From NCBI GenBank assembly GCA_030710605.1, contig CP092874.1:23717634-23781633 (forward strand): DNA of 64,000 nt, in the 5' to 3' direction. This DNA is from Cordylochernes scorpioides (Eukaryota; Arthropoda; Arachnida; Pseudoscorpiones; Chernetidae). Below are positions 1-64,000 of this stretch, piece after piece (position 1 is the stretch's first letter; every line of letters begins with the position of its first letter). The notes below the pieces were generated by a model, which did not search any database, was not told the DNA's origin, and saw only the letters and a list, made by a program, of their open reading frames with translations. Both the position numbers and the translations under genes were made by a program.

Positions 1-165
1 GAGTACAAACGCTGCTCATCCTGTATCCCTGGATTAGGAGCCCTACAGGGTACTATCAGCCGGGCCAGCTGAACCCAGGTTTTTTAGTGAGCTTGTTACT
101 GCTACCCCTCCTCCTTTTTCATCCGGGCTTGGGACCGGCAAGGGCGGAGTTATCAGCAACGTTAT
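1..165 (-). mobile_element. B element, partial
   Basis: B is a roughly 300-350 bp element. On its own strand it begins AACTCCGCCTTTGCCGGTCC and ends GAGTGGAGATAAGAAAGAAG with a (GAA)n tail. This copy is cut by the window edge. Confidence 0.82.
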
Positions 166-204
166 ATTTACAATGTATCAAATAGAGGGGAAAGAAGAAA
201 GAAA

Positions 205-1711
205 GGGCTTGGTATTCTATATACAGTTACGAGCGTCATTCCTCATCTCCTAATCTCCTAATCAATCAACTCTGTCACTGTTTGCTTTTTTTTTGGAATG
301 GCGCCCTCCTATTGGTTGGCTACGATCACGCCACCTTTGCCCCCCCCCATCATGCCTCCCCCACTCTGTTTCGCTTTTGTAACTATTGTGTTGGAGCGGG
401 TCGCTCCTTAAATAAATGCATATATTAGTTAATAACTAAATGGAATCCTCTCTTTCTTTTTCCCAGTATGAGACGCCTACGGAAGCCAACAGTACATAGA
501 CAGATAAAGCACATAGGCTATAGTTATTAACTAATACAGTCGAACCTCTTTAATTCAACACCCCAAGGGATCAGAGCTTTCGGTTGAATTAAAGGAAGTG
601 TTGAATTAAAGTTACTCTCATATGATTAGCTAATCATCTAACTCTCTAAAATAATATTTTTTGAAATTGCTTTGTAATATAAATTGATCATTTTAATTAA
701 AACCATTGTGTGTGTACTTTTTTATATTATTTTTTATTTTCATGATTAACTTTGTATCAGGGACAAAATGGCAATATGTAATACATATTTTTGAAACATA
801 AATAGTTACAAATAATATTTTATTCTAATTGAAGAATATAGCAGTTGAAAGGAAATAAATAAGGAAAATAAAAATAAAATTAAAAAATATAATTTAAAAA
901 TAATCATGAAGATTTTTTTAAAATTCCTTTATAGATGTCTGTTTTTGCACTGAAATCCTATTCAGGATGTATTCCAGATGGTCTATTTTAAAAAAAGATG
1001 CATGTCTTTCTTCCTCTGAAATGTCTTTTAAATAACAAAGTTTTTATTGTATTAAAGACATCTCCACTGCTGCTGCAGGTGTTATTGATTTTGTGTTTAA
1101 ATCTTTTATAATAACATGGAAATGGAATATTGATATAAAATGTTATCATAATCATTGTGGCTACATTTTACGAAGATTTATTTATTTAAAAGGAAATAAT
1201 TTGTAAATTTTAATATAAATAAAATATTTCAGTGCTGAAAATTAAAAAGAAAATAATATTATTAATTAGCGCGTGATTCTTAAATTCCCGCGTAAAAACA
1301 AACAACACCCACGACATTGCGCAACGGCACTGCAAAGTGGAACTTAAACTAAAATCCTATCGGCGCCCGCCACCGTCGCCGCTCGCCACCGCCGTAATAC
1401 CGTTTAGCGGTAAAGTTGTATGTAAAAAAACATTCAACTGTCGAAATTCGAATTTTAAAATGGTCGAACTATCGGAACTGTCGTATTATCGATACTGTCG
1501 AATTACAGTTTGTTATTTGATAGGCCGGAGGTCAGGACATCAGAATATGGTCGAATTAAGGTAGAGTGTCGAATTTGCGTGTGTCGAATTAACGAGGTTA
1601 TACTGTATATGCATTTATTTAAGGAGCCAATTTATAATTGTAACAAATAGTATTTGAATCAAAACATTCAATCGGGTAAAACACGGGCGTTGCCCGGGTC
1701 ATTCGGCTAGT
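205..1711 (-). mobile_element. D element, interrupted by P2
   Basis: The parts at about 205-536 and 1606-1711 together match 8553-9003 in reverse. The outer end is ACCCGGGCAACGCCCGTG when read on the minus strand. I do not recognise the family. It carries no coding region. Confidence 0.75.
537..1605. mobile_element. P2: pogo/Tigger-like element, 1.07 kb
   Basis: Ends CAGTCGAACCTCTTTAATTC / GTCGAATTAACGAGGTTATACTG in inverted orientation, with TA duplicated on both sides (535-536, 1606-1607). The interior is AT-rich apart from a GC-rich block near 1355-1400 (CGCCCGCCACCGTCGCCGC). No transposase is readable. It splits a D element. Confidence 0.86.
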
Positions 1712-1944
1712 AAACTTATATATGCAAGCAATCAAGAACAAGCAGTTCCTTTTCATAAAAAAAAAAACAACAACAATAATTAGTAGTATTGGCAGAAATT
1801 TAGATTAGTACAAGAGAAAAAGTAATATACAACAATGTATTATATATAATTATCAGGCATCTATACAGTTTTATACCTGGATGGATCGAAGGTAGAGGGA
1901 CATATTTTAAAATATGATAAGTTTCAAAGAGCAAAACAAAACAA

Positions 1945-2420
1945 AAATAAAAGAAAATAAGACCTAATCCAAATAATTTATTAGTGTGTGACGTTTAGGC
2001 AACAACATTGTCACCATCATCACACAAAAGAATAAATTATGATGGTGACAATGTTGTTGCCGAAACGTCACACACTAATAAATTAGTTTGATTAGGTCTT
2101 ATTTTCTTTTATTATAATCTATAATCCAAATTGTGCTTTATCAGCAAAAAAAAAAGTAATCTATTACAAACAGAAGGTAATAAGACCAAATCCAAATAAA
2201 TAAATAGTGTGTGACGTTTCGGTAACAGCGTTGTTACCATCTTCAGACAAAAGTACTGAATGAGAAATTTTACCACAGCATTACACACATTTTCTCATTC
2301 AGTACTTTTGTCTGAAGATGGTAACAATGCTGTTACTGAAACGTCACACACTATTTATTTATTTGGATTTGGTCTTATTACCTTGTGTTTATTATCTATA
2401 ATCCAAATTGTGCCTTATCT
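1945..2420. mobile_element. Two F foldback elements
   Basis: F is a 140-250 bp family of near-perfect foldbacks. Each arm reads, outward strand, CTGA(T/A)GATGGTAACA, then GCTGTTACCGAAACGTCACA, CACTA, then a TTTGG(A)TTTGGTCTTATTACC region and CAAATTGTGCTTTATCA. Copies here are at about 1945-2142 and 2173-2420. Confidence 0.88.
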
Positions 2421-2639
2421 AATCTATTACAATTTAACTTTTAAAAATGTAACAGCCTTGTTATCCCATCTTTTTTTTTTCAGACTAAAATATTTAACAA
2501 TTACCCCATACAAGCACTCTAATGGTAGCCATGCATCTACCAAAATATCACAGATTGTTTACACATTGGTCTTATTTGCCTTTTAAATATATATATATTT
2601 TTGTAGGATCAATTGTTATTTTAAAAAAAAAGTTGAAAT

Positions 2640-2825
2640 AGAGAATCGGTGACGAGTGGGTAAAACCTTCGATTCCTGACAGCCATGAACTGGGATTGAA
2701 TCCCGCATTGGACACTTTGTTTTAATATGTGAATAACCTTTACATATTAATCATTGTTGCAATTATCATAAACTAAGTTGCTCTTTTTGAGTGGTACCTA
2801 ATAAAGTGATTTTGGAACAAGAAGA
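2640..2825 (+). mobile_element. S2 tRNA-headed SINE
   Basis: Head GGTGACGAGTGGGTAAAACC followed by GGGATTGAATCCCGCATTGG (a B-box-like GATTGAATCC). Then comes a unique body, GTTTTAATATGTGAATAACC, ending AATAAAGTGATTTTGGAAC. The same body appears inverted at 36700-36840. Confidence 0.75.
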
Positions 2826-3145
2826 AAAAAGTTGAAATAGACCTTGAGAATAAGAAAATCTTGTCAATTTTACATATAAAGTTTGGTATGATATCTATTT
2901 ATGTGAGAAGGTGCAGTGATGTAATCCTACACTCCATTGTTAATGGACAAACAACTCCCAGTATGGAATTGGCTAATCTACTTCTGTGAAACCCAATATT
3001 CCATCCACTGTTGATCAATGGTGTTGTTTACTGCAAGTATCATTTGGCTTTTTGTTTAGCATCTCCTGTTCAAAATGGTTTCCTTTTTTGTTTTTTAATA
3101 CAGTCCTCTTCCTCCAACTTCTTTAATTCAACATCCTCCCAAGGG

Positions 3146-3364
3146 CGATAAAGCACAATTTGGATTATAGATTATAATATAATATAATATAAGAAAATAA
3201 GACCTATTCCAAATAATTAGTGTGTGACATTTCGGCAACAGCATTATCACCATCATCAGACAAAGGAATAAAAACATTTATTTTTTTGTCTGATGATGGT
3301 GACAATGCTGTTGCCGAACCGTTACACACTAATAAATTATTTAGATTAGGTCTTATTTTCTTGT
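3146..3364. mobile_element. F foldback nested in P2-like element
   Basis: 219 bp with a 13-bp duplication ATCCTCCCAAGGG (3133-3145, 3365-3377). The duplicated bases belong to the P2 terminal sequence, so the F insertion is the younger one. Core CTGATGA then GGTGACA/TGTTGCC stem. Confidence 0.92.
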
Positions 3365-3544
3365 ATCCTCCCAAGGGATTATAATTTTTGTCGTTGAATT
3401 GAGGTTGGTGTTGAATTATAGTCAGTTAAATTGAAAGTGAATTGGCTGATTGAGATTCTAAAAACTGTTGCCTAGTGTAATCTATTGGTGAGCTCTACTC
3501 ATCCTTTTTAGCACAGACAACACAATTCATAAACACAAGAGACT

Positions 3545-4870
3545 TGAAGCTCCTCTATGATTGAGGGGGAAGGGGGAGAAAAATAAGACTTCTAGCAGTC
3601 GTAGGGAGATATGTAAATAGAATGATATATGCAATTGTTGACTACTCTGTGCAACAGTTTTTTTAACATTATAACTACAAGATAACAAGACCAAATCCAA
3701 ATAAATTAATAGTGTGTGATGTTTCTGTAACACTGTTGTTATCATCATCAGAGAAAAGAATCAAAGAGACAAAAAAATCATTCTTTTGTCTAATGATGAT
3801 AACAACACTGTTGCCGTAATGTCACACACTGTTACTTTAATTGAATTTGATTTCATTATCTTGTAGTTCTAATTTATAATCTAAAATTGTACCTTATCAT
3901 TAATTACACTATAAAAAATTGAGGTTGCAAGCGCTTTATAGTATTGAGAACTCTTCTTATGGCTTATTTAAAGAAAAAAAATAGTAAAGAAAAAAAAACG
4001 CTACCCATTTTTCTTTAAATAGGCTAATAGAACAGCTCTCTATACTCTTTGCCAACTTGATTTTTAATAATGTAATTGAGAAACGTTGTTGCACATATTA
4101 CTGGAATATTTCATATAGAATGTCTGCAATTTGCCAAATAGGTTTTATAGGATTTATATATGTCATAATATATACTCTTCCAGGAATAATAAAGCAAACC
4201 TACAGTCAACCCAGAGATAGACGGGAGGGTAAGGACCGGTCACTTTAGACATCAGCGACATTCCAAGGGGCGACAACTGGGGTCCGTTACTTGGAACCTC
4301 GGGACTTTTAAGACAGTTGGGGATTGTGTGCGACATGAACAGCCGCCCGGCTTTGCCGGGCACAGCTCTCTCTCTGGTTGTCTGGGATTCCTCTTCCAAA
4401 CTTGTGGTGTCCTTATTTCTCTTTCCCCACCTTATTATATTGCCACATATATATATTTGAAGCTCCTATATCATTGGGGGGGAAGGGGGAGAAAAATAAG
4501 ACTTCTAGCAGTCATAGGGAGATATGTAAATAGAATGATATATGCAATTGTTGACTACTCTGTGCAACAGTTTTTTTTAACTACAAGTTAACACGACCAA
4601 ATCCAAATAAATTAATAGTGTGTGATGTTTATATATATTTGTCTATTACATCGCATAACTACAAGAAAATGAGACCTAATCCAAATAAATTAAGTGTGTG
4701 ACGTTTCTGTAACAGTGTTGTTACCATCATCAGGCAGTCATTTATTCTTTTGTCTGATGGATGATAACAACGCTGTTACCGAAACGTCACTCACTATTTA
4801 TTTATTTTGGATTAGGTCTTATTTTCTTGTAGCTATAATCTATAATTCAAAATTGTGCTTTATCATATTA
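3545..4870. repeat. Duplicated block with F foldbacks
   Basis: A 120-bp segment (GAAGCTCCTCTATGATTGAG ... GACTACTCTGTGCAACAG) occurs at 3545-3663 and again at 4455-4575, each followed directly by an F element (3676-3900; truncated 4580-4640). Another full F lies at 4662-4868. Between them, 3905-4450 shows no recognised feature apart from a short inverted pair around the ACACGGCC-free stretch 3960-4025 (AAAGAAAAAAAATAG / complement). Confidence 0.75.
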
Positions 4871-4904
4871 CACCACATGTTCCCCCCTGGTACACCCCCA
4901 TTCC

Positions 4905-5190
4905 TAACAAATCTTCTTTCCACACCTTTACTAGGGAAGAAAAAAACGGCGATTTCAAGATTATGAACAAGACATCTTAGACGGCTTAAATTTAATGGAA
5001 AAAATCAAAACATTCCTGAAATGCCCCAAATACGATTCCCAACCAGCCAGTCCTGAACATCTATTGAATTGTATCAAATCCTCCAAAAAAGACCTCTGGG
5101 AAAACCCCAGGACTATAATAGAAAAGCTGAGACAATTGAACCTAATGGAGATCATTTAAATGACTTGAGGAATAAGCAACAACAACACAT
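4905..5190 (+). pseudogene. LINE-A-related element, 3' end only
   Basis: A 5'-truncated copy of a relative of LINE-A. The readable C-terminus is CPKYDSQPASPEHLLNCIK followed by KKDLWENP...LMEII and a stop at 5157-5159. It aligns with CPKCS..PAAPEHILACIRC..RDLWERP...LMEFV of LINE-A. It ends GAGGAATAAGCAACAACAAC, so the 3' signature is conserved too. It is clearly another subfamily, and the second Cys of the knuckle is replaced. Confidence 0.8.
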
Positions 5191-5263
5191 CACATGTGTG
5201 GCTTAAAATCAAATATATTTTTTAAAAGGACAAATTATTCCTCTCACCCCCCACACACTCTTA

Positions 5264-5577
5264 TCTTCTTCTTCTTTCTTATCTCATTAGGTGAAGTAGA
5301 ATGTGTCTACCTTTGTCATTAAGACTGGGAGCACTACTCAGTGGCAGGCCAACTTAGCTCCAAAATAAATGGCCGCCTCTGACATGAGGAACAGACGGCA
5401 TGTGCAGCTGCTCCTAACATGGAGTACAAACACTGCTCATCCTGTATCCCTGGATTAGGAGCCCTTACAGGGTACTATCAGCCGGGCCAGCTGAGCCCAG
5501 GTTTTTTAGTGAGCTTGTTACTGCTCCCCCTCCTCCTTTTTCATCCAGGCTTGGGACCGGCAAAGGCGGAGTTACAC
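5264..5577 (-). mobile_element. B element
   Basis: From the TCTTCTTCTTCTTTCTTATC tail to GACCGGCAAAGGCGGAGTTA, immediately upstream of ERGIC3 exon 1. An internal part near the tail is deleted (ATCTCATTAGGTGAAG). Confidence 0.85.
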
Positions 5578-5637
5578 ACTCTTATAAAACCCCACTGGTG
5601 AGTTGACCAAGTAGTAACTGTGATGGTCTGTGTGCAG

Positions 5638-5796
5638 TCACTCTAGTCAGCATAGTGGTCATTGTGGTCCTTTTTGCCTGGGAGCTCAACTACTACCTCA
5701 CCCCTGAGGTGAAGGAGGAGCTCTTTGTGGACATGTCCCGCGGGGAGAAGCTGAGGATCAACTTGGATATTGTGTTCCCTCGTCTTTCTTGTAGTG
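5638..5796 (+). CDS. ERGIC3: ERGIC3 exon 1 of window (first membrane segment)
   Basis: ERGIC3 cycles between ER and Golgi and helps load cargo into COPII vesicles. The exon follows a TGTGCAG acceptor and ends at GTGAGT. It has 2 nt + 52 codons + 1 nt. It encodes a hydrophobic stretch (about VSIVVIVVLFAW), the first transmembrane segment, then ELNYYLTPEV and VDMSRGEKLRINLDIVFP, which match the start of the lumenal domain in the ERGIC family. The codon split at its end joins exactly to the next exon. The upstream exon with the cytosolic N-terminus (about 28 residues in the human protein) was not found in the window. No second copy of this exon is present. Confidence 0.93.
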
Positions 5797-5886
5797 GTGA
5801 GTGATTCCCTTCTTCTCCTCTACTGTAGTTGTTCTTCTTGTATCACACACATAAATCTTTTATTATGACACCAGTCCTATATATAT

Positions 5887-6360
5887 TGTTACGTCGTACC
5901 CAGACGCTATTCGTATACTTTGTCTACTCAGGATGCCACAAAGATACACATGTGAATTCGAAGGGATTGCAGCTAAAGTTAGCGTTTTATTATGTCTCAC
6001 TAACAGAAGTAATACAATGAGTGGGACTTGCCTTCAACCTCCCCGTCAGAAGTATCCTTGGCGCCGTGGATGTCCTCTTGTGGAGCTTCCCGCTCCACAC
6101 TATTCAAGTCCAGCCTGGACTTACACCGCCTTGTAGGCCGCTCCGATGTCAGTCTCTCCTGGCACCTTCTTGCAGGATCATCCACACGCCCGGAGGCAAG
6201 TCGCCACGTCTTCTCCTCACCGCAGATGTAACCAGACTCTATCCTCCCCCACACAGGAATGCTGTTTTTAGCGCCTGCCACATGGCAGCGGGGGCCGCTA
6301 GAGTCCAACCCTCTTTTCCCAACTTTACTCTGGTATCTTGGCCTTATCATCCACGTTACA
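5887..6360 (-). mobile_element. Solo LTR
   Basis: 474 bp, TGTTACG ... CGTTACA with a 5-6 bp A/T duplication (ATATAT) on each side. GC-rich centre. On the minus strand a polyadenylation signal (AATAAA within CATAATAAAACGC) lies toward the 3' end, suggesting that orientation. The TGTAAC...GTTACA ends are common in Gypsy/BEL LTRs. No internal retroviral-type genes are nearby, so this is probably an LTR-LTR recombination remnant. Confidence 0.75.
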
Positions 6361-6379
6361 ATATATTATGTAAAAGCAT

Positions 6380-6630
6380 CTCAAATAAGGCCTAATCAAA
6401 ATAATTTAATAGTGTGTGACATTTAAGTAACAGCATTGTTACCATCATCAGATAAAAGAATAAAAAAAATATATATATATTTTAAATTTATTATTATTAT
6501 TTTTTTTTTATATATACTTTTGTCTGATGATGGTAACAATGCTGTTACCGAAACACCACACACTATTAAATTAATTGGATTATGTCTTACTTTCTTGTAT
6601 CTATAATCTATAATTCAAATTGTGCAACTG
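6380..6630. mobile_element. F foldback
   Basis: Arms from AATAAGGCCTAATCAAAATA to TTGTATCTATAATCTATAA, with an AT-rich centre. Stem GGTAACA / TGTTACC and GAAACACCACACACTA (core partly mutated). Confidence 0.87.
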
Positions 6631-6679
6631 AATTTACATTTACACTACAATTTAGCATTTGTACTATTTTTTTCATATA

Positions 6680-6855
6680 CAGTACAACCTCCATGAGAGG
6701 ACACTCCCGCTAGAGGACACCTCTCTACAAAGGACAGTTTTCATTTGCAAAATTTCCGTTTTTACCATTTTGACACTCTCGTAAGAGGACAACTCTCTCT
6801 AAAGGACACTTTGGCTCTGCAATTAGGTGTTGTCCTTTACAGAGAGGTTCGACTG
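6680..6855. mobile_element. P1 MITE
   Basis: CAGTACAACCTCCATGAGAG to GAGAGGTTCGACTG with TA at both sides. Confidence 0.9.
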
Positions 6856-7182
6856 TATATATATATATAGATTCTCCTCTCTCATTGCCGGCTTGCAATG
6901 ATATCCTCACGATGATCAATCACCATCAGGTAGTGGAGGAGAAAATGGTGAATCTTAAGTTTTTTTTCTGCTTACTGCTTTGTAAAAGTTATACAGTGAC
7001 AGAGAAGCCATTCGACTTGATATGGCGCTGGTTAAAATACTTTGTACTGAGGTAAATTGGCTGCCGTTTACTTTTGAGAAGAACATCTCTCTTTCTTCAC
7101 TAATATACTGACACCTCTTATTTATCTCTAGTGATCACGATGATCCAAAAATATCTCAATGATTGAATACTTTTTTTAAGTG
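6856..7182. other. Intron 1, nothing recognised
   Basis: A short TA run, then unassigned sequence. Confidence 0.55.
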
Positions 7183-7475
7183 ATAAGTTATCCCTAGTAC
7201 ACGTGGTACAGGCCATGATAATCATGGTGGGTAGAAGTTGGTGACTGCTTTTATTGTATGTGTACCACATATCTAAATGTTGACTTTTGCACTTACAAAT
7301 GTGCCAGAGCCCCGTTTGGTTACTTGCACTCGCTGGTAGGTTTGGACTTTTGCAAGAATCGTGGACCATTGGAGCATTTTTTTTTAATTAGAAAAATGTA
7401 CCCAATGCGGGATTCGATCCCAGGTCGTAGCGGTCGAAAACCAATGGTTTAGACCATCCTTCCACCGACCCCATA
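7183..7475 (-). mobile_element. S1 SINE
   Basis: S1 is a roughly 300-bp tRNA-derived SINE. On its own strand it starts GGGGTCGGTGGAAGGATGGT, with A-box-like and B-box-like (GGGTTCGATTCCCGC) promoter motifs. The middle holds TTTGCACTTACAAATGTGCC in reverse, and it ends CCACGTGTACTAGGGATAAG plus a C/A-rich tail. This copy is nearly full length and lies on the minus strand. Confidence 0.88.
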
Positions 7476-7493
7476 AAGTGATAATTTCCTAAG

Positions 7494-7795
7494 GGGGTCA
7501 GAGGATAAGTTGTATAAAATGCCAATTTCCAACCACCATGACACTGGATCATATTCCACATTGGGCACTTTTTTTTTTCTTTATAAAAAAATTGCACCAA
7601 TGGTTCCCCTGATTCTTGCCAAAATCCAATCCCAACCAGGGAAATACAACTAAACAAATCTCTCTGGCAGGTTTCTAAGTACATAAGTCAAACTGGTTTC
7701 CACATGTGTTAAACATGTGGTGATCTTACAGTAAAAGCAGTCGCCAACTATTACCCAACATCATGTTTTGTACCACCTGTATTAGGGATAATAAT
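7494..7795 (+). mobile_element. S1 SINE, degenerate
   Basis: Head-to-head with the copy at 7183-7475. It keeps TTGGGCACTTTTTTTTT, CCAATCCCAACCAGG and the ATTAGGGATAATAATAAAG end, but the head is badly decayed. Confidence 0.75.
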
Positions 7796-7809
7796 AAAGA
7801 AACTTCCCT

Positions 7810-8092
7810 TTAACACTTTGAGGACGGACAATTCTGCAGTTGCATAGACAGATAATAGGAGCTGTTGTGGTCTCACGTGACATTTTACATTTACATTAGG
7901 TCAGCTGACATTCCCCCAACCCACTGATAGGTAAGAAGGTATGGAACAAGATCCCAGTGGGTGTGAATTCGTGTCAGCTGCCGGCGATTTTATATTTAAT
8001 TTTGAAAATCGAGGACGCGAATTCACGTCCTTCGGGCTTAATGCAAAATCGGCAAGGATGCGAATTCATGTCCCTCGGATCGAAGGTGTTAA
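7810..8092. mobile_element. piggyBac-like MITE
   Basis: 283 bp bounded by TTAA on both sides, with inverted ends TTAACACTTTGAGGACGG / TCGGATCGAAGGTGTTAA. Internal repeats GACGCGAATTCACGTCC and GATGCGAATTCATGTCC. TTAA target and CAC(T/C)TT ends fit piggyBac-type MITEs. Confidence 0.8.
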
Positions 8093-8235
8093 ATAAGTGT
8101 TAAATTGTTGGTATTTTGATCTTCCACCACTTGATAAACTACAGGTTTGAATTGCTTTTATAATAGCTCTTTTTAACTTACTTGCCTAAAGGTAACCAGC
8201 AAGTCTTCCTAGCAGCCATTTCTTAATTATATTAT

Positions 8236-9150
8236 GATGCATTAGTGTGCCATCTGTTATGAAAATTTGAAACTATTATAGACATGTATGATTCTTTTTA
8301 TTTAAAAATTAAACAATTTCTACTGCACTTACTCTAAATGGAAAAATTAAAGTCAGGGCCTGGCTCATCAGTGGTGAACCCTCCCAGCGGTTTCGTCAGT
8401 TTAATCTACCATACCACTGTTGTATTGCATTTTTTTATCTTCCTTTTATAGTGATACTGATGCTTGACTCTTGGAACGGGTATTTTAGATGAACTATGGA
8501 CATAAGCTTTGAGGACAGCAGAATTACATACAATTATAAATATATAATACTAGCGAATGACCCGGGCAACGCCCGTGTTTTACCCGATTGAATGTTTTGA
8601 TTCAAATACTATTTGTTACAATTATAAATTGGCGCCTTATATAAATGCATATGTTAGTTAATAACTATAGCCTATGTGCTTTATCTGTCTATGTACTGTT
8701 GGCTTCCGTAGGCGTCTCTTACTGGGAAAAAGAAAGAGAGGATTCCATTTGGTTATTAACTAATATATGCATTTATTTAAGGAGCGACCCCGCTCCAACA
8801 CAATGGTTACAAAAACGAAGAAGCGAGTGAGGGGGGGCATGATGGGGGGGGCAAAGGTGGCGTGATCGTAGCCGACCAATAGGAAGGCGCCATTCCAAAA
8901 AAAAAGCAAACGGTGACAGAGATGACTGATGAAGAATGACGCTCGTAACTGTATATAGAATGCTTCGAGCAATCGCTCTTCCGCAAACATCAAATTGAGT
9001 CAATCAAGTTGAAAAATGTAATATAACAGTGGTATGGTAGATTAAACTGGAGAAACCGCTGGGAGGATTCATTACTGATGAGCCAGGCCCTCACTTTAAT
9101 TTTTCCATTGCAGTAAGGGCAGTAGAAATTGTTTAATTAAAAAAAAAAGA
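8236..9150. mobile_element. M1 foldback interrupted by D element
   Basis: M1 arms GATGCATTAGTGTGCCATCT ... CCATACCACTGTTGTATTGC (8236-8432) and the complement (9015-9150). M1 is a mobile foldback with arms that read CTCATCAGTGGTGAACCCTC and CAGCGGTTTCGCCAGTTTAA. Confidence 0.75.
8553..9003 (+). mobile_element. D element, complete
   Basis: From ACTAGCGAATGACCCGGGCA to GCTTCGAGCAATCGCTCTTC. Internal inverted pair TTAGTTAATAACTA at 8651-8666 and 8750-8765. A further fragment lies at 16965-17060. Confidence 0.72.
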
Positions 9151-9540
9151 ATTTTCATTACAACAACAACAAAAAGCCTTTTTTTGGGGTCACTGACCCT
9201 ATACAGAATTCACCAGAGGTATGCATAAGAACAAAGCAGTGAGACAAAGGAAACAACGATATAGACAGAAGAAAAAGAAAAAAATAAGAAAGAGAAAGAG
9301 GGAAGCAAGAAAAACAACACAAAAAGAGTAGCAGTAAGAGAGTGAGGAGTGAGTGTAATTTTCATTACTTAACTATCCCTATTCTAATATAAAGCACTAA
9401 CACGTCTTCTATATATAGCAAATGAAAACGGCGCATTATTGCTTCATATTAATTTATGCTTAATTGGCCTTGTGTTTATTGTTTGCGGAAGAGCATTGCT
9501 CAATGCAAATATTTATGTGTAATTCTACTGTCCTAAAAGC
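9151..9540. other. Retroposon tail and A/G-rich stretch
   Basis: An inverted retroposon 3' tail (ACAACAACAACAAAAAGCC, then the hairpin GGGGTCACTGACCC) is at 9160-9215. A purine-rich low-complexity run follows at 9235-9345. I see nothing coding. Confidence 0.6.
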
Positions 9541-9599
9541 TAATGTCAATAGTGTACTTAAAGATTCCACCCATCAGTATAGCATATAAAAGCAGAATG

Positions 9600-9960
9600 A
9601 TCCAATACAGTATTAGAGCTCTAAAGAAGCGGTTTGGTGGATTAAATTGGCGAAACCGCTGGGAGGGTTCACCACTGATGAATCAAGCCCTCCTAATATT
9701 TTTTCATCGCAGTAAGGACAGTAGAAATTTTATTTATGTTGAAAGAAACATTTGCATCTTAATGTTTTCATTTGCTATATTCCTATTCTGTCAATAATAC
9801 TAATTATTGTTTTTTAAAGAAAAGGAACTGTTTGGTCTTGATTCCTTGTATACAAGTTTATACCAAGCCCTTTCTTTCTTCTTTCCCCTTATTTGATACA
9901 TTGTAAATAACATTGCTGATTATTGTTACTATTACTGTTATATATACCCACTTCTACTCT
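9600..9960. repeat. M1 arm and unassigned intron
   Basis: M1 arm at about 9620-9740 (GGTTTGGTGGATTAAATTGG ... CGCAGTAAGGACAGTAG). The rest, to 9950, is unassigned. Confidence 0.65.
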
Positions 9961-9996
9961 GAGAATCTGTATAAAACCAGAAGGTCTTAATAAAGC

Positions 9997-10140
9997 GATA
10001 AAGCACAATTTAGATTATAGCTACAAGAAAATAAAACCTAATCAAAAATAAATTAATAGTGTGTGACATTTCGGTAACAACATTGTTACCGAAACGTCAC
10101 ACACTATCAATTTATTTTGATTAGGTCTTATATTCTTGTA
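9997..10140. mobile_element. F foldback, short form
   Basis: 144 bp with a perfect 13-bp duplication GTCTTAATAAAGC (9984-9996, 10141-10153). The arms meet at the GGTAACAACATTGTTACC palindrome, so the CTGATGA half is deleted. Confidence 0.93.
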
Positions 10141-10192
10141 GTCTTAATAAAGCTATATTTGTTGTAAACACAATAACATGGTGTGTGTGCAG

Positions 10193-10312
10193 GTTTATCC
10201 CTGGATGCCATGGATGTGTCGGGGGAGCAACACATCAACATAGAGCACAACCTGTACAAGCGCAGGCTGGGACTGGATGGCAAACCTCTGGACCAGCCTG
10301 TCCGGGAGGAGA
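10193..10312 (+). CDS. ERGIC3: ERGIC3 exon 2 of window (lumenal domain)
   Basis: It begins after TGTGTGTGCAG and ends at GTAAGT, with 2 nt + 39 codons + 1 nt. It encodes LSLDAMDVSGEQHINIEHNL and then a KRRLGLDGKPLDQPVREE-type tail. The (L)S(I/L)DAMDV(A/S)GEQ motif is a hallmark of ERGIC2/ERGIC3 proteins at the start of the lumenal COPII-coated ERV domain. The frame is continuous with exon 1. No second copy of this exon exists in the window. Confidence 0.95.
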
Positions 10313-10419
10313 GTAAGTCAAGTGTAGTGGTGGACACTGTTGATGGGGAGTTCTTATACAAGCTTGTCCCAAAAGTTTGCAAAAAATTCAAATACCATTA
10401 ATTATTGGCCGTTATGTAT

Positions 10420-10645
10420 ATCTTTGGCGAAACCGCTGGGAGGGTTCACCACTGATGAGCCAAGCCCTCCCAATATATATTTTTTCATCGCAGTAAGGGC
10501 AGTAGAAGTTTGTATTATGTATAAAAGAAACATTCATGCTTTTAAATCCTTTCATTTTATATGTATAGATGGCGCGCTATTGCTTTGTGTTAATGTATAT
10601 CTTTGTATTATGTATAAAGTAATTGTATTATGTGATGTGTGTAGC
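10420..10645. repeat. M1 arm in intron 2
   Basis: GCGAAACCGCTGGGAGGGTT to CGCAGTAAGGGCAGTAGAAG at 10429-10508; the remainder is AT-rich. Confidence 0.68.
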
Positions 10646-10780
10646 ACAATTTAGATTATAGATACAAGAAAATAAGACCTAATCCAAATAATTTTATAGT
10701 GTAACAGCGTTGTTATCGAAATGTCATACATTATTAATTTATTTGGATTAGGTCTTATTTTCTTGTATCTATAATTTTAT
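10645..10780. mobile_element. F foldback, short form
   Basis: GCACAATTTAGATTATAGAT to TTTTCTTGTATCTATAATT, with a short centre GTGTAACAGCGTTGTTATCG. Confidence 0.85.
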
Positions 10781-11061
10781 TATGTATTATTATGTATTCG
10801 TCTTAATAATATTATTCGCCAAATAATAAGAAAAAAAACAAACTTTTGGGACAACTTTATTATATACCCATTAGGGATGGCCTTTGTTGGATCCTGTTAT
10901 TTTATAGATTAGGCCACTGGACATGTGTTTGCCCTGGAGGCTGTTTTTGGGTTCTAGACTACCTGTGGGTTCTATCTGTGCTTCTTTCCGGCAGTGAATC
11001 TGTATAAGACCAATGGTCTTAATAAAGTTTGTGTGTATGTGTTATATATAGATTTCTAATG
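10781..11061. other. Unassigned intron with retroposon tail
   Basis: The only recognisable part is a retroposon 3' end at 10990-11040: GTATAAGAC-CAATG-GTCTTAA hairpin, AATAAAG and a TG-rich tail. Confidence 0.6.
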
Positions 11062-11390
11062 TGTGGGGGATCATTAGATGAGTAGTCTAAACCGTTGGTT
11101 TTGGACCGCTACGATCTGAGATTAAATCACACATGAGGCACTTTTTTTTTTCTATATCTATAATAAAAAAAAGCAAATGGACCCTGATTCTTGAAATGTC
11201 CAACCCCATTAGGGGGTACAAGTAATCAATCATGCTCTCACATACTTGTAAGTTCAAAAATAGAACTGCGCTTTTCACAGGTGAAGACATGTGGTGTACT
11301 CACAGTAAAAGCAAACTCGCCAATTTCTACCCATCTTAAATTATCATGGACCATACCATTTGTACTAGGGATAATAAAAGAAGGAGATGA
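11062..11390 (+). mobile_element. S1 SINE, diverged
   Basis: GTGGGGGATCATTAGATGAG head, GGTTTTGGACCGCTACGATC, and TACTAGGGATAATAAAAG end. The B box is mutated (GAGATTAAATCAC). Confidence 0.8.
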
Positions 11391-11634
11391 AGCTATGTAA
11401 ATAAGGAGGGCTACCTTTATCCTAAAAATAGACAAAAACTCTGTGGCAGCTAGTGATTGTCTCGAGAAACTAGTAGACTCAGGTCACAACACCAGCTTGT
11501 GCAAATTCAGAACACCCAGACCACAGTTTGTGGCTTTGTCAGTCTACACTTTGAATTCATCCACAAAGGATTCCTAAAATCCTCAGAATTTACCAAAGAG
11601 ATGTGTTTAGCAGATAAACCGGTTATACCATTTT

Positions 11635-11865
11635 TTTTTTTAAATAAAGCATGGCATCTGCCCGGTAAGCGGAACATTGTGGGTTCGATTCCCATCCCTG
11701 GACACTTTTATTTTTCCGTTCATCATTACTCTTCATAATTCACCTTTTCATACCTCATACAAAAAGGTTAGAAATAGTCAATATTTCACCTTGAAATAAA
11801 TTTTGATTTTTCATTAAAAAGAAACTCATGCGGTATAACTTCAAGTGTTGTTTTAAGGCTTTAAT
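11635..11865 (+). mobile_element. T element, partial
   Basis: Plus-strand core from GCATGGCATCTGCCCGGTAA (the left part is replaced by a T-run) through GGGTTCGATTCCCATC. It is followed by one arm (TTTTTCCGTTCATCATTACT ... GCGGTATAACTTCAAGTG). Confidence 0.78.
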
Positions 11866-12349
11866 ATGTCCATAGTTTTCTCTAAAGTGACAAAAACATA
11901 AAAGTAATTTACAAGTAAATGACATGGTAACAACTTTATTACAATAAATTGTTTTAGAGGGAGTAATCTCTCTAAAAATATTTTGAGAAAGAAATAATTA
12001 TTTTATTTTTCTTTCACAGATTCAGTTTTTTAATATAATTATATTCAATGGATCGCCTTCTAACTCAATCAAATTTATATGTGTTTTCTACCACATGAGG
12101 TTTTTCTTTTAGCCTTATATGTATTCCTATTTGCAGAGGCTCATTCCACTGGTGGTATGTATGTATTGGAGTACAAGTTTTATATATATAAAGTAATATA
12201 TGTAATATATTCTGTGTAGTAACATTTTTTTAAATCAAAAAGGAATAATTATCTCTATATTTGAACTCTGATATCTATCTAATATTCTGGCATATGTGAA
12301 GTTGTCTCACATTTAATTGAAACTTGCTGAGAAAGTAGAAAAATTAGTC
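11866..12349. other. AT-rich intron, nothing recognised
   Basis: No splice-consistent exon, repeat family or RNA gene could be identified. Confidence 0.6.
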
Positions 12350-12745
12350 CCACTTATCAATATACATTCATTAATTGGGACTACACTGTTAATTGAGACT
12401 TCTCTGTTAATTGTGACTATTCTGTAAATTAGGATTGTTTTGTTAATTGGGACTGTTTATTAATTGAATCTACTCTTTTAATTGGTACTCTTCTGATAAT
12501 TGGGACTCTATTCTCTATATATATATATTCAGGACTATTCAACTAATTGGGACTACTTGTTTTTGGTGCTGTTCTATTAATTGGGACTACTCTTTATTCA
12601 GGACTTTTCTGTAAATTGGAACTGTTTGTTAATTCAGACTTGGGTTAATTGGGACTATTCTGTTAATTGGGACAACTCTGAGGTTACTATGTTAATTGGT
12701 ATTAATCAGTTATTTAATATATTATTCTGTTAATTGGGAGTGATG
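12350..12745. repeat. Degenerate short tandem repeat
   Basis: About 18-20 diverged units of roughly 18-20 bp with consensus TTAATTGGGACTACTCTG. Spacing and sequence vary, so it is an old array. No open frame. Confidence 0.85.
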
Positions 12746-13406
12746 TTTGTTTTCCCAGCAAGTCCTAACTAACGAGATTGCCACTGTACGAAACTCTTTT
12801 TCTTATAAAACACAATGAGAAATTTCGATTTTTATCAATGGTAGTTATTTAAAGAGAAAGCATCTCTTGATTGTGCACAACTAGAATTTATCTTAATTTA
12901 TCAACCTGATACCCTAGTAACTTTCACTTCTGTACTATTTTTTCAGCAAATATTTTTTGTTTCATCTTCTATTTTTGTTGACTATAGAAATTTGGCCTTT
13001 ATATAGAAAAAAGAAGAAATTAATTAGTGCTTATAACGAATGATAATACACACACACACAGAAAAGCCTTTATTAGGGACATGCCCTATACAGATTCTCC
13101 CATTTGGGTAAGGTAATAATCATCTTGTGTTATTTACATAGGTAGTGAACTGGCTTTACCATTCGTCTCAAAGTCATTCACTTGTTGACTGGTCCTTATA
13201 TAATGATGATCTAAAAAATGGTATAGTAAGCTATTGCCTTAGATTTGTTTACTGATATTTTATAGCGTATGATAATATTTACATATTTTATCTTTTCCAC
13301 CACACATCCCTCTGTTGTCTGTACCTGTGTTTGTTCCCATTATGTTAAACTCCTTCTGCTCTGCTAACCCTAACTCCTCTTTTTGTGGTTTTGTCCTCCC
13401 CCTCAG
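12746..13406. other. AT-rich intron end
   Basis: The only recognised piece is an inverted retroposon tail at 13048-13105 (ACACACACACAG, AAGCCTTTATTAGGGACATG, CCCTATACAG). It ends in the pyrimidine tract before exon 3. Confidence 0.6.
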
Positions 13407-13432
13407 CAATAGGCGGATCTAAATCTACCGAG
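13407..13432 (+). CDS. ERGIC3: ERGIC3 exon 3 of window (26-nt microexon)
   Basis: A very short exon between a polypyrimidine CCCCCTCAG acceptor and a GTATGT donor. With the last base of exon 2 it makes nine codons reading TIGGSKSTE, which keeps the frame into exon 4. This corresponds to the poorly conserved loop before the cysteine-rich part of the lumenal domain. The second gene copy retains the exon partially, cut by an N gap. Support comes from splice sites, phase and duplication rather than strong protein similarity. Confidence 0.8.
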
Positions 13433-13935
13433 GTATGTAAATATGTTGAAAGGTTTCCTTCCTCTTATTTGCATATTGGCTTCCCTTTCATCCTATTTTT
13501 AGCTTTTTCCTTTCTCCTCTCTTTAAGAAAATCCTCTTTTTTTTTAAACTCTTCTATCCGCATTTGTTTCTTTGGGATTGCCTTTTTTTTTTTGGTGTGC
13601 TTTGCATGTTGGTGCTTTTTTTGTGGTCTTTGGATGCATGGCTCTTTATTTAGAGATTTTTTAAAAAATAATGTATTTGGTTGTGTAATTTTCTAAAAAT
13701 GGTGTGTGTTATAAAGTGAAACAATGTGTGATATGGTTGCAGTTGCTATGGTGTTACCATTAACAAACTTGTCTCTATAAATAATATACAAAATGGCTTT
13801 CTGAGAAGGATTTTTATTTTATATTCATCTCAAGCTTTTGGGTATCACAAAATCTTTCACAGGAGTATATGACTCTACACTCATAGACAAAACTTAAGAA
13901 AATTTGTACCTCTTAGCATTCTTATCTTTTTTATT
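13433..13935. other. ERGIC3 intron 3, shared with second copy
   Basis: Unassigned intron closely matching 44995-45480. It holds T-runs and no coding sequence. Confidence 0.65.
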
Positions 13936-14075
13936 CAGTGCTAAGTCAAACTGCTTTTCACATGTGTAGACATGTGGTGCACTTACAGTAAAAAGCAGTC
14001 GTCAACCTCTACCCACCATGATTATAATGGCCTGTACCACGTGTACTAGGGATAAGCAAAAAAAAAAAAAAAACG
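13936..14075 (+). mobile_element. S1 SINE, 5' truncated
   Basis: Only the 3' half (CAAACTGCTTTTCACATGTG through TACTAGGGATAAGC and an A-run). Orthologue at 45973-46110. Confidence 0.85.
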
Positions 14076-14233
14076 TTTGTATACTTGGGATAAATAAAAG
14101 AAAAATCTCTGATGTGAAGTAAGTATCCTCAAGTGAGGTAATGGTAACACCACAATGCAGCTAGCTATGCAAATATCACACATAGTTTCCACAGTTGGTC
14201 AATGTGTCCTCCTGAAGATAACTGGTTGTTCAG

Positions 14234-14307
14234 TCTCCCTCTTCAACCACCGTCATGACAACCTTGGATCCCAAAAGATGTGAAAGCTGCTACGGAGGAG
14301 GCAGGAA
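14234..14307 (+). CDS. ERGIC3: ERGIC3 exon 4 of window (Cys-rich motif)
   Basis: Acceptor GTTCAG, donor GTAAGC; 24 codons + 2 nt in frame after exon 3. The end of the exon encodes LDPKRCESCYGGGR, matching the ERGIC3 lumenal motif LDP.RCESCYGAE. The cysteines probably pair with those of exon 5. The sequence is identical in the second copy (46264-46337). Confidence 0.9.
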
Positions 14308-14489
14308 GTAAGCTTCCACATATCTGGATGATAAATCTACTCTTCAATATATATACATCTTAGTTGATTTCTGTATTTGCATATACACTTATGGACAAAA
14401 CTTAAGGAAGTTAAAAGTCTTCGATGTCACCAATTTTTTTTAAGAAAACAGAGGCAGTAGAGACTCTCTGTAATGGACACCTATATACA

Positions 14490-15771
14490 GTAAAACCCTG
14501 CTAATACGAACCCCGGATATAGCGAACCTTCCCTTATAATGAACCCACGGCGATTCCCGATTCCATTCCATTGAAAATACCATTGTTATAACGAACTTTG
14601 CTATTTTTAGAATAACGAACTACCCCTATAATGAACCTATTTTCGGTCCCAAAATAATAAAATTTATTTAAAATACTATGCTTATAACGAACTTAAAATT
14701 GTAATTAAAATATAAATTAAAACAACAAAATTTTGAGCATGGTTCAGCTCACGAATCGCGATTTCAAAACAATAAATTTAGCGGCATTGTTTGTTTTGAT
14801 TTTTGCACTTTATTTTTGCTGTATGTTGTATAAATTTTTACACATTATACTTTTTATTAAATAGAATATCTTTGCAACCATCAAATTTGAAATAGAAAAA
14901 ATGCAAATGGCTTCCAAAATAAAGAAAATAAAGGCACTCTAAAAACAAAAGCGTTATTACATTTAAAAAAAAGGCCATTTTCAAAACTTTTCAAAGTGAG
15001 ACAACACAGGCGAAATTTCAGAACATGTTAAAATAAGAAAATATAATTTTTATATTATATGAGATAAAATAGAAGGCTATTAAAATTGTTTAAAAAGAGG
15101 AATCAACCTTAACTTTTGCCCCGATCGTACGTGTTAGGGCCAAAAAAAAAAAAAGAGTCCAAATAAATGGGCCCGTGATGCAACAAAATTTATTTTTATT
15201 CCATTAACTATGGCGATTTTAAAGCCAGCAATGGTTTGCATGACAGGCTCAAAACAAAAGGAAATCTAGACTTAAAAAGAACATGTGGAAACATGAAATG
15301 GAAGAAATACACTTATTAACTTTATTTGAAAGATGCAATGCTTGAAGAGTGAAGCAACAAGGTATTAGAGCCATTTTTTTCAAGAAAAAATTGTATTATA
15401 TAATATGATAAAAATGTTTTAAAATCATTTTATATCTTTGAATATATAATTAATAAAACTTTTCCAAAGATTTGTCTTGATTTTTAATTTAGACATAGAG
15501 GTCCATGTATGCTAATGATAAGAAGAACCTATCATCAAATAATTTGTTTTATTATTCAGTATTAATGTAAGGAAATTGGTCAATTAAGGGAATTAAAACA
15601 AAGTGACCACTATTAAGAGGCAACTCTTTCCTGTGTGTATGGCTGTCCTTTAATTAAATAGTCTAAAAATTTTGAAAAGTAAAAAAAAAAATAGCCAAAC
15701 CGTGGCTATAGTGAACCAAAAGCTCTGTCCCATTGGTGTTCACTATAGAGGGGTTTTACTGTATATTGCTC
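14490..15771. mobile_element. P3: Tigger-like element, 1.28 kb, first copy only
   Basis: Inverted ends CAGTAAAACCCTGCTAATAC / GAGGGGTTTTACTG with TA on each side (14488-14489, 15772-15773). The subterminal ATAGCGAACC / GGTTCACTATAG pairs also match. The second gene copy has no insert at about 46510. The interior is AT-rich without a readable transposase. Confidence 0.88.
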
Positions 15772-16090
15772 TTTTGGATTGTACTCTTGTTACATTGCTA
15801 CATTATTGCTACATCAACCAATTTTTTTATTTAGTTCCTGATGTTTCAGTGAATCTCTGTCATTCTCCTCTGGAAAATAATGATCATTCCCCTGAGGGAA
15901 GAATGACAGCGAAGTCATTGGAATATTGAGAATTACATAAATAATTGGTTGATGTATGCTTTATGCTTTCTAAACAAACTTCCAACCAACAAAGTATCTT
16001 TGTTACCTTGTGTGATTGGTGAGAAATTGTTTCCTCTTTGTTCAGTTTAATAGGTTTTTACAAATTGCTGAAAAGAGATAGACAGGAATG
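15772..16090. repeat. Palindrome and unassigned intron
   Basis: TACATCAACCAATTTTTTTA at 15811 and its complement AATAATTGGTTGATGTATGC at 15938 bound a 150-bp foldback. A related fragment (CCTGATGTTTCAGTGA) is at 48726. Confidence 0.65.
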
Positions 16091-16200
16091 ATAAGGCACA
16101 ATTTAGATTATACATTATAAACACAAGGTAATAAGACCCAAATCCAAATAAATAAATAGTGTGTGACGTTTCGGTAACAGCGTTGTTACCATCTTCAACC
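16090..16200. mobile_element. F half-element
   Basis: One arm only, ending at GTTACCATCTTCA. Orthologue at 49205-49313. Confidence 0.82.
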
Positions 16201-16333
16201 ATCTTGTGTTAGATTGACAGGAAGTCATCTCTATACATAGTTTTTTTTTATCCCATTTTTAAGCTTGGTAGTTAACCTTCTGTGTTGTTCCCTCCGTGCA
16301 ATATGAAACAATGTGTATGTGTGTGTCGGGCAG

Positions 16334-16490
16334 CTGCTGTAACACCTGCCAGGAAGTACAGGAGGCCTACAAAATCAAAGGTTGGGCTTTCCCCGACCCC
16401 AGCTCCATCGCACAGTGTGTTAGGGAAGGAGCTCCTCAGTATAAAGAAAATGAAGGCTGCCAGTTCTTCGGCTACTTTGAAGTCAACAGG
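16334..16490 (+). CDS. ERGIC3: ERGIC3 exon 5 of window
   Basis: Acceptor GGGCAG, donor GTATGA; 1 nt + 52 codons. It encodes CCNTCQEVQEAYKIKGWAFP, then a segment ending NEGCQFFGYFEVNR. These are the conserved CCNTC..V..AY...GWAF and EGC...G..EVN(K/R) blocks of ERGIC3. The exon 4 AA plus the first C makes Asn before CCNTC, where vertebrates have Lys. The copy at 49448-49604 differs by one synonymous base. Confidence 0.96.
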
Positions 16491-16538
16491 GTATGACAGC
16501 TCTCATGTCTCAACCATTCCTCCATAGACAATTCTGTG

Positions 16539-16838
16539 ACAATTTTTTTTTTTTGACAATTAAAAAATGTTTTATTGACTGCTTAGTCGATCAGTGCTCC
16601 AAAGAGTTAGGTAAGAGGAATTAAATATTTACAATTTAAATTCAGAACAGGCGGCGTCCTCACCGAGGGTTGTTTGAAGTCAATCAGGAGGGCAACATCC
16701 TCCTAAGCGCGGACATGCCCTCACGCACAAAGGGATCGGAGTCCCGAGCGCGCTCGATGGCGGCGCTGATGAAATCAGCGAGGAGGCTCCTCCTTCGAGT
16801 AGACAGGCGCTTGATGAGAGGCTCCCTATCCTCGGGGT
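16539..16838 (-). mobile_element. LINE-B fragment (GC-rich), first copy only
   Basis: 300 bp with an 8-bp duplication ATTCTGTG (16531-16538, 16839-16846). The second gene copy has the unoccupied site at about 49642. On the minus strand an open frame (to 16684) encodes an Arg-rich peptide with EDREPLIKRLSTRRRSLLAD. It ends AATAAAACATTTTTTAATTG plus a short A-run. The high GC content against AT-rich flanks marks it as foreign to the intron. The 3' sequence resembles the other LINE-B pieces. Confidence 0.82.
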
Positions 16839-16846
16839 ATTCTGTG

Positions 16847-17339
16847 GTGGCTTGTTTGACTAACACTCACTACTCCTCAGTTGTCATTGCTGAATACCTA
16901 GTTCTGTTGTTGTTCCTTGTAGATCATATTTGGAATTCATGTAATATTTACACAAGGGGATAAGAATGACCCGGGCAATGCCTGGGTTTTACTTGTTTAA
17001 ATGTTTTTATTCAAATACTATTCATTACAATTATAAATTGGCACCGTGGATGTCACTCTTGTGTCCCGCTTCAAACTTTGTGTCTGAGAAGCGATATTTT
17101 TATAGAGAGAAGATCTGGCTTTGTTACTTCTGCTCAAAAGAATGTTTTTCTGTTAGAATTTTGTTCCTGCATACTAAAAATGAACTGGTTTCACCCGACA
17201 AAGCTGATAAACATACATACACACACATATATACACTGACTTTTATATATATATATATAGGGATATGGAATAGGGTGTAAGAGTGCAGCTTTCATTGATC
17301 ATGGAACCATGATCCAGGCACATTTGGTGAAAGTCTGAC
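16847..17339. other. Intron 5 mixed sequence
   Basis: Holds a D fragment (16965-17060: ACCCGGGCAATGCCTGGG), a (TA)n run near 17245 and a short LINE-A 5' piece (17280-17360). No exon. Confidence 0.6.
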
Positions 17340-17770
17340 TTTGCCTGTAATTTGAGGCTGTGTTGTTGTTGCTTCTTATCCCCTTGTGTAAAGATTACAC
17401 AAATTCCATGAGTTCAGTTCTCATGAAATCAGGTGAAGGGGTGCAAATTTTGTTAATCATGGCACATTTTTGTGAAAGTCTGACTTTGCCTGTAGTTTGA
17501 GGTCATTCCTAACATGGAAGCCTTTGCAGCTGACTCTAACATGAGTACAGACTCTGTATCCCTGGAGAGGAACCCTTGCTGAGGTCCGTCAACTTTGGTC
17601 AGTTGAACTCAGGAGTTTTAAAGAGGTCTTTCTCCTCTTTCTAACAATGCTGCTGTTGGTCCACGACTATTTATTCGTCAGAGTTTCGCAGCTGGCCTTC
17701 ATATCTGAAGGTCGTTTCCCTATCCGCTAGGTGGAGACAGGCCCTGTAGCAGTCAGCTCTGCTGAGGGGA
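17340..17770 (-). mobile_element. LINE-A internal-deletion derivative
   Basis: Read on the minus strand, this has about 390 bp matching the 5' end of LINE-A (CAGAGCTGACTGCTACAGGG through the CCATTCCATGAGATCA region). It is joined directly to the last 40-60 bp of LINE-A (hairpin, GGGGATAAG, tail). The coding centre is missing. The same junction recurs in several copies, so this is a propagated short family rather than one deletion. Confidence 0.85.
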
Positions 17771-18505
17771 CACCCAGTCCTAACCATCAGTTACAGTGAA
17801 AAAGGCGGTGTGAGAGCAGTTGCCACAACAATAGGCTTAATACAACCTGCTACCAGTAAACATCTCGAGGAGCATAGACCCCCTGGAATTAGTATAATCT
17901 TTGCACAAGGGGATAAGAAACAAAAAGAGTATTTTCTAAAAATATTATTTTAACGATTTAGTATTTGGATGTCCTAGAAAAATGTCCACTAGCAGTGAAT
18001 ATGTTGTGATAATCCTGTCTTTAACTAACTATAATTCAACACCTACTTTAATTCAACTGAAATCTGGAGACAGGCCCTGTAGCAGTCAGCTCTACTGAGG
18101 GAACATCCAGTCCTAACCATCAGTTAGAGTGAAAAAGGCGACGTGAGAGCAGTTACCACAACAATAAGCTTAATACAACCTGCTTCCAAACCTTGTGGTT
18201 CCCAAGGTTGATGATCATTGGTTTCAAATTTCTAAGATGTGTTATGGCCACTGTTTGTATATCTTGCACCTCAGTTTTTTTCAATTTATACATACAGTAA
18301 ACATCTTGAGGAGCATGGACTCATGGATAATCTTTGCACAAGGGGATAAGAAACAACAAGAGTATTTTCTTAGAATATTATTTTAATGATTTAGTGTTTG
18401 CATGTCCTAGAAAAATGTCCACTAGCAGTGAATATGTTGTGGTGAATTGATAATCCTGTGTCTTTAACTAACTATAATTCAACACTTACTTTAATTCAAC
18501 TGAAA
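17725..18505 (+). repeat. Tandem duplication in intron 5, first copy
   Basis: The segment from GGAGACAGGCCCTGTAGCAG to the CCACTAGCAGTGAATATGTT block occurs twice in a row (about 17728-18050 and 18065-18440). The second gene copy has one version (about 50245-50990). Both units include a short LINE-A tail (CTCGAGGAGCAT...GGGGATAAGAAAC). Part of each unit is the LINE-A 5' region. Confidence 0.8.
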
Positions 18506-18627
18506 TCTCTGAATACTTTTTATTTGCCTATCCCTCGTACACATGGTACAGGCCATGATAATCATGGTGGGTAGATCTAGGCGATTGCTCTTACTGTAAG
18601 TACACCACATGTCTACACATGTGAAAA

Positions 18628-21600
18628 CCCTTGGCAGAGCTGACTGCTATAGGGCGCGTCCCCAGGTGGCGGATAGGGGAACGACCTTCAGATATGAAGG
18701 CCAGCTGCGAAACAAGCAGAATAACTCTGACGAATAAGCAGTCGCGGACCAACAGCAGCATTGTTAGAAGAGGAGTAGACCTCTTTAAAAATCCTGACTT
18801 CAACTGGCCCGGTTGATGGACCTCAGCAAGGGTCCCACTCCAGGGATACGGAGGAGCTGTGTCTGTACTCATGTTAGAGTCGGCAGCAAAGGCGTCTGCT
18901 TCCATGTTAGGAACGGCCTCAAACTACAGGCAAAGTCAGACTTTCACCAAAGTGTGCCTGGATCATGGTGCCATGATCAACGAAAGCTGCACCCCTATAC
19001 CCCATTCCATGAGATCAGATGTTGATTTGCATGCTGCATCGCCCGTCACGCAGAATAAACAGGGGCGCGTTCAGGACTTAGGTAGAGGGTTCTGTCCGAT
19101 AAGTATAATACAGTCTCCACAAACTTCTAACTTTGCAGCTTCCAAGCAATTGAGCATTCTGCAGTGCAACATCAATGGATTGTGCTCAACAGCAACAAAA
19201 ATAAAATTAGAAGAAATAATGGAAATAGCTGAAAAACAAAAGATACAAATTATAGCCCTACAGGAAACCAAATTAAATGAAAAGTACAATCTCAAATATA
19301 AAAACTACAATATCCTCAGAAAAGACAGAAATAAAGAAGGGGGTGGCCTTGCATTTTTAATCAAGAATTTGTACTATGAAGACATAGCCATTAATATTCC
19401 AAACACATCAGACCTCGAAGCCCAAGGTATCAAAGTCTACCTCAATCAAAACAAAACCATCAACATATTCAATATGTATCACCCTCCAAACAATAAACTT
19501 ATTGACGATGGAACAATGGCTCAATTTCTTACAGACAACACTATTATTGTAGGTGATCTTAATGCCAAACATCAACTATGGGGATGTTTCACGCCAAACC
19601 CAAGAGGCAAAATACTTTCAAACTTATTTGACGACAATGCCTTCATGTGCTTAAATGATGGGAATCCTACCCACCATTCCTACAGTTATAATACCGCACA
19701 AGCCCTTGATATAAGTTTCTCCAGTCCTGACATTTTCCACAAATGCAAATGGCAAATATTAAAAAGTATTGGAAGTGATCATTTGCCTATTTTGATAGAA
19801 ATTAGCACCAAGACCAAAACCAGCTCAATTAAAGAAAAATTCTGGAACTTCAAAAAGGCTAATTGGAATCTTTACCAGCAAAACACCAATGAAGACTTTA
19901 GAAAAGCACCCACTAGAATAAAAGATCTGGAACAAAATTGGATATCTTTCAAAAACACCATTATTAAAGCAGCCAAAGTTTCAATACCAAGAGGTAATAT
20001 TAAGAAATGGATTCCAAATTATACACACCAGGCAAAAGATATTCAAACACTTATAACTAAAAGAAATGAACTACAAAAAAAGTGCACCCAAAACCAAACA
20101 AATTGTAGAACTGAACTGAACATTGTGAATGCAAAAATAAAAAGATTATACGTAAATATGAAAAGGGAAAAATGGAAACAAACTTGTGAAAACCTGAACC
20201 CAAGAAACCCTAATACAAAACTTTGGCATTTGGCAAAACAAATTGACAGAGCCCAGCCACAAACTGAAAACACAAATATGATTAAGAATACAGATGGTAC
20301 CCCAGCAACTAATGACAAAAATGCTGCTAATCTTTTAGGTAATTCATATCAAATAAGTAGTAAAATCAAATTTGAAATAAAAGATAAGAAAGTTGAAAAA
20401 AAGGCCCGAAAGATTATCCATGACTGTAAAAACGTCACTAGCACTCATAATATTTTCCATGAAAAAATCAATATGAAAGAGCTAGATTATGCATTAGAAA
20501 ACACTGACCTAAACAAGACTCCTGGGCCAGATGGAATCCATGGCCAAATGATATCAAACTTGGGCAAAAATGGCAAAGAAAAACTTCTTGATATTTTCAA
20601 TAACTCCTGGAAAACTGGAAAATTGCCTCAAGACTGGAAAACTGCAACAATAATTCCTATTAAAAAACTTGACAAATCTGCTGATGACCCAAAAAACTAC
20701 CGACCTATCTCCCTCACAAGTATTTGCTGCAAATTAATGGAAAAAATTATACTCAGACGACTCACCTACCACCTCGACACAAGAAATCTCTTACCAAAAG
20801 AACAATATGGATTTAGGAAAGGACATGGGACAATAGACCAACTTTTATTTTTCACACAAAAGGTAAAAGATGCACAAAACAGAAAACCAACTAGCCACAC
20901 CATAGCCGCTTTTTTAGACCTTACACAAGCTTTTGATAAAGTATGGAAAAACAAGTTAATTACAAAATTATACAAGCATTTCAAAATTGATGGAAAAGCT
21001 ATCACTTGGATAAATGATTTCCTTAAAAATAGATACATCAGGGTCAAATATAATGGAACTCTATCTAAAACCTTCAAATTGTACCAAGGATTACCACAAG
21101 GATCAGTCCTTAGCCCAACTCTCTTCACCCTATTTATTGCAGGCATAGAAGAAAAAATTTCACATAAAACCAATATTGGACTTTTCGCTGATGACATTAT
21201 TCTATGGAGCAGCAATACTAACTGGAAAAAAGCTGAAAGGGATTTGAACAAGACTCTTTTCCACCTAGAAAAATTTGCTAATAAACATAAATTAGAATTT
21301 AACCCCCAAAAATCTGAAACCTGTCTTTTTACTACCGATAAGAAACTATACAAAATAAGACCAAAAATTATTCTGAAAGAACAACAATTGCAATATAATA
21401 AACATCCTAAATATCTTGGCTACACCCTGGATCCAGAAATTAACTCCAGTAAACATATTGAAGAAGTTATTAGAAAAGGAAGAGACCGACTAAAAATCCT
21501 GAAATATATTTCAGGAAGAGAGTGGGGAGCCGATGCAACCACTCTAAAATTAACTTACACATCTCTAATTAGACCTATCCTGGAATATGGATATCAAATC

Positions 21601-22851
21601 TATGGTACAGCATCTGAAACAAATCTAAAATCACTGGAAAGGATACAACTAAGTGCAGCTAGAATTATTACAGGTCTTCGAAATACCTGCCCTAATGATA
21701 TTGTACTTTACGAGGCCGACATTATGCCCTTAAAGGATAGAAGAAGCTACAATCTGCCAAAATATATAAACAAAATCAAGAGTTATGGAAACAAACACAG
21801 AACTTCCAAGTACATACTTAATTGGGAATCCAATTTAAGACTCAAAAAAGAAGGCCCTCTACACCTGGCCAAAAGAAATGAATTTTTAAAATATAAAGTG
21901 GAAAAAAATTATTTAGCAGAAAAAATTTCTCCATGCAAACCACTACAAGATGTTATTTTTAATGCCACTTTAAATGAGCCCACCAACAAACAATACCAAA
22001 ATCCAGAATACTTAAAACAATTATCATTAGAAATAATTAATAACATTCCTAAAAATGCAATAACTATCTATACCGATGGTAGCAGAGACGAGCTAGGACA
22101 CACTGGCAGTGGCTGTCTCATCAAAACCACAAATGGCATTGAGAAAATGAACAGAAGAAACCCAGATTTTTGCTCAGTCTTCAGATCAGAACTTATAGCC
22201 ATCTATGAAGCCTTAAAATCCATCAGAAATACTAATTATCAAGATATCTGGATTCTCACTGATAGTAGAAGTGCCATACAACACTTGAGTCACACAGGGG
22301 AACTCAGAGACAAAGTAAGCAGGAACATAATTGGTTATCTCCAAAAACTCTCAAAAACCTCAAAAATTCACCTTCAATGGATACCCTCACACGTTGGCAT
22401 TGAAGGCAATGAGGCTGCTGATGTGCTAGCGAAAAAAGGCACAAAAGAACCCTTGCCACAGAAAAATAAACTTACTTTTAAAGAAATAGAAACAATAGCC
22501 AAAACAAAAATAAACAAGAACTGGAGGATCCCACCTAAGCACAGTTGGTACAGTGGAGTGAACCCAGGAGGAGCTCTGAAGATCAGAAATAGACAGCATC
22601 AAACAACACTAACAAGATTTAGAACGGGCCATCTCAAGCCATTGAAGATAGAAAATAATAACAAAATTTATCCCACTTGCCCAAAATGTAGTTTGGTACC
22701 TGCGGCTCCAGAACACATTTTGGCTTGCATTAGATGCACTAAGCGGGACCTTTGGGAGAGGCCGCTGCTCATCATAAAACAGCTCGAGGAGCATGAACTC
22801 ATGGAATTCGTGTAATCTTTACACAAGGGGATAAGAAACAACAACAACAAC
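18628..22851 (+). mobile_element. LINE-A: full-length non-LTR retrotransposon
   Basis: A 4.2 kb element inserted into the middle of an S1 SINE, flanked by a 13-bp duplication ACACATGTGAAAA (18615-18627 and 22852-22864). The undisturbed target is seen at 51117-51129 in the second gene copy. It has a GC-richer 5' UTR of about 240 bp, one long ORF and a very short 3' UTR. It ends in hairpin GTGTAA-TCT-TTACAC, then AAGGGGATAAG and an (AAC)n tail. The intact ORF and nearly perfect duplication indicate a recent insertion. By domain order (APE endonuclease, RT, RNase H) it belongs to the Jockey/I-like LINE group; the exact clade needs a phylogeny. Confidence 0.95.
18871..22815 (+). CDS. LINE-A endonuclease / reverse transcriptase / RNase H polyprotein
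   Basis: An uninterrupted ORF of 1314 aa from the first ATG (the open frame extends to a GTG at 18859). It nicks target DNA and copies the element's RNA into the nick. Residue numbers below are approximate, counted from 18859. The APE-type endonuclease spans about 95-310, with LQETKLN (about 135), GDLNAKH (about 233) and the catalytic SDHLPI (about 306). The reverse transcriptase spans about 550-830, with LPQGSVLSP (about 747) and FADDI (about 776). RNase H spans about 1068-1195, with IYTDGSR, ELIAIYEAL, LTDSRSA and a final WIPSHVGIEGNEAADVLAKK block. The C-terminus has a Cys/His knuckle, CPKCS...PEHILACIRC. There is no separate gag-like ORF upstream. All catalytic motifs look intact. Confidence 0.95.
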   Translation: MLESAAKASASMLGTASNYRQSQTFTKVCLDHGAMINESCTPIPHSMRSDVDLHAASPVTQNKQGRVQDLGRGFCPISIIQSPQTSNFAASKQLSILQCNINGLCSTATKIKLEEIMEIAEKQKIQIIALQETKLNEKYNLKYKNYNILRKDRNKEGGGLAFLIKNLYYEDIAINIPNTSDLEAQGIKVYLNQNKTINIFNMYHPPNNKLIDDGTMAQFLTDNTIIVGDLNAKHQLWGCFTPNPRGKILSNLFDDNAFMCLNDGNPTHHSYSYNTAQALDISFSSPDIFHKCKWQILKSIGSDHLPILIEISTKTKTSSIKEKFWNFKKANWNLYQQNTNEDFRKAPTRIKDLEQNWISFKNTIIKAAKVSIPRGNIKKWIPNYTHQAKDIQTLITKRNELQKKCTQNQTNCRTELNIVNAKIKRLYVNMKREKWKQTCENLNPRNPNTKLWHLAKQIDRAQPQTENTNMIKNTDGTPATNDKNAANLLGNSYQISSKIKFEIKDKKVEKKARKIIHDCKNVTSTHNIFHEKINMKELDYALENTDLNKTPGPDGIHGQMISNLGKNGKEKLLDIFNNSWKTGKLPQDWKTATIIPIKKLDKSADDPKNYRPISLTSICCKLMEKIILRRLTYHLDTRNLLPKEQYGFRKGHGTIDQLLFFTQKVKDAQNRKPTSHTIAAFLDLTQAFDKVWKNKLITKLYKHFKIDGKAITWINDFLKNRYIRVKYNGTLSKTFKLYQGLPQGSVLSPTLFTLFIAGIEEKISHKTNIGLFADDIILWSSNTNWKKAERDLNKTLFHLEKFANKHKLEFNPQKSETCLFTTDKKLYKIRPKIILKEQQLQYNKHPKYLGYTLDPEINSSKHIEEVIRKGRDRLKILKYISGREWGADATTLKLTYTSLIRPILEYGYQIYGTASETNLKSLERIQLSAARIITGLRNTCPNDIVLYEADIMPLKDRRSYNLPKYINKIKSYGNKHRTSKYILNWESNLRLKKEGPLHLAKRNEFLKYKVEKNYLAEKISPCKPLQDVIFNATLNEPTNKQYQNPEYLKQLSLEIINNIPKNAITIYTDGSRDELGHTGSGCLIKTTNGIEKMNRRNPDFCSVFRSELIAIYEALKSIRNTNYQDIWILTDSRSAIQHLSHTGELRDKVSRNIIGYLQKLSKTSKIHLQWIPSHVGIEGNEAADVLAKKGTKEPLPQKNKLTFKEIETIAKTKINKNWRIPPKHSWYSGVNPGGALKIRNRQHQTTLTRFRTGHLKPLKIENNNKIYPTCPKCSLVPAAPEHILACIRCTKRDLWERPLLIIKQLEEHELMEFV

Positions 22852-23094
22852 ACACATGTGAAAAGCAGTTCGACTTGGCACTTAAAAATGTGCTAGAGCC
22901 CTGTTTGGTTACTTGCACTCGCTGGTGGGGTTGGACTTTGCAAGAATCAGGGGCCATTGGAGCACTTTTTTTTTAAATCAGAAAAAAGTGCCCAATGCGG
23001 GAATCAAACCCGGGTTGTAGCGGTCGAAAACCAATGGTTTAGAACATCCTTCCACCGACCCCCCTGAATCTCTGAATACTTAAAAAATTTAAAG

Positions 23095-23360
23095 AATTTC
23101 CTAGAAATAGATACCACCAAACAATACTAACAAGATTTAGAACAGGCCATCTCAACCCATTGAAGATATAAAATAACAATAAAATCTACCCCACTTGCTC
23201 AAAATGTAGCTTGGCACCTGCAGCTCCAGAACACATTTATGGCTTGTATCAGATGTGCTAAACAAGACCTTTGGGAGAGGCCACTGCTTATCATAAAACC
23301 AGCTCGAGGAGCATGAACTTATAGAATTTGTGTAATCGTTACACAAGGGGATAAGAAACA
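23095..23360 (+). mobile_element. LINE-A 3' fragment
   Basis: A 5'-truncated copy of the LINE-A end (coding C-terminus, hairpin, GGGGATAAGAAAC tail), carrying frameshifts. It is present in both gene copies (orthologue at 51375-51632) and so predates their split. Confidence 0.88.
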
Positions 23361-23911
23361 TCAACAATTTTAGAATTTTTACTATAAATGAAATAAAAAG
23401 GTGTCCAATGGTATCTCAATGATTGTTAAGAATTATTACAAAACTATTTTCCCCTAAAAATATTATCTTAATGAGTTAGATGATAATCTAATTTTTGGAT
23501 AGGTGGTTCATTCAGATGCAGAATAGATTGAAATATATCAGTTTTAATATATCTCTCACGACATAGCAAGCAGCCAGAACAAGGGAAGACGTAAACAGGA
23601 AGTGAAGGGAAAGGTGCAGCGCCTCTATTGGTGCTGGTTGGAAGCTCCTCAATGCCATGTCGTCCTGTGACGTAGGCGCGCTGGAAGCCACTGCGTATTT
23701 GAAGGGAGCACACAGTTCAGCACTAATCATCTAACAGACTATAATTCAACACCGACTTTAATTCAACCAAAAGCTCTGATCCCTTGGGGTGTTGAATTAA
23801 AGAGGTTAGCTGTATCTATATGCAAATATATTGAGATGGTTGTGTTCTCTCGTGTTTTGTTTCTCCAAGTGCAACAACTCCTTAGTCCTCACCATTGTTG
23901 TTGTTGTGTAG
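23361..23911. repeat. Intron with GC-rich block and P2-like MITE
   Basis: Region 23510-23720 is present only in the first gene copy and contains a GC-richer stretch (GACGTAGGCGCGCTGGAAGC) of unknown origin. A P2-like 85-bp element sits at 23733-23815 (CGACTTTAATTCAACCAAAA ... GTTGAATTAAAGAGGTTAG), with an orthologue at 51772-51852. Confidence 0.68.
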
Positions 23912-23969
23912 GTGGCCGGCAACTTCCACTTAGCTCCTGGACACACTTCAACAGTCAGCCATCTCCACA
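23912..23969 (+). CDS. ERGIC3: ERGIC3 exon 6 of window
   Basis: Acceptor TTGTGTAG, donor GTGAGT; 19 codons + 1 nt. It encodes VAGNFHLAPGHTSTVSHLH, the ERGIC-family block V.GN.H.APG......H.H in the lumenal domain. The intron upstream (7.4 kb) is enlarged in this copy by the full-length LINE-A insertion. The copy at 51954-52011 differs by one synonymous base. Confidence 0.95.
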
Positions 23970-24254
23970 GTGAGTTTTCCCCATTTGCTTCTAACGACTT
24001 ATTTGCATATTGTCCTTCAATGGCTGTAGTTGCTGCCATTCTATCTTTAATGCTCCAACCTAATCCATGGTGTCACCTGTGAGCCTCACTTATTTCTATT
24101 GTTGTTGTTATTCATTATCCGCTTGTCATATCATGAGTATTTAAAATATTTATCATTAATTTGTTAATGTCGTAACCCCTGTTGAAGGGCTGACAAGTCC
24201 AAAAGCTTGAAAATAAAAGGTTACACAAGGAACTTAGCTCTGGAAGCATTGTTT
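23970..24254. other. Intron 6 start
   Basis: Unassigned; contains a short hairpin-like CTGTTGAAGGGCTGACAAG and GCTTGAAAATAAAAGG, shared with 52012-52330. Confidence 0.55.
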
Positions 24255-24665
24255 ATTTTATTATCCCCTTGTGCAATGAACACACAAGTCCATGCTCCTC
24301 GAGCTCCTGATCTCATGGAATTGGGTGTAGGGGTGCAGCTTTCATTGATCACATGATCCAGGCACACTTTAATGAAAGTCCTGTAAATTGAGGCCATTCC
24401 TAACATGGAAGCAGACATGAGTACAGACTCCTCCATATCCCTGGAGAGAAATCCTTGCTGAGGGGTTTTATCAATGGGTCAGTTGAACTCAGGATTTTTA
24501 AAGAGGTCTTTCTCCTCTTCTAACAATGCTGCTGTTTGGTCTGTAACTGCTTATTTGTCAGAGTTATTCTGCTTGTTTCACAGCTGGCTTTCATATCTGA
24601 AATTAGTTCCCCTATCCTCCACCTTTCCACCTTGCCCTGTAGCAGTCAGCTCTGCCAAGGGTTGC
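24255..24665 (-). mobile_element. LINE-A internal-deletion derivative
   Basis: The 3' tail (TTATCCCCTTGTGCAA, CTCCTCGAGCTC) is fused to the 5' region (TTTCATTGATCA through CTGTAGCAGTCAGCTCTGCC). The second gene copy keeps only a short tail-like remnant at 52335-52385. Confidence 0.8.
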
Positions 24666-24954
24666 CTTGTTCTAATTTGTTCTTTTATCTCTGATATTCT
24701 CTAAGTAGCTTTCTCCATTTTCATGTTTCAATTTTGCCCTTGTTTACATTTCCGCTGTTGGTCCACGGCTGTTTATTCAACAGATTCAGCAAAGAGTAGA
24801 CTTATTATGTAAATAGCATTCCATATCTGAAAGCTATTTCCCAATTTCTCCACCAGAGGATGGTAGCAGTTACAGCTCTCTACCCCCTGAGGTTATTTCT
24901 ATACATAGTGTCTGATGATTGGAACTTTTGTTGCTTCCCCCAGAGAACCCCAAT
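24666..24954. other. Intron 6, unassigned
   Basis: Diverged counterpart of 52390-52615 (CTGTTTATTCAACAGATTCA, AGGATGGTAGCAGTTACAGC). No exon found. Confidence 0.5.
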
Positions 24955-25165
24955 TATACTTGTGGACAAAACTTAAGGAAGTTATACCTTTTAGCATGTA
25001 TAACAGGCTTCAGACAATAACTCTGAAAGATAATACAGTGACCTTTATTGAAGACACACAAGAGAACCAAGTGTGAACAAAATTGCCTCTGTCATCAGAT
25101 CTGGCGACATCAAAGACTTTCCACCTTCCCTAAGTTTTGTAATGAGTGCATATAGAAGGGAGTTT
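24955..25165. mobile_element. C1: Tc1/mariner-type MITE
   Basis: Inverted ends GGACAAAACTTAAGGAAGT ... ACTTTCCACCTTCCCTAAG, with an internal TCAGACAATAACTCTGAAAG and TTTATTGAAGACACACAAGA. A (C/T)ACTCATGGACAAAACTTAAG end of this kind is typical of Tc1-like elements. The second copy equivalent is 52618-53730, split by S1. Confidence 0.8.
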
Positions 25166-25209
25166 GTTGTATTGAATGTGACATGAGACACACATGGCTG
25201 TGGTTGCAG

Positions 25210-25241
25210 TTCACAGCATTGGGCCGTTCCACCCCAACAAG
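25210..25241 (+). CDS. ERGIC3: ERGIC3 exon 7 of window (32-nt microexon)
   Basis: Between a GGTTGCAG acceptor and a GTAAAG donor. With the last base of exon 6 it gives IHSIGPFHPNK. This replaces the VHDLQSFG.D region of vertebrate ERGIC3 and leads in frame into exon 8. The copy at 53777-53808 has two synonymous differences, which supports a real, selected exon. Only 59 bp separate it from exon 8. Confidence 0.85.
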
Positions 25242-25300
25242 GTAAAGTAGATGACGCTGCTCCCTTACATGGCATGTGCTGATGTGTGAGCTGTGCTCAG

Positions 25301-25397
25301 TTCAACATCACTCATCAAATCAAGAGTCTCTCCTTTGGCCGCAAGATTCCTGGAAAACCTAACCCCCTTGAAGACACCCAACAGGAGGATGAAGCTG
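25301..25397 (+). CDS. ERGIC3: ERGIC3 exon 8 of window
   Basis: Acceptor GTGCTCAG, donor GTGAGG; 32 codons + 1 nt. It encodes FNITHQIKSLSFGRKIPGKP followed by NPLEDTQQEDEA. The block N.TH.I..LSFG...PG..NPL is characteristic of ERGIC2/3. The copy at 53870-53966 has one synonymous and two amino-acid changes (K to R, E to K). Confidence 0.95.
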
Positions 25398-25460
25398 GTG
25401 AGGGGAACACTCTGTTCTTATTTATTTATTTTAATAAATTAATTTATTTATTCATATATT

Positions 25461-25622
25461 CAGTAGAAACTCTTTGTAAAGAACAACACCTAATTACAGA
25501 GCCAAAGTGTTCTTTAGGGTGATGTGTCCTCTTACAGGAGAGCTACTAAATAACAAAAATGATAATTTTGCAAATGAAAACTGTCCTTTGTAGAGAGGTG
25601 TCCTCTCATGGAGGTTTTACTG
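25461..25622. mobile_element. P1: pogo-like MITE
   Basis: Ends CAGTAGAAACTCTTTGTAAA / CTCATGGAGGTTTTACTG. P1 is a roughly 180-bp family; its two halves both carry GTGTCC(T/C)T blocks in mirror image (AAAGTGTTCTTTAG, ACTGTCCTTTGTAGAGAGG). Confidence 0.88.
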
Positions 25623-25628
25623 TGTATA

Positions 25629-25930
25629 TTAGGGGGTTGGTGGAAGGATGATCTAAACCATTTGTTTTTGACCACTACGACCTGGGTTTAATTCCCACAT
25701 TGGGCACTTTTTTCTGATTAAAAAAAAAATGCTCCAATGGCCCCTGATTCTTGCAAAAGTCCAACTCTAGAAGCGAGTGCAAGTTACCAAATGAGGCTCT
25801 GGCACATTTGTAAGTGCAAAGTCAAACTGCTTTTCACATGTGTAGACATGTGGCGCACTTACAGTAAAGAAGTTGCCTACTTCTACTCACCATGATTATC
25901 ATGGCCTGTACCTTGTGTACTAGAGATTTT
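25629..25930 (+). mobile_element. S1 SINE
   Basis: Near full length: GGGGGTTGGTGGAAGGATGA head, GGGTTTAATTCCCAC B-box-like motif, TACTAGAGATTTTTTAG end. It abuts the right end of a P1 element. Orthologue at 54390-54690. Confidence 0.86.
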
Positions 25931-26049
25931 TTAGTGAGGAGAGGAGTAGCACTCCCTGTTGGTTTCTGTGTGACAACCAAAACACTGGATAGAATCCTGT
26001 ATTAAACACTTTTTAATATTTTTATCTCCCTCTTACATATATTATGGGG

Positions 26050-26450
26050 TACAATTTGGATTAAAGTGATAAGACACAATTTGGATTGTTGATTATAAAC
26101 ACAAGGTAATAAGACCAAATCCAAATAAATAAATAGTGTGTGACGTTTCGGTAACAACGCTGTTACCGAAACGTCACACACTATTGGGTCTTATTACCTT
26201 GTGTTTATGATAACATTTCAGTACTTTTGTCTGAAGATGGTAACAAGGCTGTTACCGAAACGTCAAAAACTATTTATTTATTTGGATTTGGTCTTATTAC
26301 CTTGAATTTGGATTAAAGATTAGGAAAATATGAAGCTCCAAATTAATGAAATGTTTGTGATATTTTGGTAACAGTGCTGTTACCGAAACGGGGCAAACAT
26401 TTCATTAATTTGGATTGGGTCTTGTTACCTTGTTTCTAGCTTTCTACCTG
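26050..26450. mobile_element. Cluster of F elements
   Basis: A short-form F (26062-26212), a half element with CTGAAGATGGTAACAAGGC (26215-26305), and a divergent subfamily (26335-26450) with stem GGTAACAGTGCTGTTACC, GAAACGGGGCAAACATTTCA and arms ATTAATGAAATGTTTG. Orthologous cluster at 54823-55490. Confidence 0.82.
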
Positions 26451-26569
26451 TATTTCGAGACATGTGATGTATTTACAGTGTAAAAGACAATCGCTTAACT
26501 ACCCAACGGGATTATTATGGCCTGTTACATGTGTGTATTTGAGATAAGTTAAATTTTAAAAGTAATTCT

Positions 26570-26885
26570 TTTTTTTTTTTTTGCTTATTCTTAGTACACG
26601 TGGTACAGTCCATGATAATCATGGTGGGTATTTAACGACTGCTTTTACTGTAAGCGCACCACATGTCTACACATGCGAAAAAGCAGTTAGACTTTGCACT
26701 TACAAATGTGCCAGAGCCCCTTTTGGTTACTTGCACTCGCTGGTGGGGTTGGACTTTTGCAAGAATCAGGGGCTATTGGAGCATATTTTTTTTTTAAACA
26801 GAAAAAAAGTGTTCAATGTGGGAATTGAACCCGGGTCGTAGTGGTCGAAAACCAAACGGTTTAACCAGCCTTCCACCGACCCCTT
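26570..26885 (-). mobile_element. S1 SINE
   Basis: Full length on the minus strand: T-run, GCTTATTCTTAGTACACGTG, then ending in GGGAATTGAACCCGGG and CCTTCCACCGACCCC. Orthologue at 55625-55946. Confidence 0.88.
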
Positions 26886-27245
26886 AAAAGTAATTTGATG
26901 CATTAGCACGCCACATCTGTTATATAAGAAATTGAGACTATTCTAGACACAAAAGATTCTTTTTAAAATTAAACAATCTTCTACTGTCCTTACTGCAATG
27001 ATAAATTATGGTTAGATATACTCTCTTGGAACTTTTCTATGTCACATCTGTTTACTCCATGATTTCTCTCACTACCTCATCTCTCTTAAAATTAAAGATA
27101 CTTCGGCCAGTATAAATCTTTTTATTATCTCAACGTCTCGACAAAAATCTTTTGTCCTCGTCAGAAGAAAATATAAATATAAAGCATTTGGCTAGACGTA
27201 AAAAATTATTCGGTATAGAAAATGTATTTGTTGCAACGTTGAGAT
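26886..27245. repeat. M1 arm and foldback host of LINE-B
   Basis: M1 arm at 26895-27005 (TTAGCACGCCACATCTGTTA ... CTGTCCTTACTGCAATG). From 27105 a further foldback arm begins (TCGGCCAGTATAAATCTTTT) whose complement is at 27942-27970. LINE-B inserted between the arms. Confidence 0.65.
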
Positions 27246-27930
27246 TGAAACACTTTTTATTGACATCTTGTCAATTATGTTTTACAAAATTGATGAAGAA
27301 TAATGGGAATATTTACAATGATTTATGAGTGAGGAAGGCTCCACCATCTGGATAGGGTCCTCCTCCAGACCAGGAGAGGGTCTTCTTGGACTCCGCGCAA
27401 CTCCAGGACCAGGAAGTGTTTGTAGATGCGGGTCTTGGCAGATGCCATGATGGCCAAGGCGTCATCCTCCAGGTCATGCCCGAAGATCCAGTTCTGCAGA
27501 TCAGGGGGCCGCTGGATGATGGTGAAGGCCTCCATGATTACTGGCCTGATCCGCCCACAGGACCAGTAGCGGTGGACCAGTGACAGGTCTCTGGACCCAC
27601 AGGCGATGCAGGACTCCCGGGCTGAGCCCGGATGCGCTGGATGGGGAAGAGCGTGCAGGGCCAGCCGCACAGCAACATCAGCATTGTGCCCCGAGTAAGC
27701 ACCTCGCCGGAGAGAAGACCAGCTGATGGAAATGGGGATGCTGACGTGAGGGAGCCACCAGCCCAGCAACTGGGTGATGGGTAGTGCAGCCAGGCGTGGA
27801 CGCTCCAGCATGCGTTGGGCCGTGCGGGTGGTTAGGTGCTGGAGGGGATTGGCCGTCCCGCACAGCACAATGGCATTCTCGATGTTGTCAACACGGTGGG
27901 TGTGGTTCCGGTTCTGCTCTACAAGCCGGC
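27246..27930 (-). mobile_element. LINE-B 3' fragment, 181-aa open frame
   Basis: 685 bp flanked by a 17-bp duplication TGTTGCAACGTTGAGAT (27229-27245, 27931-27947). The minus-strand frame 27868-27323 is open. It contains a Cys/His knuckle CIACGSRDLSLVHRYWSC followed by a helix-rich tail ending VWRRTLSRWW. This matches the typical C-terminus of non-LTR polyproteins (C..C......H.....C). The GC content is far above the surroundings. No RT motifs remain because the copy is 5' truncated. Confidence 0.83.
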
Positions 27931-28048
27931 TGTTGCAACGTTGAGATAATAAAAAGATTTATACTGGTCGGAATATCTTTAATTATAAGAACTAATGCCT
28001 CTATCTTTACAATACCTCATGTCTATTCACACATGTTGTCTGTACCAG

Positions 28049-28113
28049 GAGGTACCAACTACCAGTACTTCATCAAAGTGGTGCCCACCATGTTTGCTCG
28101 ACTTGACGGCCAT
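28049..28113 (+). CDS. ERGIC3: ERGIC3 exon 9 of window
   Basis: Acceptor TGTACCAG, donor GTGAGT; 2 nt + 21 codons. It encodes GGTNYQYFIKVVPTMFARLD then GH. The YQYF.KVVPT motif is the strongest signature of the ERGIC COPII-ERV domain. Two synonymous changes separate it from 57559-57623. Confidence 0.96.
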
Positions 28114-28263
28114 GTGAGTAGTTCCTCTTTGTTTCTAGTAGTGTACAATAAACCCTCTTCCTACATGTGGTAGTCAGAAAATCTTGGTCCCAAGTAACAG
28201 TGGTGTAACAAGGTTTGGCTGTACTTAGTTCCCATTATCAGTGGAGACCTGATAGGAAACCTG

Positions 28264-28495
28264 AAGAAATAGGCAAAGTCAGACTTTCACCAAAATGTGC
28301 CTGGATCATGGGGTCATGATCAACGAAAGCTGCACCCTTACACCCCATTCCATGAGATCAGCTTGAGGAGCATGAACTCATGGAAATCTTTACACAAGGG
28401 GATAAGAAACATTCCCATTCCATGAGATCATGGAATTCGTGTGGTCTTTACACAGGGGGATGGGAAACAACAACAACAGAAACAACAACAGTGGA
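28264..28495 (+). mobile_element. LINE-A internal-deletion derivative
   Basis: 5'-region piece GGCAAAGTCAGACTTTCACC ... CCATTCCATGAGATCAG fused to GGAGCATGAACTCATGG and GGGGATAAGAAAC. A second shorter piece with its own tail follows at 28412-28495. Orthologous copy at 57782-57995. Confidence 0.83.
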
Positions 28496-28958
28496 GACCT
28501 AATCAACTTTGCTAAGTAGAGACCAAAACTATCGAGTTTATTTATTGTAGTGGTATAAGCTTGAATAGGAAGACAAAGACAACACCGCCGATCTGCCACG
28601 CAGTAGTGGTTATCTCCTATTTCCGCTTGTATGTTTGCCGTGGTCTGTCATCCCAGCAGGTTGGAAGGAAGTCTCTCAGCCTCCACAGAGCTTCAGGACA
28701 ATAATGTCCTTCAACAGGCTGTAATACGAATTTGTATTTCAGCTTGTTTAAGGACATTATTGTCCGAAAACTCACCAAGATCAAACCTCTTCAATAAAGG
28801 AACTTGTCAATGTTAACTTTGGTCTCATATCTTAGCAATGATATCTGGTGATTCCTCCTATTGTAATGAACTTTATTTTTTTCAAACCCAAGTTCACAGC
28901 TGGGATCAATAATGAAGAACATGGAACACTTTCACTCATATCTAGTACAGTAGAACTA
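28496..28958. other. Intron 9, unassigned
   Basis: Shared with 57996-58470. A 17-bp inverted pair AGGACAATAATGTCCTT / AAGGACATTATTGTCC (28697-28713, 28751-28766) forms a stem-loop. The start of 28848-28958 is unique intron that reads open into the LINE-A fragment by chance. Confidence 0.55.
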
Positions 28959-29370
28959 GGCACAAAAGAACCCTTGCCACAGAAAAATAAACTTACTTTT
29001 AAAGAAATAGAAACAATAGCCAAAACAAAAATAAACAAGAACTGGAGGATCCCACCTAAGCACAGTTGGTACAGTGGAGTGAACCCAGGAGAAGCTCTGA
29101 AGATCAGAAATAGACAGCATCAAACAACACTAACAAGATTTAGAACAGGCCATCTCAAGCCATTGAAGATAGAAAATAACAACAAAATTTATCCCACTTG
29201 CCCAAAATGTAGTTTGGTACCTGCAGCTCCAGAACACATTTTGGCTTGCATTAGATGCACTAAACAGGACCTTTGGGAGAGGCCGCTGCTCATCATAAAA
29301 CAGCTCGAGGAGCATGAACTCATGGAATTCGTGTAATCTTTACACAAGGGGATAAGAAACAACAACAACA
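28959..29370 (+). mobile_element. LINE-A 3' fragment, recent, first copy only
   Basis: 412 bp almost identical to 22437-22851, flanked by the 12-bp duplication ACAGTAGAACTA (28947-28958, 29371-29382). It was inserted into the left end of a P1 element. The second gene copy has the empty site near 58472. The frame is open to the LINE-A stop codon. Confidence 0.93.
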
Positions 29371-29371
29371 A

Positions 29372-29530
29372 CAGTAGAACTACCTCCCTGTAAAGGACAA
29401 CACATAGTTGCAAAGCTAAAGTGTCCTTTAGGAAGAGATGTCCTTTTGCCAGAGAGCTGCTAAATAGTAAAAATGTTAATTTTGCCGATGGAAATATCTT
29501 TTGTGGAGAGATGTCCTCTAACAGGTCTTG
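29372..29530. mobile_element. P1 MITE, right end decayed
   Basis: Starts at the CAGTAGAACTACCTCCCTGT end, disrupted by LINE-A; fades at GATGTCCTCTAACAGG. Orthologue at 58472-58635. Confidence 0.82.
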
Positions 29531-29639
29531 ACACCATCCTGGAAAAGGAGCGATCTTGTATGATGGGTAAAAAGAGTTTCTTTCGTTGGTTGGCTATCCA
29601 TTGGGCACCACATGGAGGTGGTAGAATCTCAATCCATTG

Positions 29640-29800
29640 AACTGGTGCCTGCAGCTCTAAAACACATTTTGGCTTGCATTAGATGTACAAAACAAGACCT
29701 TTGGGAGAGGTTGCTGCTTATCATAAAACAGCTCAAGGAGCGTGAACTCATGGAATTCGTGTAATCTTTACCCAAAAGGGATAAGAAAAAATAATAATAG
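29640..29800 (+). mobile_element. LINE-A 3' fragment, older
   Basis: A truncated and mutated LINE-A end with GATAAGAAAA tail. The orthologue in the second copy is at 58745-58900, where a further tail piece follows to 58970. Confidence 0.82.
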
Positions 29801-30017
29801 AATTTTAAAAGAGAGCAATTCCTTTCATTTATCAAGATGGTGTTTAGTTGTTGATGGCTTTCGCTGGAGATTGGAGGATGGAATTGAGTGGTAAAATGGG
29901 TAAGAAAAGAAACTTTTCATTGAGATTTTTTTTTGATGGTGTATGGTGTGAATGGCTTACTTTAGCCCTTTAGATCACACACATACAAAAGCCTTTATTA
30001 AGACATAAATCCTTACA

Positions 30018-30204
30018 CAGTAGAACAACCTCCCTGTAAAGGAAAACACCTAATTGTAGAGCCAAAAGTGTCATTTAGAGAGAGAAAGGTCTCATCTTAC
30101 TGAAGAGCTGTTAAATAGTAAAAATGGTACTTTTGCAAATGAAAAACTGTCTTTTACAGAGAGGTGTCCTCTAGCGTGAATGTCCTCTCATGGAAGTTCT
30201 ACTG
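30018..30204. mobile_element. P1 MITE
   Basis: CAGTAGAACAACCTCCCTGT to CATGGAAGTTCTACTG. A retroposon tail (ACACACATAC, AAAGCCTTTATTAAGAC) precedes it at 29978-30016. Orthologue at 59186-59372. Confidence 0.86.
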
Positions 30205-30345
30205 TATATGGAGTCTGCAAATGAGAATAATAAAAAATTAGAAGCTAATCACATTTTTAGTCCCTTAGTTCTGGGGTTTGTGGATTTGGCTAGATGACCA
30301 AGAGAGCCCTCTTCCATTCAGGTGAGATATAAGGCGGTATTTGTC

Positions 30346-30664
30346 TTTTTTTTTTTTGCTTATCCCTTGTACACGTGGTACAGACCATGATAATCATGGT
30401 GGGTTGAAGTTTTCGACTGCTTTTACTGTAAGTGCACCACATGTCTACACATATGAAAAGCAGTTCGACTTTGCACTTATAAATGTGCCAGAGCCTCATT
30501 TGGTTACTTGCACTCTCTGATGGGGTTGGACTTTTGCAAGAATCAGGGGCCATTTGAGCATTTTTTTTTTTTTAAATCAGAAAAAAGTGTCCAATGCGAG
30601 AATTGAACCCGGGTCGTAGTAGTCAAAAACCAACGGTTTAGACCATCCTTCCACTAACCCCCCA
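30346..30664 (-). mobile_element. S1 SINE
   Basis: Full length on the minus strand, ending GAGAATTGAACCCGGGTC. Orthologue at 59532-59838. Confidence 0.88.
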
Positions 30665-30710
30665 GGCGGTATATGTTATTGTGTGGGGTAAAGTATCCAT
30701 GATTTTTGGT

Positions 30711-30915
30711 AGATAGAAAATAACAACAAAATCTACCCCACTTGCCCAAAATGTAGCTTGGCACCTGCAGCTCCAGAACACATTTTGGCTTGTTTTAGAT
30801 TCACTAAACAGGACCTTGGGAGAGGCCACTGCTTATCATAAAACAGCTCGAGGAGCATGAACTCATGGAATTTGTGTAATCTTTACACAAGGGGATAAGA
30901 AACAACACCAACAAC
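30711..30915 (+). mobile_element. LINE-A 3' fragment, first copy only
   Basis: 205 bp ending GGGGATAAGAAACAACACC, with the 12-bp duplication ATGATTTTTGGT on both sides (30699-30710, 30916-30927). The second gene copy shows the empty site at about 60515-60535. Confidence 0.92.
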
Positions 30916-32007
30916 ATGATTTTTGGTTATCCCCACTTCCCACCCGTACAGGGTATCTTTCAGTACTGGAGTAAGGAGTGTAGAAGATAAAACAAGGTAG
31001 TAGTAGTATGTACCCACCACCATCTTGCCTCTCTATGCCGTAACTCTCTCCCTACGCCAACATTTATCACTTGGCATTGATGCCACAGCTCTGATTAGAT
31101 AACATTCTTTTCTCTCTCTATTTTTTTAACTTTATGCAATCCATTAGTTTTGGCTTTCTTTACCTCGAAACCCACTACCACAGCCTACCATTACTATTGT
31201 TGTGTTCCTCTCTATACCTACCTGTTATTCATTTATTTATTTTTCTAGGAGGGTTATTTACATACTGGAGAACTTTGCTATTACAACATCGCTTATTATT
31301 TTAGCTTGTTATAACCACAGTTTGAACACTTTGGGACTTAAAACCTGGGACTTTAGAATTGGGATATGTTGTAAAACACTCACAGCCTACCATTACTATT
31401 GTGTGTCCCTCTCTTACCTACCTTTTATTCTTTTTTCTAGGAGGGTTATTTACATACTGGGGAACTTTGCTATTACAACTTCGTTTAATATTTAATCTTG
31501 TTATAACCACAGTTTGAACACTTTGGGACTTAAAACCTGGGACTTTAGAATTGGGATATGTTGTAAAACCACAGAAGTTTGAACGATTTCAACTTTAGAC
31601 TATAGTTGGAGCATTCAATTCAATTACTAGTGGATGGTTGGTTTCTGGGAGTGATTTTACACTTCACTTGATGCCTTGGTCAAATTTTACTGTTCCATTT
31701 TTACATTCCTGATGTTTTTACCTTTTGGTGTTTCTTTAAAAATATAAAAAAATATAGTAGAACACACCTCTTTAATCTCTATTCATGATAAAATTGTGTA
31801 AAAAGAAACTCATTGTGGGAAAATATTTTTGTATTTTTAAACACCTCTTTAATATTCAACCTACTATAATCACATTAATTCGACCATTTTTTTCACATTC
31901 CAATGAGTCTTTATTGTTTTTAATTGAGCCCAACTATAATTCAACACCTGCTTTTGATTCAACCAAAAATTTTTATCCCTTGTGGTGTTGAAAGTTAGAG
32001 GACTGTG
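30916..32007. repeat. Intron 9 with local tandem duplication
   Basis: A roughly 195-bp unit (CAGCCTACCATTACTATTGT ... GGGATATGTTGTAAAAC) is present twice in a row at about 31185-31379 and 31384-31570. The second gene copy has a single unit at 60778-60980. A P2-like 70-bp piece is at 31925-31995. No exon. Confidence 0.8.
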
Positions 32008-32230
32008 TACACTCATGGACAAAACTTGAAGAAGCGGAAAGTCTTTGATATTGCCAGTTGTCTACTATCTTTTTTTTTTAAGTAGACAATTAAGTAGGCA
32101 ATTTTGTTCACATTTGGTTATCTCGTGTGTCTTCAATAAAGGTCACTGTAATATCTTTCAGAGTTATTGTCTGAATCCCGATATGCATGCTAAAAGGTAC
32201 AACTTCCTTAAGTTTTGTCCATGAGTGTAT
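32008..32230. mobile_element. C1 MITE
   Basis: ACACTCATGGACAAAACTTG ... AAGTTTTGTCCATGAGTGT, perfect outer ends, TA-flanked. Confidence 0.87.
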
Positions 32231-32261
32231 ATATTGCAGTTCTCCTGAATCTTATAATAGT

Positions 32262-32362
32262 GTGTGACATTTCAACAGCGTTGTTATTTATTTATTTGGA
32301 TTTGTTCTTATTACCTTGTGTTTATAATCTATAATCCAAATTGTGCTTTATCATTTACCTTG
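32262..32362. mobile_element. F element, decayed
   Basis: TAATAGTGTGTGACATTTCA ... CCAAATTGTGCTTTATCA with the hairpin largely lost. Confidence 0.75.
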
Positions 32363-32431
32363 TCATATTTGTGTGGGGGTGTTAAAACTGTCTATGTTGG
32401 CATACCAAATGTATTTTTTTGTTTCTTGATA

Positions 32432-32610
32432 CAGTAGAACCTCCATGAGAGGACACTCGCGCTAGAGGACACCTCTTTATAAAGGACAGTTTTCATTTGT
32501 AAAAATCACCATTTTTACTATTTAGCAACTCTTCCGTAAGAGGGAACCTCTTCCTAAAGGACACTTTAGCTTTGCAATTAAGTGTTGTCCTTTACAGGGA
32601 GGTTCTACTG
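32432..32610. mobile_element. P1 MITE
   Basis: CAGTAGAACCTCCATGAGAG to CAGGGAGGTTCTACTG, TA on both sides, 87 bp upstream of ERGIC3 exon 10. Orthologue at 61823-62000. Confidence 0.9.
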
Positions 32611-32697
32611 TATTATAAAGAAGCCCGTTGTGTGTTTTGACAAAGCTGTAGGCTATGTAGGCCTCCAGGTAGACATAGATGTGTGTGTGCGCCGTAG

Positions 32698-32834
32698 ACC
32701 CTCCACACCAACCAGTTTGCAGTAACCAGACACAGCACATCTCCTAACTCCCAAGGATCCGAACAAGTCTTCCCAGGTGTCTTCTTCTCCTATGAGATTG
32801 CTCCAATGATGGTCAAGTACTCTGAGAATTACAA
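32698..32834 (+). CDS. ERGIC3: ERGIC3 exon 10 of window
   Basis: Acceptor GCCGTAG, donor GTAAGT; 45 codons + 2 nt. It encodes TLHTNQFAVTRH, a short linker, then a block reading PGVFFSYEIAPMMVKYSENY. These match TNQFSVTRH and PGVF..YE.(S/A)PMMVK of ERGIC3, just before the second membrane segment. The copy at 62088-62224 has two synonymous changes. Confidence 0.96.
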
Positions 32835-32894
32835 GTAAGTACTGTAGCTGTCGTTACATCCTACTCTTCAGCCTTGGGATAGCAAAGTATTGTA

Positions 32895-33830
32895 TATACA
32901 CGCAAGGTAATAAGAACAAATCCAAATAAATAATTAGTATGTGACGTTTCGGTAACAGCGTTGTTACCATCTTCAGACAAAAGTACTGAATGAGAGTACA
33001 CTCGCGCTAGAGGACACCTCTCTAAAAAGGACAGTTTTCATTTACAAAATTACCATTTTTACTATTTAGTAACTCTCTGGTAAGAGGACACCTCTCTCCC
33101 TAAAGGACAATTTTTCTCTGCAATTAGGTGTTGTCCTTTACAAGGAGATTCCACTATATATATTTTAAGCTTAATTAAATAATTGTTCCCCCACACAGAG
33201 TATATGTGTTTAAGATCACAAGTAAATAAGTGCAAACCCCAGAAGATAAGTTTCTCTTTGTTTTACTTATATTATACGTTTCTCTTTTATTTTGTTCTCT
33301 CTCTTGTAAATCAATAATGTTTGATCTCAATCTTCTTTTCTTTATTTCAACCTAGAGCGCTATGTCCCCCTAGGGACACTTGCACTTTAAAGATAAACAA
33401 AATTTTGAAAGAAAACAAGACACACTAATAAATTATTTGGATTAGGTCTTGTTTTCTTTTATTATAATCTATAATCCAAATTGTGCTTTATCAACATTTT
33501 GAAAGAAAAGAAAGAAATATATTTTTAATATGTACAAAGGCCTGGTATGCAAATTTAGTTAAATGAAATCAAATTGTAGTGTGTGTATTCGAGAAAAGAA
33601 ATTTACAGATTAAAAAGAGAATCTTCTTGGAATCGGTATCTTTAAAAAGTCAACGCAAAGTCTGACTGTCATATGGTGGATAGCTAACCAATGACAGCAG
33701 TTCTTTTTACCGATCATGGAGGAGACTTATGGACTCTTCAGCCAGTGTGTGTTGATTTTCGGTATCATTGTTGTTACCGAAATGTCACACACTATTAATT
33801 TATTTGGATTTGGTCTTATTTCCTTGTAGA
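32895..33830. repeat. F and P1 fragments in ERGIC3 intron 10
   Basis: F half-arms at 32900-32992, 33420-33495 and 33757-33830, and a P1 copy at 32995-33152. The remainder is unassigned AT-rich intron. The counterpart region in the second gene copy is 62284-63460. Confidence 0.75.
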
Positions 33831-34399
33831 ATCCTTTACTAAAAGAACCCTTATTTGTTGAAAGTGAACTTTAATTACTTAATAACTACTTTAATAACGA
33901 ATGGTCTTAGTTAAGTAAAGACTCTAGAGGACTTGTTCCCAACTCTATAATGGCATCACTTTATACTATAAGGTTCTCCCCAAGGTTCATAAACATCTTA
34001 TATATATGTTATATAAAAATTTTATTTTAAATTATAATTTCATAGATTCAAATACTCTGCTAAATCGACCGCCAGAGGTCACTCTTCCCCTATAAAAACT
34101 CATTGTTGTTTTATCCCAATGGCCGGCTCAAAACTTTTGTACATTATGTAAATAATATTTTGTTTTCCTTATTCTACTCGCCTTAAGCCAGGCATTAATT
34201 TTATCAAATTATGTCTTTTTTTTATATTTTATAATTGTGTTAAAATTAAATTACTGATCAAAACTATTTTTCATTATCATACTTTAAAGATTTCAACCAC
34301 GACTGCATTTCCATACCATAATCCTCAACATGATCTAAATTCAAGCAGGAAATCTCATTCATCTTTATTTATAACATATATATCTCTTATATAATGAGT
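33831..34399. repeat. Intron 10 with dispersed unit
   Basis: The part at 34015-34395 (AAATCGACCGCCAGAGGTCA, ATGGCCGGCTCAAAACTTTT, AAGCCAGGCATTA) recurs at 46545-46895 in a different intron, so it is a dispersed repeat of unknown class. 33831-34014 is unassigned. Confidence 0.7.
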
Positions 34400-34910
34400 T
34401 TTTTCACATGTGTATCCATGTGGTGCACTTAAAAAGCAGTCGCCTACTTCTACCCACCATGATTATCATGGCCTGTTCCACTGGGGATAAGCTTACAACA
34501 AGTTTACAAACTTTTGGGACAGCCTTGTAAGTTGTGATGAGGATCTTTAGGATATCAATAATGTTTGTGTCAGAGCTGCTCCTACATTTATCTCAGGTTT
34601 GTTCCTACTGTTACAAGATTTGGTTGTTGTCTGTGCAGGTCTTTCTTCCACTTTGCCACCAGCATCTGTGCCATTGTTGGGGGAGTGCTTACAAGTGAGT
34701 TGGTTGCTGCGACAAACACTTTTTCTTTAATATTAGTATCCCTGGTACATGTGTGGCCATGATAATCATGGTGGTGGGCAGAAATTGGTGACTGCTTTCA
34801 CTGTAAGTATACCACATGTCTTACACAGATGGAAAGCAGTTCGACTTTTGGTATACTTACAAATAAGCCAGAGCCATCAGAAAAAGGTACAAATGTGGGA
34901 TTCTATCCTG
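34400..34910. repeat. S1 fragments flanking ERGIC3 exon 11
   Basis: A plus-strand S1 3' piece at 34400-34495 (TTTTTCACATGTGTATCCAT, ending CTGGGGATAAGC) and a minus-strand piece at 34735-34910 (CCATGATAATCATGG, ending near GTGGGATTCTATCCTGGATC). The exon at 34639-34694 lies between them and is untouched. Confidence 0.72.
34639..34694 (+). CDS. ERGIC3: ERGIC3 exon 11 of window (second membrane segment)
   Basis: Acceptor CTGTGCAG, donor GTGAGT; 1 nt + 18 codons + 1 nt. It encodes SFFHFATSICAIVGGVLT, matching SF.HFLTG(V/I)CAI(I/V)GG of the family, the start of the C-terminal transmembrane segment. The final exon, about 25 residues with the cytosolic tail that carries ER-exit/retrieval signals, was not found between here and the N gap at 44872. 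The equivalent exon of the second copy would lie just past the window end. Confidence 0.94.
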
Positions 34911-35006
34911 GATCTTGACTGTCTAATACCACTTGTCCATCTAGTTACTGTACATACAGCCAAGTAGGTTGGGATTTGAGAAATGGTTGAATTATAGTTG
35001 GGAATG

Positions 35007-35379
35007 AAAAAATAGTACAAAAGTAATATTGTACTGGGATAAGGTGCATAAATTAAGAAAAAGGCATCTACTTATCGTGCAACTGAAAGTTTTGTAGCGT
35101 TCTCACACAATTCTGGCCTTAACTACCCGTTTCATGATTTTTCAGGATGCCTTAATGACCAATTTTTTGGTCGTTGAGGTACAGCTTGCACCACGCTGAT
35201 GAGGGCCAACAGCCCGAAACGCGTCCGTGGTTAGCTTTTCTTGATTAATCAAGAATGGGTATTTGGCCAATTCTGGAATAATTAAAAAATCAACGAATAG
35301 TTGATATTTATTCCAATAGATGGCGCAAGCCATCAGCAACTTTCAGTTGCACGATAAGTAGATGCCTTTTTCTTAATTA
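35007..35379 (+). mobile_element. Hammerhead-bearing retroelement (retrozyme/Penelope-like)
   Basis: 373 bp flanked by the 13-bp duplication ATAGTTGGGAATG (34994-35006, 35380-35392). Inside are inverted arms of about 42 bp (35050-35091 and 35338-35379: AAGAAAAAGGCATCTACTTA versus its complement). The ribozyme sits midway. There is no ORF. The long duplication favours retroposition over cut-and-paste. Penelope-like elements carry hammerheads in their terminal repeats and often have inverted ends, so a non-autonomous derivative of one is the best reading. Confidence 0.8.
35183..35236 (+). ncRNA. Type I hammerhead self-cleaving ribozyme
   Basis: All hammerhead core bases are present in order. 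Stem I 5' strand is ACCACG (35190-35195) and core CTGATGA is at 35196-35202. Stem II is GGGC / GCCC closing the loop CAACA (35203-35215), then GAAA (35216-35219). Stem III is the palindrome ACGCGT (35219-35224) and the cleavage C is 35225. Stem I 3' strand CGTGGT (35226-35231) pairs perfectly with the 5' strand. An outer AGCT/AGCT helix (35183-35186, 35233-35236) lies beyond a 3x1 internal loop, where tertiary contacts form in type I ribozymes. The very short self-complementary stem III is the form known from Penelope-like elements and animal retrozymes, which often cleave as dimers. Cleavage would fall between 35225 and 35226. Activity is inferred. Confidence 0.92.
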
Positions 35380-35464
35380 ATAGTTGGGAATGTGTGTTGG
35401 ATCAAAGTGGGTTGAGGTGAGGAAGTAACACAAGTTAGAAGAACAAATCCAAATAATAGAAAAT

Positions 35465-35905
35465 ACCATCATGACTGGGTGAAGTAGAATGTGTTTGTCA
35501 TTAAGACTGGGAGCTGAATCGAATCAGTCTATGCTACTCTTTATTCTTTCTTTATCTCCACTCAACAATCATATTAGGGTATCAAGACTGTAGAGATTTA
35601 GATGGTGTCTCCTGGAGATGAGCTCATCTAGTAGTAGCTCATCAAGTAGAGCTCATCAAAAGAGATTTGACATCCATAATAATTGGGTGAAGTAGAATGT
35701 GCCTGTCATTAAAACTGTGAGCATTACTCAGTAGCATTAGCTCCAATATGAAATGGACGTCTCTGACATGAGGAACAGACGTTCACCATCATGACACAGT
35801 ATAGCTGCTCCTAACATGGAGTACAGACTCTGCTGTATCCCTGGAGCCCTTACAGGGTACTACCAACTGGGCCACCTGAGCCCAGGTTTTTTAGCAAAGA
35901 GAACA
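35465..35905 (-). mobile_element. B element fragments
   Basis: Two overlapping partial copies: a tail-proximal piece (ATCATGACTGGGTGAAGTAG) at about 35465-35650 and a more complete one at about 35660-35905 ending CTGAGCCCAGGTTTTTTAGC. Both are diverged. Confidence 0.72.
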
Positions 35906-35967
35906 CCATAATTGTAGGTTGGATTTTGAGTTTGTTTCAATTTGAAGACTTCAATCAACCTTTTTAT

Positions 35968-36118
35968 AAATTAAGAAAAAGGCATCTCCTTATTGTGCAA
36001 CTGAAAGTTACTGTTGGTTTGTTAATCCATGATTCAGTTACAAGATAAGGAGATGTCTTTTGTCTTAATTTATCCACCATATCTCAGTATAATTTCACAT
36101 TTGTACTATTTTTTTTTT
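35968..36118 (-). mobile_element. Short ribozyme-less relative of the 35007 element
   Basis: Carries the same inverted arms (AAGAAAAAGGCATCTCCTTA and complement) and the same AATAGTACAAA end, but inverted and with the centre, including the hammerhead, missing. An approximate 12-bp duplication AA(C)CTTTTTATA flanks it (about 35956-35967 and 36121-36130). Confidence 0.75.
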
Positions 36119-36142
36119 CAAACTTTTTATAAATGTTTATTG

Positions 36143-36365
36143 ATAAGGCATAATTTGTATTATAGATTATAAACACACGGTAACAAGACCAAATCCAAAT
36201 AAATAAATAGTGTGTGACATTTCGGTAACAGCGTTGTTACCATCTTCAGACAAAAGTACTGAAGTAATGACAAAAGTCATTCAGTACTTTTGTCTGAAGA
36301 TGGTAACAACGCTGTTACCGAAACGTCACACACTATTTATTTATTTGGTCTTATTACCTTGTGTT
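36143..36365. mobile_element. F foldback with 15-17 bp target duplication
   Basis: A full F (223 bp) between two copies of TATAAATGTTTATTG (36128-36142, 36366-36380). Each arm is almost perfectly complementary. Core CTGAAGA, stem GGTAACA-ACGC-TGTTACC, GAAACGTC. Confidence 0.92.
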
Positions 36366-36545
36366 TATAAATGTTTATTGTTCTTTTGACATTTCAGCAA
36401 CCCACTGTCACCCTTTAAAAAAAAATAGGTAGAAAAACTTATTAGTGAAGTATTTGTCTTTCTACCTTTTCTTTTGGAAAAGGGTGACAGTAGGTCAGTA
36501 AAACATCAAAGGACAATAAACATTTATAAAAAGGCTGATGAACTT
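36366..36545. repeat. Imperfect palindrome
   Basis: AATGTTTATTGTTCTTTTGA ... and its complement ACAATAAACATTTATAAAAA, with a second paired block CCCACTGTCACCCTTT / AAAGGGTGACAGTAGG. The F element at 36143 inserted in its left arm. Not assigned to a family. Confidence 0.75.
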
Positions 36546-36699
36546 GTTCAACTTGTACAAATTCAAATAAAAATTGTTTAATTTGTAAAAGAATTATACA
36601 CATCTATAATATATTTTAGAATTTTCATAACAGATGGCACGCTAATGTATCATAATATAAATTCAAATAAGTAAAAATTATGTGATGTTTATGTAACAA

Positions 36700-37010
36700 C
36701 CGGTTCAAAATCACATTAATAGGTACCGCTCAGCAAGAGCTACCTATTTCATGATAATTGAAACAGTGAATAATATATGTGAAGGTTATTCACATATTAA
36801 ACAAAATTTTAACGCGGGATTCAATCCCGGTTCATGACTGTCGGGAATCGAAGGTGTTACCCTCTCATCCACCGACCTTTTGTCGGGAATCGAGCGTGTT
36901 ACCCTCTCATCCACCGACCTTTTGTCGGGAATCGAGCGTGTTACCCTCTCATCCACCGACCTTTTGTCGGGAATCGAGCGTGTTACCCTCTCGTCCACCG
37001 ATGCCAGGTA
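36700..37010 (-). mobile_element. S2 SINE with expanded head
   Basis: Minus-strand S2: the tail region (CGGTTCAAAATCACATTAAT) is at 36701-36725 and the body (GGTTATTCACATATTAAAC) at 36783-36801. The B-box-like region follows at 36815-36835. The tRNA-like head is replaced by four tandem 42-bp units (36839, 36881, 36923, 36965). Confidence 0.82.
36839..37004 (-). repeat. 42-bp tandem repeat, 4 units
   Basis: Unit TGTCGGGAATCGA(A/G)(G/C)GTG then TTACCCTCTCATCCACCGAC. Units 2-4 are nearly identical; unit 1 differs at two bases. Each unit is the 5' part of the S2 tRNA-like head (GTCGGTGGATGAGAGGGTAA in reverse). 42 bp is a multiple of three, so open frames run through both strands by chance. Confidence 0.95.
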
Positions 37011-37079
37011 AGTATTATGTAACAATACTGTTACCAAATTGCTCCAATATAATTTTTAATACAATATAATGCAGCTTAT

Positions 37080-37535
37080 GATTGTAGAAAGGCATTTGAA
37101 AATTATCCCGCATTTGTTCCTTTTGAACGCAGATTCGAAATTTATTTTAAGGAGAAATAAAAATTATTTCTAACCTTAGGGATAAAAGGATGAATTGTGA
37201 AGAGTAATGATAAACGGAAAAATAAAAGTGTCTAGGGATGGGAATCGAACCCAAAGTGTTCCGCTTACCAGGCAGATGCCATATCCACTAGGCTATCCTG
37301 GACATATTTTTCCGTTTGTAAATATTATATAAAGTAAATTTATAATACAATATAATGTGGCTTATGATTGTAGAAAGGCATTTGAAAGTTATCCCGCATT
37401 TGTTTCTTTTGAACGCAGAATCGAAATTTATTTTAAGGAGAAATAACGATTATTTCTAACCTTAGGGATGAAGTATGAAAGGATGAATTATGAAGAGAAA
37501 TGATAAACGGAAAAATATAATTTATTTATTTGGTG
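37080..37535. mobile_element. T element with tRNA-like core
   Basis: Arm (TGATTGTAGAAAGGCATTTG ... GATAAACGGAAAAATAAAAG), then a minus-strand tRNA-like core at 37232-37304 (GGATAGCCTAGTGGATATGG, TCTGC-CTGGTAA-GCGGA anticodon arm, GGGTTCGATTCCCA). A second arm at 37355-37520 repeats in the same orientation instead of inverted. The acceptor ends GTCCAGG / CCTAGAC pair with one mismatch. Confidence 0.8.
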
Positions 37536-38125
37536 TTACCCTGTGTTACTTAATTATAATCCAAAAATTGTATACCTTACCATAAAAAAAAAGTTATAAA
37601 TGTTGTATACACATTTTTTAAATATAATAATTCATAAATATAATTATTAAAAAGTATATTTTTTAATAATAATTTTTAACAGTACATTTCAATAGAAAAT
37701 TTCATTATTGAGAAAAACCTGTAAAGATCTAATTTGAAACATCTGCACAGAAATATTCCCTATTTGAAATGTATTCCATGTTGTTTTCTCTTATCTTTCC
37801 TTTTTTTTCACTCTGTCATCACTTAGATATCTGCCTCTTACCTCACACCCCCCCCCCTCCCTCACTTATCTCCTCAATTGTTTCTTGGTTTCACCTACAT
37901 TACATACCTCTTCTACCTAGAACCTGGCAGGGCTGATTTAATCGGACACGGCTGAGTAATGGCTAAAAAATGGCAGAGGCTGATTAGAGCGACCCGATGT
38001 TGGAGCTCTACCTTTACATCACATATATAGTTTACTTATTTGCACGTGTATTACATATTATACCTATTTGCATATATATGTACTGATTTGCATATACAGT
38101 AGAACCTCCATGTATTGCAGAGCCA
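37536..38125. other. AT-rich sequence, nothing recognised
   Basis: Intergenic or last-intron sequence with a C-run at 37845. No exon or repeat family recognised. Confidence 0.55.
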
Positions 38126-38345
38126 CATATTATGATGCACTAGCGCGCCATCTGTTATCAAAATTCGAAACTATTTTAAACGCGTAAGATTCTTTTTTAA
38201 ATTAAACCATTTCTACTGCCCTTACTGCAATGGAAAAAAAAAGTCAGGCCCTCCCTTTAATTTTTCCATTGCAGTAAGGGCAGTAGAAATTGTTTAATTT
38301 CAAAAAGAATCTTACGCCTTTAAAATAGTTTCGAATTTTTTTATT
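38126..38345. mobile_element. M1 foldback, short form
   Basis: Arms GATGCACTAGCGCGCCATCT ... CCCTTACTGCAATGG and the complement meet at 38240-38270 (AGTCAGGCCCTCCC). Confidence 0.82.
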
Positions 38346-38389
38346 ACATATTATACCTATTTGCACATATATATACTGATTTGCATATA

Positions 38390-38567
38390 CAGTAGAACCT
38401 CCCTGTAAAGGACACCTAATTGCAGAGCTAAAGTATCCTTTAAGGAGAGGTGTCCTCTTACCGGAGAGTTGCTAAATAGTAAATATGGTAATTTTGGTGA
38501 TAAACACTGTCCTTTGTAGAGAGGTGCCCTCTAGCACGAGTGTCCTCTCAAGGAGGTTGTTCTACTG
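38390..38567. mobile_element. P1 MITE
   Basis: CAGTAGAACCTCCCTGTAAA to AGGTTGTTCTACTG, TA-flanked. Confidence 0.9.
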
Positions 38568-40475
38568 TGTATTACATTTATAAATTCAATTGCCATCTAT
38601 CGATAAAATTTGTAACAATTAAAATTTTTCTGTGGCAATGAGTTTTTTTTTAATAACATCAAATACATAGTGTGATCAATAATTTACAGGAATGCTAAAT
38701 ATTTAAAGAAATACAAAAGTATAATAAAGTTTTATTTAAAATTTCTCAAAATAATGACAGTCACTATCTATACACTTGTTTCATCTTTTTTTTCCAGATA
38801 TCAAAACACCTCTGAAAATCCTCATCTTTCAGGCTTTTCAAAATATCTTCGAATTCTCCTTTATTTCATGTATTGAGTCAAATCGAGGTCCTTTTAAGAC
38901 TCTTTTAATTTTAGGGTAAAGGAAAAAGTCGTTGGGAGCAAGTCAGGAGAATAGGGTGGCTGGGGTAGTAAAGCAATTCCGTGTTTAGCCAAATAGAGTG
39001 GTACAGTGACGGCCGTATGTGGCCGTGCGTTGTCATGATGCAAGAGCCAATTTTTCTTATGCCATTTTTCGGGTCTTTTCTAATGCACAGCCTCTCTTAA
39101 ACGTCGCAATACATCAAGATAGTAATGTTGATTAATGGTCTGACACTCAGGCATGAATTCATAGTGTACCAATCCCTTTACATCAAAGAAAGTGATAAGA
39201 AGACACTTAAGCTTCGATTTGAACATCCTTGCTTTCTCTTGCTTATTCGACCAGCTTTTAATCATGCAAACCATTCAAATGTCCTCGATTGTGATAGGGC
39301 ATCTTCTTTAAAAGCCTGCTTCAAGATTTTAAATGATTCGGAAGCTGTGTTTTCCCTAATTTAAAGCAAAACTCTATGCAGACTCGCTGTTTTTCAATAC
39401 AGTCCATACTGAAATTCAAAAATGTTCTGATATACTCGAGCTTATAAATTCGATAAAACGTGAGCGCGTGCGTCTATGTGATCAATTTTTATTTCTACGT
39501 GTTGATAAATGTTTTATCTATAAGGTCCTTATAAAATTATTTCATTATTTTGAATATTTTACGTGATCCAGTCTCATTCCTGGAAATTATTGATCACACG
39601 TTGTATATTATCTCTATACAGACCTTACTGCAATGATAAAGGTTATTGAATGAGAGGATTTGGCTCATCAGTAGTGAACCCTCTCAGCAGTTTCACCAAA
39701 TTAATCTCTATGAACCGCTGTAAAATTGTATTGGATTGGTTTTCTTATATATCCTATGTTTACTATGGAAGACAGTTTAGGGGTGTTAAGGAACCTATGG
39801 ATATAAGCTTATAGTTCTGTAGAGGTACATACCTATAATTTCAAGGAATTGCATCAAGCAAAGCTCTTTCACAAATATGGTTTCATAACAAACCTATATT
39901 GGCAAACTACATTTATAAATTCAATTGCCATCTATCGATAAAATTTGTAATAATTATATTTTTTCTGGCAATGTGTGTTAGCTCTACAGACCTTACTGCA
40001 ATGATAAAAGTTATTGAATGAGAGGGCTTTGCTCATCAGTGGTAAACCCTCTCAGTTATTTCGCTCTGAGCAGTATGGAGATTAATTTGGTGAAACCGCT
40101 GAGAAACTTAAGGAAGTTTCAGCATGTATATCGGGACAATAACTCTGAAAGATATTAAAATGACGTTTATTGAAGACACACGAGATAACCAAGTGTGAAT
40201 AGCTTCTGTCTCCTTCAAAAAATAGACTACCAGCAAGATCAAATTATGAAACTTTCTCAAGTTTTGTCCATGAGTGTATATTCAAGGGAATTATTAATTA
40301 GGAAATTAAATCATTAAAGCACACATTTATTTTTTACATAGAATAAATTTCTATCGTCCTTACTGCGATGAACAAATATTGAGAGAGCTTGGGTCATCAG
40401 TGGTAAACCTTCCCAGCAGTTTCGCTAATCTACCAGACTGCCACCTCTCAGAACTCTAATACTGTATTGGATTAT
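38568..40475. repeat. M1-type repeats and C1 MITE around the mariner relic
   Basis: An AATTGCCATCTATCGATAAA-ended variant of M1 at 38585-39750 (host of mariner) and again at 39906-40115. A C1 MITE is at 40102-40280 and an M1 arm at 40350-40475. The short unique spacers between them show nothing else. Confidence 0.72.
38669..39601 (-). pseudogene. mariner transposon relic (DD34D transposase pseudogene)
   Basis: A 0.93 kb cut-and-paste transposon on the minus strand. Inverted ends GTGTGATCAATAATTT(A/C)CAGGAATG are typical of mariner. The readable frame 39274-39080 has LLITFFDVKGLVHYEFMPEC (first catalytic D) and QHYYLDVLRRLREAV. After a frameshift, 39060-38900 gives HHDNARPHTA (second D) and PYSPDL. 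The third catalytic D (DFFLYPKIKR) is in another frame. Frameshifts and stops, and the missing N-terminal half, show it is dead. It lies inside an M1-type repeat. Confidence 0.9.
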
Positions 40476-41139
40476 TCTGTAAGGACAGTAGAGAAATTTA
40501 TTTTGTGTATAAAAGAAGCATTCGCGCTTAATAGTAGCTAAAATGGTAATTTTTTTCAAATGAAGACTGTCCTTTGTAGAGAGGTGACCTCTCTAGCAAG
40601 TGTCTTTTCATAGAGGTTGTGCTGTATTTATTTCCTTCTCTTCCACAATCCAGTAGAATCCAGGTATATTGGATGATTAAGCCCTGATATATTTCACCAG
40701 ACAACACTTGGTTTCATCTCTTTGATGGGATTACATACAGAGAGGGCACCACAGAACAGTCTGGACTTTTGTGACAGGGATTCAGAGAGATTTCAATCCC
40801 TCTATGGCAATGTACCACCACCACAGAACAGTCTGGACTTTTGTGACAGGGATTCAGAGATATTTCAATCCCTCTATGGCAATGTACCACCACCACCACA
40901 GAAGAAGAATGTAGGAAGGTGTAAAAACATGATACCTACCACCCATGATGGTCACAGGATGTAACAGGAAGCTTTCCATGGATTTGCCAATCTTTGAGTG
41001 GGTGGATAGGTTCCTGTTGGACACGGAATTCTTCTCAGAATATTCAGCTTACATCCATTCATCCATTCTGTGTCTTAATGTTTCTTAGAAAGCCAGTTTC
41101 ACATTATTGTGTTGGGAAACCCATTTGGAATTTTACTTT
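40476..41139. other. Unassigned region with 72-bp tandem duplication
   Basis: A P1 fragment at 40545-40627, then unique sequence. Two copies of a 72-bp unit start at 40751 and 40823 (ACAGAACAGTCTGGACTTTT ... CCTCTATGGCAATGTACCAC). The plus frame 40722-40964 is open through both (QNSLDFCDRDSERFQSLYGN). It could be a repeated exon-like peptide but no splice-supported gene was found. Confidence 0.6.
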
Positions 41140-41345
41140 AAATTCTACATATGTAGAAAGAAGTTCAATTTTGGTGCTTACATGTGTATCAAAGCTCTGG
41201 TGGGGTAGGACTTTTAAAAAAATTGAAAGGCTGTTGAAGCAATTTTTTTTTTTTTTTTTTTTTAGAAAAAAAAAAAAGTGACCCATGTAGGATTTGATTC
41301 TGTGTCGTGACTGTCAAAAATCGATGGTTTTTTTTTACCACTCTG
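41140..41345 (-). repeat. S1 SINE, heavily decayed
   Basis: Recognisable by the GGTGGGGTAGGACTTTT segment, a long T/A run, and GTAGGATTTGATTCTGTGTC in place of the B-box region. Confidence 0.6.
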
Positions 41346-41935
41346 ATGGTTTTAAACCCTTGCTGATAGTACTTCTGTAAGGGCTCCTGATATAAAGACA
41401 CAGGATGAGCATTGTCTCTATTCCATGTTAGGAGTGTCTGTACTTGGTGTCTGTTCCTCACGTCAGAGACAGCTGTTCAATACGGGAGCTAAGTCAGAGA
41501 CCTGCTACTGAGGAGTGATTCACCAGTCTAATGCTGACACATTTCTACTTCCCTCTCATTTATATAAAGGTCCTGATCCACAGACTTCTCTAAGACTTTT
41601 CCTCCACCCCTGTGATGACACCTCCACTGCCAGATCCTAGGATCCCTTGCCACCAGTTCGCGTTCTGCAGCCATAGTAGGGCTAGAAGACCACATTTGAT
41701 AGGCCAATTAGCCCGGAATCTCAAGAACCAAGACTTCTCTAAATGACTGAGTGGAGAGATAAGAAATCTCTAGATGAGAATATCTCTTCAATCTGAAGGA
41801 GTCGATAGCAATTCTGCTAACTGACTTCTCACCCTTTACCTAATCATTATAGATGTCAAATCTCCTTTGATGAGCTCTACCTATCCCCAGCAGACACCAT
41901 CACCAGCTCTACCAACTTTATACCATAATATATAT
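41340..41935 (+). repeat. B element, diverged, and decayed flank
   Basis: The plus-strand B region GTAAGGGCTCCTGATATAAA ... TGTCTGTACTTGGTGTCTGT ... CAGAGACAGCTG runs to about 41530. It is followed to 41935 by B-like tail pieces (GTCAAATCTCCTTTGATGAG) within otherwise unrecognised sequence. Confidence 0.6.
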
Positions 41936-41936
41936 T

Positions 41937-42050
41937 TTTTTGCTTATCCCTAGTACACGTGGTACAGGCCATGATAATCATGGTGGGTAGAAGTAGGTGA
42001 CAGCTTTTACTGGAAGTGCACCACATGTCTACACACGTGAAAAGTAGTTT
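41937..42050 (-). mobile_element. S1 SINE, partial
   Basis: TTTGCTTATCCCTAGTACAC start and CACATGTCTACACACGTGAA; cut off after GAAAAGTAGTT. Confidence 0.8.
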
Positions 42051-42169
42051 ATACCCGAATATAATTGAGTGGAGATAAGAAATAAGAAGAAAGATTCTTT
42101 GTCTACTCTGGACTAAACAATATCTTTGTAGAATTTCCGATTGTTGCATGCTATAGCAACCAAAAAATC

Positions 42170-42310
42170 TCTGTTGCTGTTGTTTCTTATCCCCCTTGTG
42201 CAAAGATTACACAAATTCCATGAGTCTCCAAGCTGTTTGATCTCATGGCATGGGATGTAGGCGGTTCAGCTTTCGTTGATCATGGCACCATTGATCCAGG
42301 CATAAACAAC
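42170..42310 (-). mobile_element. LINE-A internal-deletion derivative, partial
   Basis: TTGTTTCTTATCCCCCTTGT tail joined to the AAGCTGTTTGATCTCATGG and TTTCGTTGATCATGGCACC 5' sequence, the same junction as in the other derivatives. It interrupts a decayed repeat region. Confidence 0.75.
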
Positions 42311-42483
42311 AACTCTGTTGAAACCTAAATGTGTGTTGGTAGCCAACATTTGGTCTCCAGGAATAGAGTCATTTTATATTCCAGCCATGTATTGTTACCA
42401 CACTATTTTGTGTCACTCCCATATATACATACATTGTGTCACATCCCCCATGTTGTAATGTTGGCATCTGTGTGTGTGTTACT

Positions 42484-43297
42484 TCTTCTTTCTTATCTCC
42501 ACTCAATCACACTAAGGTATCAAGCTTTAGACAACCATCATGATTGGGTAAAGTAAAAAGCGTCTGCCTTTGTCATTAAGACTGGGAGCACTATTCAGTG
42601 GCAGGCCGACTTAGCTCCAAAAGAAATGGCCGCCTCTGACATGAGGAACAGACGCCATGTGCAGCCGCTCCTAACATGGAGTACAAACGCTGCTCATCCT
42701 GTATCCCTGGATCAGGAGCCCTTACAGGGTACTATCAGCTGGGCCAGCTGAACCCAGGTTTTTTAGTGAGCTTGTTACTGCTCCCCCCCTCCTTTTTCAT
42801 CCGGGCTTGGGACCGGCAAAGGCGGAGTTGTGTGTTACTTGAATATTATCAACTTTTTATTTATTTAGTGTCTATACACATGTCCATCTATGAAAGCTGG
42901 ATCGAATCAGTCTTATGCTACTCTTTCTTATTTATTTATCTTCGCTCTTAGGTTATAAAGCCTGTAAAGATTGAGATGGTGTCTGCTGGGGATGAGTAAA
43001 GCTCATCAAAGAATATTTGACAACCATAATGACTGAGTGAAGTAGAATGTGTTGTCATTAAGACTGGGAGCACTACTCAGTAGCAGGCCACTGACTTAGC
43101 TCCAATATGAAATGGCCGTCTCTGACATGAGGAACAGATGCCATGTACAGCCGCTCCTAACATGGAGTACAGACTCATCCTGTATCCCTGGATCAGGAGC
43201 CCTTACAGGGTACTATCAGCTAAACTTTGGTTTTTTTAGCGAGCTTGTTACCCGCTCCTCCTTTTTCATCCGGGCTTGGGACCAGTAAAGCCAGAGT
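42484..43297 (-). mobile_element. Two B elements in tandem
   Basis: The first copy runs at about 42484-42828 (CTTCTTTCTTATCTCCACTC to GGCAAAGGCGGAGTTG). The second, at about 42905-43297, begins at CTTATTTATTTATCTTCGCT and ends AGTAAAGCCAGAGTTA. The second is more diverged. Confidence 0.83.
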
Positions 43298-43555
43298 TAA
43301 TGGGCTAAGTAATATTGGTGCTAGGCACAGTGAAGTCTTGCTATACCAAAATAACTTGGGACCAAGATATTTTAAATTCTTATAACCAAGAGTAAAACAA
43401 TACTGGAACTTAAAATTTTGGGAATTAGGAAGTTATAGTGGCTGTTATAAAAGATACACTTCACTCTTAAACATTTCGTTATAAAATAATCTGTTATAAT
43501 AAGGTTTCACTGTTATTATTTTCACCTCATCTTGGTTTCTGGGTGTTTGGCCCTT
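43298..43555. repeat. Tigger-like fragment
   Basis: CAGTGAAGTCTTGCTATACC at 43329 and the complementary-type end TTATAATAAGGTTTCACTG at 43495 suggest a 185-bp P3-like MITE. Confidence 0.65.
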
Positions 43556-43700
43556 GTGTTGTTGTTTCTTATCCCCTCGTGTAAAGATTACACGAATTCC
43601 AGGAGTTCATGCTCCTCGAGCTGTTTTATGATAAGCAATGGCCTCTCCCAAAGGTCCTGTTTAGTACATCTAATACAAGCCAAAATGTGTTCTGGCCCCT
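43556..43700 (-). mobile_element. LINE-A 3' fragment
   Basis: Minus-strand copy of the LINE-A end: tail, hairpin GTGTAAAGATTACAC, GCTCCTCGAGCTG and the start of the PEHILACIRC region. 5' truncated. Confidence 0.85.
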
Positions 43701-43819
43701 GTACTACAGTAGTATTACTTTATACTAAATATGGGAGACTACTTGAAGGTGACATTTCTTTCGAACTTGGCTCACTTCAAGTCTTTTAACTTTACTAAGG
43801 TGATCTCGGTAATCTTAGC

Positions 43820-44285
43820 AGATACACTTATGGAGACAAAACTTAAGGAAGTTGTACCTCTTAGCATTTATGTCGGAATTTAGACAATAAGTCTGAAATA
43901 TATTACAATGACCTTTATTGAAGACACATGAGATAACCAAGTGTATATACACTCATAGATAAAACTTAAGGAAGTTGTACCTCTTAGCATGTATATCGGG
44001 ATTCAGACAATAACTCTGAAAGATATTACAATGACCTTTATTGAAGATACATGAGATAACCAAGTGTATATACACTCATGGATAACACTTAAGGAAGTTG
44101 TACATTTTACCATGTATATCGGGATTCAGATAATAACTCTGAAAGATATTACAGTGACCTTTATTGAAGACACATGAGATAACCAAGTGTGAACAAAATT
44201 GCTTCTGTCTACTTAAAAAAATAGATGACTGTCGACATGAAAGACTTTCCACTTCCTTAAATATTGTCTATGAGTGTAGTTTGCT
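43820..44285. mobile_element. C1 MITEs, tandem partial copies
   Basis: Three left halves in a row (starting about 43828, 43950 and 44070, each from an ACACT(C/T)AT end through CTTTATTGAAGA). The last continues to a right end TTGTCTATGAGTGTA. Confidence 0.8.
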
Positions 44286-44871
44286 AATGGTATCTGGATT
44301 CTGTGTTGTCCGTAGTTTGATTGCAGGAAATTGCGCCATCTCTGATAAACTTTAATATCTTGGTTTCTTTTAAACTTAGGTTCTTCCACTCATTGTTGTC
44401 CCAAGTTGTTACTGAGAGGTCTCTATAGAGTTTGGTGGCACATAATTTGTGGTTTGGAAATGTGGCTCAAGTTTATGAGGGTCATTCCTCCTTTATTATA
44501 GTTAAAAATTGATGCTCCCATTCTTATTTTTTATCCATTGGGCAATAAACTCTTTGGTCTTAAACCTCACTGAAGACCTTACAACACCTGTGTGGATAGA
44601 GTTGACAACAAGGGTAAAAATAAAGAGATGTATAGTCTACTTCTTCACTATGTTCTATGCACAAAAAACGATGTATATAGTCTTTTGTACATAGATATTC
44701 TTTTCTTCTTTTTCTCTTTTCTGAGCGAGGATTCAGTTTCTTCCCCTACTTCTCATTTTTTTTTAAGATTCATTTCTAACAGGAGTCTGTATAAGACGGA
44801 CTGTCTTAATAAAGGCTTGTGTGTGTGTGAAAAATAAAGTGTTTCTTTATTCAAAAATGAAAGCTCTCTAT
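44286..44871. other. Unassigned sequence before gap
   Basis: No ERGIC3 terminal exon is recognisable. A retroposon tail is at 44785-44832 (GTATAAGAC-GGACT-GTCTTAA hairpin, AATAAAGGC, TG repeat). Confidence 0.55.
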
Positions 44872-44971
44872 NNNNNNNNNNNNNNNNNNNNNNNNNNNNN
44901 NNNNNNNNNNNNNNNNNNNNNNNNNNNNNNNNNNNNNNNNNNNNNNNNNNNNNNNNNNNNNNNNNNNNNNN
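44872..44971. other. 100-N assembly gap
   Basis: Exactly 100 N, the default size of an unknown-length scaffold join. To its left is sequence downstream of ERGIC3 exon 11. To its right the sequence restarts inside ERGIC3 exon 3. The join is therefore inferred by scaffolding, not sequenced. Confidence 0.99.
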
Positions 44972-44994
44972 TAGGCGGATCTAAATCTACCGAG
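44972..44994 (+). CDS. ERGIC3: ERGIC3 second copy, exon 3 (cut by N gap)
   Basis: The last 23 of the 26 nt of the microexon at 13407-13432, followed by the same GTATGT donor and a near-identical intron start. The first three bases and everything upstream are replaced by a 100-N gap. Exons 1 and 2 of this copy are absent from the window. Confidence 0.8.
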
Positions 44995-45481
44995 GTATGT
45001 AAATATGTTGAAAGGTTTCTTTCCTCTTATTTGCATATTGGCTTCCCTTTCATCTTATTTTTAGCTTTTTCCTTTTTCCTCTCTCTTCTTTTTTTTGCCT
45101 TTAAGAAAATCCTCTTTTTTTTTTAAACTTTCCTGTCCGCATTTGTTTCTTTGGGATTGCCTTTTTTTTTTTGGTGTGCTTTGCATGTTGGTGCTATTTT
45201 TGTGGTCTTTGGATGCATGACTCTTTATTTAAAGATTAAAAAAAAAAAAATGTGTATTTGGTTGTGTAATTTTCTAAAAATGTGTTATAAAGTGTAATCT
45301 ATGTGTGTGATATGGTTGCAGTAGCTATGGTGTTACCATTAACAAACTTGTCTCTATAAATAATACACAAAATGGCTTTCTGAGAAGGATGTTTCTTATT
45401 TTATTTTATATTCATCTCAAGCTTTTGGGTATCACAAAATCTTTTAAAAGGAATATATGACTCTACATTCATTGACAAAAC
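44995..45481. other. ERGIC3 intron 3, second copy
   Basis: Counterpart of 13433-13900; no coding sequence. Confidence 0.65.
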
Positions 45482-45495
45482 TTAAGAAAATTGTA

Positions 45496-45933
45496 AAACG
45501 AAAATTGAAATTATACCGCGAATGTTTCTTTTATAAAAATCGAAATTTATTTTCAAAGAGAAATAGCGACATTTCTAACTTTGAGGATGAGGTATGGAAA
45601 GGAGAAACATGAAGAGTAATGGCGAACGGAAAAATAAAAAGTGTCCAGGGGCGGGAATCGAACCCACACCCTTCTGCTTACCGGGCAGGTGCCTTGTCCA
45701 CTCGGCTACCCTGGTTCCCGGTTCCGCCGGTTTCCGGGTTCCCGGGTCCCTCGGTTCCCGCCCCTGGACACTTTTTATTTTTCCGTTCGCCATTACTCTT
45801 CATATTTCACCTTTCCATACCTCATCCTCAAAGTTAGAAATGTCGCTATTTCTCTTTGAAAATAAATTTCGATTTTTATAAAAGAAACATTCGCGGTATA
45901 ATTTCAATTTTCGTTTTACAATCATCAGCCGCG
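45496..45933. mobile_element. T foldback with tRNA-like core, second copy only
   Basis: 438 bp between copies of TTAAGAAAATTG (45482-45493, 45934-45945). The first gene copy has the unoccupied site at about 13890. Two arms of about 160 bp are nearly perfect complements (GAAAATTGAAATTATACCGC ... CGAACGGAAAAATAAAAAGT). The core, on the minus strand, reads GTAGCCGAGTGGACAAGGCA, then CCTGCCCGGTAAGCAG, then GGGTTCGATTCCCGC. It is tRNA-like with A and B boxes and a possible GGT anticodon loop (CCGGTAA). It is followed by a C/G-rich spacer of GGTTCCC repeats. Confidence 0.85.
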
Positions 45934-45972
45934 TTAAGAAAATTGTACCTCTTAGCATTCTTATCTTTTTTA

Positions 45973-46110
45973 TTAAGTGCAAAGTCGAACTGCCTTTCAC
46001 ATGGGTAGACATGTGGTGTACTTATAGTAAAAAGCAGTCGTCAACCTCTACCCACCATGATTATCATGGCCTGTACCACGTGTACTAGGGATAAGCAAAA
46101 AAAAAAAAAC
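45973..46110 (+). mobile_element. S1 SINE, 5' truncated (orthologue of 13936-14075)
   Basis: Same truncation point and flanks as the first gene copy. Confidence 0.85.
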
Positions 46111-46263
46111 GTATGTATACTTGGGATAAATAAAAGGAAAATCTCTGATGTGAAAGTAAGTAGTGAGGTAATGGTAACACCACAATGCCACTAGCTATGC
46201 AAATATCACACATAGTTTCCACAGTTGGTCAATGTGTCCTCCTGAAGATAACTGGTTGTTCAG

Positions 46264-46337
46264 TCTCCCTCTTCAACCACCGTCATGACAACCTTGGATC
46301 CCAAAAGATGTGAAAGCTGCTACGGAGGAGGCAGGAA
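46264..46337 (+). CDS. ERGIC3: ERGIC3 second copy, exon 4
   Basis: Identical to 14234-14307, with the same GTTCAG acceptor and GTAAGC donor; ends in the RCESCYGGGR motif. The intron before it carries a T-family foldback not present in the first copy. The intron after it lacks the P3 element of the first copy. Confidence 0.9.
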
Positions 46338-48344
46338 GTAAGCTTCCACATATCTGGATAATCAATCTACTCTGTAATATATACAACTTAGTTGATTTAT
46401 GTATTTGCATATACTACAATCATGGACAAAACTTAAGGAAGTGGAAAGCCTTTGATGTCACCAATTTTTTTGAAGGAGACAGAGGCAGTAGAGCCTCTGT
46501 AATGGACACCTATATATATATTTGTTATATTAAAATATTATTTTATTTAAAATTATATTTCATAGATACAAATACTCTGTTAAATCGACCGCCAGAGGTC
46601 ACGCTTCCTCTATAAAAACTCATTGTTGTTATATCCCAATGGCCGGCTCAAAACTTTTGTACATTATGTAAATAATCTTTTGTTTTCCTTATTCTACTTG
46701 CCTTAAGCCAGGCATTACTTTTATGAAATTGTTTTTTTATATATATTCCATGGGTTCAATTAAAGCAATATCTGATCAAGACTATTTATATTATTATTCT
46801 TTCAAGAATTTTAACCACGACTGCATTACCATAATCTTCAACATGATATAAATTCAAGCAGAAAATCTCATTCATATTTATTTATAACATATATACACCC
46901 ATTGACAAAACTTAAGGACATGTAAAGTCTTTGATTATGATGCACTAGCGTGCCATCTGTTATCAAAATTCAAAACTATTTTAAACGCGTAAGATTCTTT
47001 TTGAAATTAAACAATTTCTACTGCCCTTACTGCAATGAAAAATTAATGGGAGGGCCTTGTTCATCAGTAGTGTACCCTCCCAGCAGTTTCACCAGTTTAA
47101 TCTATCATACCGCTGTTATATTGCATTTTTCAGTTTTCCTTTTATAGTGATACTGATGCTAGACTCTTGGAATGGGTATTTTAGATGAACTATGGATATA
47201 AGCTTTGAGGACAGTAGAAATGCATACATTTATAAATATATCATCCATTGCAGTAAGGGTAGTAGAAATTGTTTGATTTTTAAAAGAATCACACACACAC
47301 ACAAAACCTTTATTAAGACACACAGATCTTACAGAGGATTCTCCTTAGGGTTACAAGACGGAGAAACCGATGAAAGTGGGAAATATACAAAGGGGTAAAA
47401 ATGGAGAAAGATTATATACACATGATAAATATATACAGATTATTATTTGAATAATCCTATGGAAAATAAGAAAAAATATTTTGGAAATATGAATGGGAGA
47501 AGTGGAAGCGAAAAGAAGAAAGAAAACAGGTATTTTTAAAAGAATCATACACGTCTATAATAGTTTCCAATTTTCATAACACATGGCACGCAAATGCATC
47601 ATATTAAATCTACTCTATAATGTACACCTTAGTTGATTTCTGTATTTACATATACATTCATGGGCAAAACTTAAGGAAGTAAAAAGTCTTTGATGTCACC
47701 AATTTTTTTGAAGGAAACAAGTTGTTCACACTTGGTTATCTCTGGTGTCTTCAATAAAGGTCACTGTAATATCTTTCAGAGTTATTGTCTGAATACTGAT
47801 ATACATGCTAAAAGGTACAACTTCCTTAAATTTTGTCCACGAGTGTATTTTGCTCAAAATCTCAACAGTTCTAATTAAGAATCCTGACTGATGAATTACA
47901 AAATGAAAAAAAATTTAAAAAAAACTATAATGCCCTGGCATGGTTGACCGTACCCATGGTCATATGTTCATCTACGGCTAACTCAATTTAGAGATAACCT
48001 TTATGCAACAACATTAGTACTTAAATATGAAGTATATATGTTATGAATATTTTATTTTGTTGTGGAAAAAGATAGAGAATTGAAGGTGCAGTCGTAAAAA
48101 TAGGAAAGATAATTATTTACCCATCAAGTAGTTTTTATTTTGAATTATTTGAAGCAAATTACAGATAAAATTATTTTTATCACAGTAATATAGAATTTAT
48201 AAAATGAATCCTATATTCGTGAGTTTAAAAAAATAGGTAGGTCAACTATACATATTTACAACAAAATTCAAAGTGGTATATTCTAAATCTAAGGTCCAAA
48301 AATGTAGAACAGTCAATGATGAAAATAAAATATAAAAATAAAAT

Positions 48345-48646
48345 AATTGCATTTTAGATTATATAAACACAAGGTAATAAGACCAAATCCAAATAAATAA
48401 AAAGTGTGTGACGTTTCAGCGTTGTTACCATCTTCAGACAAAAGTACTGAATGAGAAATTTTACCACAGCATGTTTTTAAATAGTTCCTGTTATCAAGTG
48501 TGTAAAACATACTGTGGTAAAATTTCTCATTCAGTACTTTTATCTGAAGATGGTAACAACACTGAAACGTCACACACTATTTATTTATTTGGATTTATTC
48601 TTATTACCTTGTGTTTATATTCTATAATCCAAATTGTGCCTTATCA
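48345..48646. mobile_element. F foldback
   Basis: Near-perfect arms including CTGAATGAGAAATTTTACCA and complement around a unique spacer (48478-48507). The core hairpin is shortened in both arms (GACGTTTCAGCGTTGTTACC and AACACTGAAACGTCACACAC). Confidence 0.88.
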
Positions 48647-49204
48647 ATTTAGATTATATAATATTTATTTCTCATTTATCTCGTTTAATTGTTTAAAAAA
48701 ATATATTTTTATGATTTATTTAACCCCTGATGTTTCAGTGACTCACTCTCCTCAGGAGAATAATCAATCCATCATGGGTTTATGTAGCTATATATTTTTC
48801 TAAACAAACTTCCAACCATCAAATTATCTTTACCATTTGTTACCTTCTGGAATTGTTGAGAAATTGTTTCCTCTTTGTTCAGTTTAATTGAATTTATAAA
48901 TTTAATTGCCATCTATCGTTAATATTTTACACAAATAAATTTACTGGCAATGCGTTTCTTTTTAAATATCATCAAATATTATATCTACAGACCTTACTGC
49001 AATGATATGAGTTATTGAATGAGAGGGCTTGGCTCATCAGTAGTGAACCCTCTCAGCGGTTTCGCCAAATTAATCTCTAGACCGCTCTACTATTGTATTG
49101 GATTGGTTTGGAATATACCCTGTATTTTTTATGGAAGGCAGCTTAGGGGTGTTTAGTTTCAGTTTAATTGGTTTTTACAAATTGCTGAAAAGAGTTTGAT
49201 ATGA

Positions 49205-49313
49205 ATGATAAGGTACAATTTGGATTATACATTATAAACACAAGGTAATAAGACCCAAATCCAAATAAATAAATAGTGTGCGACATTTCAGTAACAGTAT
49301 TGTAACCATCTTC
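49205..49313. mobile_element. F half-element (orthologue of 16090-16200)
   Basis: Same half arm and flank (ACCATCTTGTGTTAGATTGA). Confidence 0.82.
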
Positions 49314-49447
49314 AACCATCTTGTGTTAGATTGACAGGAAGTTATCTCTATACATAGTTTTTTTTATCACATTTTTAAGCTTGGTAGTTAACATTCTGTG
49401 TTGTTCCCTCCGTGCAATATGAAACAATGTATGTGTGTGTCGGGCAG

Positions 49448-49604
49448 CTGCTGTAACACCTGCCAGGAAGTACAGGAGGCCTACAAAATCAAAGGTTGGG
49501 CTTTCCCCGACCCCAGCTCCATCGCACAGTGTGTTAGGGAAGGAGCTCCACAGTATAAAGAAAATGAAGGCTGCCAGTTCTTCGGCTACTTTGAAGTCAA
49601 CAGG
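49448..49604 (+). CDS. ERGIC3: ERGIC3 second copy, exon 5
   Basis: 157 nt, the counterpart of 16334-16490, with one synonymous difference (CCT to CCA). The donor is GTACGA instead of GTATGA. It contains the CCNTC and EGCQFFGYFEVNR motifs. The following intron is the empty site for the LINE-B insertion found in the first copy. Confidence 0.95.
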
Positions 49605-49704
49605 GTACGACAGCTCTCATGTCTCAACTATTCCTCTATAGACAATTCTGTGGTGGCTTGTCTGAATAACCTTCTCTGCTCTGCCATTGCTGGACACCCA
49701 GTTC

Positions 49705-50290
49705 TGTTGTTGTTGTTTCTTATCCCCTTCTGTAAATATTATATGAATTCCCCAAATCTGATCTATATGGAATAGGGTGTAGGAGTGCAGCTTTTGTTAA
49801 TCATGACACCATAATCCAGGCACACTTTGGTGAAAGTCTAACTTTGCCTTAATTTGAGGCCGTGTTGTTGTTCTTTCTTATCCCCTTGTGTGTAAAGATT
49901 ACACCAATTCCATGAGTTCATGATCTCATGAAATCAGGTGAAGGGGTGCAACTTTTGTTAATCATGGCACATTTTTATGAAAGTCTGACTTTGCCTGTAA
50001 TTTGAGGCTGTTCCTAACATGGAAGCAGATACCTTTGCAGCCGACTCTAACATGAGTACAGACTTCTCTGTTTCCCTGGAGAGGAACCCTTGCTGAGGTC
50101 TATCAACTGGGTCAGTTCAACTCAGGAGTTTTAAAGAGTTCTTTCTCCTCTTTCTAACAATGCTGCTGTTGATCCACGACTGTTTATTCATCAGAGTTTC
50201 GCAGCTAGCCTTCATATCTGAAAGTAGGTCCCCTATCCGCCAGCTGGAGATAGGCCCTGTAGCAGTCAGCTCTGCTGAGGGGACACCTAG
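49705..50290 (-). mobile_element. Two LINE-A internal-deletion derivatives in a row
   Basis: One copy at about 49705-49860 is directly followed by a longer one at about 49865-50290. Each has a TTATCCCCTT tail joined to LINE-A 5' sequence. The pair matches 16905-17770 of the first gene copy, so it predates the duplication. Confidence 0.82.
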
Positions 50291-50351
50291 TTCTAACCAT
50301 CAGTTAGAGTAAAAAAGGCAGCGTGAGAGCAGTTTCCACAACAATAAGCTT

Positions 50352-50675
50352 TTGGGGGGTTGGTGGAAGGCTGGTTAAACCTTTTGGTTTTCGACCACTA
50401 CGACCCGGGTTCAATTCCCCCATTGGACACTTTTTTTCTGTTTAAAAAAAAAATAATTAAAAAATGCTCCAATGACCCCCCGATTTCTTGCAAAAGTCCA
50501 ACCCCACCAGCAAGTGCAAGTAAACAAATGGGGCTCTGGCACATTTGTAAGTGCAAAGTTGAACTGCTTTTCACATGTGTAGACATGTGGTGCGCTTACA
50601 GTAAAAATCAGTCGCTAACTACCCACCATGATTATCATGGCCTGTACCACGTGTACTAGGGATAAGCAAAAAAAA
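50352..50675 (+). mobile_element. S1 SINE, second copy only
   Basis: Full length, with a short AAGCTT duplication at each end (50346-50351, 50676-50681). The first gene copy shows the unoccupied site ACAATAAGCTTAATACAACC at 18161-18180. Confidence 0.9.
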
Positions 50676-51024
50676 AAAGCTTAATACAACCTGCTGCCAA
50701 ACCTTGTGGTTCCCAAGGTTGATAATCATTGGTTTCAGATTTCTAAGATGTGATATGGCCACTGTTTGTATGTCTTGTACCTCAGGTTTTTCAATTTATA
50801 CATACAGTAAACATCTTGAGGAGCATGGACTCATGGATAATCTTTGCACAAGGGGATAAGAAACAACAAGAGTATTTTATAAAAAATATTATTTTAATGA
50901 TTCAGTGTTTGCATGTCCTAGAAAAATATCCACTAGCAGTGAATATGCTGTGATGAATTGATAATCCTGTCTTTACTCACTATAATTCAACACCTACTTT
51001 AATTCAACTGAAATCTCTGAATAC

Positions 51025-51338
51025 TTTTTTTTTGCCTATCCCTAGTACACGTGGTACAGGCCATGATAATCATGGTGGGTAGAAGTAGGCTACTGCTTTT
51101 ACTGTAAGTGCACCCACATGTCTACACATGTGAAAAGCAGTTCGACTTGGCACTTAAAAATGTGCTAGAGCCCTGTTTGGTTACTTGCACTTGCTGGTGG
51201 GGTTGGACTTTGCAAGAATCAGGGGGCCATTGGAGCACTTTTTTTTTAATCAGAAAAAAGTGCCCAATGCCGGAATCGAACCCGGGTTGTAGCGGTCTAA
51301 AACCAATGGTTTAGAACATCCTTCCACCGACCCCCCTG
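51025..51338 (-). mobile_element. S1 SINE (uninterrupted target of LINE-A)
   Basis: Full-length minus-strand S1, orthologous to the split copy at 18525-23070. It shows the pre-insertion sequence of the LINE-A target. Confidence 0.9.
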
Positions 51339-51374
51339 AATCTCTGAATACTTAAAAAATTTAAAGAATTTCCT

Positions 51375-51632
51375 AGAAATAGATAGCACCAAAAAACACT
51401 AACAAGATTTAGAACAGGCCATCTCAACCCATTGAAGATATAAAATAATAACAAAATCTACCCCACTTGCTCAAAATGTAGCTTGGCACCTGCAGCTCCA
51501 GAACACATTTTGGCTTGTATTAGATGTACTAAACAGGACCTTTGGGAGAGGCCTCTGCTTATCATCAAACAGCTCGAGGAGCATGAACTTATAGAATTTG
51601 TGTAATCGTTACACAAGGGGATAAGAAACATC
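51375..51632 (+). mobile_element. LINE-A 3' fragment (orthologue of 23095-23360)
   Basis: Same truncated copy, with the same flanks, as in the first gene copy. Confidence 0.86.
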
Positions 51633-51953
51633 AACAATTTTAGAATTTTTACTATAAATGAAATATAAAAAGGTGTCCAATGGTATCTCAATCATTGTTA
51701 AGAATTATTACAAAACTATTTTCCCCTAAAAATATTATCTTAATTAGTTAGATGATAATCTAATCATCAAACCGACTATAATTCAACACCGACTTTAATT
51801 CAACCAAAAGCTCCGATCCCTTGGGGTGTTGAATTAAAGAGGTTAGACTGTATCTATATGCAAATATATTGAGATGGTTGTGTTCTCTCTCTGTTTTGTT
51901 TCTCCAAGTGCAACAACTCCTTAGTCCTCACAATTGTTGTTGTTGTTATGTAG
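51633..51953. repeat. Intron 5 end, second copy, with P2-like MITE
   Basis: P2-like 80-bp element at 51772-51852. The 200-bp GC-rich block found in the first copy at about 23510-23720 is absent here. Confidence 0.7.
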
Positions 51954-52011
51954 GTGGCCGGCAACTTCCACTTAGCCCCTGGACACACTTCAACAGTCAG
52001 CCATCTCCACA
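51954..52011 (+). CDS. ERGIC3: ERGIC3 second copy, exon 6
   Basis: 58 nt encoding VAGNFHLAPGHTSTVSHLH, with acceptor TATGTAG and donor GTGAGT. One synonymous difference from 23912-23969. Confidence 0.94.
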
Positions 52012-52663
52012 GTGAGTTTTCTCCACCTTCTTCTAGCGACTTATTTGCATATTTTCCTTCACTGGCTGTAGTTGCTGCCATTCTATCTTTACTGCTCCAA
52101 CCTACTCCATGATGTCACCTGTTAGCCTCACTTATTTCTATTGTTATTGTTTATTATCCGCTTGTCATATCATGAGTATTTAAAATATGTAAATAATAAT
52201 TTGTATTAAAATATTTATCATTAATTTGTTAATGTCGTAACCCCTGTTGAAGGGCTGACAAGTCCAAAAGCTTGAAAATAAAAGGTTACACAAGGAACTT
52301 AGCGCTGGAAGCATTGTTTATTTTATTATATTATCCCCATGTGCAAAGAACACACAAGTCCATGCTCCTCGAACTCTCTGACCTTGTTAATACTTCCACT
52401 GTTGTTCTATAAATGAGCTGTTTATTCAATATATTCAGTAAAGAGCAGACTAACTTATATTGTAAATAGTGTTCCATTTCTGAAGACTGTTCCCCACTTT
52501 CACCATCAGGGAGATGGTAGCAGTCACAGCTCTCTAACCCGGGGTTATTTCTATACACAGTGCTTGATAATTGGAACTTTTCTTTTTTTGTTGTTGTTTT
52601 TAGCCCAGTGGGTCCCAATTACATTCATGGACAAAACTTAAGGAAGTTGTACCTTTTAGCATG
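52012..52663. other. Intron 6 start, second copy
   Basis: Unassigned, diverged from 23970-24954; contains a short LINE-A tail remnant (52335-52385) and the left end of a C1 MITE (from 52618). Confidence 0.55.
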
Positions 52664-52689
52664 GGGGTTGGTGGAAGGATGGTCTAAAC

Positions 52690-53016
52690 CAAGCATGTCA
52701 AACTCAAATCCTAACACGGGCCAAATAAAAAGTAATAAGATTATGTGGGCCGCAAAAAATACTTATGGCGATGTACATACGTTATGTATGTAGGTATAAT
52801 ATTATCAAAACTTCGACTTATGTATGGCGACCAGTGGTTCGTTATTAATAAATAAATTATGTATAATTACAATTTTTGAAAATTAGGCTACAAATTTTTA
52901 TTAATTTTTTTTTTTATTTATAAAAAAAAATTTATTAAAATATATTGTCTGGTGGGCCGCAAATTCATTCGTTGTGGGCCGCATGAGGCCCGCGGGCCGC
53001 GAGTTTGACATGCTTG
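52690..53016. mobile_element. hAT-type MITE
   Basis: 327 bp with perfect 16-bp terminal inverted repeats CAAGCATGTCAAACTC / GAGTTTGACATGCTTG and an 8-bp duplication GTCTAAAC (52682-52689, 53017-53024). An 8-bp duplication and a (C/T)GTCAAACTC-type end with GGGCCGC-rich subterminal repeats are typical of hAT (Charlie-like) elements. No coding capacity. Confidence 0.93.
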
Positions 53017-53046
53017 GTCTAAACCGCTAGTTTTCGACCGCTATGA

Positions 53047-53304
53047 CAATTTGACAATTTAAAAAGTTTTATTGATTCTTTTAATCAAATTTTACAAAGG
53101 TGGAAAAATAAAAGAGTAAAAGGGCATATAAAGTGTAGGGAAATATATATATACAAATATCTTCAGCAAGGAAGGCTTCCCCACCTTGAGAGAGTCCTCC
53201 TCCAGACAAGGTCTTCACTCCTCAGTTCCACACCGAGGATGTACCTATAGATGTGTGTCTTGGTAGACGCCAGGATGGTGTCATCGTCTAGGCCATGCCC
53301 CCAT
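53047..53304 (-). mobile_element. LINE-B 3' fragment nested in S1
   Basis: Inserted in the tRNA-like head of an S1 SINE with an imperfect 12-bp duplication CGAC(C/T)GCTA(T/C)GA (53035-53046, 53305-53316). Its minus strand carries a stretch similar to the C-terminal coding part of 27246-27930 (GCTTCCCCACCTTGAGAGAG, GTCTTGGTAGACGCCAGGAT) and ends AATAAAACTTTTTAAATTGT. Confidence 0.82.
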
Positions 53305-53565
53305 CGACTGCTACGATCCGGGTTCATTTCTCGCATTGGGCACTTTTTTCTGATTTAAAAAAATGCTCCAATGGCCCGGTGTTGGCCAGCGAGTGCAAGT
53401 AACCAAATGGGGCTCTGGCATTTGTAAGTGCAAAGTCGAACTGCTTTTCACATGTGTAGACATGTGGTACGCTTACAGTAAAAAGCAGTCGCTAACTACC
53501 CACCATGTTTATCATGGCCTGTACCACGTGTACTAGGGATAAGCAAAAAAAAACCTTTTAGCATG

Positions 53566-53735
53566 TATATCGGGATTCAGACAATAACTCTGAAAGATAT
53601 AACAGTGACCTTTATTAAAGACGCATGAGATAACCAAATGTGAACAGCCTCTGTCTCCAGAAAAATAGATGACTGGTGATATCAAAGACTTTCCACTTCC
53701 TTAAGTTTTGTCCATGAGTGTATATAGAGGAGTCT
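53566..53735. mobile_element. C1 MITE, right part
   Basis: Continues the element begun at 52618, ending CTTAAGTTTTGTCCATGAGT. The S1 insertion at 52664-53552 splits it. Confidence 0.85.
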
Positions 53736-53776
53736 GTTGTATTAAATGTGACATGACACATGGGGTGTGGTTGCAG

Positions 53777-53808
53777 TTCACAGCATCGGGCCATTCCACC
53801 CCAACAAG
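53777..53808 (+). CDS. ERGIC3: ERGIC3 second copy, exon 7 (32-nt microexon)
   Basis: Counterpart of 25210-25241 with two third-position changes and an unchanged peptide (IHSIGPFHPNK). Acceptor GGTTGCAG, donor GTAAAA. Confidence 0.84.
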
Positions 53809-53869
53809 GTAAAATAGATGACGCTGCTCCCTTACATGACATGTGCTGATATGTGTGAGCTGTGCTCAG

Positions 53870-53966
53870 TTCAACATCACTCATCAAATCAGGAGTCTCT
53901 CCTTTGGCCGCAAGATTCCTGGAAAACCTAACCCCCTTGAAGATACCCAACAGGAGGATAAAGCTG
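53870..53966 (+). CDS. ERGIC3: ERGIC3 second copy, exon 8
   Basis: Counterpart of 25301-25397: same acceptor, donor and length. Two amino-acid changes (Lys to Arg in QI.SLSFG, Glu to Lys near the end) and one synonymous change. The frame is intact. Confidence 0.94.
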
Positions 53967-54029
53967 GTGAGGGGAAACACTCTTTTTATTTATTTTAATT
54001 AATTTATTTATTTATATCATGTCAGAGGC

Positions 54030-54200
54030 GGCCATTTCATATTGGAGCTAAGTCGGCCTGCCACTGAGTAGTGCTCCCAGTCTTAATGACAAAGGCAGAC
54101 GCATTCTACTTCACCCAGTCATGAACAGACACCATCAAGGGTCACAACTTGATACCCTAATATGCTTGAGTGGAGATAAGGAAGAAGAAGAAGAAAGATT
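54030..54200 (+). mobile_element. B element, 5' truncated, second copy only
   Basis: CATGTCAGAGGCGGCCATTT through GAGTGGAGATAAGGAAGAAG. It is inserted in an ATTTATTT-rich spot that is unoccupied at about 25440 in the first gene copy. Confidence 0.86.
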
Positions 54201-54211
54201 TATTCATATAT

Positions 54212-54374
54212 TCAGTAGAAACCCCTTGTAAAGGACAACACCTAATTATAGAGCCAAAGTGTTCTTTAGGGAGATGTGTCCTCTTACAGGAGAGCTACTA
54301 AATAACAAAAATGATAATTTTGCAAATGAAAACTGTCCTTTGTAGAGAGGTGTCCTCTCATGGAGGTTTTACTG
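54212..54374. mobile_element. P1 MITE (orthologue of 25461-25622)
   Basis: CAGTAGAAACCCCTTGTAAA to CATGGAGGTTTTACTG. Confidence 0.86.
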
Positions 54375-54389
54375 GGTATATTAGAGGGT

Positions 54390-54690
54390 CAGTGGAAGGA
54401 TGATCTAAACCATTGGTTTTCGACCACTACGACCTGGATTCGATTCCCGCATAAGGCACTTTTTCTGATTTGAAAAAAAAAAAAATGCTCCAATGGCCCT
54501 TGATTCTTGCAAAAGTCCAACTCTAGAAGCGAGTGCAAGTTACCAAACGAGGCTCTGGCATATTTGTAAGCGCAAAGTCAAACTGATTTTCACATGTGTA
54601 AACATGTGGTGCACTTACAGTAAAAGCAGTTGCCTACTTCTACTCACCATGATTATCATGGCCTGTACCACGTGTACTAGGGATTTTTTA
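54390..54690 (+). mobile_element. S1 SINE (orthologue of 25629-25930)
   Basis: Same position after a P1 element. B-box-like motif GGATTCGATTCCCGC, end TACTAGGGATTTTTTAG. Confidence 0.86.
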
Positions 54691-54819
54691 GTAAGGAGAG
54701 GAGTAGCAAACACTGTTGGTTTCTGTGTGACAACCAAAACCCTGGATAGAATACTGTATTGAACTTTTAAAAATTTTTTTATCTCCCTCTTACATATATT
54801 ATGGGGTACAATTTGGATT

Positions 54820-55495
54820 AAAGTGATAAAGCACAATTTGGATTATAGATTATAAACACAAGGTAATAAGACCAAATTCAAATAAATAAATAGTGTGTGA
54901 CGTTTCGGTAACAACGCTGTTACCGAAACGTCACACACTATTTGGTCTTATTACCTTGTGTTTATAATCACATTTCAGTACTTTTGTCTGAAGATGGTAA
55001 CAAGGCTGTTACCAAAACGTCACACACTATTTATTTATTTGGATTTGGTCTTATTATATTCAGTATTTTTGTTTAATGCTCCAATGGCCCCTGATTCTTG
55101 CAAAAGTCAACCCCACCAGTGAGTGCAAGTAACCAAACGGGGCTCTGGCACATTTGTAAGTGCAAAGTCAAACTGCTTTTCACATGTGTAGACATGTGGT
55201 ACACTTACAGTAAAAGCAGTCGCTAACTACCCACTATGATTATCATGACTTTGAGATAAGAAAGAAGAGAGTACTTTTTTTTCTGAATATGGTAACAATG
55301 CTGTTACCGAAACGTCGCACACTATTTATTTATTAGGATTTGGTCTTATTACCTTGTATTTGGATTAAAGATTAGGAAAATATGAAGCAACAACACCAAA
55401 TTGATGAAATATTTGTGATCTTTTGGTAACAATGCTGTTACCGAAACAGTGCAAACATTTCATTAATTTGGATTGGGTCTTGTTACCTTGTTTCT
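54820..55495. mobile_element. F cluster (orthologue of 26050-26450)
   Basis: Short-form F, half F and the divergent subfamily, here split by the 5'-truncated S1 at 55070-55260. Confidence 0.82.
55070..55260 (+). mobile_element. S1 SINE, 5' truncated, second copy only
   Basis: Starts at ATGCTCCAATGGCCCCTGAT and ends with an abraded GACTTTGAGATAAGAAAG. It splits an F-family copy that is continuous in the first gene copy. Confidence 0.78.
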
Positions 55496-55624
55496 AGCTT
55501 TCTACCTGTATTTCGAGACATGTGGTGTATTTACAGTGTAAAAGACACTCGCTAGCTACCCAAAGAGATTATTATGGCCTGTAACATGGTCTGTATTTGG
55601 GATAAGTTAAATTTTAAAAGTAAT

Positions 55625-55946
55625 TCTTTTTTTTTTTTTTGCTTATCCCTAGTACACGTGGTACAGGCCATGATAATGATGGTGGGTATTTAACAACTGC
55701 TTTTACTGTAAGCGCACCACATGTTTACACATGCGAAAAAGCAGTTAGACATTGCACTTACAAATGTGCCAGAGCCCCTTTTGGTTACTTGCACTCGCTG
55801 GTGGGGTTGGACTTTTGCAAGAATCAGGGGCTATTGGAGCATTTTTTTTTTTTTTTTTAACAGAAAAAAGTGTCCAATGTGGGAATTGAACCCGGGTCGT
55901 AGTGGTCGAAAACCAAACGGTTTAACCAGCCTTCCACCGACCCCTT
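55625..55946 (-). mobile_element. S1 SINE (orthologue of 26570-26885)
   Basis: Full length on the minus strand, ending CCTTCCACCGACCCC. Confidence 0.88.
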
Positions 55947-56159
55947 AAAAGTAATTTGATGTATTAGCACACCATATCTGTTATATAAGAAATTGAGACT
56001 ATTCTAGACACGTGTGATTCTTTTTAAAATTAAATAATCTTCTACTGCCCTTACTGTAATTATAAATTAATGGTTAGATATACTCTCTTGGAACTTTTCT
56101 ATGTCACATCAGTTTACTCCATGATTTCTCTCACTACCTCATATCTCTCATGTTTCTTC

Positions 56160-56817
56160 TCTATAGAATGTGTCCTTTAGAGAGAGAGAGAGATGTCCTC
56201 TTACTGAAGAGCTTCTTCTTCTTCTTTCTTATCTCTACTCAATCATATTAGGATATCAAGTTGTGACCCTTGATGGTGTCTGTTTGACAACCATCATGAT
56301 TGAGTGAAGTAGAATGCGTCTGCCTTTGTCATTAAGACTGGGAGCACTACTCAGTGGCAGGCCGACTTAGCTCCAAAAGAAATGGCCGCCTCTGACATGA
56401 GGAACAGACGCCATGTGCAGCCGCTCCTAACATGGAGTACAAACACTGCTCATCCTGTATCCCAGGATCAGGAGCCCTTACAGGGTACTATCAGCTGAGC
56501 CCAGGTTTTTTAGTGAGCTTGTTAATGCTCCCCCTCCTCCTTTTTCATCCGGGCTTGGGACCGGCAAAGGCGGAGTTCTGAAGAGCTGCTAAATAGTAAA
56601 AATGGTAATTTTGCAAATGAAAAACTGTCTTTTACAGAGAGGTGTCCTTTACCGTGAGTGTCCTCTCATGGAGGTTCTACTGTACATGGAGTCTGCAAAT
56701 GAAAATAATAAAAAAGTAAAAGTTAATCACATTTAATTTTAGACCCTTAGTTCTGGGGTTTGTGGGTTTGGCCGAGATGACCAAGAAAGCCTTTCCATTC
56801 AGGTGAGATAAAAGGTG
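56160..56817. mobile_element. P1 MITE split by B, followed by duplicated segment
   Basis: The P1 left part (AATGTGTCCTTTAGAGAG, truncated) and right part (56578-56682, ending GAGGTTCTACTG) flank the B insertion. The downstream 56683-56817 repeats 59373-59505, so this whole block appears twice within the second gene copy. Confidence 0.78.
56211..56577 (-). mobile_element. B element, second copy only
   Basis: Full length, inserted into a P1 element with a CTGAAGAGCT duplication (about 56202-56211 and 56578-56587). Confidence 0.9.
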
Positions 56818-56917
56818 NNNNNNNNNNNNNNNNNNNNNNNNNNNNNNNNNNNNNNNNNNNNNNNNNNNNNNNNNNNNNNNNNNNNNNNNNNNNNNNNNNN
56901 NNNNNNNNNNNNNNNNN
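56818..56917. other. 100-N assembly gap
   Basis: Exactly 100 N. The left flank ends in a segment beginning at a P1 element and continuing to TCTGGGGTTTGTGGGTTTGG, which occurs again at 59186-59520. The right flank resumes with ATATATGTTATTGTGTGGGG, which also occurs at 30671 and 60495. The gap thus lies in a repeated segment where assembly is likely to be unsafe. Confidence 0.99.
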
Positions 56918-57029
56918 ATATATGTTATTGTGTGGGGTGAAGACACCTTGCTAAATGCTTTAATTTTTATTTACTCCTGACGAAGATAAAAGATTTTTGT
57001 TGGACATTGAGATAATAAAAAGATTTATA

Positions 57030-57455
57030 ATATGATGCACTAGTGCGCCATCTGTTATCAAAATTCAAAACTATTTTAAAGGCGTAAGATTCTTTTTGAT
57101 ATTAAACAATTTCTACTGCCCTTACTGCAATGGAAAAATTAATGAGAGGGCCTGGCTCATCAGTGGTGAACCCTCCCAGCGGTTTCGCCAGTTTAATCTA
57201 CCATACCGCTGTTATAGTTCTTCTAAAATACCCATTCAAAGAGTCTATCAACAGTATCACTATAAAAGGAAGTTCCAAAAATGCAATATAACAGCGGTAT
57301 GGTAGATTAAACTGGCGAAACCGCTGAGAGGATTCACCACTGATGAGCCAGGCCCTCTCATTAATTTTTCCATTGCAGTAAGGGCAGTAGAAATTGTTTT
57401 ATTTCAAAAAGAATCTTACACCTTTAAAATAGTTTTGAATTTTAAAAAGATTTAT
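57030..57455. mobile_element. M1 foldback, full form, second copy only
   Basis: Two arms of about 190 bp are near-perfect complements (GATGCACTAGTGCGCCATCT ... CTACCATACCGCTGTTATAG). It is inserted in the AAAAAGATTTATA site that is unoccupied at about 27955. Confidence 0.88.
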
Positions 57456-57558
57456 ACTGGCCGCGAAGTATCTTTAATTTTAAGAACTATGAATGCCGAC
57501 CATGAAGCCTCTATCTTTACAATACCTCATGTCTAATCACACATGTTGTCTGTACCAG

Positions 57559-57623
57559 GAGGTACCAACTACCAGTACTTCATCAAGGTGGTGCCCACCA
57601 TGTTTGCTCGGCTTGACGGCCAT
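57559..57623 (+). CDS. ERGIC3: ERGIC3 second copy, exon 9
   Basis: 65 nt encoding GGTNYQYFIKVVPT and MFARLDGH, with two synonymous differences from 28049-28113. Same TGTACCAG acceptor and GTGAGT donor. Confidence 0.95.
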
Positions 57624-57781
57624 GTGAGTAGTTCCTCTTTGTATCTAGTAGTGTACAATAAACCCTCTTCCTACATGTGGTCGTCATAAAATCTTGTTCC
57701 CAAGTAACAGTGGTGTAACAAGGTTTGGCTGTATTTAGTTCCCATTATCAGTGGAGACCTGATAGGAGACCTGAAGAAATA

Positions 57782-57995
57782 GGCAAAGTCAGACTTTCAC
57801 CAAAGTGTGCCTGGATCATGGGGCCATGATCAATGAAAGCTGTACCCCTACACCCCATTCCATGAGATCAGCTTGAGGAGCATAAACTCATGAAATTCAT
57901 GGAAAGCTTTACACAAGGGGATAAGAAACATTCCCATTCCATGAGATCATGGAATTCGTGTGGTTTTTACACAGGGGGATGGGAAACAACAATAA
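57782..57995 (+). mobile_element. LINE-A internal-deletion derivative (orthologue of 28264-28495)
   Basis: GGCAAAGTCAGACTTTCACC region fused to GGAGCATAAACTCATG and GGGGATAAGAAAC, then a second short tail copy. Confidence 0.82.
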
Positions 57996-59185
57996 CAGAA
58001 ACAACAACAGTGGAGACCTAATCAACTTTGCTAAGTAGAGACCAAAACTATCGAGTTTATTTATTGTAGTGGTATAAGCTTGGTGAGAGCTAAAGTAAGA
58101 CAAAAGGACAACACCGCCGATCTGCCACGCAGCGATGGTCATCTCCTATTTCCAGGCCTCACTTGTATGTTTGCCATGGTCTGTCATTCCAGCAGGCTGG
58201 AAAGAAGTCTCTCAGCTTCCACAGAGATTTAGGACAATAATGTCCTTCAACAGACTGAAATACAAATTTGTATTTCAGCTTGTTTAAGGACATTATTGTC
58301 CGAAAACTCACCAAGATCACACCTCTTCAATAAAAAAAATTGTCACTGTTAACTTTGGTCTCATATCTTAGCAATGATATCTGGTGATTCCTCCTATTGT
58401 AATAAACTTTGTTGTTTGAAACCCAAGTTCACAGCAGGGATCAATGATGGAACACTTTCAATCATATCTAGTACAGTAGAACTACCTGTCCCTGTAAAGG
58501 ACAACACATAGTTGCAGAGCTAAAGTGTCCTTTAGGAAGAGATGTTCTCTTGCCAGAGAGCTGCTAAATAGTAAAAATGTTAATTTTGGCGATGGAAATG
58601 TCTTTTGTGGAGAGATGTCCTCTAGCAGGTCTTGACACCATCCTGGAAAAGAAGCGATCTTGTATGATGGGTAAAAAGAGTTTCTTTCGTTGGTTGGCTA
58701 TCCATTGGGCACCACATGGAGGTGGTAGAATCTCAATCCATTGAACTGGTGCCTGCAGCTCTAGAACACATTTTGGCTTGCATTAGATGTACAAAACAAG
58801 ATCTTTGGGAGAGGTCGCTGCTTATCATAAAACAGCTCGAGGAGCATGGACTCATGGAATTTGTGTAATCTTTACACAAGGGGATAAGAAACAACAACAA
58901 CACCAGCCGTGAAGCATGAACTCATGGAATTTGTGTAATCTTTACACAAGGGGATAAGAAACAATAACAATAGAATTTTAAAAGAGAGCAGTTCCTCTCT
59001 TTTGTAGAGATGGTGTTCAGTTGTTGGTGAATTTTGCTGGAGATTGGAGGATGATTTTTGATTGGTAAAGTGGGTAAAAAAAATACTTTTCCTTTTAATG
59101 GTTTATGTTGGAATGGCTTACTTTTGTCCCTTTACAACACACACACACACACAAAAGCCTTTATTAAGACATAAATCCTTATTCA
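57996..59185. repeat. Intron 9, second copy
   Basis: Unassigned part with the AGGACAATAATGTCCTT stem-loop (58226-58310), P1 (58472-58635), LINE-A tails (58745-58975) and a retroposon tail with (CA)n (59137-59184). Confidence 0.68.
58745..58975 (+). mobile_element. LINE-A 3' fragments, two tails
   Basis: A truncated LINE-A end to about 58905, then another tail piece (GTGTAATCTTTACAC, GGGGATAAGAAAC) at 58910-58975. The first is orthologous to 29640-29800; the second is absent there. Confidence 0.8.
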
Positions 59186-59372
59186 GTAGAACCTCCCTGT
59201 AAAGGAAAACACCTAATTGTAGAGCCAAAAGTGTCCTTTAGAGAGAGAGAGAAAGGTGTCCTCTTACTGAAGAGCTGCTAAATAGTAAAAATGGTAATTT
59301 TGCATATAAAAAAATTGTCCTTTACAGAGAGGTGTCCTTTACCGTGAATGTCCTCTCATGGAGGTTCTACTG
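59186..59372. mobile_element. P1 MITE
   Basis: CAGTAGAACCTCCCTGTAAA to CATGGAGGTTCTACTG. Confidence 0.88.
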
Positions 59373-59531
59373 TACATGGGGTCTGCAAATGAAAATTATA
59401 AAAAATCAGAAGCTAATCATGTTTAATATTTGTCTCTTAGTTCTGGGGTTTGTGGGTATAGCTAGATGACCAAGAGAGCCCTTCCATTCAGGTGAGATAT
59501 AAGGCGGTATATATATATATATATTTTTTTA

Positions 59532-59838
59532 TGCTTATCCCTAGTACACGTGGTACAGACCATGATAATCATGGTGGGTTGAGGTTTTCGACTGCTTTTA
59601 CTCTTAAGTGCTCCACATATCTACACATATGAAAAGCAGTTCGACTTTGCACTTACAAATGTGCCAGAGCCTCATTTGGTTATACTTGCACTCGCTGGTG
59701 GGGTTGGACTTTTGCAAGAATTGGGGGCCAATTTGAGTTTTTTTTTTTTTTTATCAGAAAAAAGTGTCCAATGCGAGAATTGAACCCGGGTCGTAGTAGT
59801 CAAAAACCAACGGTTCAGACCATCCTTCCACCGACCCC
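59532..59838 (-). mobile_element. S1 SINE (orthologue of 30346-30664)
   Basis: Full length on the minus strand, with GAGAATTGAACCCGGGTC and CTTCCACCGACCCCC. Confidence 0.88.
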
Positions 59839-59855
59839 CCTGGCGGTATATGTAT

Positions 59856-60150
59856 TCTTCTTCTTCTTTCTTATCTCCACTCAATCATTAGGGTATCAAG
59901 TTGTGACCCTTGATGGTATTTGACAACCATCATGACTGGGTGAAGTAGAATGCGTCTGCCTTTGTCATTAAGACTGGGAGCACTACTCAGTGGCAGGCCG
60001 ACTTAGCTCCAAAAGAAATGGCCGCCTCTAACATGAGGAACAGATGCCATGTGCAGCCGCTCCTAACATGGAGTACAAACGCTGCTCATCATGTATTCCT
60101 AGATTAGGAGCCCTTACAGGGTACTATCAGCTGGGCCAGCTGAGCCCAGG
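59856..60150 (-). mobile_element. B element, second copy only
   Basis: TTCTTCTTCTTTCTTATCTC to CCAGCTGAGCCCAGG. Its distal end is replaced by the P4 element at 60153. The unoccupied site in the first copy is GGCGGTATATGTTATTG at 30665. Confidence 0.87.
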
Positions 60151-60152
60151 TA

Positions 60153-60494
60153 CAGCAGTACCTCGACATACGAGTTTAATTCGTTCCGCAACCTTGCTCG
60201 TATCTTGAATTACTCGTATCTCGAAGCAAAATTCCCCAAAAGCAAAAAACAAAGCTTTGCATATAGAACAAATAATAATGAAGAAGAGGAAAGAAACATT
60301 TTAGGAAAAGCAAAAACAAAACAAAAGTACTGGTCAAAAAGAAACATTTAAAATCACAGATTAATATCTTCAACACTACCGAACCGAATTTATCTCGAAT
60401 TTCGCTCGTAACTAAAAGCAAAAAATCACTTGCTCGTCAGCTCGTATCTCGAAAAACTCGTATGTTGGGGCGCTCGTATGTCGAGGTACCACTG
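60153..60494. mobile_element. P4: Tigger-like MITE, second copy only
   Basis: 342 bp, TA-flanked, ends CAGCAGTACCTCGACATACG / TATGTCGAGGTACCACTG. The subterminal CGTATCTCGAA repeats are diagnostic of Tigger/pogo-type MITEs (CAGTGGTACCTCG(A/G)). It sits at the end of a B element. Confidence 0.9.
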
Positions 60495-60496
60495 TA

Positions 60497-61514
60497 TATG
60501 TTATTGTGTGGGGTAAAGTATCCAGGATTTTTGGTTCCCACCAGTACAGGGAATCTTGCAATACTGGAGGAGGGAGTGTAGAAGATAAAATAAAGTAGTA
60601 GTACAATGTACCCACCACCATCTTGCCTCTCTATGCCGTAACTCTCTCCCTACGCCAACATTTATCACTTGGCATTGATGCCACAGCTCTGATTAGATAA
60701 CATTCTTTTCTCTCTCTTTTTTTTTACTTTATGCAATCCATTAGTTTTGGCTTTCTTTACCTCGAAACCCACTACAACAGCCTACCTCTACTATTGTTGT
60801 GTTCCTCTCTATACCTACCTTTTATTTATTTATTTATTTTTCTAAGAGGGTTATTTACATACTGGAGAACCTTACTATAACAATATCGCTTAATATTTTA
60901 GCTTGTTGTAACCACAGTTTTGAACACTTTGGGGCTTAAAACTTGGGACTTTAGAATTGGGATATGTTGTAAGACCACAGTTTGAACAATTGCAACTTTA
61001 GACTTTAGTTGGAGCATTCAATTACTAGTGGATGGTTTGTTTCTGGGAGTGATTTTACACTTCACTTGATGCCTTGGTCAAATTTTACTGTTCCATTTTT
61101 GCTCTCTTGATGTTCTTACCTTTTGGTGTTTCTTTAAAAATATAAAAATATATATAGTAGAACACACCTCTTTAATCTCTATTCATGATAAAATTGTGTA
61201 AAAAGAAACTCATTGTGGGAAAATATTTTTGTATTTTTAAACCCTTCTTCAATATTCAATCCACTATAATAAATTTAATTAGACATTTTTTTCACATTCC
61301 AATCAGCCTTTATTGTCTTTAATTGAGCCCAACTATAATTCAACACCTGCTTTTGATTCAACCAAATATTTTGATCCCTTGGGGTGTTGAAAGATAGAGG
61401 ACTGTACACTCATGAACAAAACTTGAGGAAGTGGAAAGTCTTTGATATCGCCGGTTGTCTATTTTTTTTAAGTAAACAGAGGCAATTTTGTTTACACTTG
61501 GTTATCTTATTTTT
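60497..61514. repeat. Intron 9 end, second copy
   Basis: Counterpart of 30665-32090 with one (not two) copy of the 195-bp unit. It ends in a P2-like piece (61330-61400) and the left end of a C1 MITE (from 61408). Confidence 0.72.
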
Positions 61515-61815
61515 TTTGCTTATCCCTAGTACACGTGGTACAAGCCATGATAATCATGGTGGGTAGTTAGCGAGTGCTTTTTACTGTAAGCGCACTACAT
61601 GTCTACACATGTGAAAAGCAGTTCGACTTTGCACTTACAAATGTGCCAGAGCCCCGTTTGGTTACTTGCACTCGCTGGTGGGGCTGGACTTTTGCAAGAA
61701 TCGGGGGCCATTGGAGCATTTTTTTTTTAAACAAAAAAAGTGTCCAATGCGGGAATCGAACCCGGGTCGTAGTGGTCGAAAACCAAACGGTTTAACCAGC
61801 CTTCCACCGAACCCA
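61515..61815 (-). mobile_element. S1 SINE, second copy only
   Basis: Full length and well preserved (GGGAATCGAACCCGGG, CCTTCCACCGAACCC). It interrupts a C1 MITE that is continuous in the first copy (32008-32230), and the MITE's right half is missing here. Confidence 0.87.
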
Positions 61816-61822
61816 CCGACAC

Positions 61823-62000
61823 AGTAGAACCTTCATGAGAGGACACTCGCGCTAGAGAACACCTCTCTATAAAGGACAGTTTTCATTTGTAAAAATCACC
61901 ATTTTTACTATTTAGCAACTCTTCCGTAAGAGGACACCTCTCCCTAAAGGACACTTTAGCTCATCGATTAGATGTTGTCCTTTACAGAGAGGTTCTACTG
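61823..62000. mobile_element. P1 MITE (orthologue of 32432-32610)
   Basis: CAGTAGAACCTTCATGAGAG to GAGAGGTTCTACTG, 88 bp before exon 10. Confidence 0.88.
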
Positions 62001-62087
62001 TATTATAAAGAAGCCTGTTGTGTGTTCTGACAAAGCTGTAGGCTATGTAGGCCTCCAGGTAGACGTAGATGTGTGTGTGTGCCGTAG

Positions 62088-62224
62088 ACCCTCCACACCA
62101 ACCAGTTTGCAGTAACCAGACACAGCACCTCTCCTAACTCCCAAGGATCCGAACAAGTCTTCCCCGGTGTCTTCTTCTCCTATGAGATTGCTCCAATGAT
62201 GGTCAAGTACTCTGAGAATTACAA
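62088..62224 (+). CDS. ERGIC3: ERGIC3 second copy, exon 10
   Basis: 137 nt, the counterpart of 32698-32834, with two synonymous changes and the same GCCGTAG acceptor and GTAAGT donor. The 1.8 kb spacing to exon 11 in the first copy puts the next exon just outside the window. Confidence 0.95.
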
Positions 62225-62283
62225 GTAAGTACTTTAGCTGTCGATACATCCTACTCTTCAGCCTTGGGATAGCAAAGTATTGT

Positions 62284-62390
62284 ATATACACGCAAGGTAA
62301 TAAGACCAAATCCAAATAAATAATTAGTGTGTGACATTTCGTTAACAGTGTTGTTATCATCTTCAGACAAAAGTATTGAATGAGAGTACA
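62284..62390. mobile_element. F half-element
   Basis: CACGCAAGGTAATAAGACCA to CAGACAAAAGTATTGAATGA, orthologue of 32900-32992. Confidence 0.8.
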
Positions 62391-62645
62391 CTCGTGTTAG
62401 AGGACACCTCTCTATAAAGGACAGTTTTCATTTGAAAAATTACCAGTTTTACTATTTAGCAACTCTCTGGTAAGAGGACACCTCTCCCTAAAGGACAATT
62501 TTACTCTACAATTTACAGGGAGGTTCCACTATATATATTTTAAGTTTAATTAATTAATTGTTCCCCCCTCCCCACAGAGTATATGTGTAAGATCACAAGT
62601 AAATAGGCGCTAACGGTAAGAAGATAAGTTTCTCTTTCTTTACTT
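62391..62645. repeat. P1 fragment and intron
   Basis: P1 without its outer end (62391-62530), the counterpart of 32995-33152, then unassigned intron. Confidence 0.68.
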
Positions 62646-62928
62646 CTTCTTCCTTATCTCCACTCAATCATATTAGGGTATCAAGCATGTAAAGCTTGAG
62701 ACTTTGATGGTTGAGATTTGACAACCATCATGATTGGTTGAAGTAGAATGCCTTTGTCATTAAGACTGGGAGCACTACTCAGTGGCAGGCCAACTTAGCT
62801 CCAAAAGAAATGGCCGCCTCTGACATGAGGAACAGACGCCATGTACAGCCGCTCCTAACATGGAGTACAGACGCTGCTCATCCTGTATCCCTGGATTAGG
62901 AGCCCTTACAGGGTACTATCAGCCTTTC
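62646..62928 (-). mobile_element. B element, second copy only
   Basis: Flanked by the duplication CTTTCTTTACTT (about 62635-62646, 62925-62936). It ends at the GGGTACTATCAGC region (5' truncated). The first gene copy is unoccupied near 33260. Confidence 0.88.
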
Positions 62929-63027
62929 TTTACTTATAAGTTTCTCATTTATTTTGTTCTCTCTCTCTTGTAAATCAATGATGTTTGATTTCAATTTCCT
63001 TGGAATCAGTATCTTTAAAAAAGTCTT

Positions 63028-63345
63028 GGGGGTCGGTGAAAGGCTGGTTAAACTGTTTGGTTTACGACCACTACGACCCGGGTTCGATCCCCGCATTGGA
63101 CACTTTTTTCTGTTCAAAAAAAAAAAAAAAAAAAATGCTCCAATGGCCCCCCGATTCTTGCAAGTCCAACCCCACCAGCGAGTGCAAGTAACCAAACGGG
63201 GCTCTGGCACATTTGTAAGTGCAAAGTCGAACTGCTTTCACATGTGTAGACATGTGGTGCGCTTACAGTAAAAAGCAGTCGCTAACTACCCACCATGATT
63301 ATCATGGCCTGTACCACGTGTACTAGGGATAAGCAAAAAAAAAAA
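63028..63345 (+). mobile_element. S1 SINE, second copy only
   Basis: A clean full-length copy: GGGGGTCGGTGAAAGGCTGG head, GGGTTCGATCCCCGC B box, TACTAGGGATAAGC plus A-run. It is flanked by an approximate AAAAAAGTCTT duplication. The first gene copy is unoccupied near 33640. Confidence 0.9.
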
Positions 63346-64000
63346 GTCTTAAGCAAGTCAACGCAAAGTCTGACTATCATGTGGTGGATAGCCAACCAAT
63401 GAAAGCAGTTCTTTTTACCCATCATGGAGGAGACTTACGGACTCTTCAGCCAATGACAGTCCACTTCTGTACTACTTCTTCCTAGATTGTCCATCCCCCA
63501 TCTTTAATTCCTTCTTATTCATTTCTTTCTACTACCCCCATTACCCCAATATATCCCATTTGGAAAACACAAGCTCTTCAATACCTGTTGTTGTTTCTTA
63601 TCCCCTTAGTGCAAAGATTTACATGAATTCCATGAGTCCATTCTCCTCGAGCTGTTTTATGTTGTTGTTGTTGTTGTTTCTCATCCCCTAGTGCAAAGAT
63701 TTACATGAATTCCATGAGTCCATTCTCCTCGAGCTGTTTTATGATGAGCAGTAGCCTTTCCCAAAGGTTCCTTCAATACCTATAATTATTTTAATCTAAC
63801 CACGCACACCTAAAAGCCTTTTATTAGGACATATAGTCTTATTTATGGATTTACGGCAGTCTCTTTCTGCAAATGAAAATAATAATAAAGTAAAAGTTAA
63901 TCACTTTTAATAATAATAATGAATTTATTATACAGGAGAACTTATAAACATTTTGATTTAGGTAAATCTGAGGAGAAGATACAAAATAAAAAGGAATATA
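63346..64000. other. Intron 10, second copy, to window end
   Basis: To about 63450 it matches 33640-33745 (AACGCAAAGTCTGACTATCA). It then diverges: LINE-A tails (63590-63775), a retroposon tail (63807-63845) and an AT-rich end. Exon 11 is not reached. Confidence 0.6.
63590..63775 (-). mobile_element. LINE-A 3' ends in direct repeat
   Basis: Two consecutive tails, TTCTTATCCCCTTAGTGC at 63595 and TTCTCATCCCCTAGTGC at 63679. Each is followed by TTACATGAATTCCATGAGTC and the CTCCTCGAGCTG piece. The second continues into a longer fragment with GCAGTAGCCTTTCCCAAAGG. Confidence 0.82.

Follow-up and report, generated by a model that had tools for sequence, protein, structure and literature searches.

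A pseudoscorpion hammerhead ribozyme belongs to a retrozyme whose insertions look like products of Penelope-like elements

How can an RNA of a few hundred nucleotides, one that encodes no protein, be written again and again into the genome of an animal? In other words, what copies it, and in what form is it copied? These questions are raised by a hammerhead ribozyme in a stretch of 64,000 nucleotides from the pseudoscorpion Cordylochernes scorpioides (contig CP092874.1, positions 23,717,634 to 23,781,633; "the window" below means this whole stretch). For the movement of animal retrozymes, with circular RNA as a possible template, the published passages on the subject so far name Penelope-like elements (PLEs) as strong or likely candidates (PMC7229834, PMC7761336). 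Cervera and de la Pena, in the relevant sections, call PLEs a strong candidate for the retrozyme helper (PMC7229834; also PMC7761336), because type I hammerheads and tandem copies occur in both and because the two co-exist.

Is it a hammerhead at all? A sequence-only reading had described a complete type I hammerhead with all of the conserved core bases, a stem I of 6 bp plus an outer helix of 4 bp and a stem II of 4 bp, all perfectly paired, and the sequence matches that description:

35183..35236, plus strand: type I hammerhead ribozyme, predicted cut between 35225 and 35226
35183-35186 pairing with 35233-35236, plus strand: outer helix, AGCT/AGCT
35190-35195 pairing with 35226-35231, plus strand: stem I, ACCACG/CGTGGT
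inside 35183..35236, plus strand: CTGATGA core, stem II GGGC/GCCC with loop CAACA, then GAAA
35219..35224, plus strand: palindrome ACGCGT (stem III), then C17 at 35225

The CUGANGA..GAAA..UH core is present together with stems I–III, and stem I is open, as in type I. The palindromic stem III is also as claimed, but a single copy cannot form its six pairs: within one copy, only an A-U pair capped by CGCG is possible, so the six pairs need two copies. Cervera and de la Pena (2020, PMC7229834) describe a stem III of the same form (a single A-U pair and a palindromic tetraloop) for the axolotl hammerhead HHR_Amex1, whose monomer shows weak cleavage in their data and whose dimer cuts well.

An Rfam search had been suggested as a check, and it did find a match, to Hammerhead_HH9 (RF02275) at 35180-35245 in a 421-base scan, but with 26.5 bits (E 1.6e-4) against a gathering score of 52; at gathering scores, a scan of the whole window reported no hammerhead. 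The isolated 61-nt RNA is of ordinary stability (z -1.48, with 20 of 200 shuffles as low); its predicted minimum free energy structure has core bases paired, and its predicted centroid has stems I and II with the core open. Such a low Rfam score and such an ordinary fold are what a chance hammerhead-like sequence might give, and yet we grant chance hardly any credence in view of the number of copies, the conservation of the core and the compensatory changes. Allowing at most 3 mismatches, we find 29,720 copies of the 30-nt ribozyme core in the host genome (2.62 Gb) and 0 of the reversed pattern. Across 28 distinct ribozyme variants, 96.2% of pair cells are paired vs. 25-41% in slid versions, both stem III pairs are paired in 28 of 28, and the covariation score (0.118) is reached by 0 of 500 shuffles. 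Three pairs (in stem I, stem II and the outer helix) show double changes, 8 cells in all, although the count of such pairs alone is weak as evidence, 3 being reached by 26 of 500 shuffles and by 3 of 6 slid versions. This set leaves out 8 of 36 variants: two gapped (one of them from a second subfamily, with its stem III palindrome broken), one with a fused 5' end and five differing only outside the helices. A custom hammerhead descriptor, written after the site had been viewed, matches this site alone on both strands of the window and gives 0 matches in 100 first-order Markov resamples. The earlier judgment that chance origin is very unlikely agrees with these counts and compensatory changes, and we take the hammerhead at 35183-35236 to be confirmed as a sequence motif, with self-cleavage as a prediction.

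To what does it belong? A 351-bp query around the ribozyme gives >150 matches among those listed, from 40 scored candidates in the host assembly (2.62 Gb in 24 contigs), and many copies follow each other at 338-bp intervals in tandem arrays at other places of the genome, unlike the non-tandem copy in the window. Neighbors at most 1.5 kb apart among the 100 exact cores listed include 12 tandem, 8 head-to-head and 1 tail-to-tail. The unit, which we number from the predicted ribozyme cut and whose reference copy was cut from locus L010, has 338 nt and 39.6% GC, and its predicted circular fold reaches -109.4 kcal/mol vs. -66.5 +/- 5.4 for 100 shuffles, of which 0 are as low (z about -8). Its ribozyme sits in a tandem unit within the ~170-400 nt range of retrozymes, its GC is <50%, its predicted circle is strongly self-paired, its target duplications exceed 4 bp and it has no coding capacity. 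In the features that the published account gives for metazoan non-LTR retrozymes (PMC7229834), these elements agree: a type I hammerhead in a tandem 170-400 nt unit with GC <50% and target duplications >4 bp, a strongly self-paired circle (predicted here), thousands of copies and a weak helix III. The motif would, then, belong to an animal non-LTR retrozyme as its ribozyme, the unit being 338 nt long; within what sequence can show, the connection with retrozymes and PLEs that the sequence-only reading made is supported. Neither a 25-nt pattern matched exactly against viral contigs nor a blastn search of phages with 601 bases found anything. The second subfamily of the retrozyme, with a related ribozyme, shares ~70-72% of its sequence with the unit (L008:1974-2220, L027:289-797, L028:2126-2358); its ribozyme pair changes are compensated in L027, L028 and L040, its stem II and palindrome are altered in L008 and in L028 it too lies head to head.

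The copy in the window is a 373-bp insertion of two head-to-head arms flanked by 13-bp target duplications, and it has a neighbor of the same family:

34994..35006, no strand: target-site duplication, left copy, ATAGTTGGGAATG, 13-bp direct repeat abutting the insertion
35007..35091, minus strand: left arm, the retrozyme unit inverted (unit positions ~200 to 114) and 98% identical to the reference, ending outward at site B
35092..35379, plus strand: right arm, the unit in direct orientation, which starts at ~203, includes the ribozyme and ends at site A (..CCTTTTTCTTAAT); 98% identical to the reference
35380..35392, no strand: target-site duplication, right copy, ATAGTTGGGAATG, 13-bp direct repeat abutting the insertion
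35966..36114, no strand: a further insertion of this family, again head to head but lacking the ribozyme; CTTTTTATAAAT flanks each side

The outer ends of the window copy are thus site B (unit ~200) on the left and site A (unit ~157) on the right. The neighbor is more diverged, with arms of unit 157-102 and 118-198 at 91% and 88% identity. This surrounding anatomy, with its target duplications, head-to-head arms and two fixed ends and with 338-nt tandem units elsewhere, goes beyond what had been noticed before.

A DNA transposon (MITE) with terminal inverted repeats, in which the hammerhead is incidental, could account for the 44-nt inverted ends of the window copy. Those 44 nt are, however, the unit positions that both arms have in common and not a constant transposon end: from copy to copy, the inverted stretch varies in length and content, many copies have one arm and some arms run for several laps of the unit. 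Constant inverted ends are what such a transposon should have, and we reject this very improbable reading; the inverted ends look like a by-product.

Where do the other copies end? The 63 elements that were scored have 101 outward ends, and 97 of these lie at site A (unit ~157) or site B (unit ~200-203), ~46 nt apart, within end windows (A, 144-160; B, 193-210) that were set after the loci had been viewed and that make up 10.4% of the unit. Two samples, both scored with one script, contribute to this count. The first comprises the first 20 position-ordered clusters of listed exact matches on one contig (C1), 17 elements after filters, and 25 of its 25 ends are at A or B; the second comprises 46 elements chosen by likeness to the window copy, so that it is enriched for two-armed copies, and gives 72 of 76. 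Among the 36 two-armed insertions for which both ends could be assigned, 35 combine an A end with a B end. By sample, 8 of 8 two-armed elements on C1 and 27 of 30 in the similarity sample show A plus B, the exceptions being L021 (B/B) and L017 and L026 (one end elsewhere). The script finds a single arm in 9 of the 17 C1 elements, and to the eye L072, L081 and L029 may have a very short second arm that it missed. Loci that duplicated others or covered the same places (L014, L042-L046, L065, L066) were left out before end and variant scoring, L007 (a duplicate of L006) was left out of end scoring only and arms of <88% identity or <30 nt were removed from end scoring, including L064 (outer end 155). 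The predicted circle has an unpaired stretch at 142-157 that ends with A and another at 192-209 that contains B, with a hairpin at 170-191 between the two.

Direct repeats of at least 9 bp border both ends of 39 of 57 elements, compared with 13.4% for shuffled partners; if the repeat must contain more than two letters, the numbers are 30 of 57 and 6.3%. Such repeats are absent from 18 of 57, and 9 of the 39 are two-letter runs. Six of the 63 elements, all fragments, are not in this count (L001:2427, L003:1357, L021:1186, L021:2106, L030:512, L035:2821). Of 40 arms tallied in 20 elements of the similarity sample, 13 are longer than one unit. Over all the loci, arms make up to 5.6 laps.

Target duplications and inverted arms are not foreign to LINEs. 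Target duplications of such size and 5' inversions occur with LINEs, LINE-1 is known for twin-priming products that pair an inverted segment with target duplications, as here, and a LINE-type frame lies inside the window (18859-22815). Might a LINE reverse transcriptase have moved linear retrozyme RNA by target-primed reverse transcription, the head-to-head arms being twin priming? We think this unlikely. The second arm of a twin-priming product has a variable starting point, whereas the outer ends of the retrozymes cluster at two internal places 46 nt apart; some arms, unlike those of twin priming, exceed one lap (the 13 of 40 mentioned above), and at the insertion ends inspected there is no 3' run of A.

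If arms can run for several laps, what was the template? At 7 diagnostic positions, laps within one arm differ in 5 of 308 comparisons, arms within one element in 28 of 249 and separate elements in 11,996 of 38,621. Of the 28 arm differences, 21 come from L019, because there the script merged two neighboring insertions, and without L019 the count is 7 of 219. When all variants are used, laps have a Jaccard index of 0.525 and 10.4 differences per kb, arms of one element 0.150 and 25.5 (few variants are common to both) and separate elements 0.046 and 32.9. That second comparison had suggested separate templates for the two arms, a view that was reversed at the 7 diagnostic positions; we read the discrepancy as the work of later private mutations and of the merged L019. 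In L080, with 5.6 laps, six variants are common to the laps and one lap has two extra changes.

This sharing of variants between laps and arms fits copying round and round one RNA circle, and a homogeneous multimer would be compatible with it as well. The template might, that is, have been a multimeric linear transcript of a homogeneous array, copied by PLE machinery with no role for circles. Near-identical tandem arrays exist and would yield equal lap-to-lap identity, the last lap of L027 is missing two variants that its other two laps have, and Frangieh et al., in the part of their study that treats templates, proposed multi-copy PLE mRNA or unprocessed RNA (PMC11167929). Against this stands an argument rather than a test: arrays must come from somewhere, and a circle copied by rolling would provide them. 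We consider the linear multimer a real but lesser possibility, and we lean, by no great amount, toward retrozyme circles that undergo rolling reverse transcription from two internal starts, both strands of one Penelope staggered break being extended on the same circle.

Why Penelope? The retrozyme insertions have two fixed ends, head-to-head arms and short target duplications, the marks of a Penelope-type insertion. Like PLEs as the pertinent sections of two reports present them (PMC11167929, PMC3846280), they combine inverted repeats in head-to-head order, sometimes with a tail at one end, with short duplications of AT-rich targets, and their hammerhead lies upstream of the start sites. In the account given of A. 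vaga, PLEs carry inverted repeats and a tail of 31 bp, and their duplications measure 8-10 bp (Arkhipova et al. 2013, PMC3846280). For the Anolis PLE protein, the experiments presented have both target strands cut and extended (Frangieh et al. 2024, PMC11167929), and the same text defines the tail by two adjacent internal RNA start sites of the reverse transcriptase and terms it unique to PLEs. The in vitro work described there also found that insertion did not need ribozyme cleavage and that the PLE ribozyme required protein to cut (PMC11167929). What sets the present retrozymes apart from the published metazoan ones is that their insertions are two-armed and head to head, with a tail and two preferred ends. 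In the main text of PMC7229834, the words "inverted," "head-to-head" and "tail" each occur 0 times, and among the open-licence PMC papers listed we found no report of such an end signature on retrozymes.

The host has PLEs of its own. GIY-YIG frames are common: a first look gave 17,015 candidates, and 146 matches came from the 150 that were scored. Five of 15 PLE-region loci (L048, L051, L058, L060, L061) contain a minimal hammerhead whose stem III palindrome is ACGT. The complete PLEs L058 and L061 have head-to-head arms with a tail on only one arm and target duplications of 11-12 bp, (G)ATTCAGGTAAT on both sides, and 12-14 bp, (AT)TAAAAATATTAT on both sides, respectively; the L058 target is itself a tandem repeat. 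Among 47 matches to the 3' region of L060, 7 end at query 433-441 and 2 at 397-398, which gives a tail of ~38 nt, while 36 reach the query end and 2 stop at 98. The end spacing of the retrozyme, 46 nt, is slightly above the published 30-40 nt, and that of the resident PLE is 36-44 nt. A large head-to-head PLE (L057, L062, L063) has arms >5 kb that are 99% alike, and its GIY-YIG part precedes its reverse transcriptase part, an order that we take to resemble Naiad; no hammerhead pattern was found in the L057 part of this Naiad-like PLE.

Retrozyme and PLE are nevertheless different things. An element that counts as a PLE encodes a reverse transcriptase, with or without a GIY-YIG endonuclease, and we do not class the retrozyme as one because a 338-nt unit is too short to encode a reverse transcriptase. 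Its hammerhead is fuller, with an outer helix, and no sequence homology to the 15 resident PLE-region loci was found: strong matches occur only in L050, where they look like nested retrozyme remnants, and the rest have E 0.017 or worse. A sequence common to retrozyme and PLE was accordingly rejected on this comparison, and the lack of homology counts against PLEs as helper, in that it leaves recognition in trans without explanation. Near site B, the retrozyme has CTATTTTTTC and the PLE has CTATCTTTTCG or a close variant, a short resemblance that may be a lead. Hairpins also lie upstream of the ribozymes, GCGTTCTCACGC in the retrozyme (unit ~210-221) and GCGTGAGAACGC in the PLE L060, and could be chance.

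The genome displays a conserved ribozyme, tandem units, preferred ends at A and B with one of each per two-armed insertion, target duplications, variants common to laps and arms and a PLE-like layout, and the insertions appear, on these grounds, to be PLE products. We think it probable that retrozyme RNA, itself probably circular, is reverse-transcribed by PLE machinery, with both cut strands priming. Transcription, cleavage, circularization and the identity of the enzyme are what we infer, and the cycle might run as follows. Tandem retrozyme copies would be transcribed, and hammerheads, probably dimerized through ACGCGU, would cut the RNA to monomers that would then be circularized. A PLE reverse transcriptase/endonuclease would nick both strands of an AT-rich target ~10-14 bp apart, and each free 3' end would prime copying of one RNA at a fixed internal site, A or B. 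Copies would vary in length, some covering less than one lap and others several, and the two cDNAs would be joined head to head.

What would this mean? The two-start signature of PLEs, the variants common to laps and arms and the one start per target end make the guess about the helper testable, and a single 338-nt RNA circle together with purified PLE protein would serve to try the predictions. If the cycle is true, the origin of tandem hammerhead repeats is explained; if rolling copying of circles from two starts is true, it is what makes the hammerhead "satellites" of animals, and PLEs are settled as the helper.

A few smaller observations belong here. In the left arm of L076:321-762, the first piece starts from 152 and is followed by a ~115-nt sub-lap, unit 54 back to 278, that is repeated, as if the enzyme had jumped at one place in every round. 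Within the window, foldback elements at 3655-3835, 4655-4805, 6380-6580 and 36170-36365 carry a hammerhead-like core in one or both arms (CTGATGATGGTAAC..GTTACCGAAACGTC), some with an ACGT palindrome and possibly with a 3-bp stem I (TGT/ACA); they could represent short derivatives of PLE type. Apart from the ribozyme, the window has three CTGATGA..GAAAC matches, all of them within small foldback elements. At 5 contig ends of the assembly, 240 bases each, no telomere repeat was seen. The LINE frame at 18859-22815 is on the plus strand and encodes 1318 aa, with endonuclease, reverse transcriptase and RNase H domains. On the minus strand, tRNA-Thr-like sequences lie at 37230-37302 (with the lower score) and 45643-45715.
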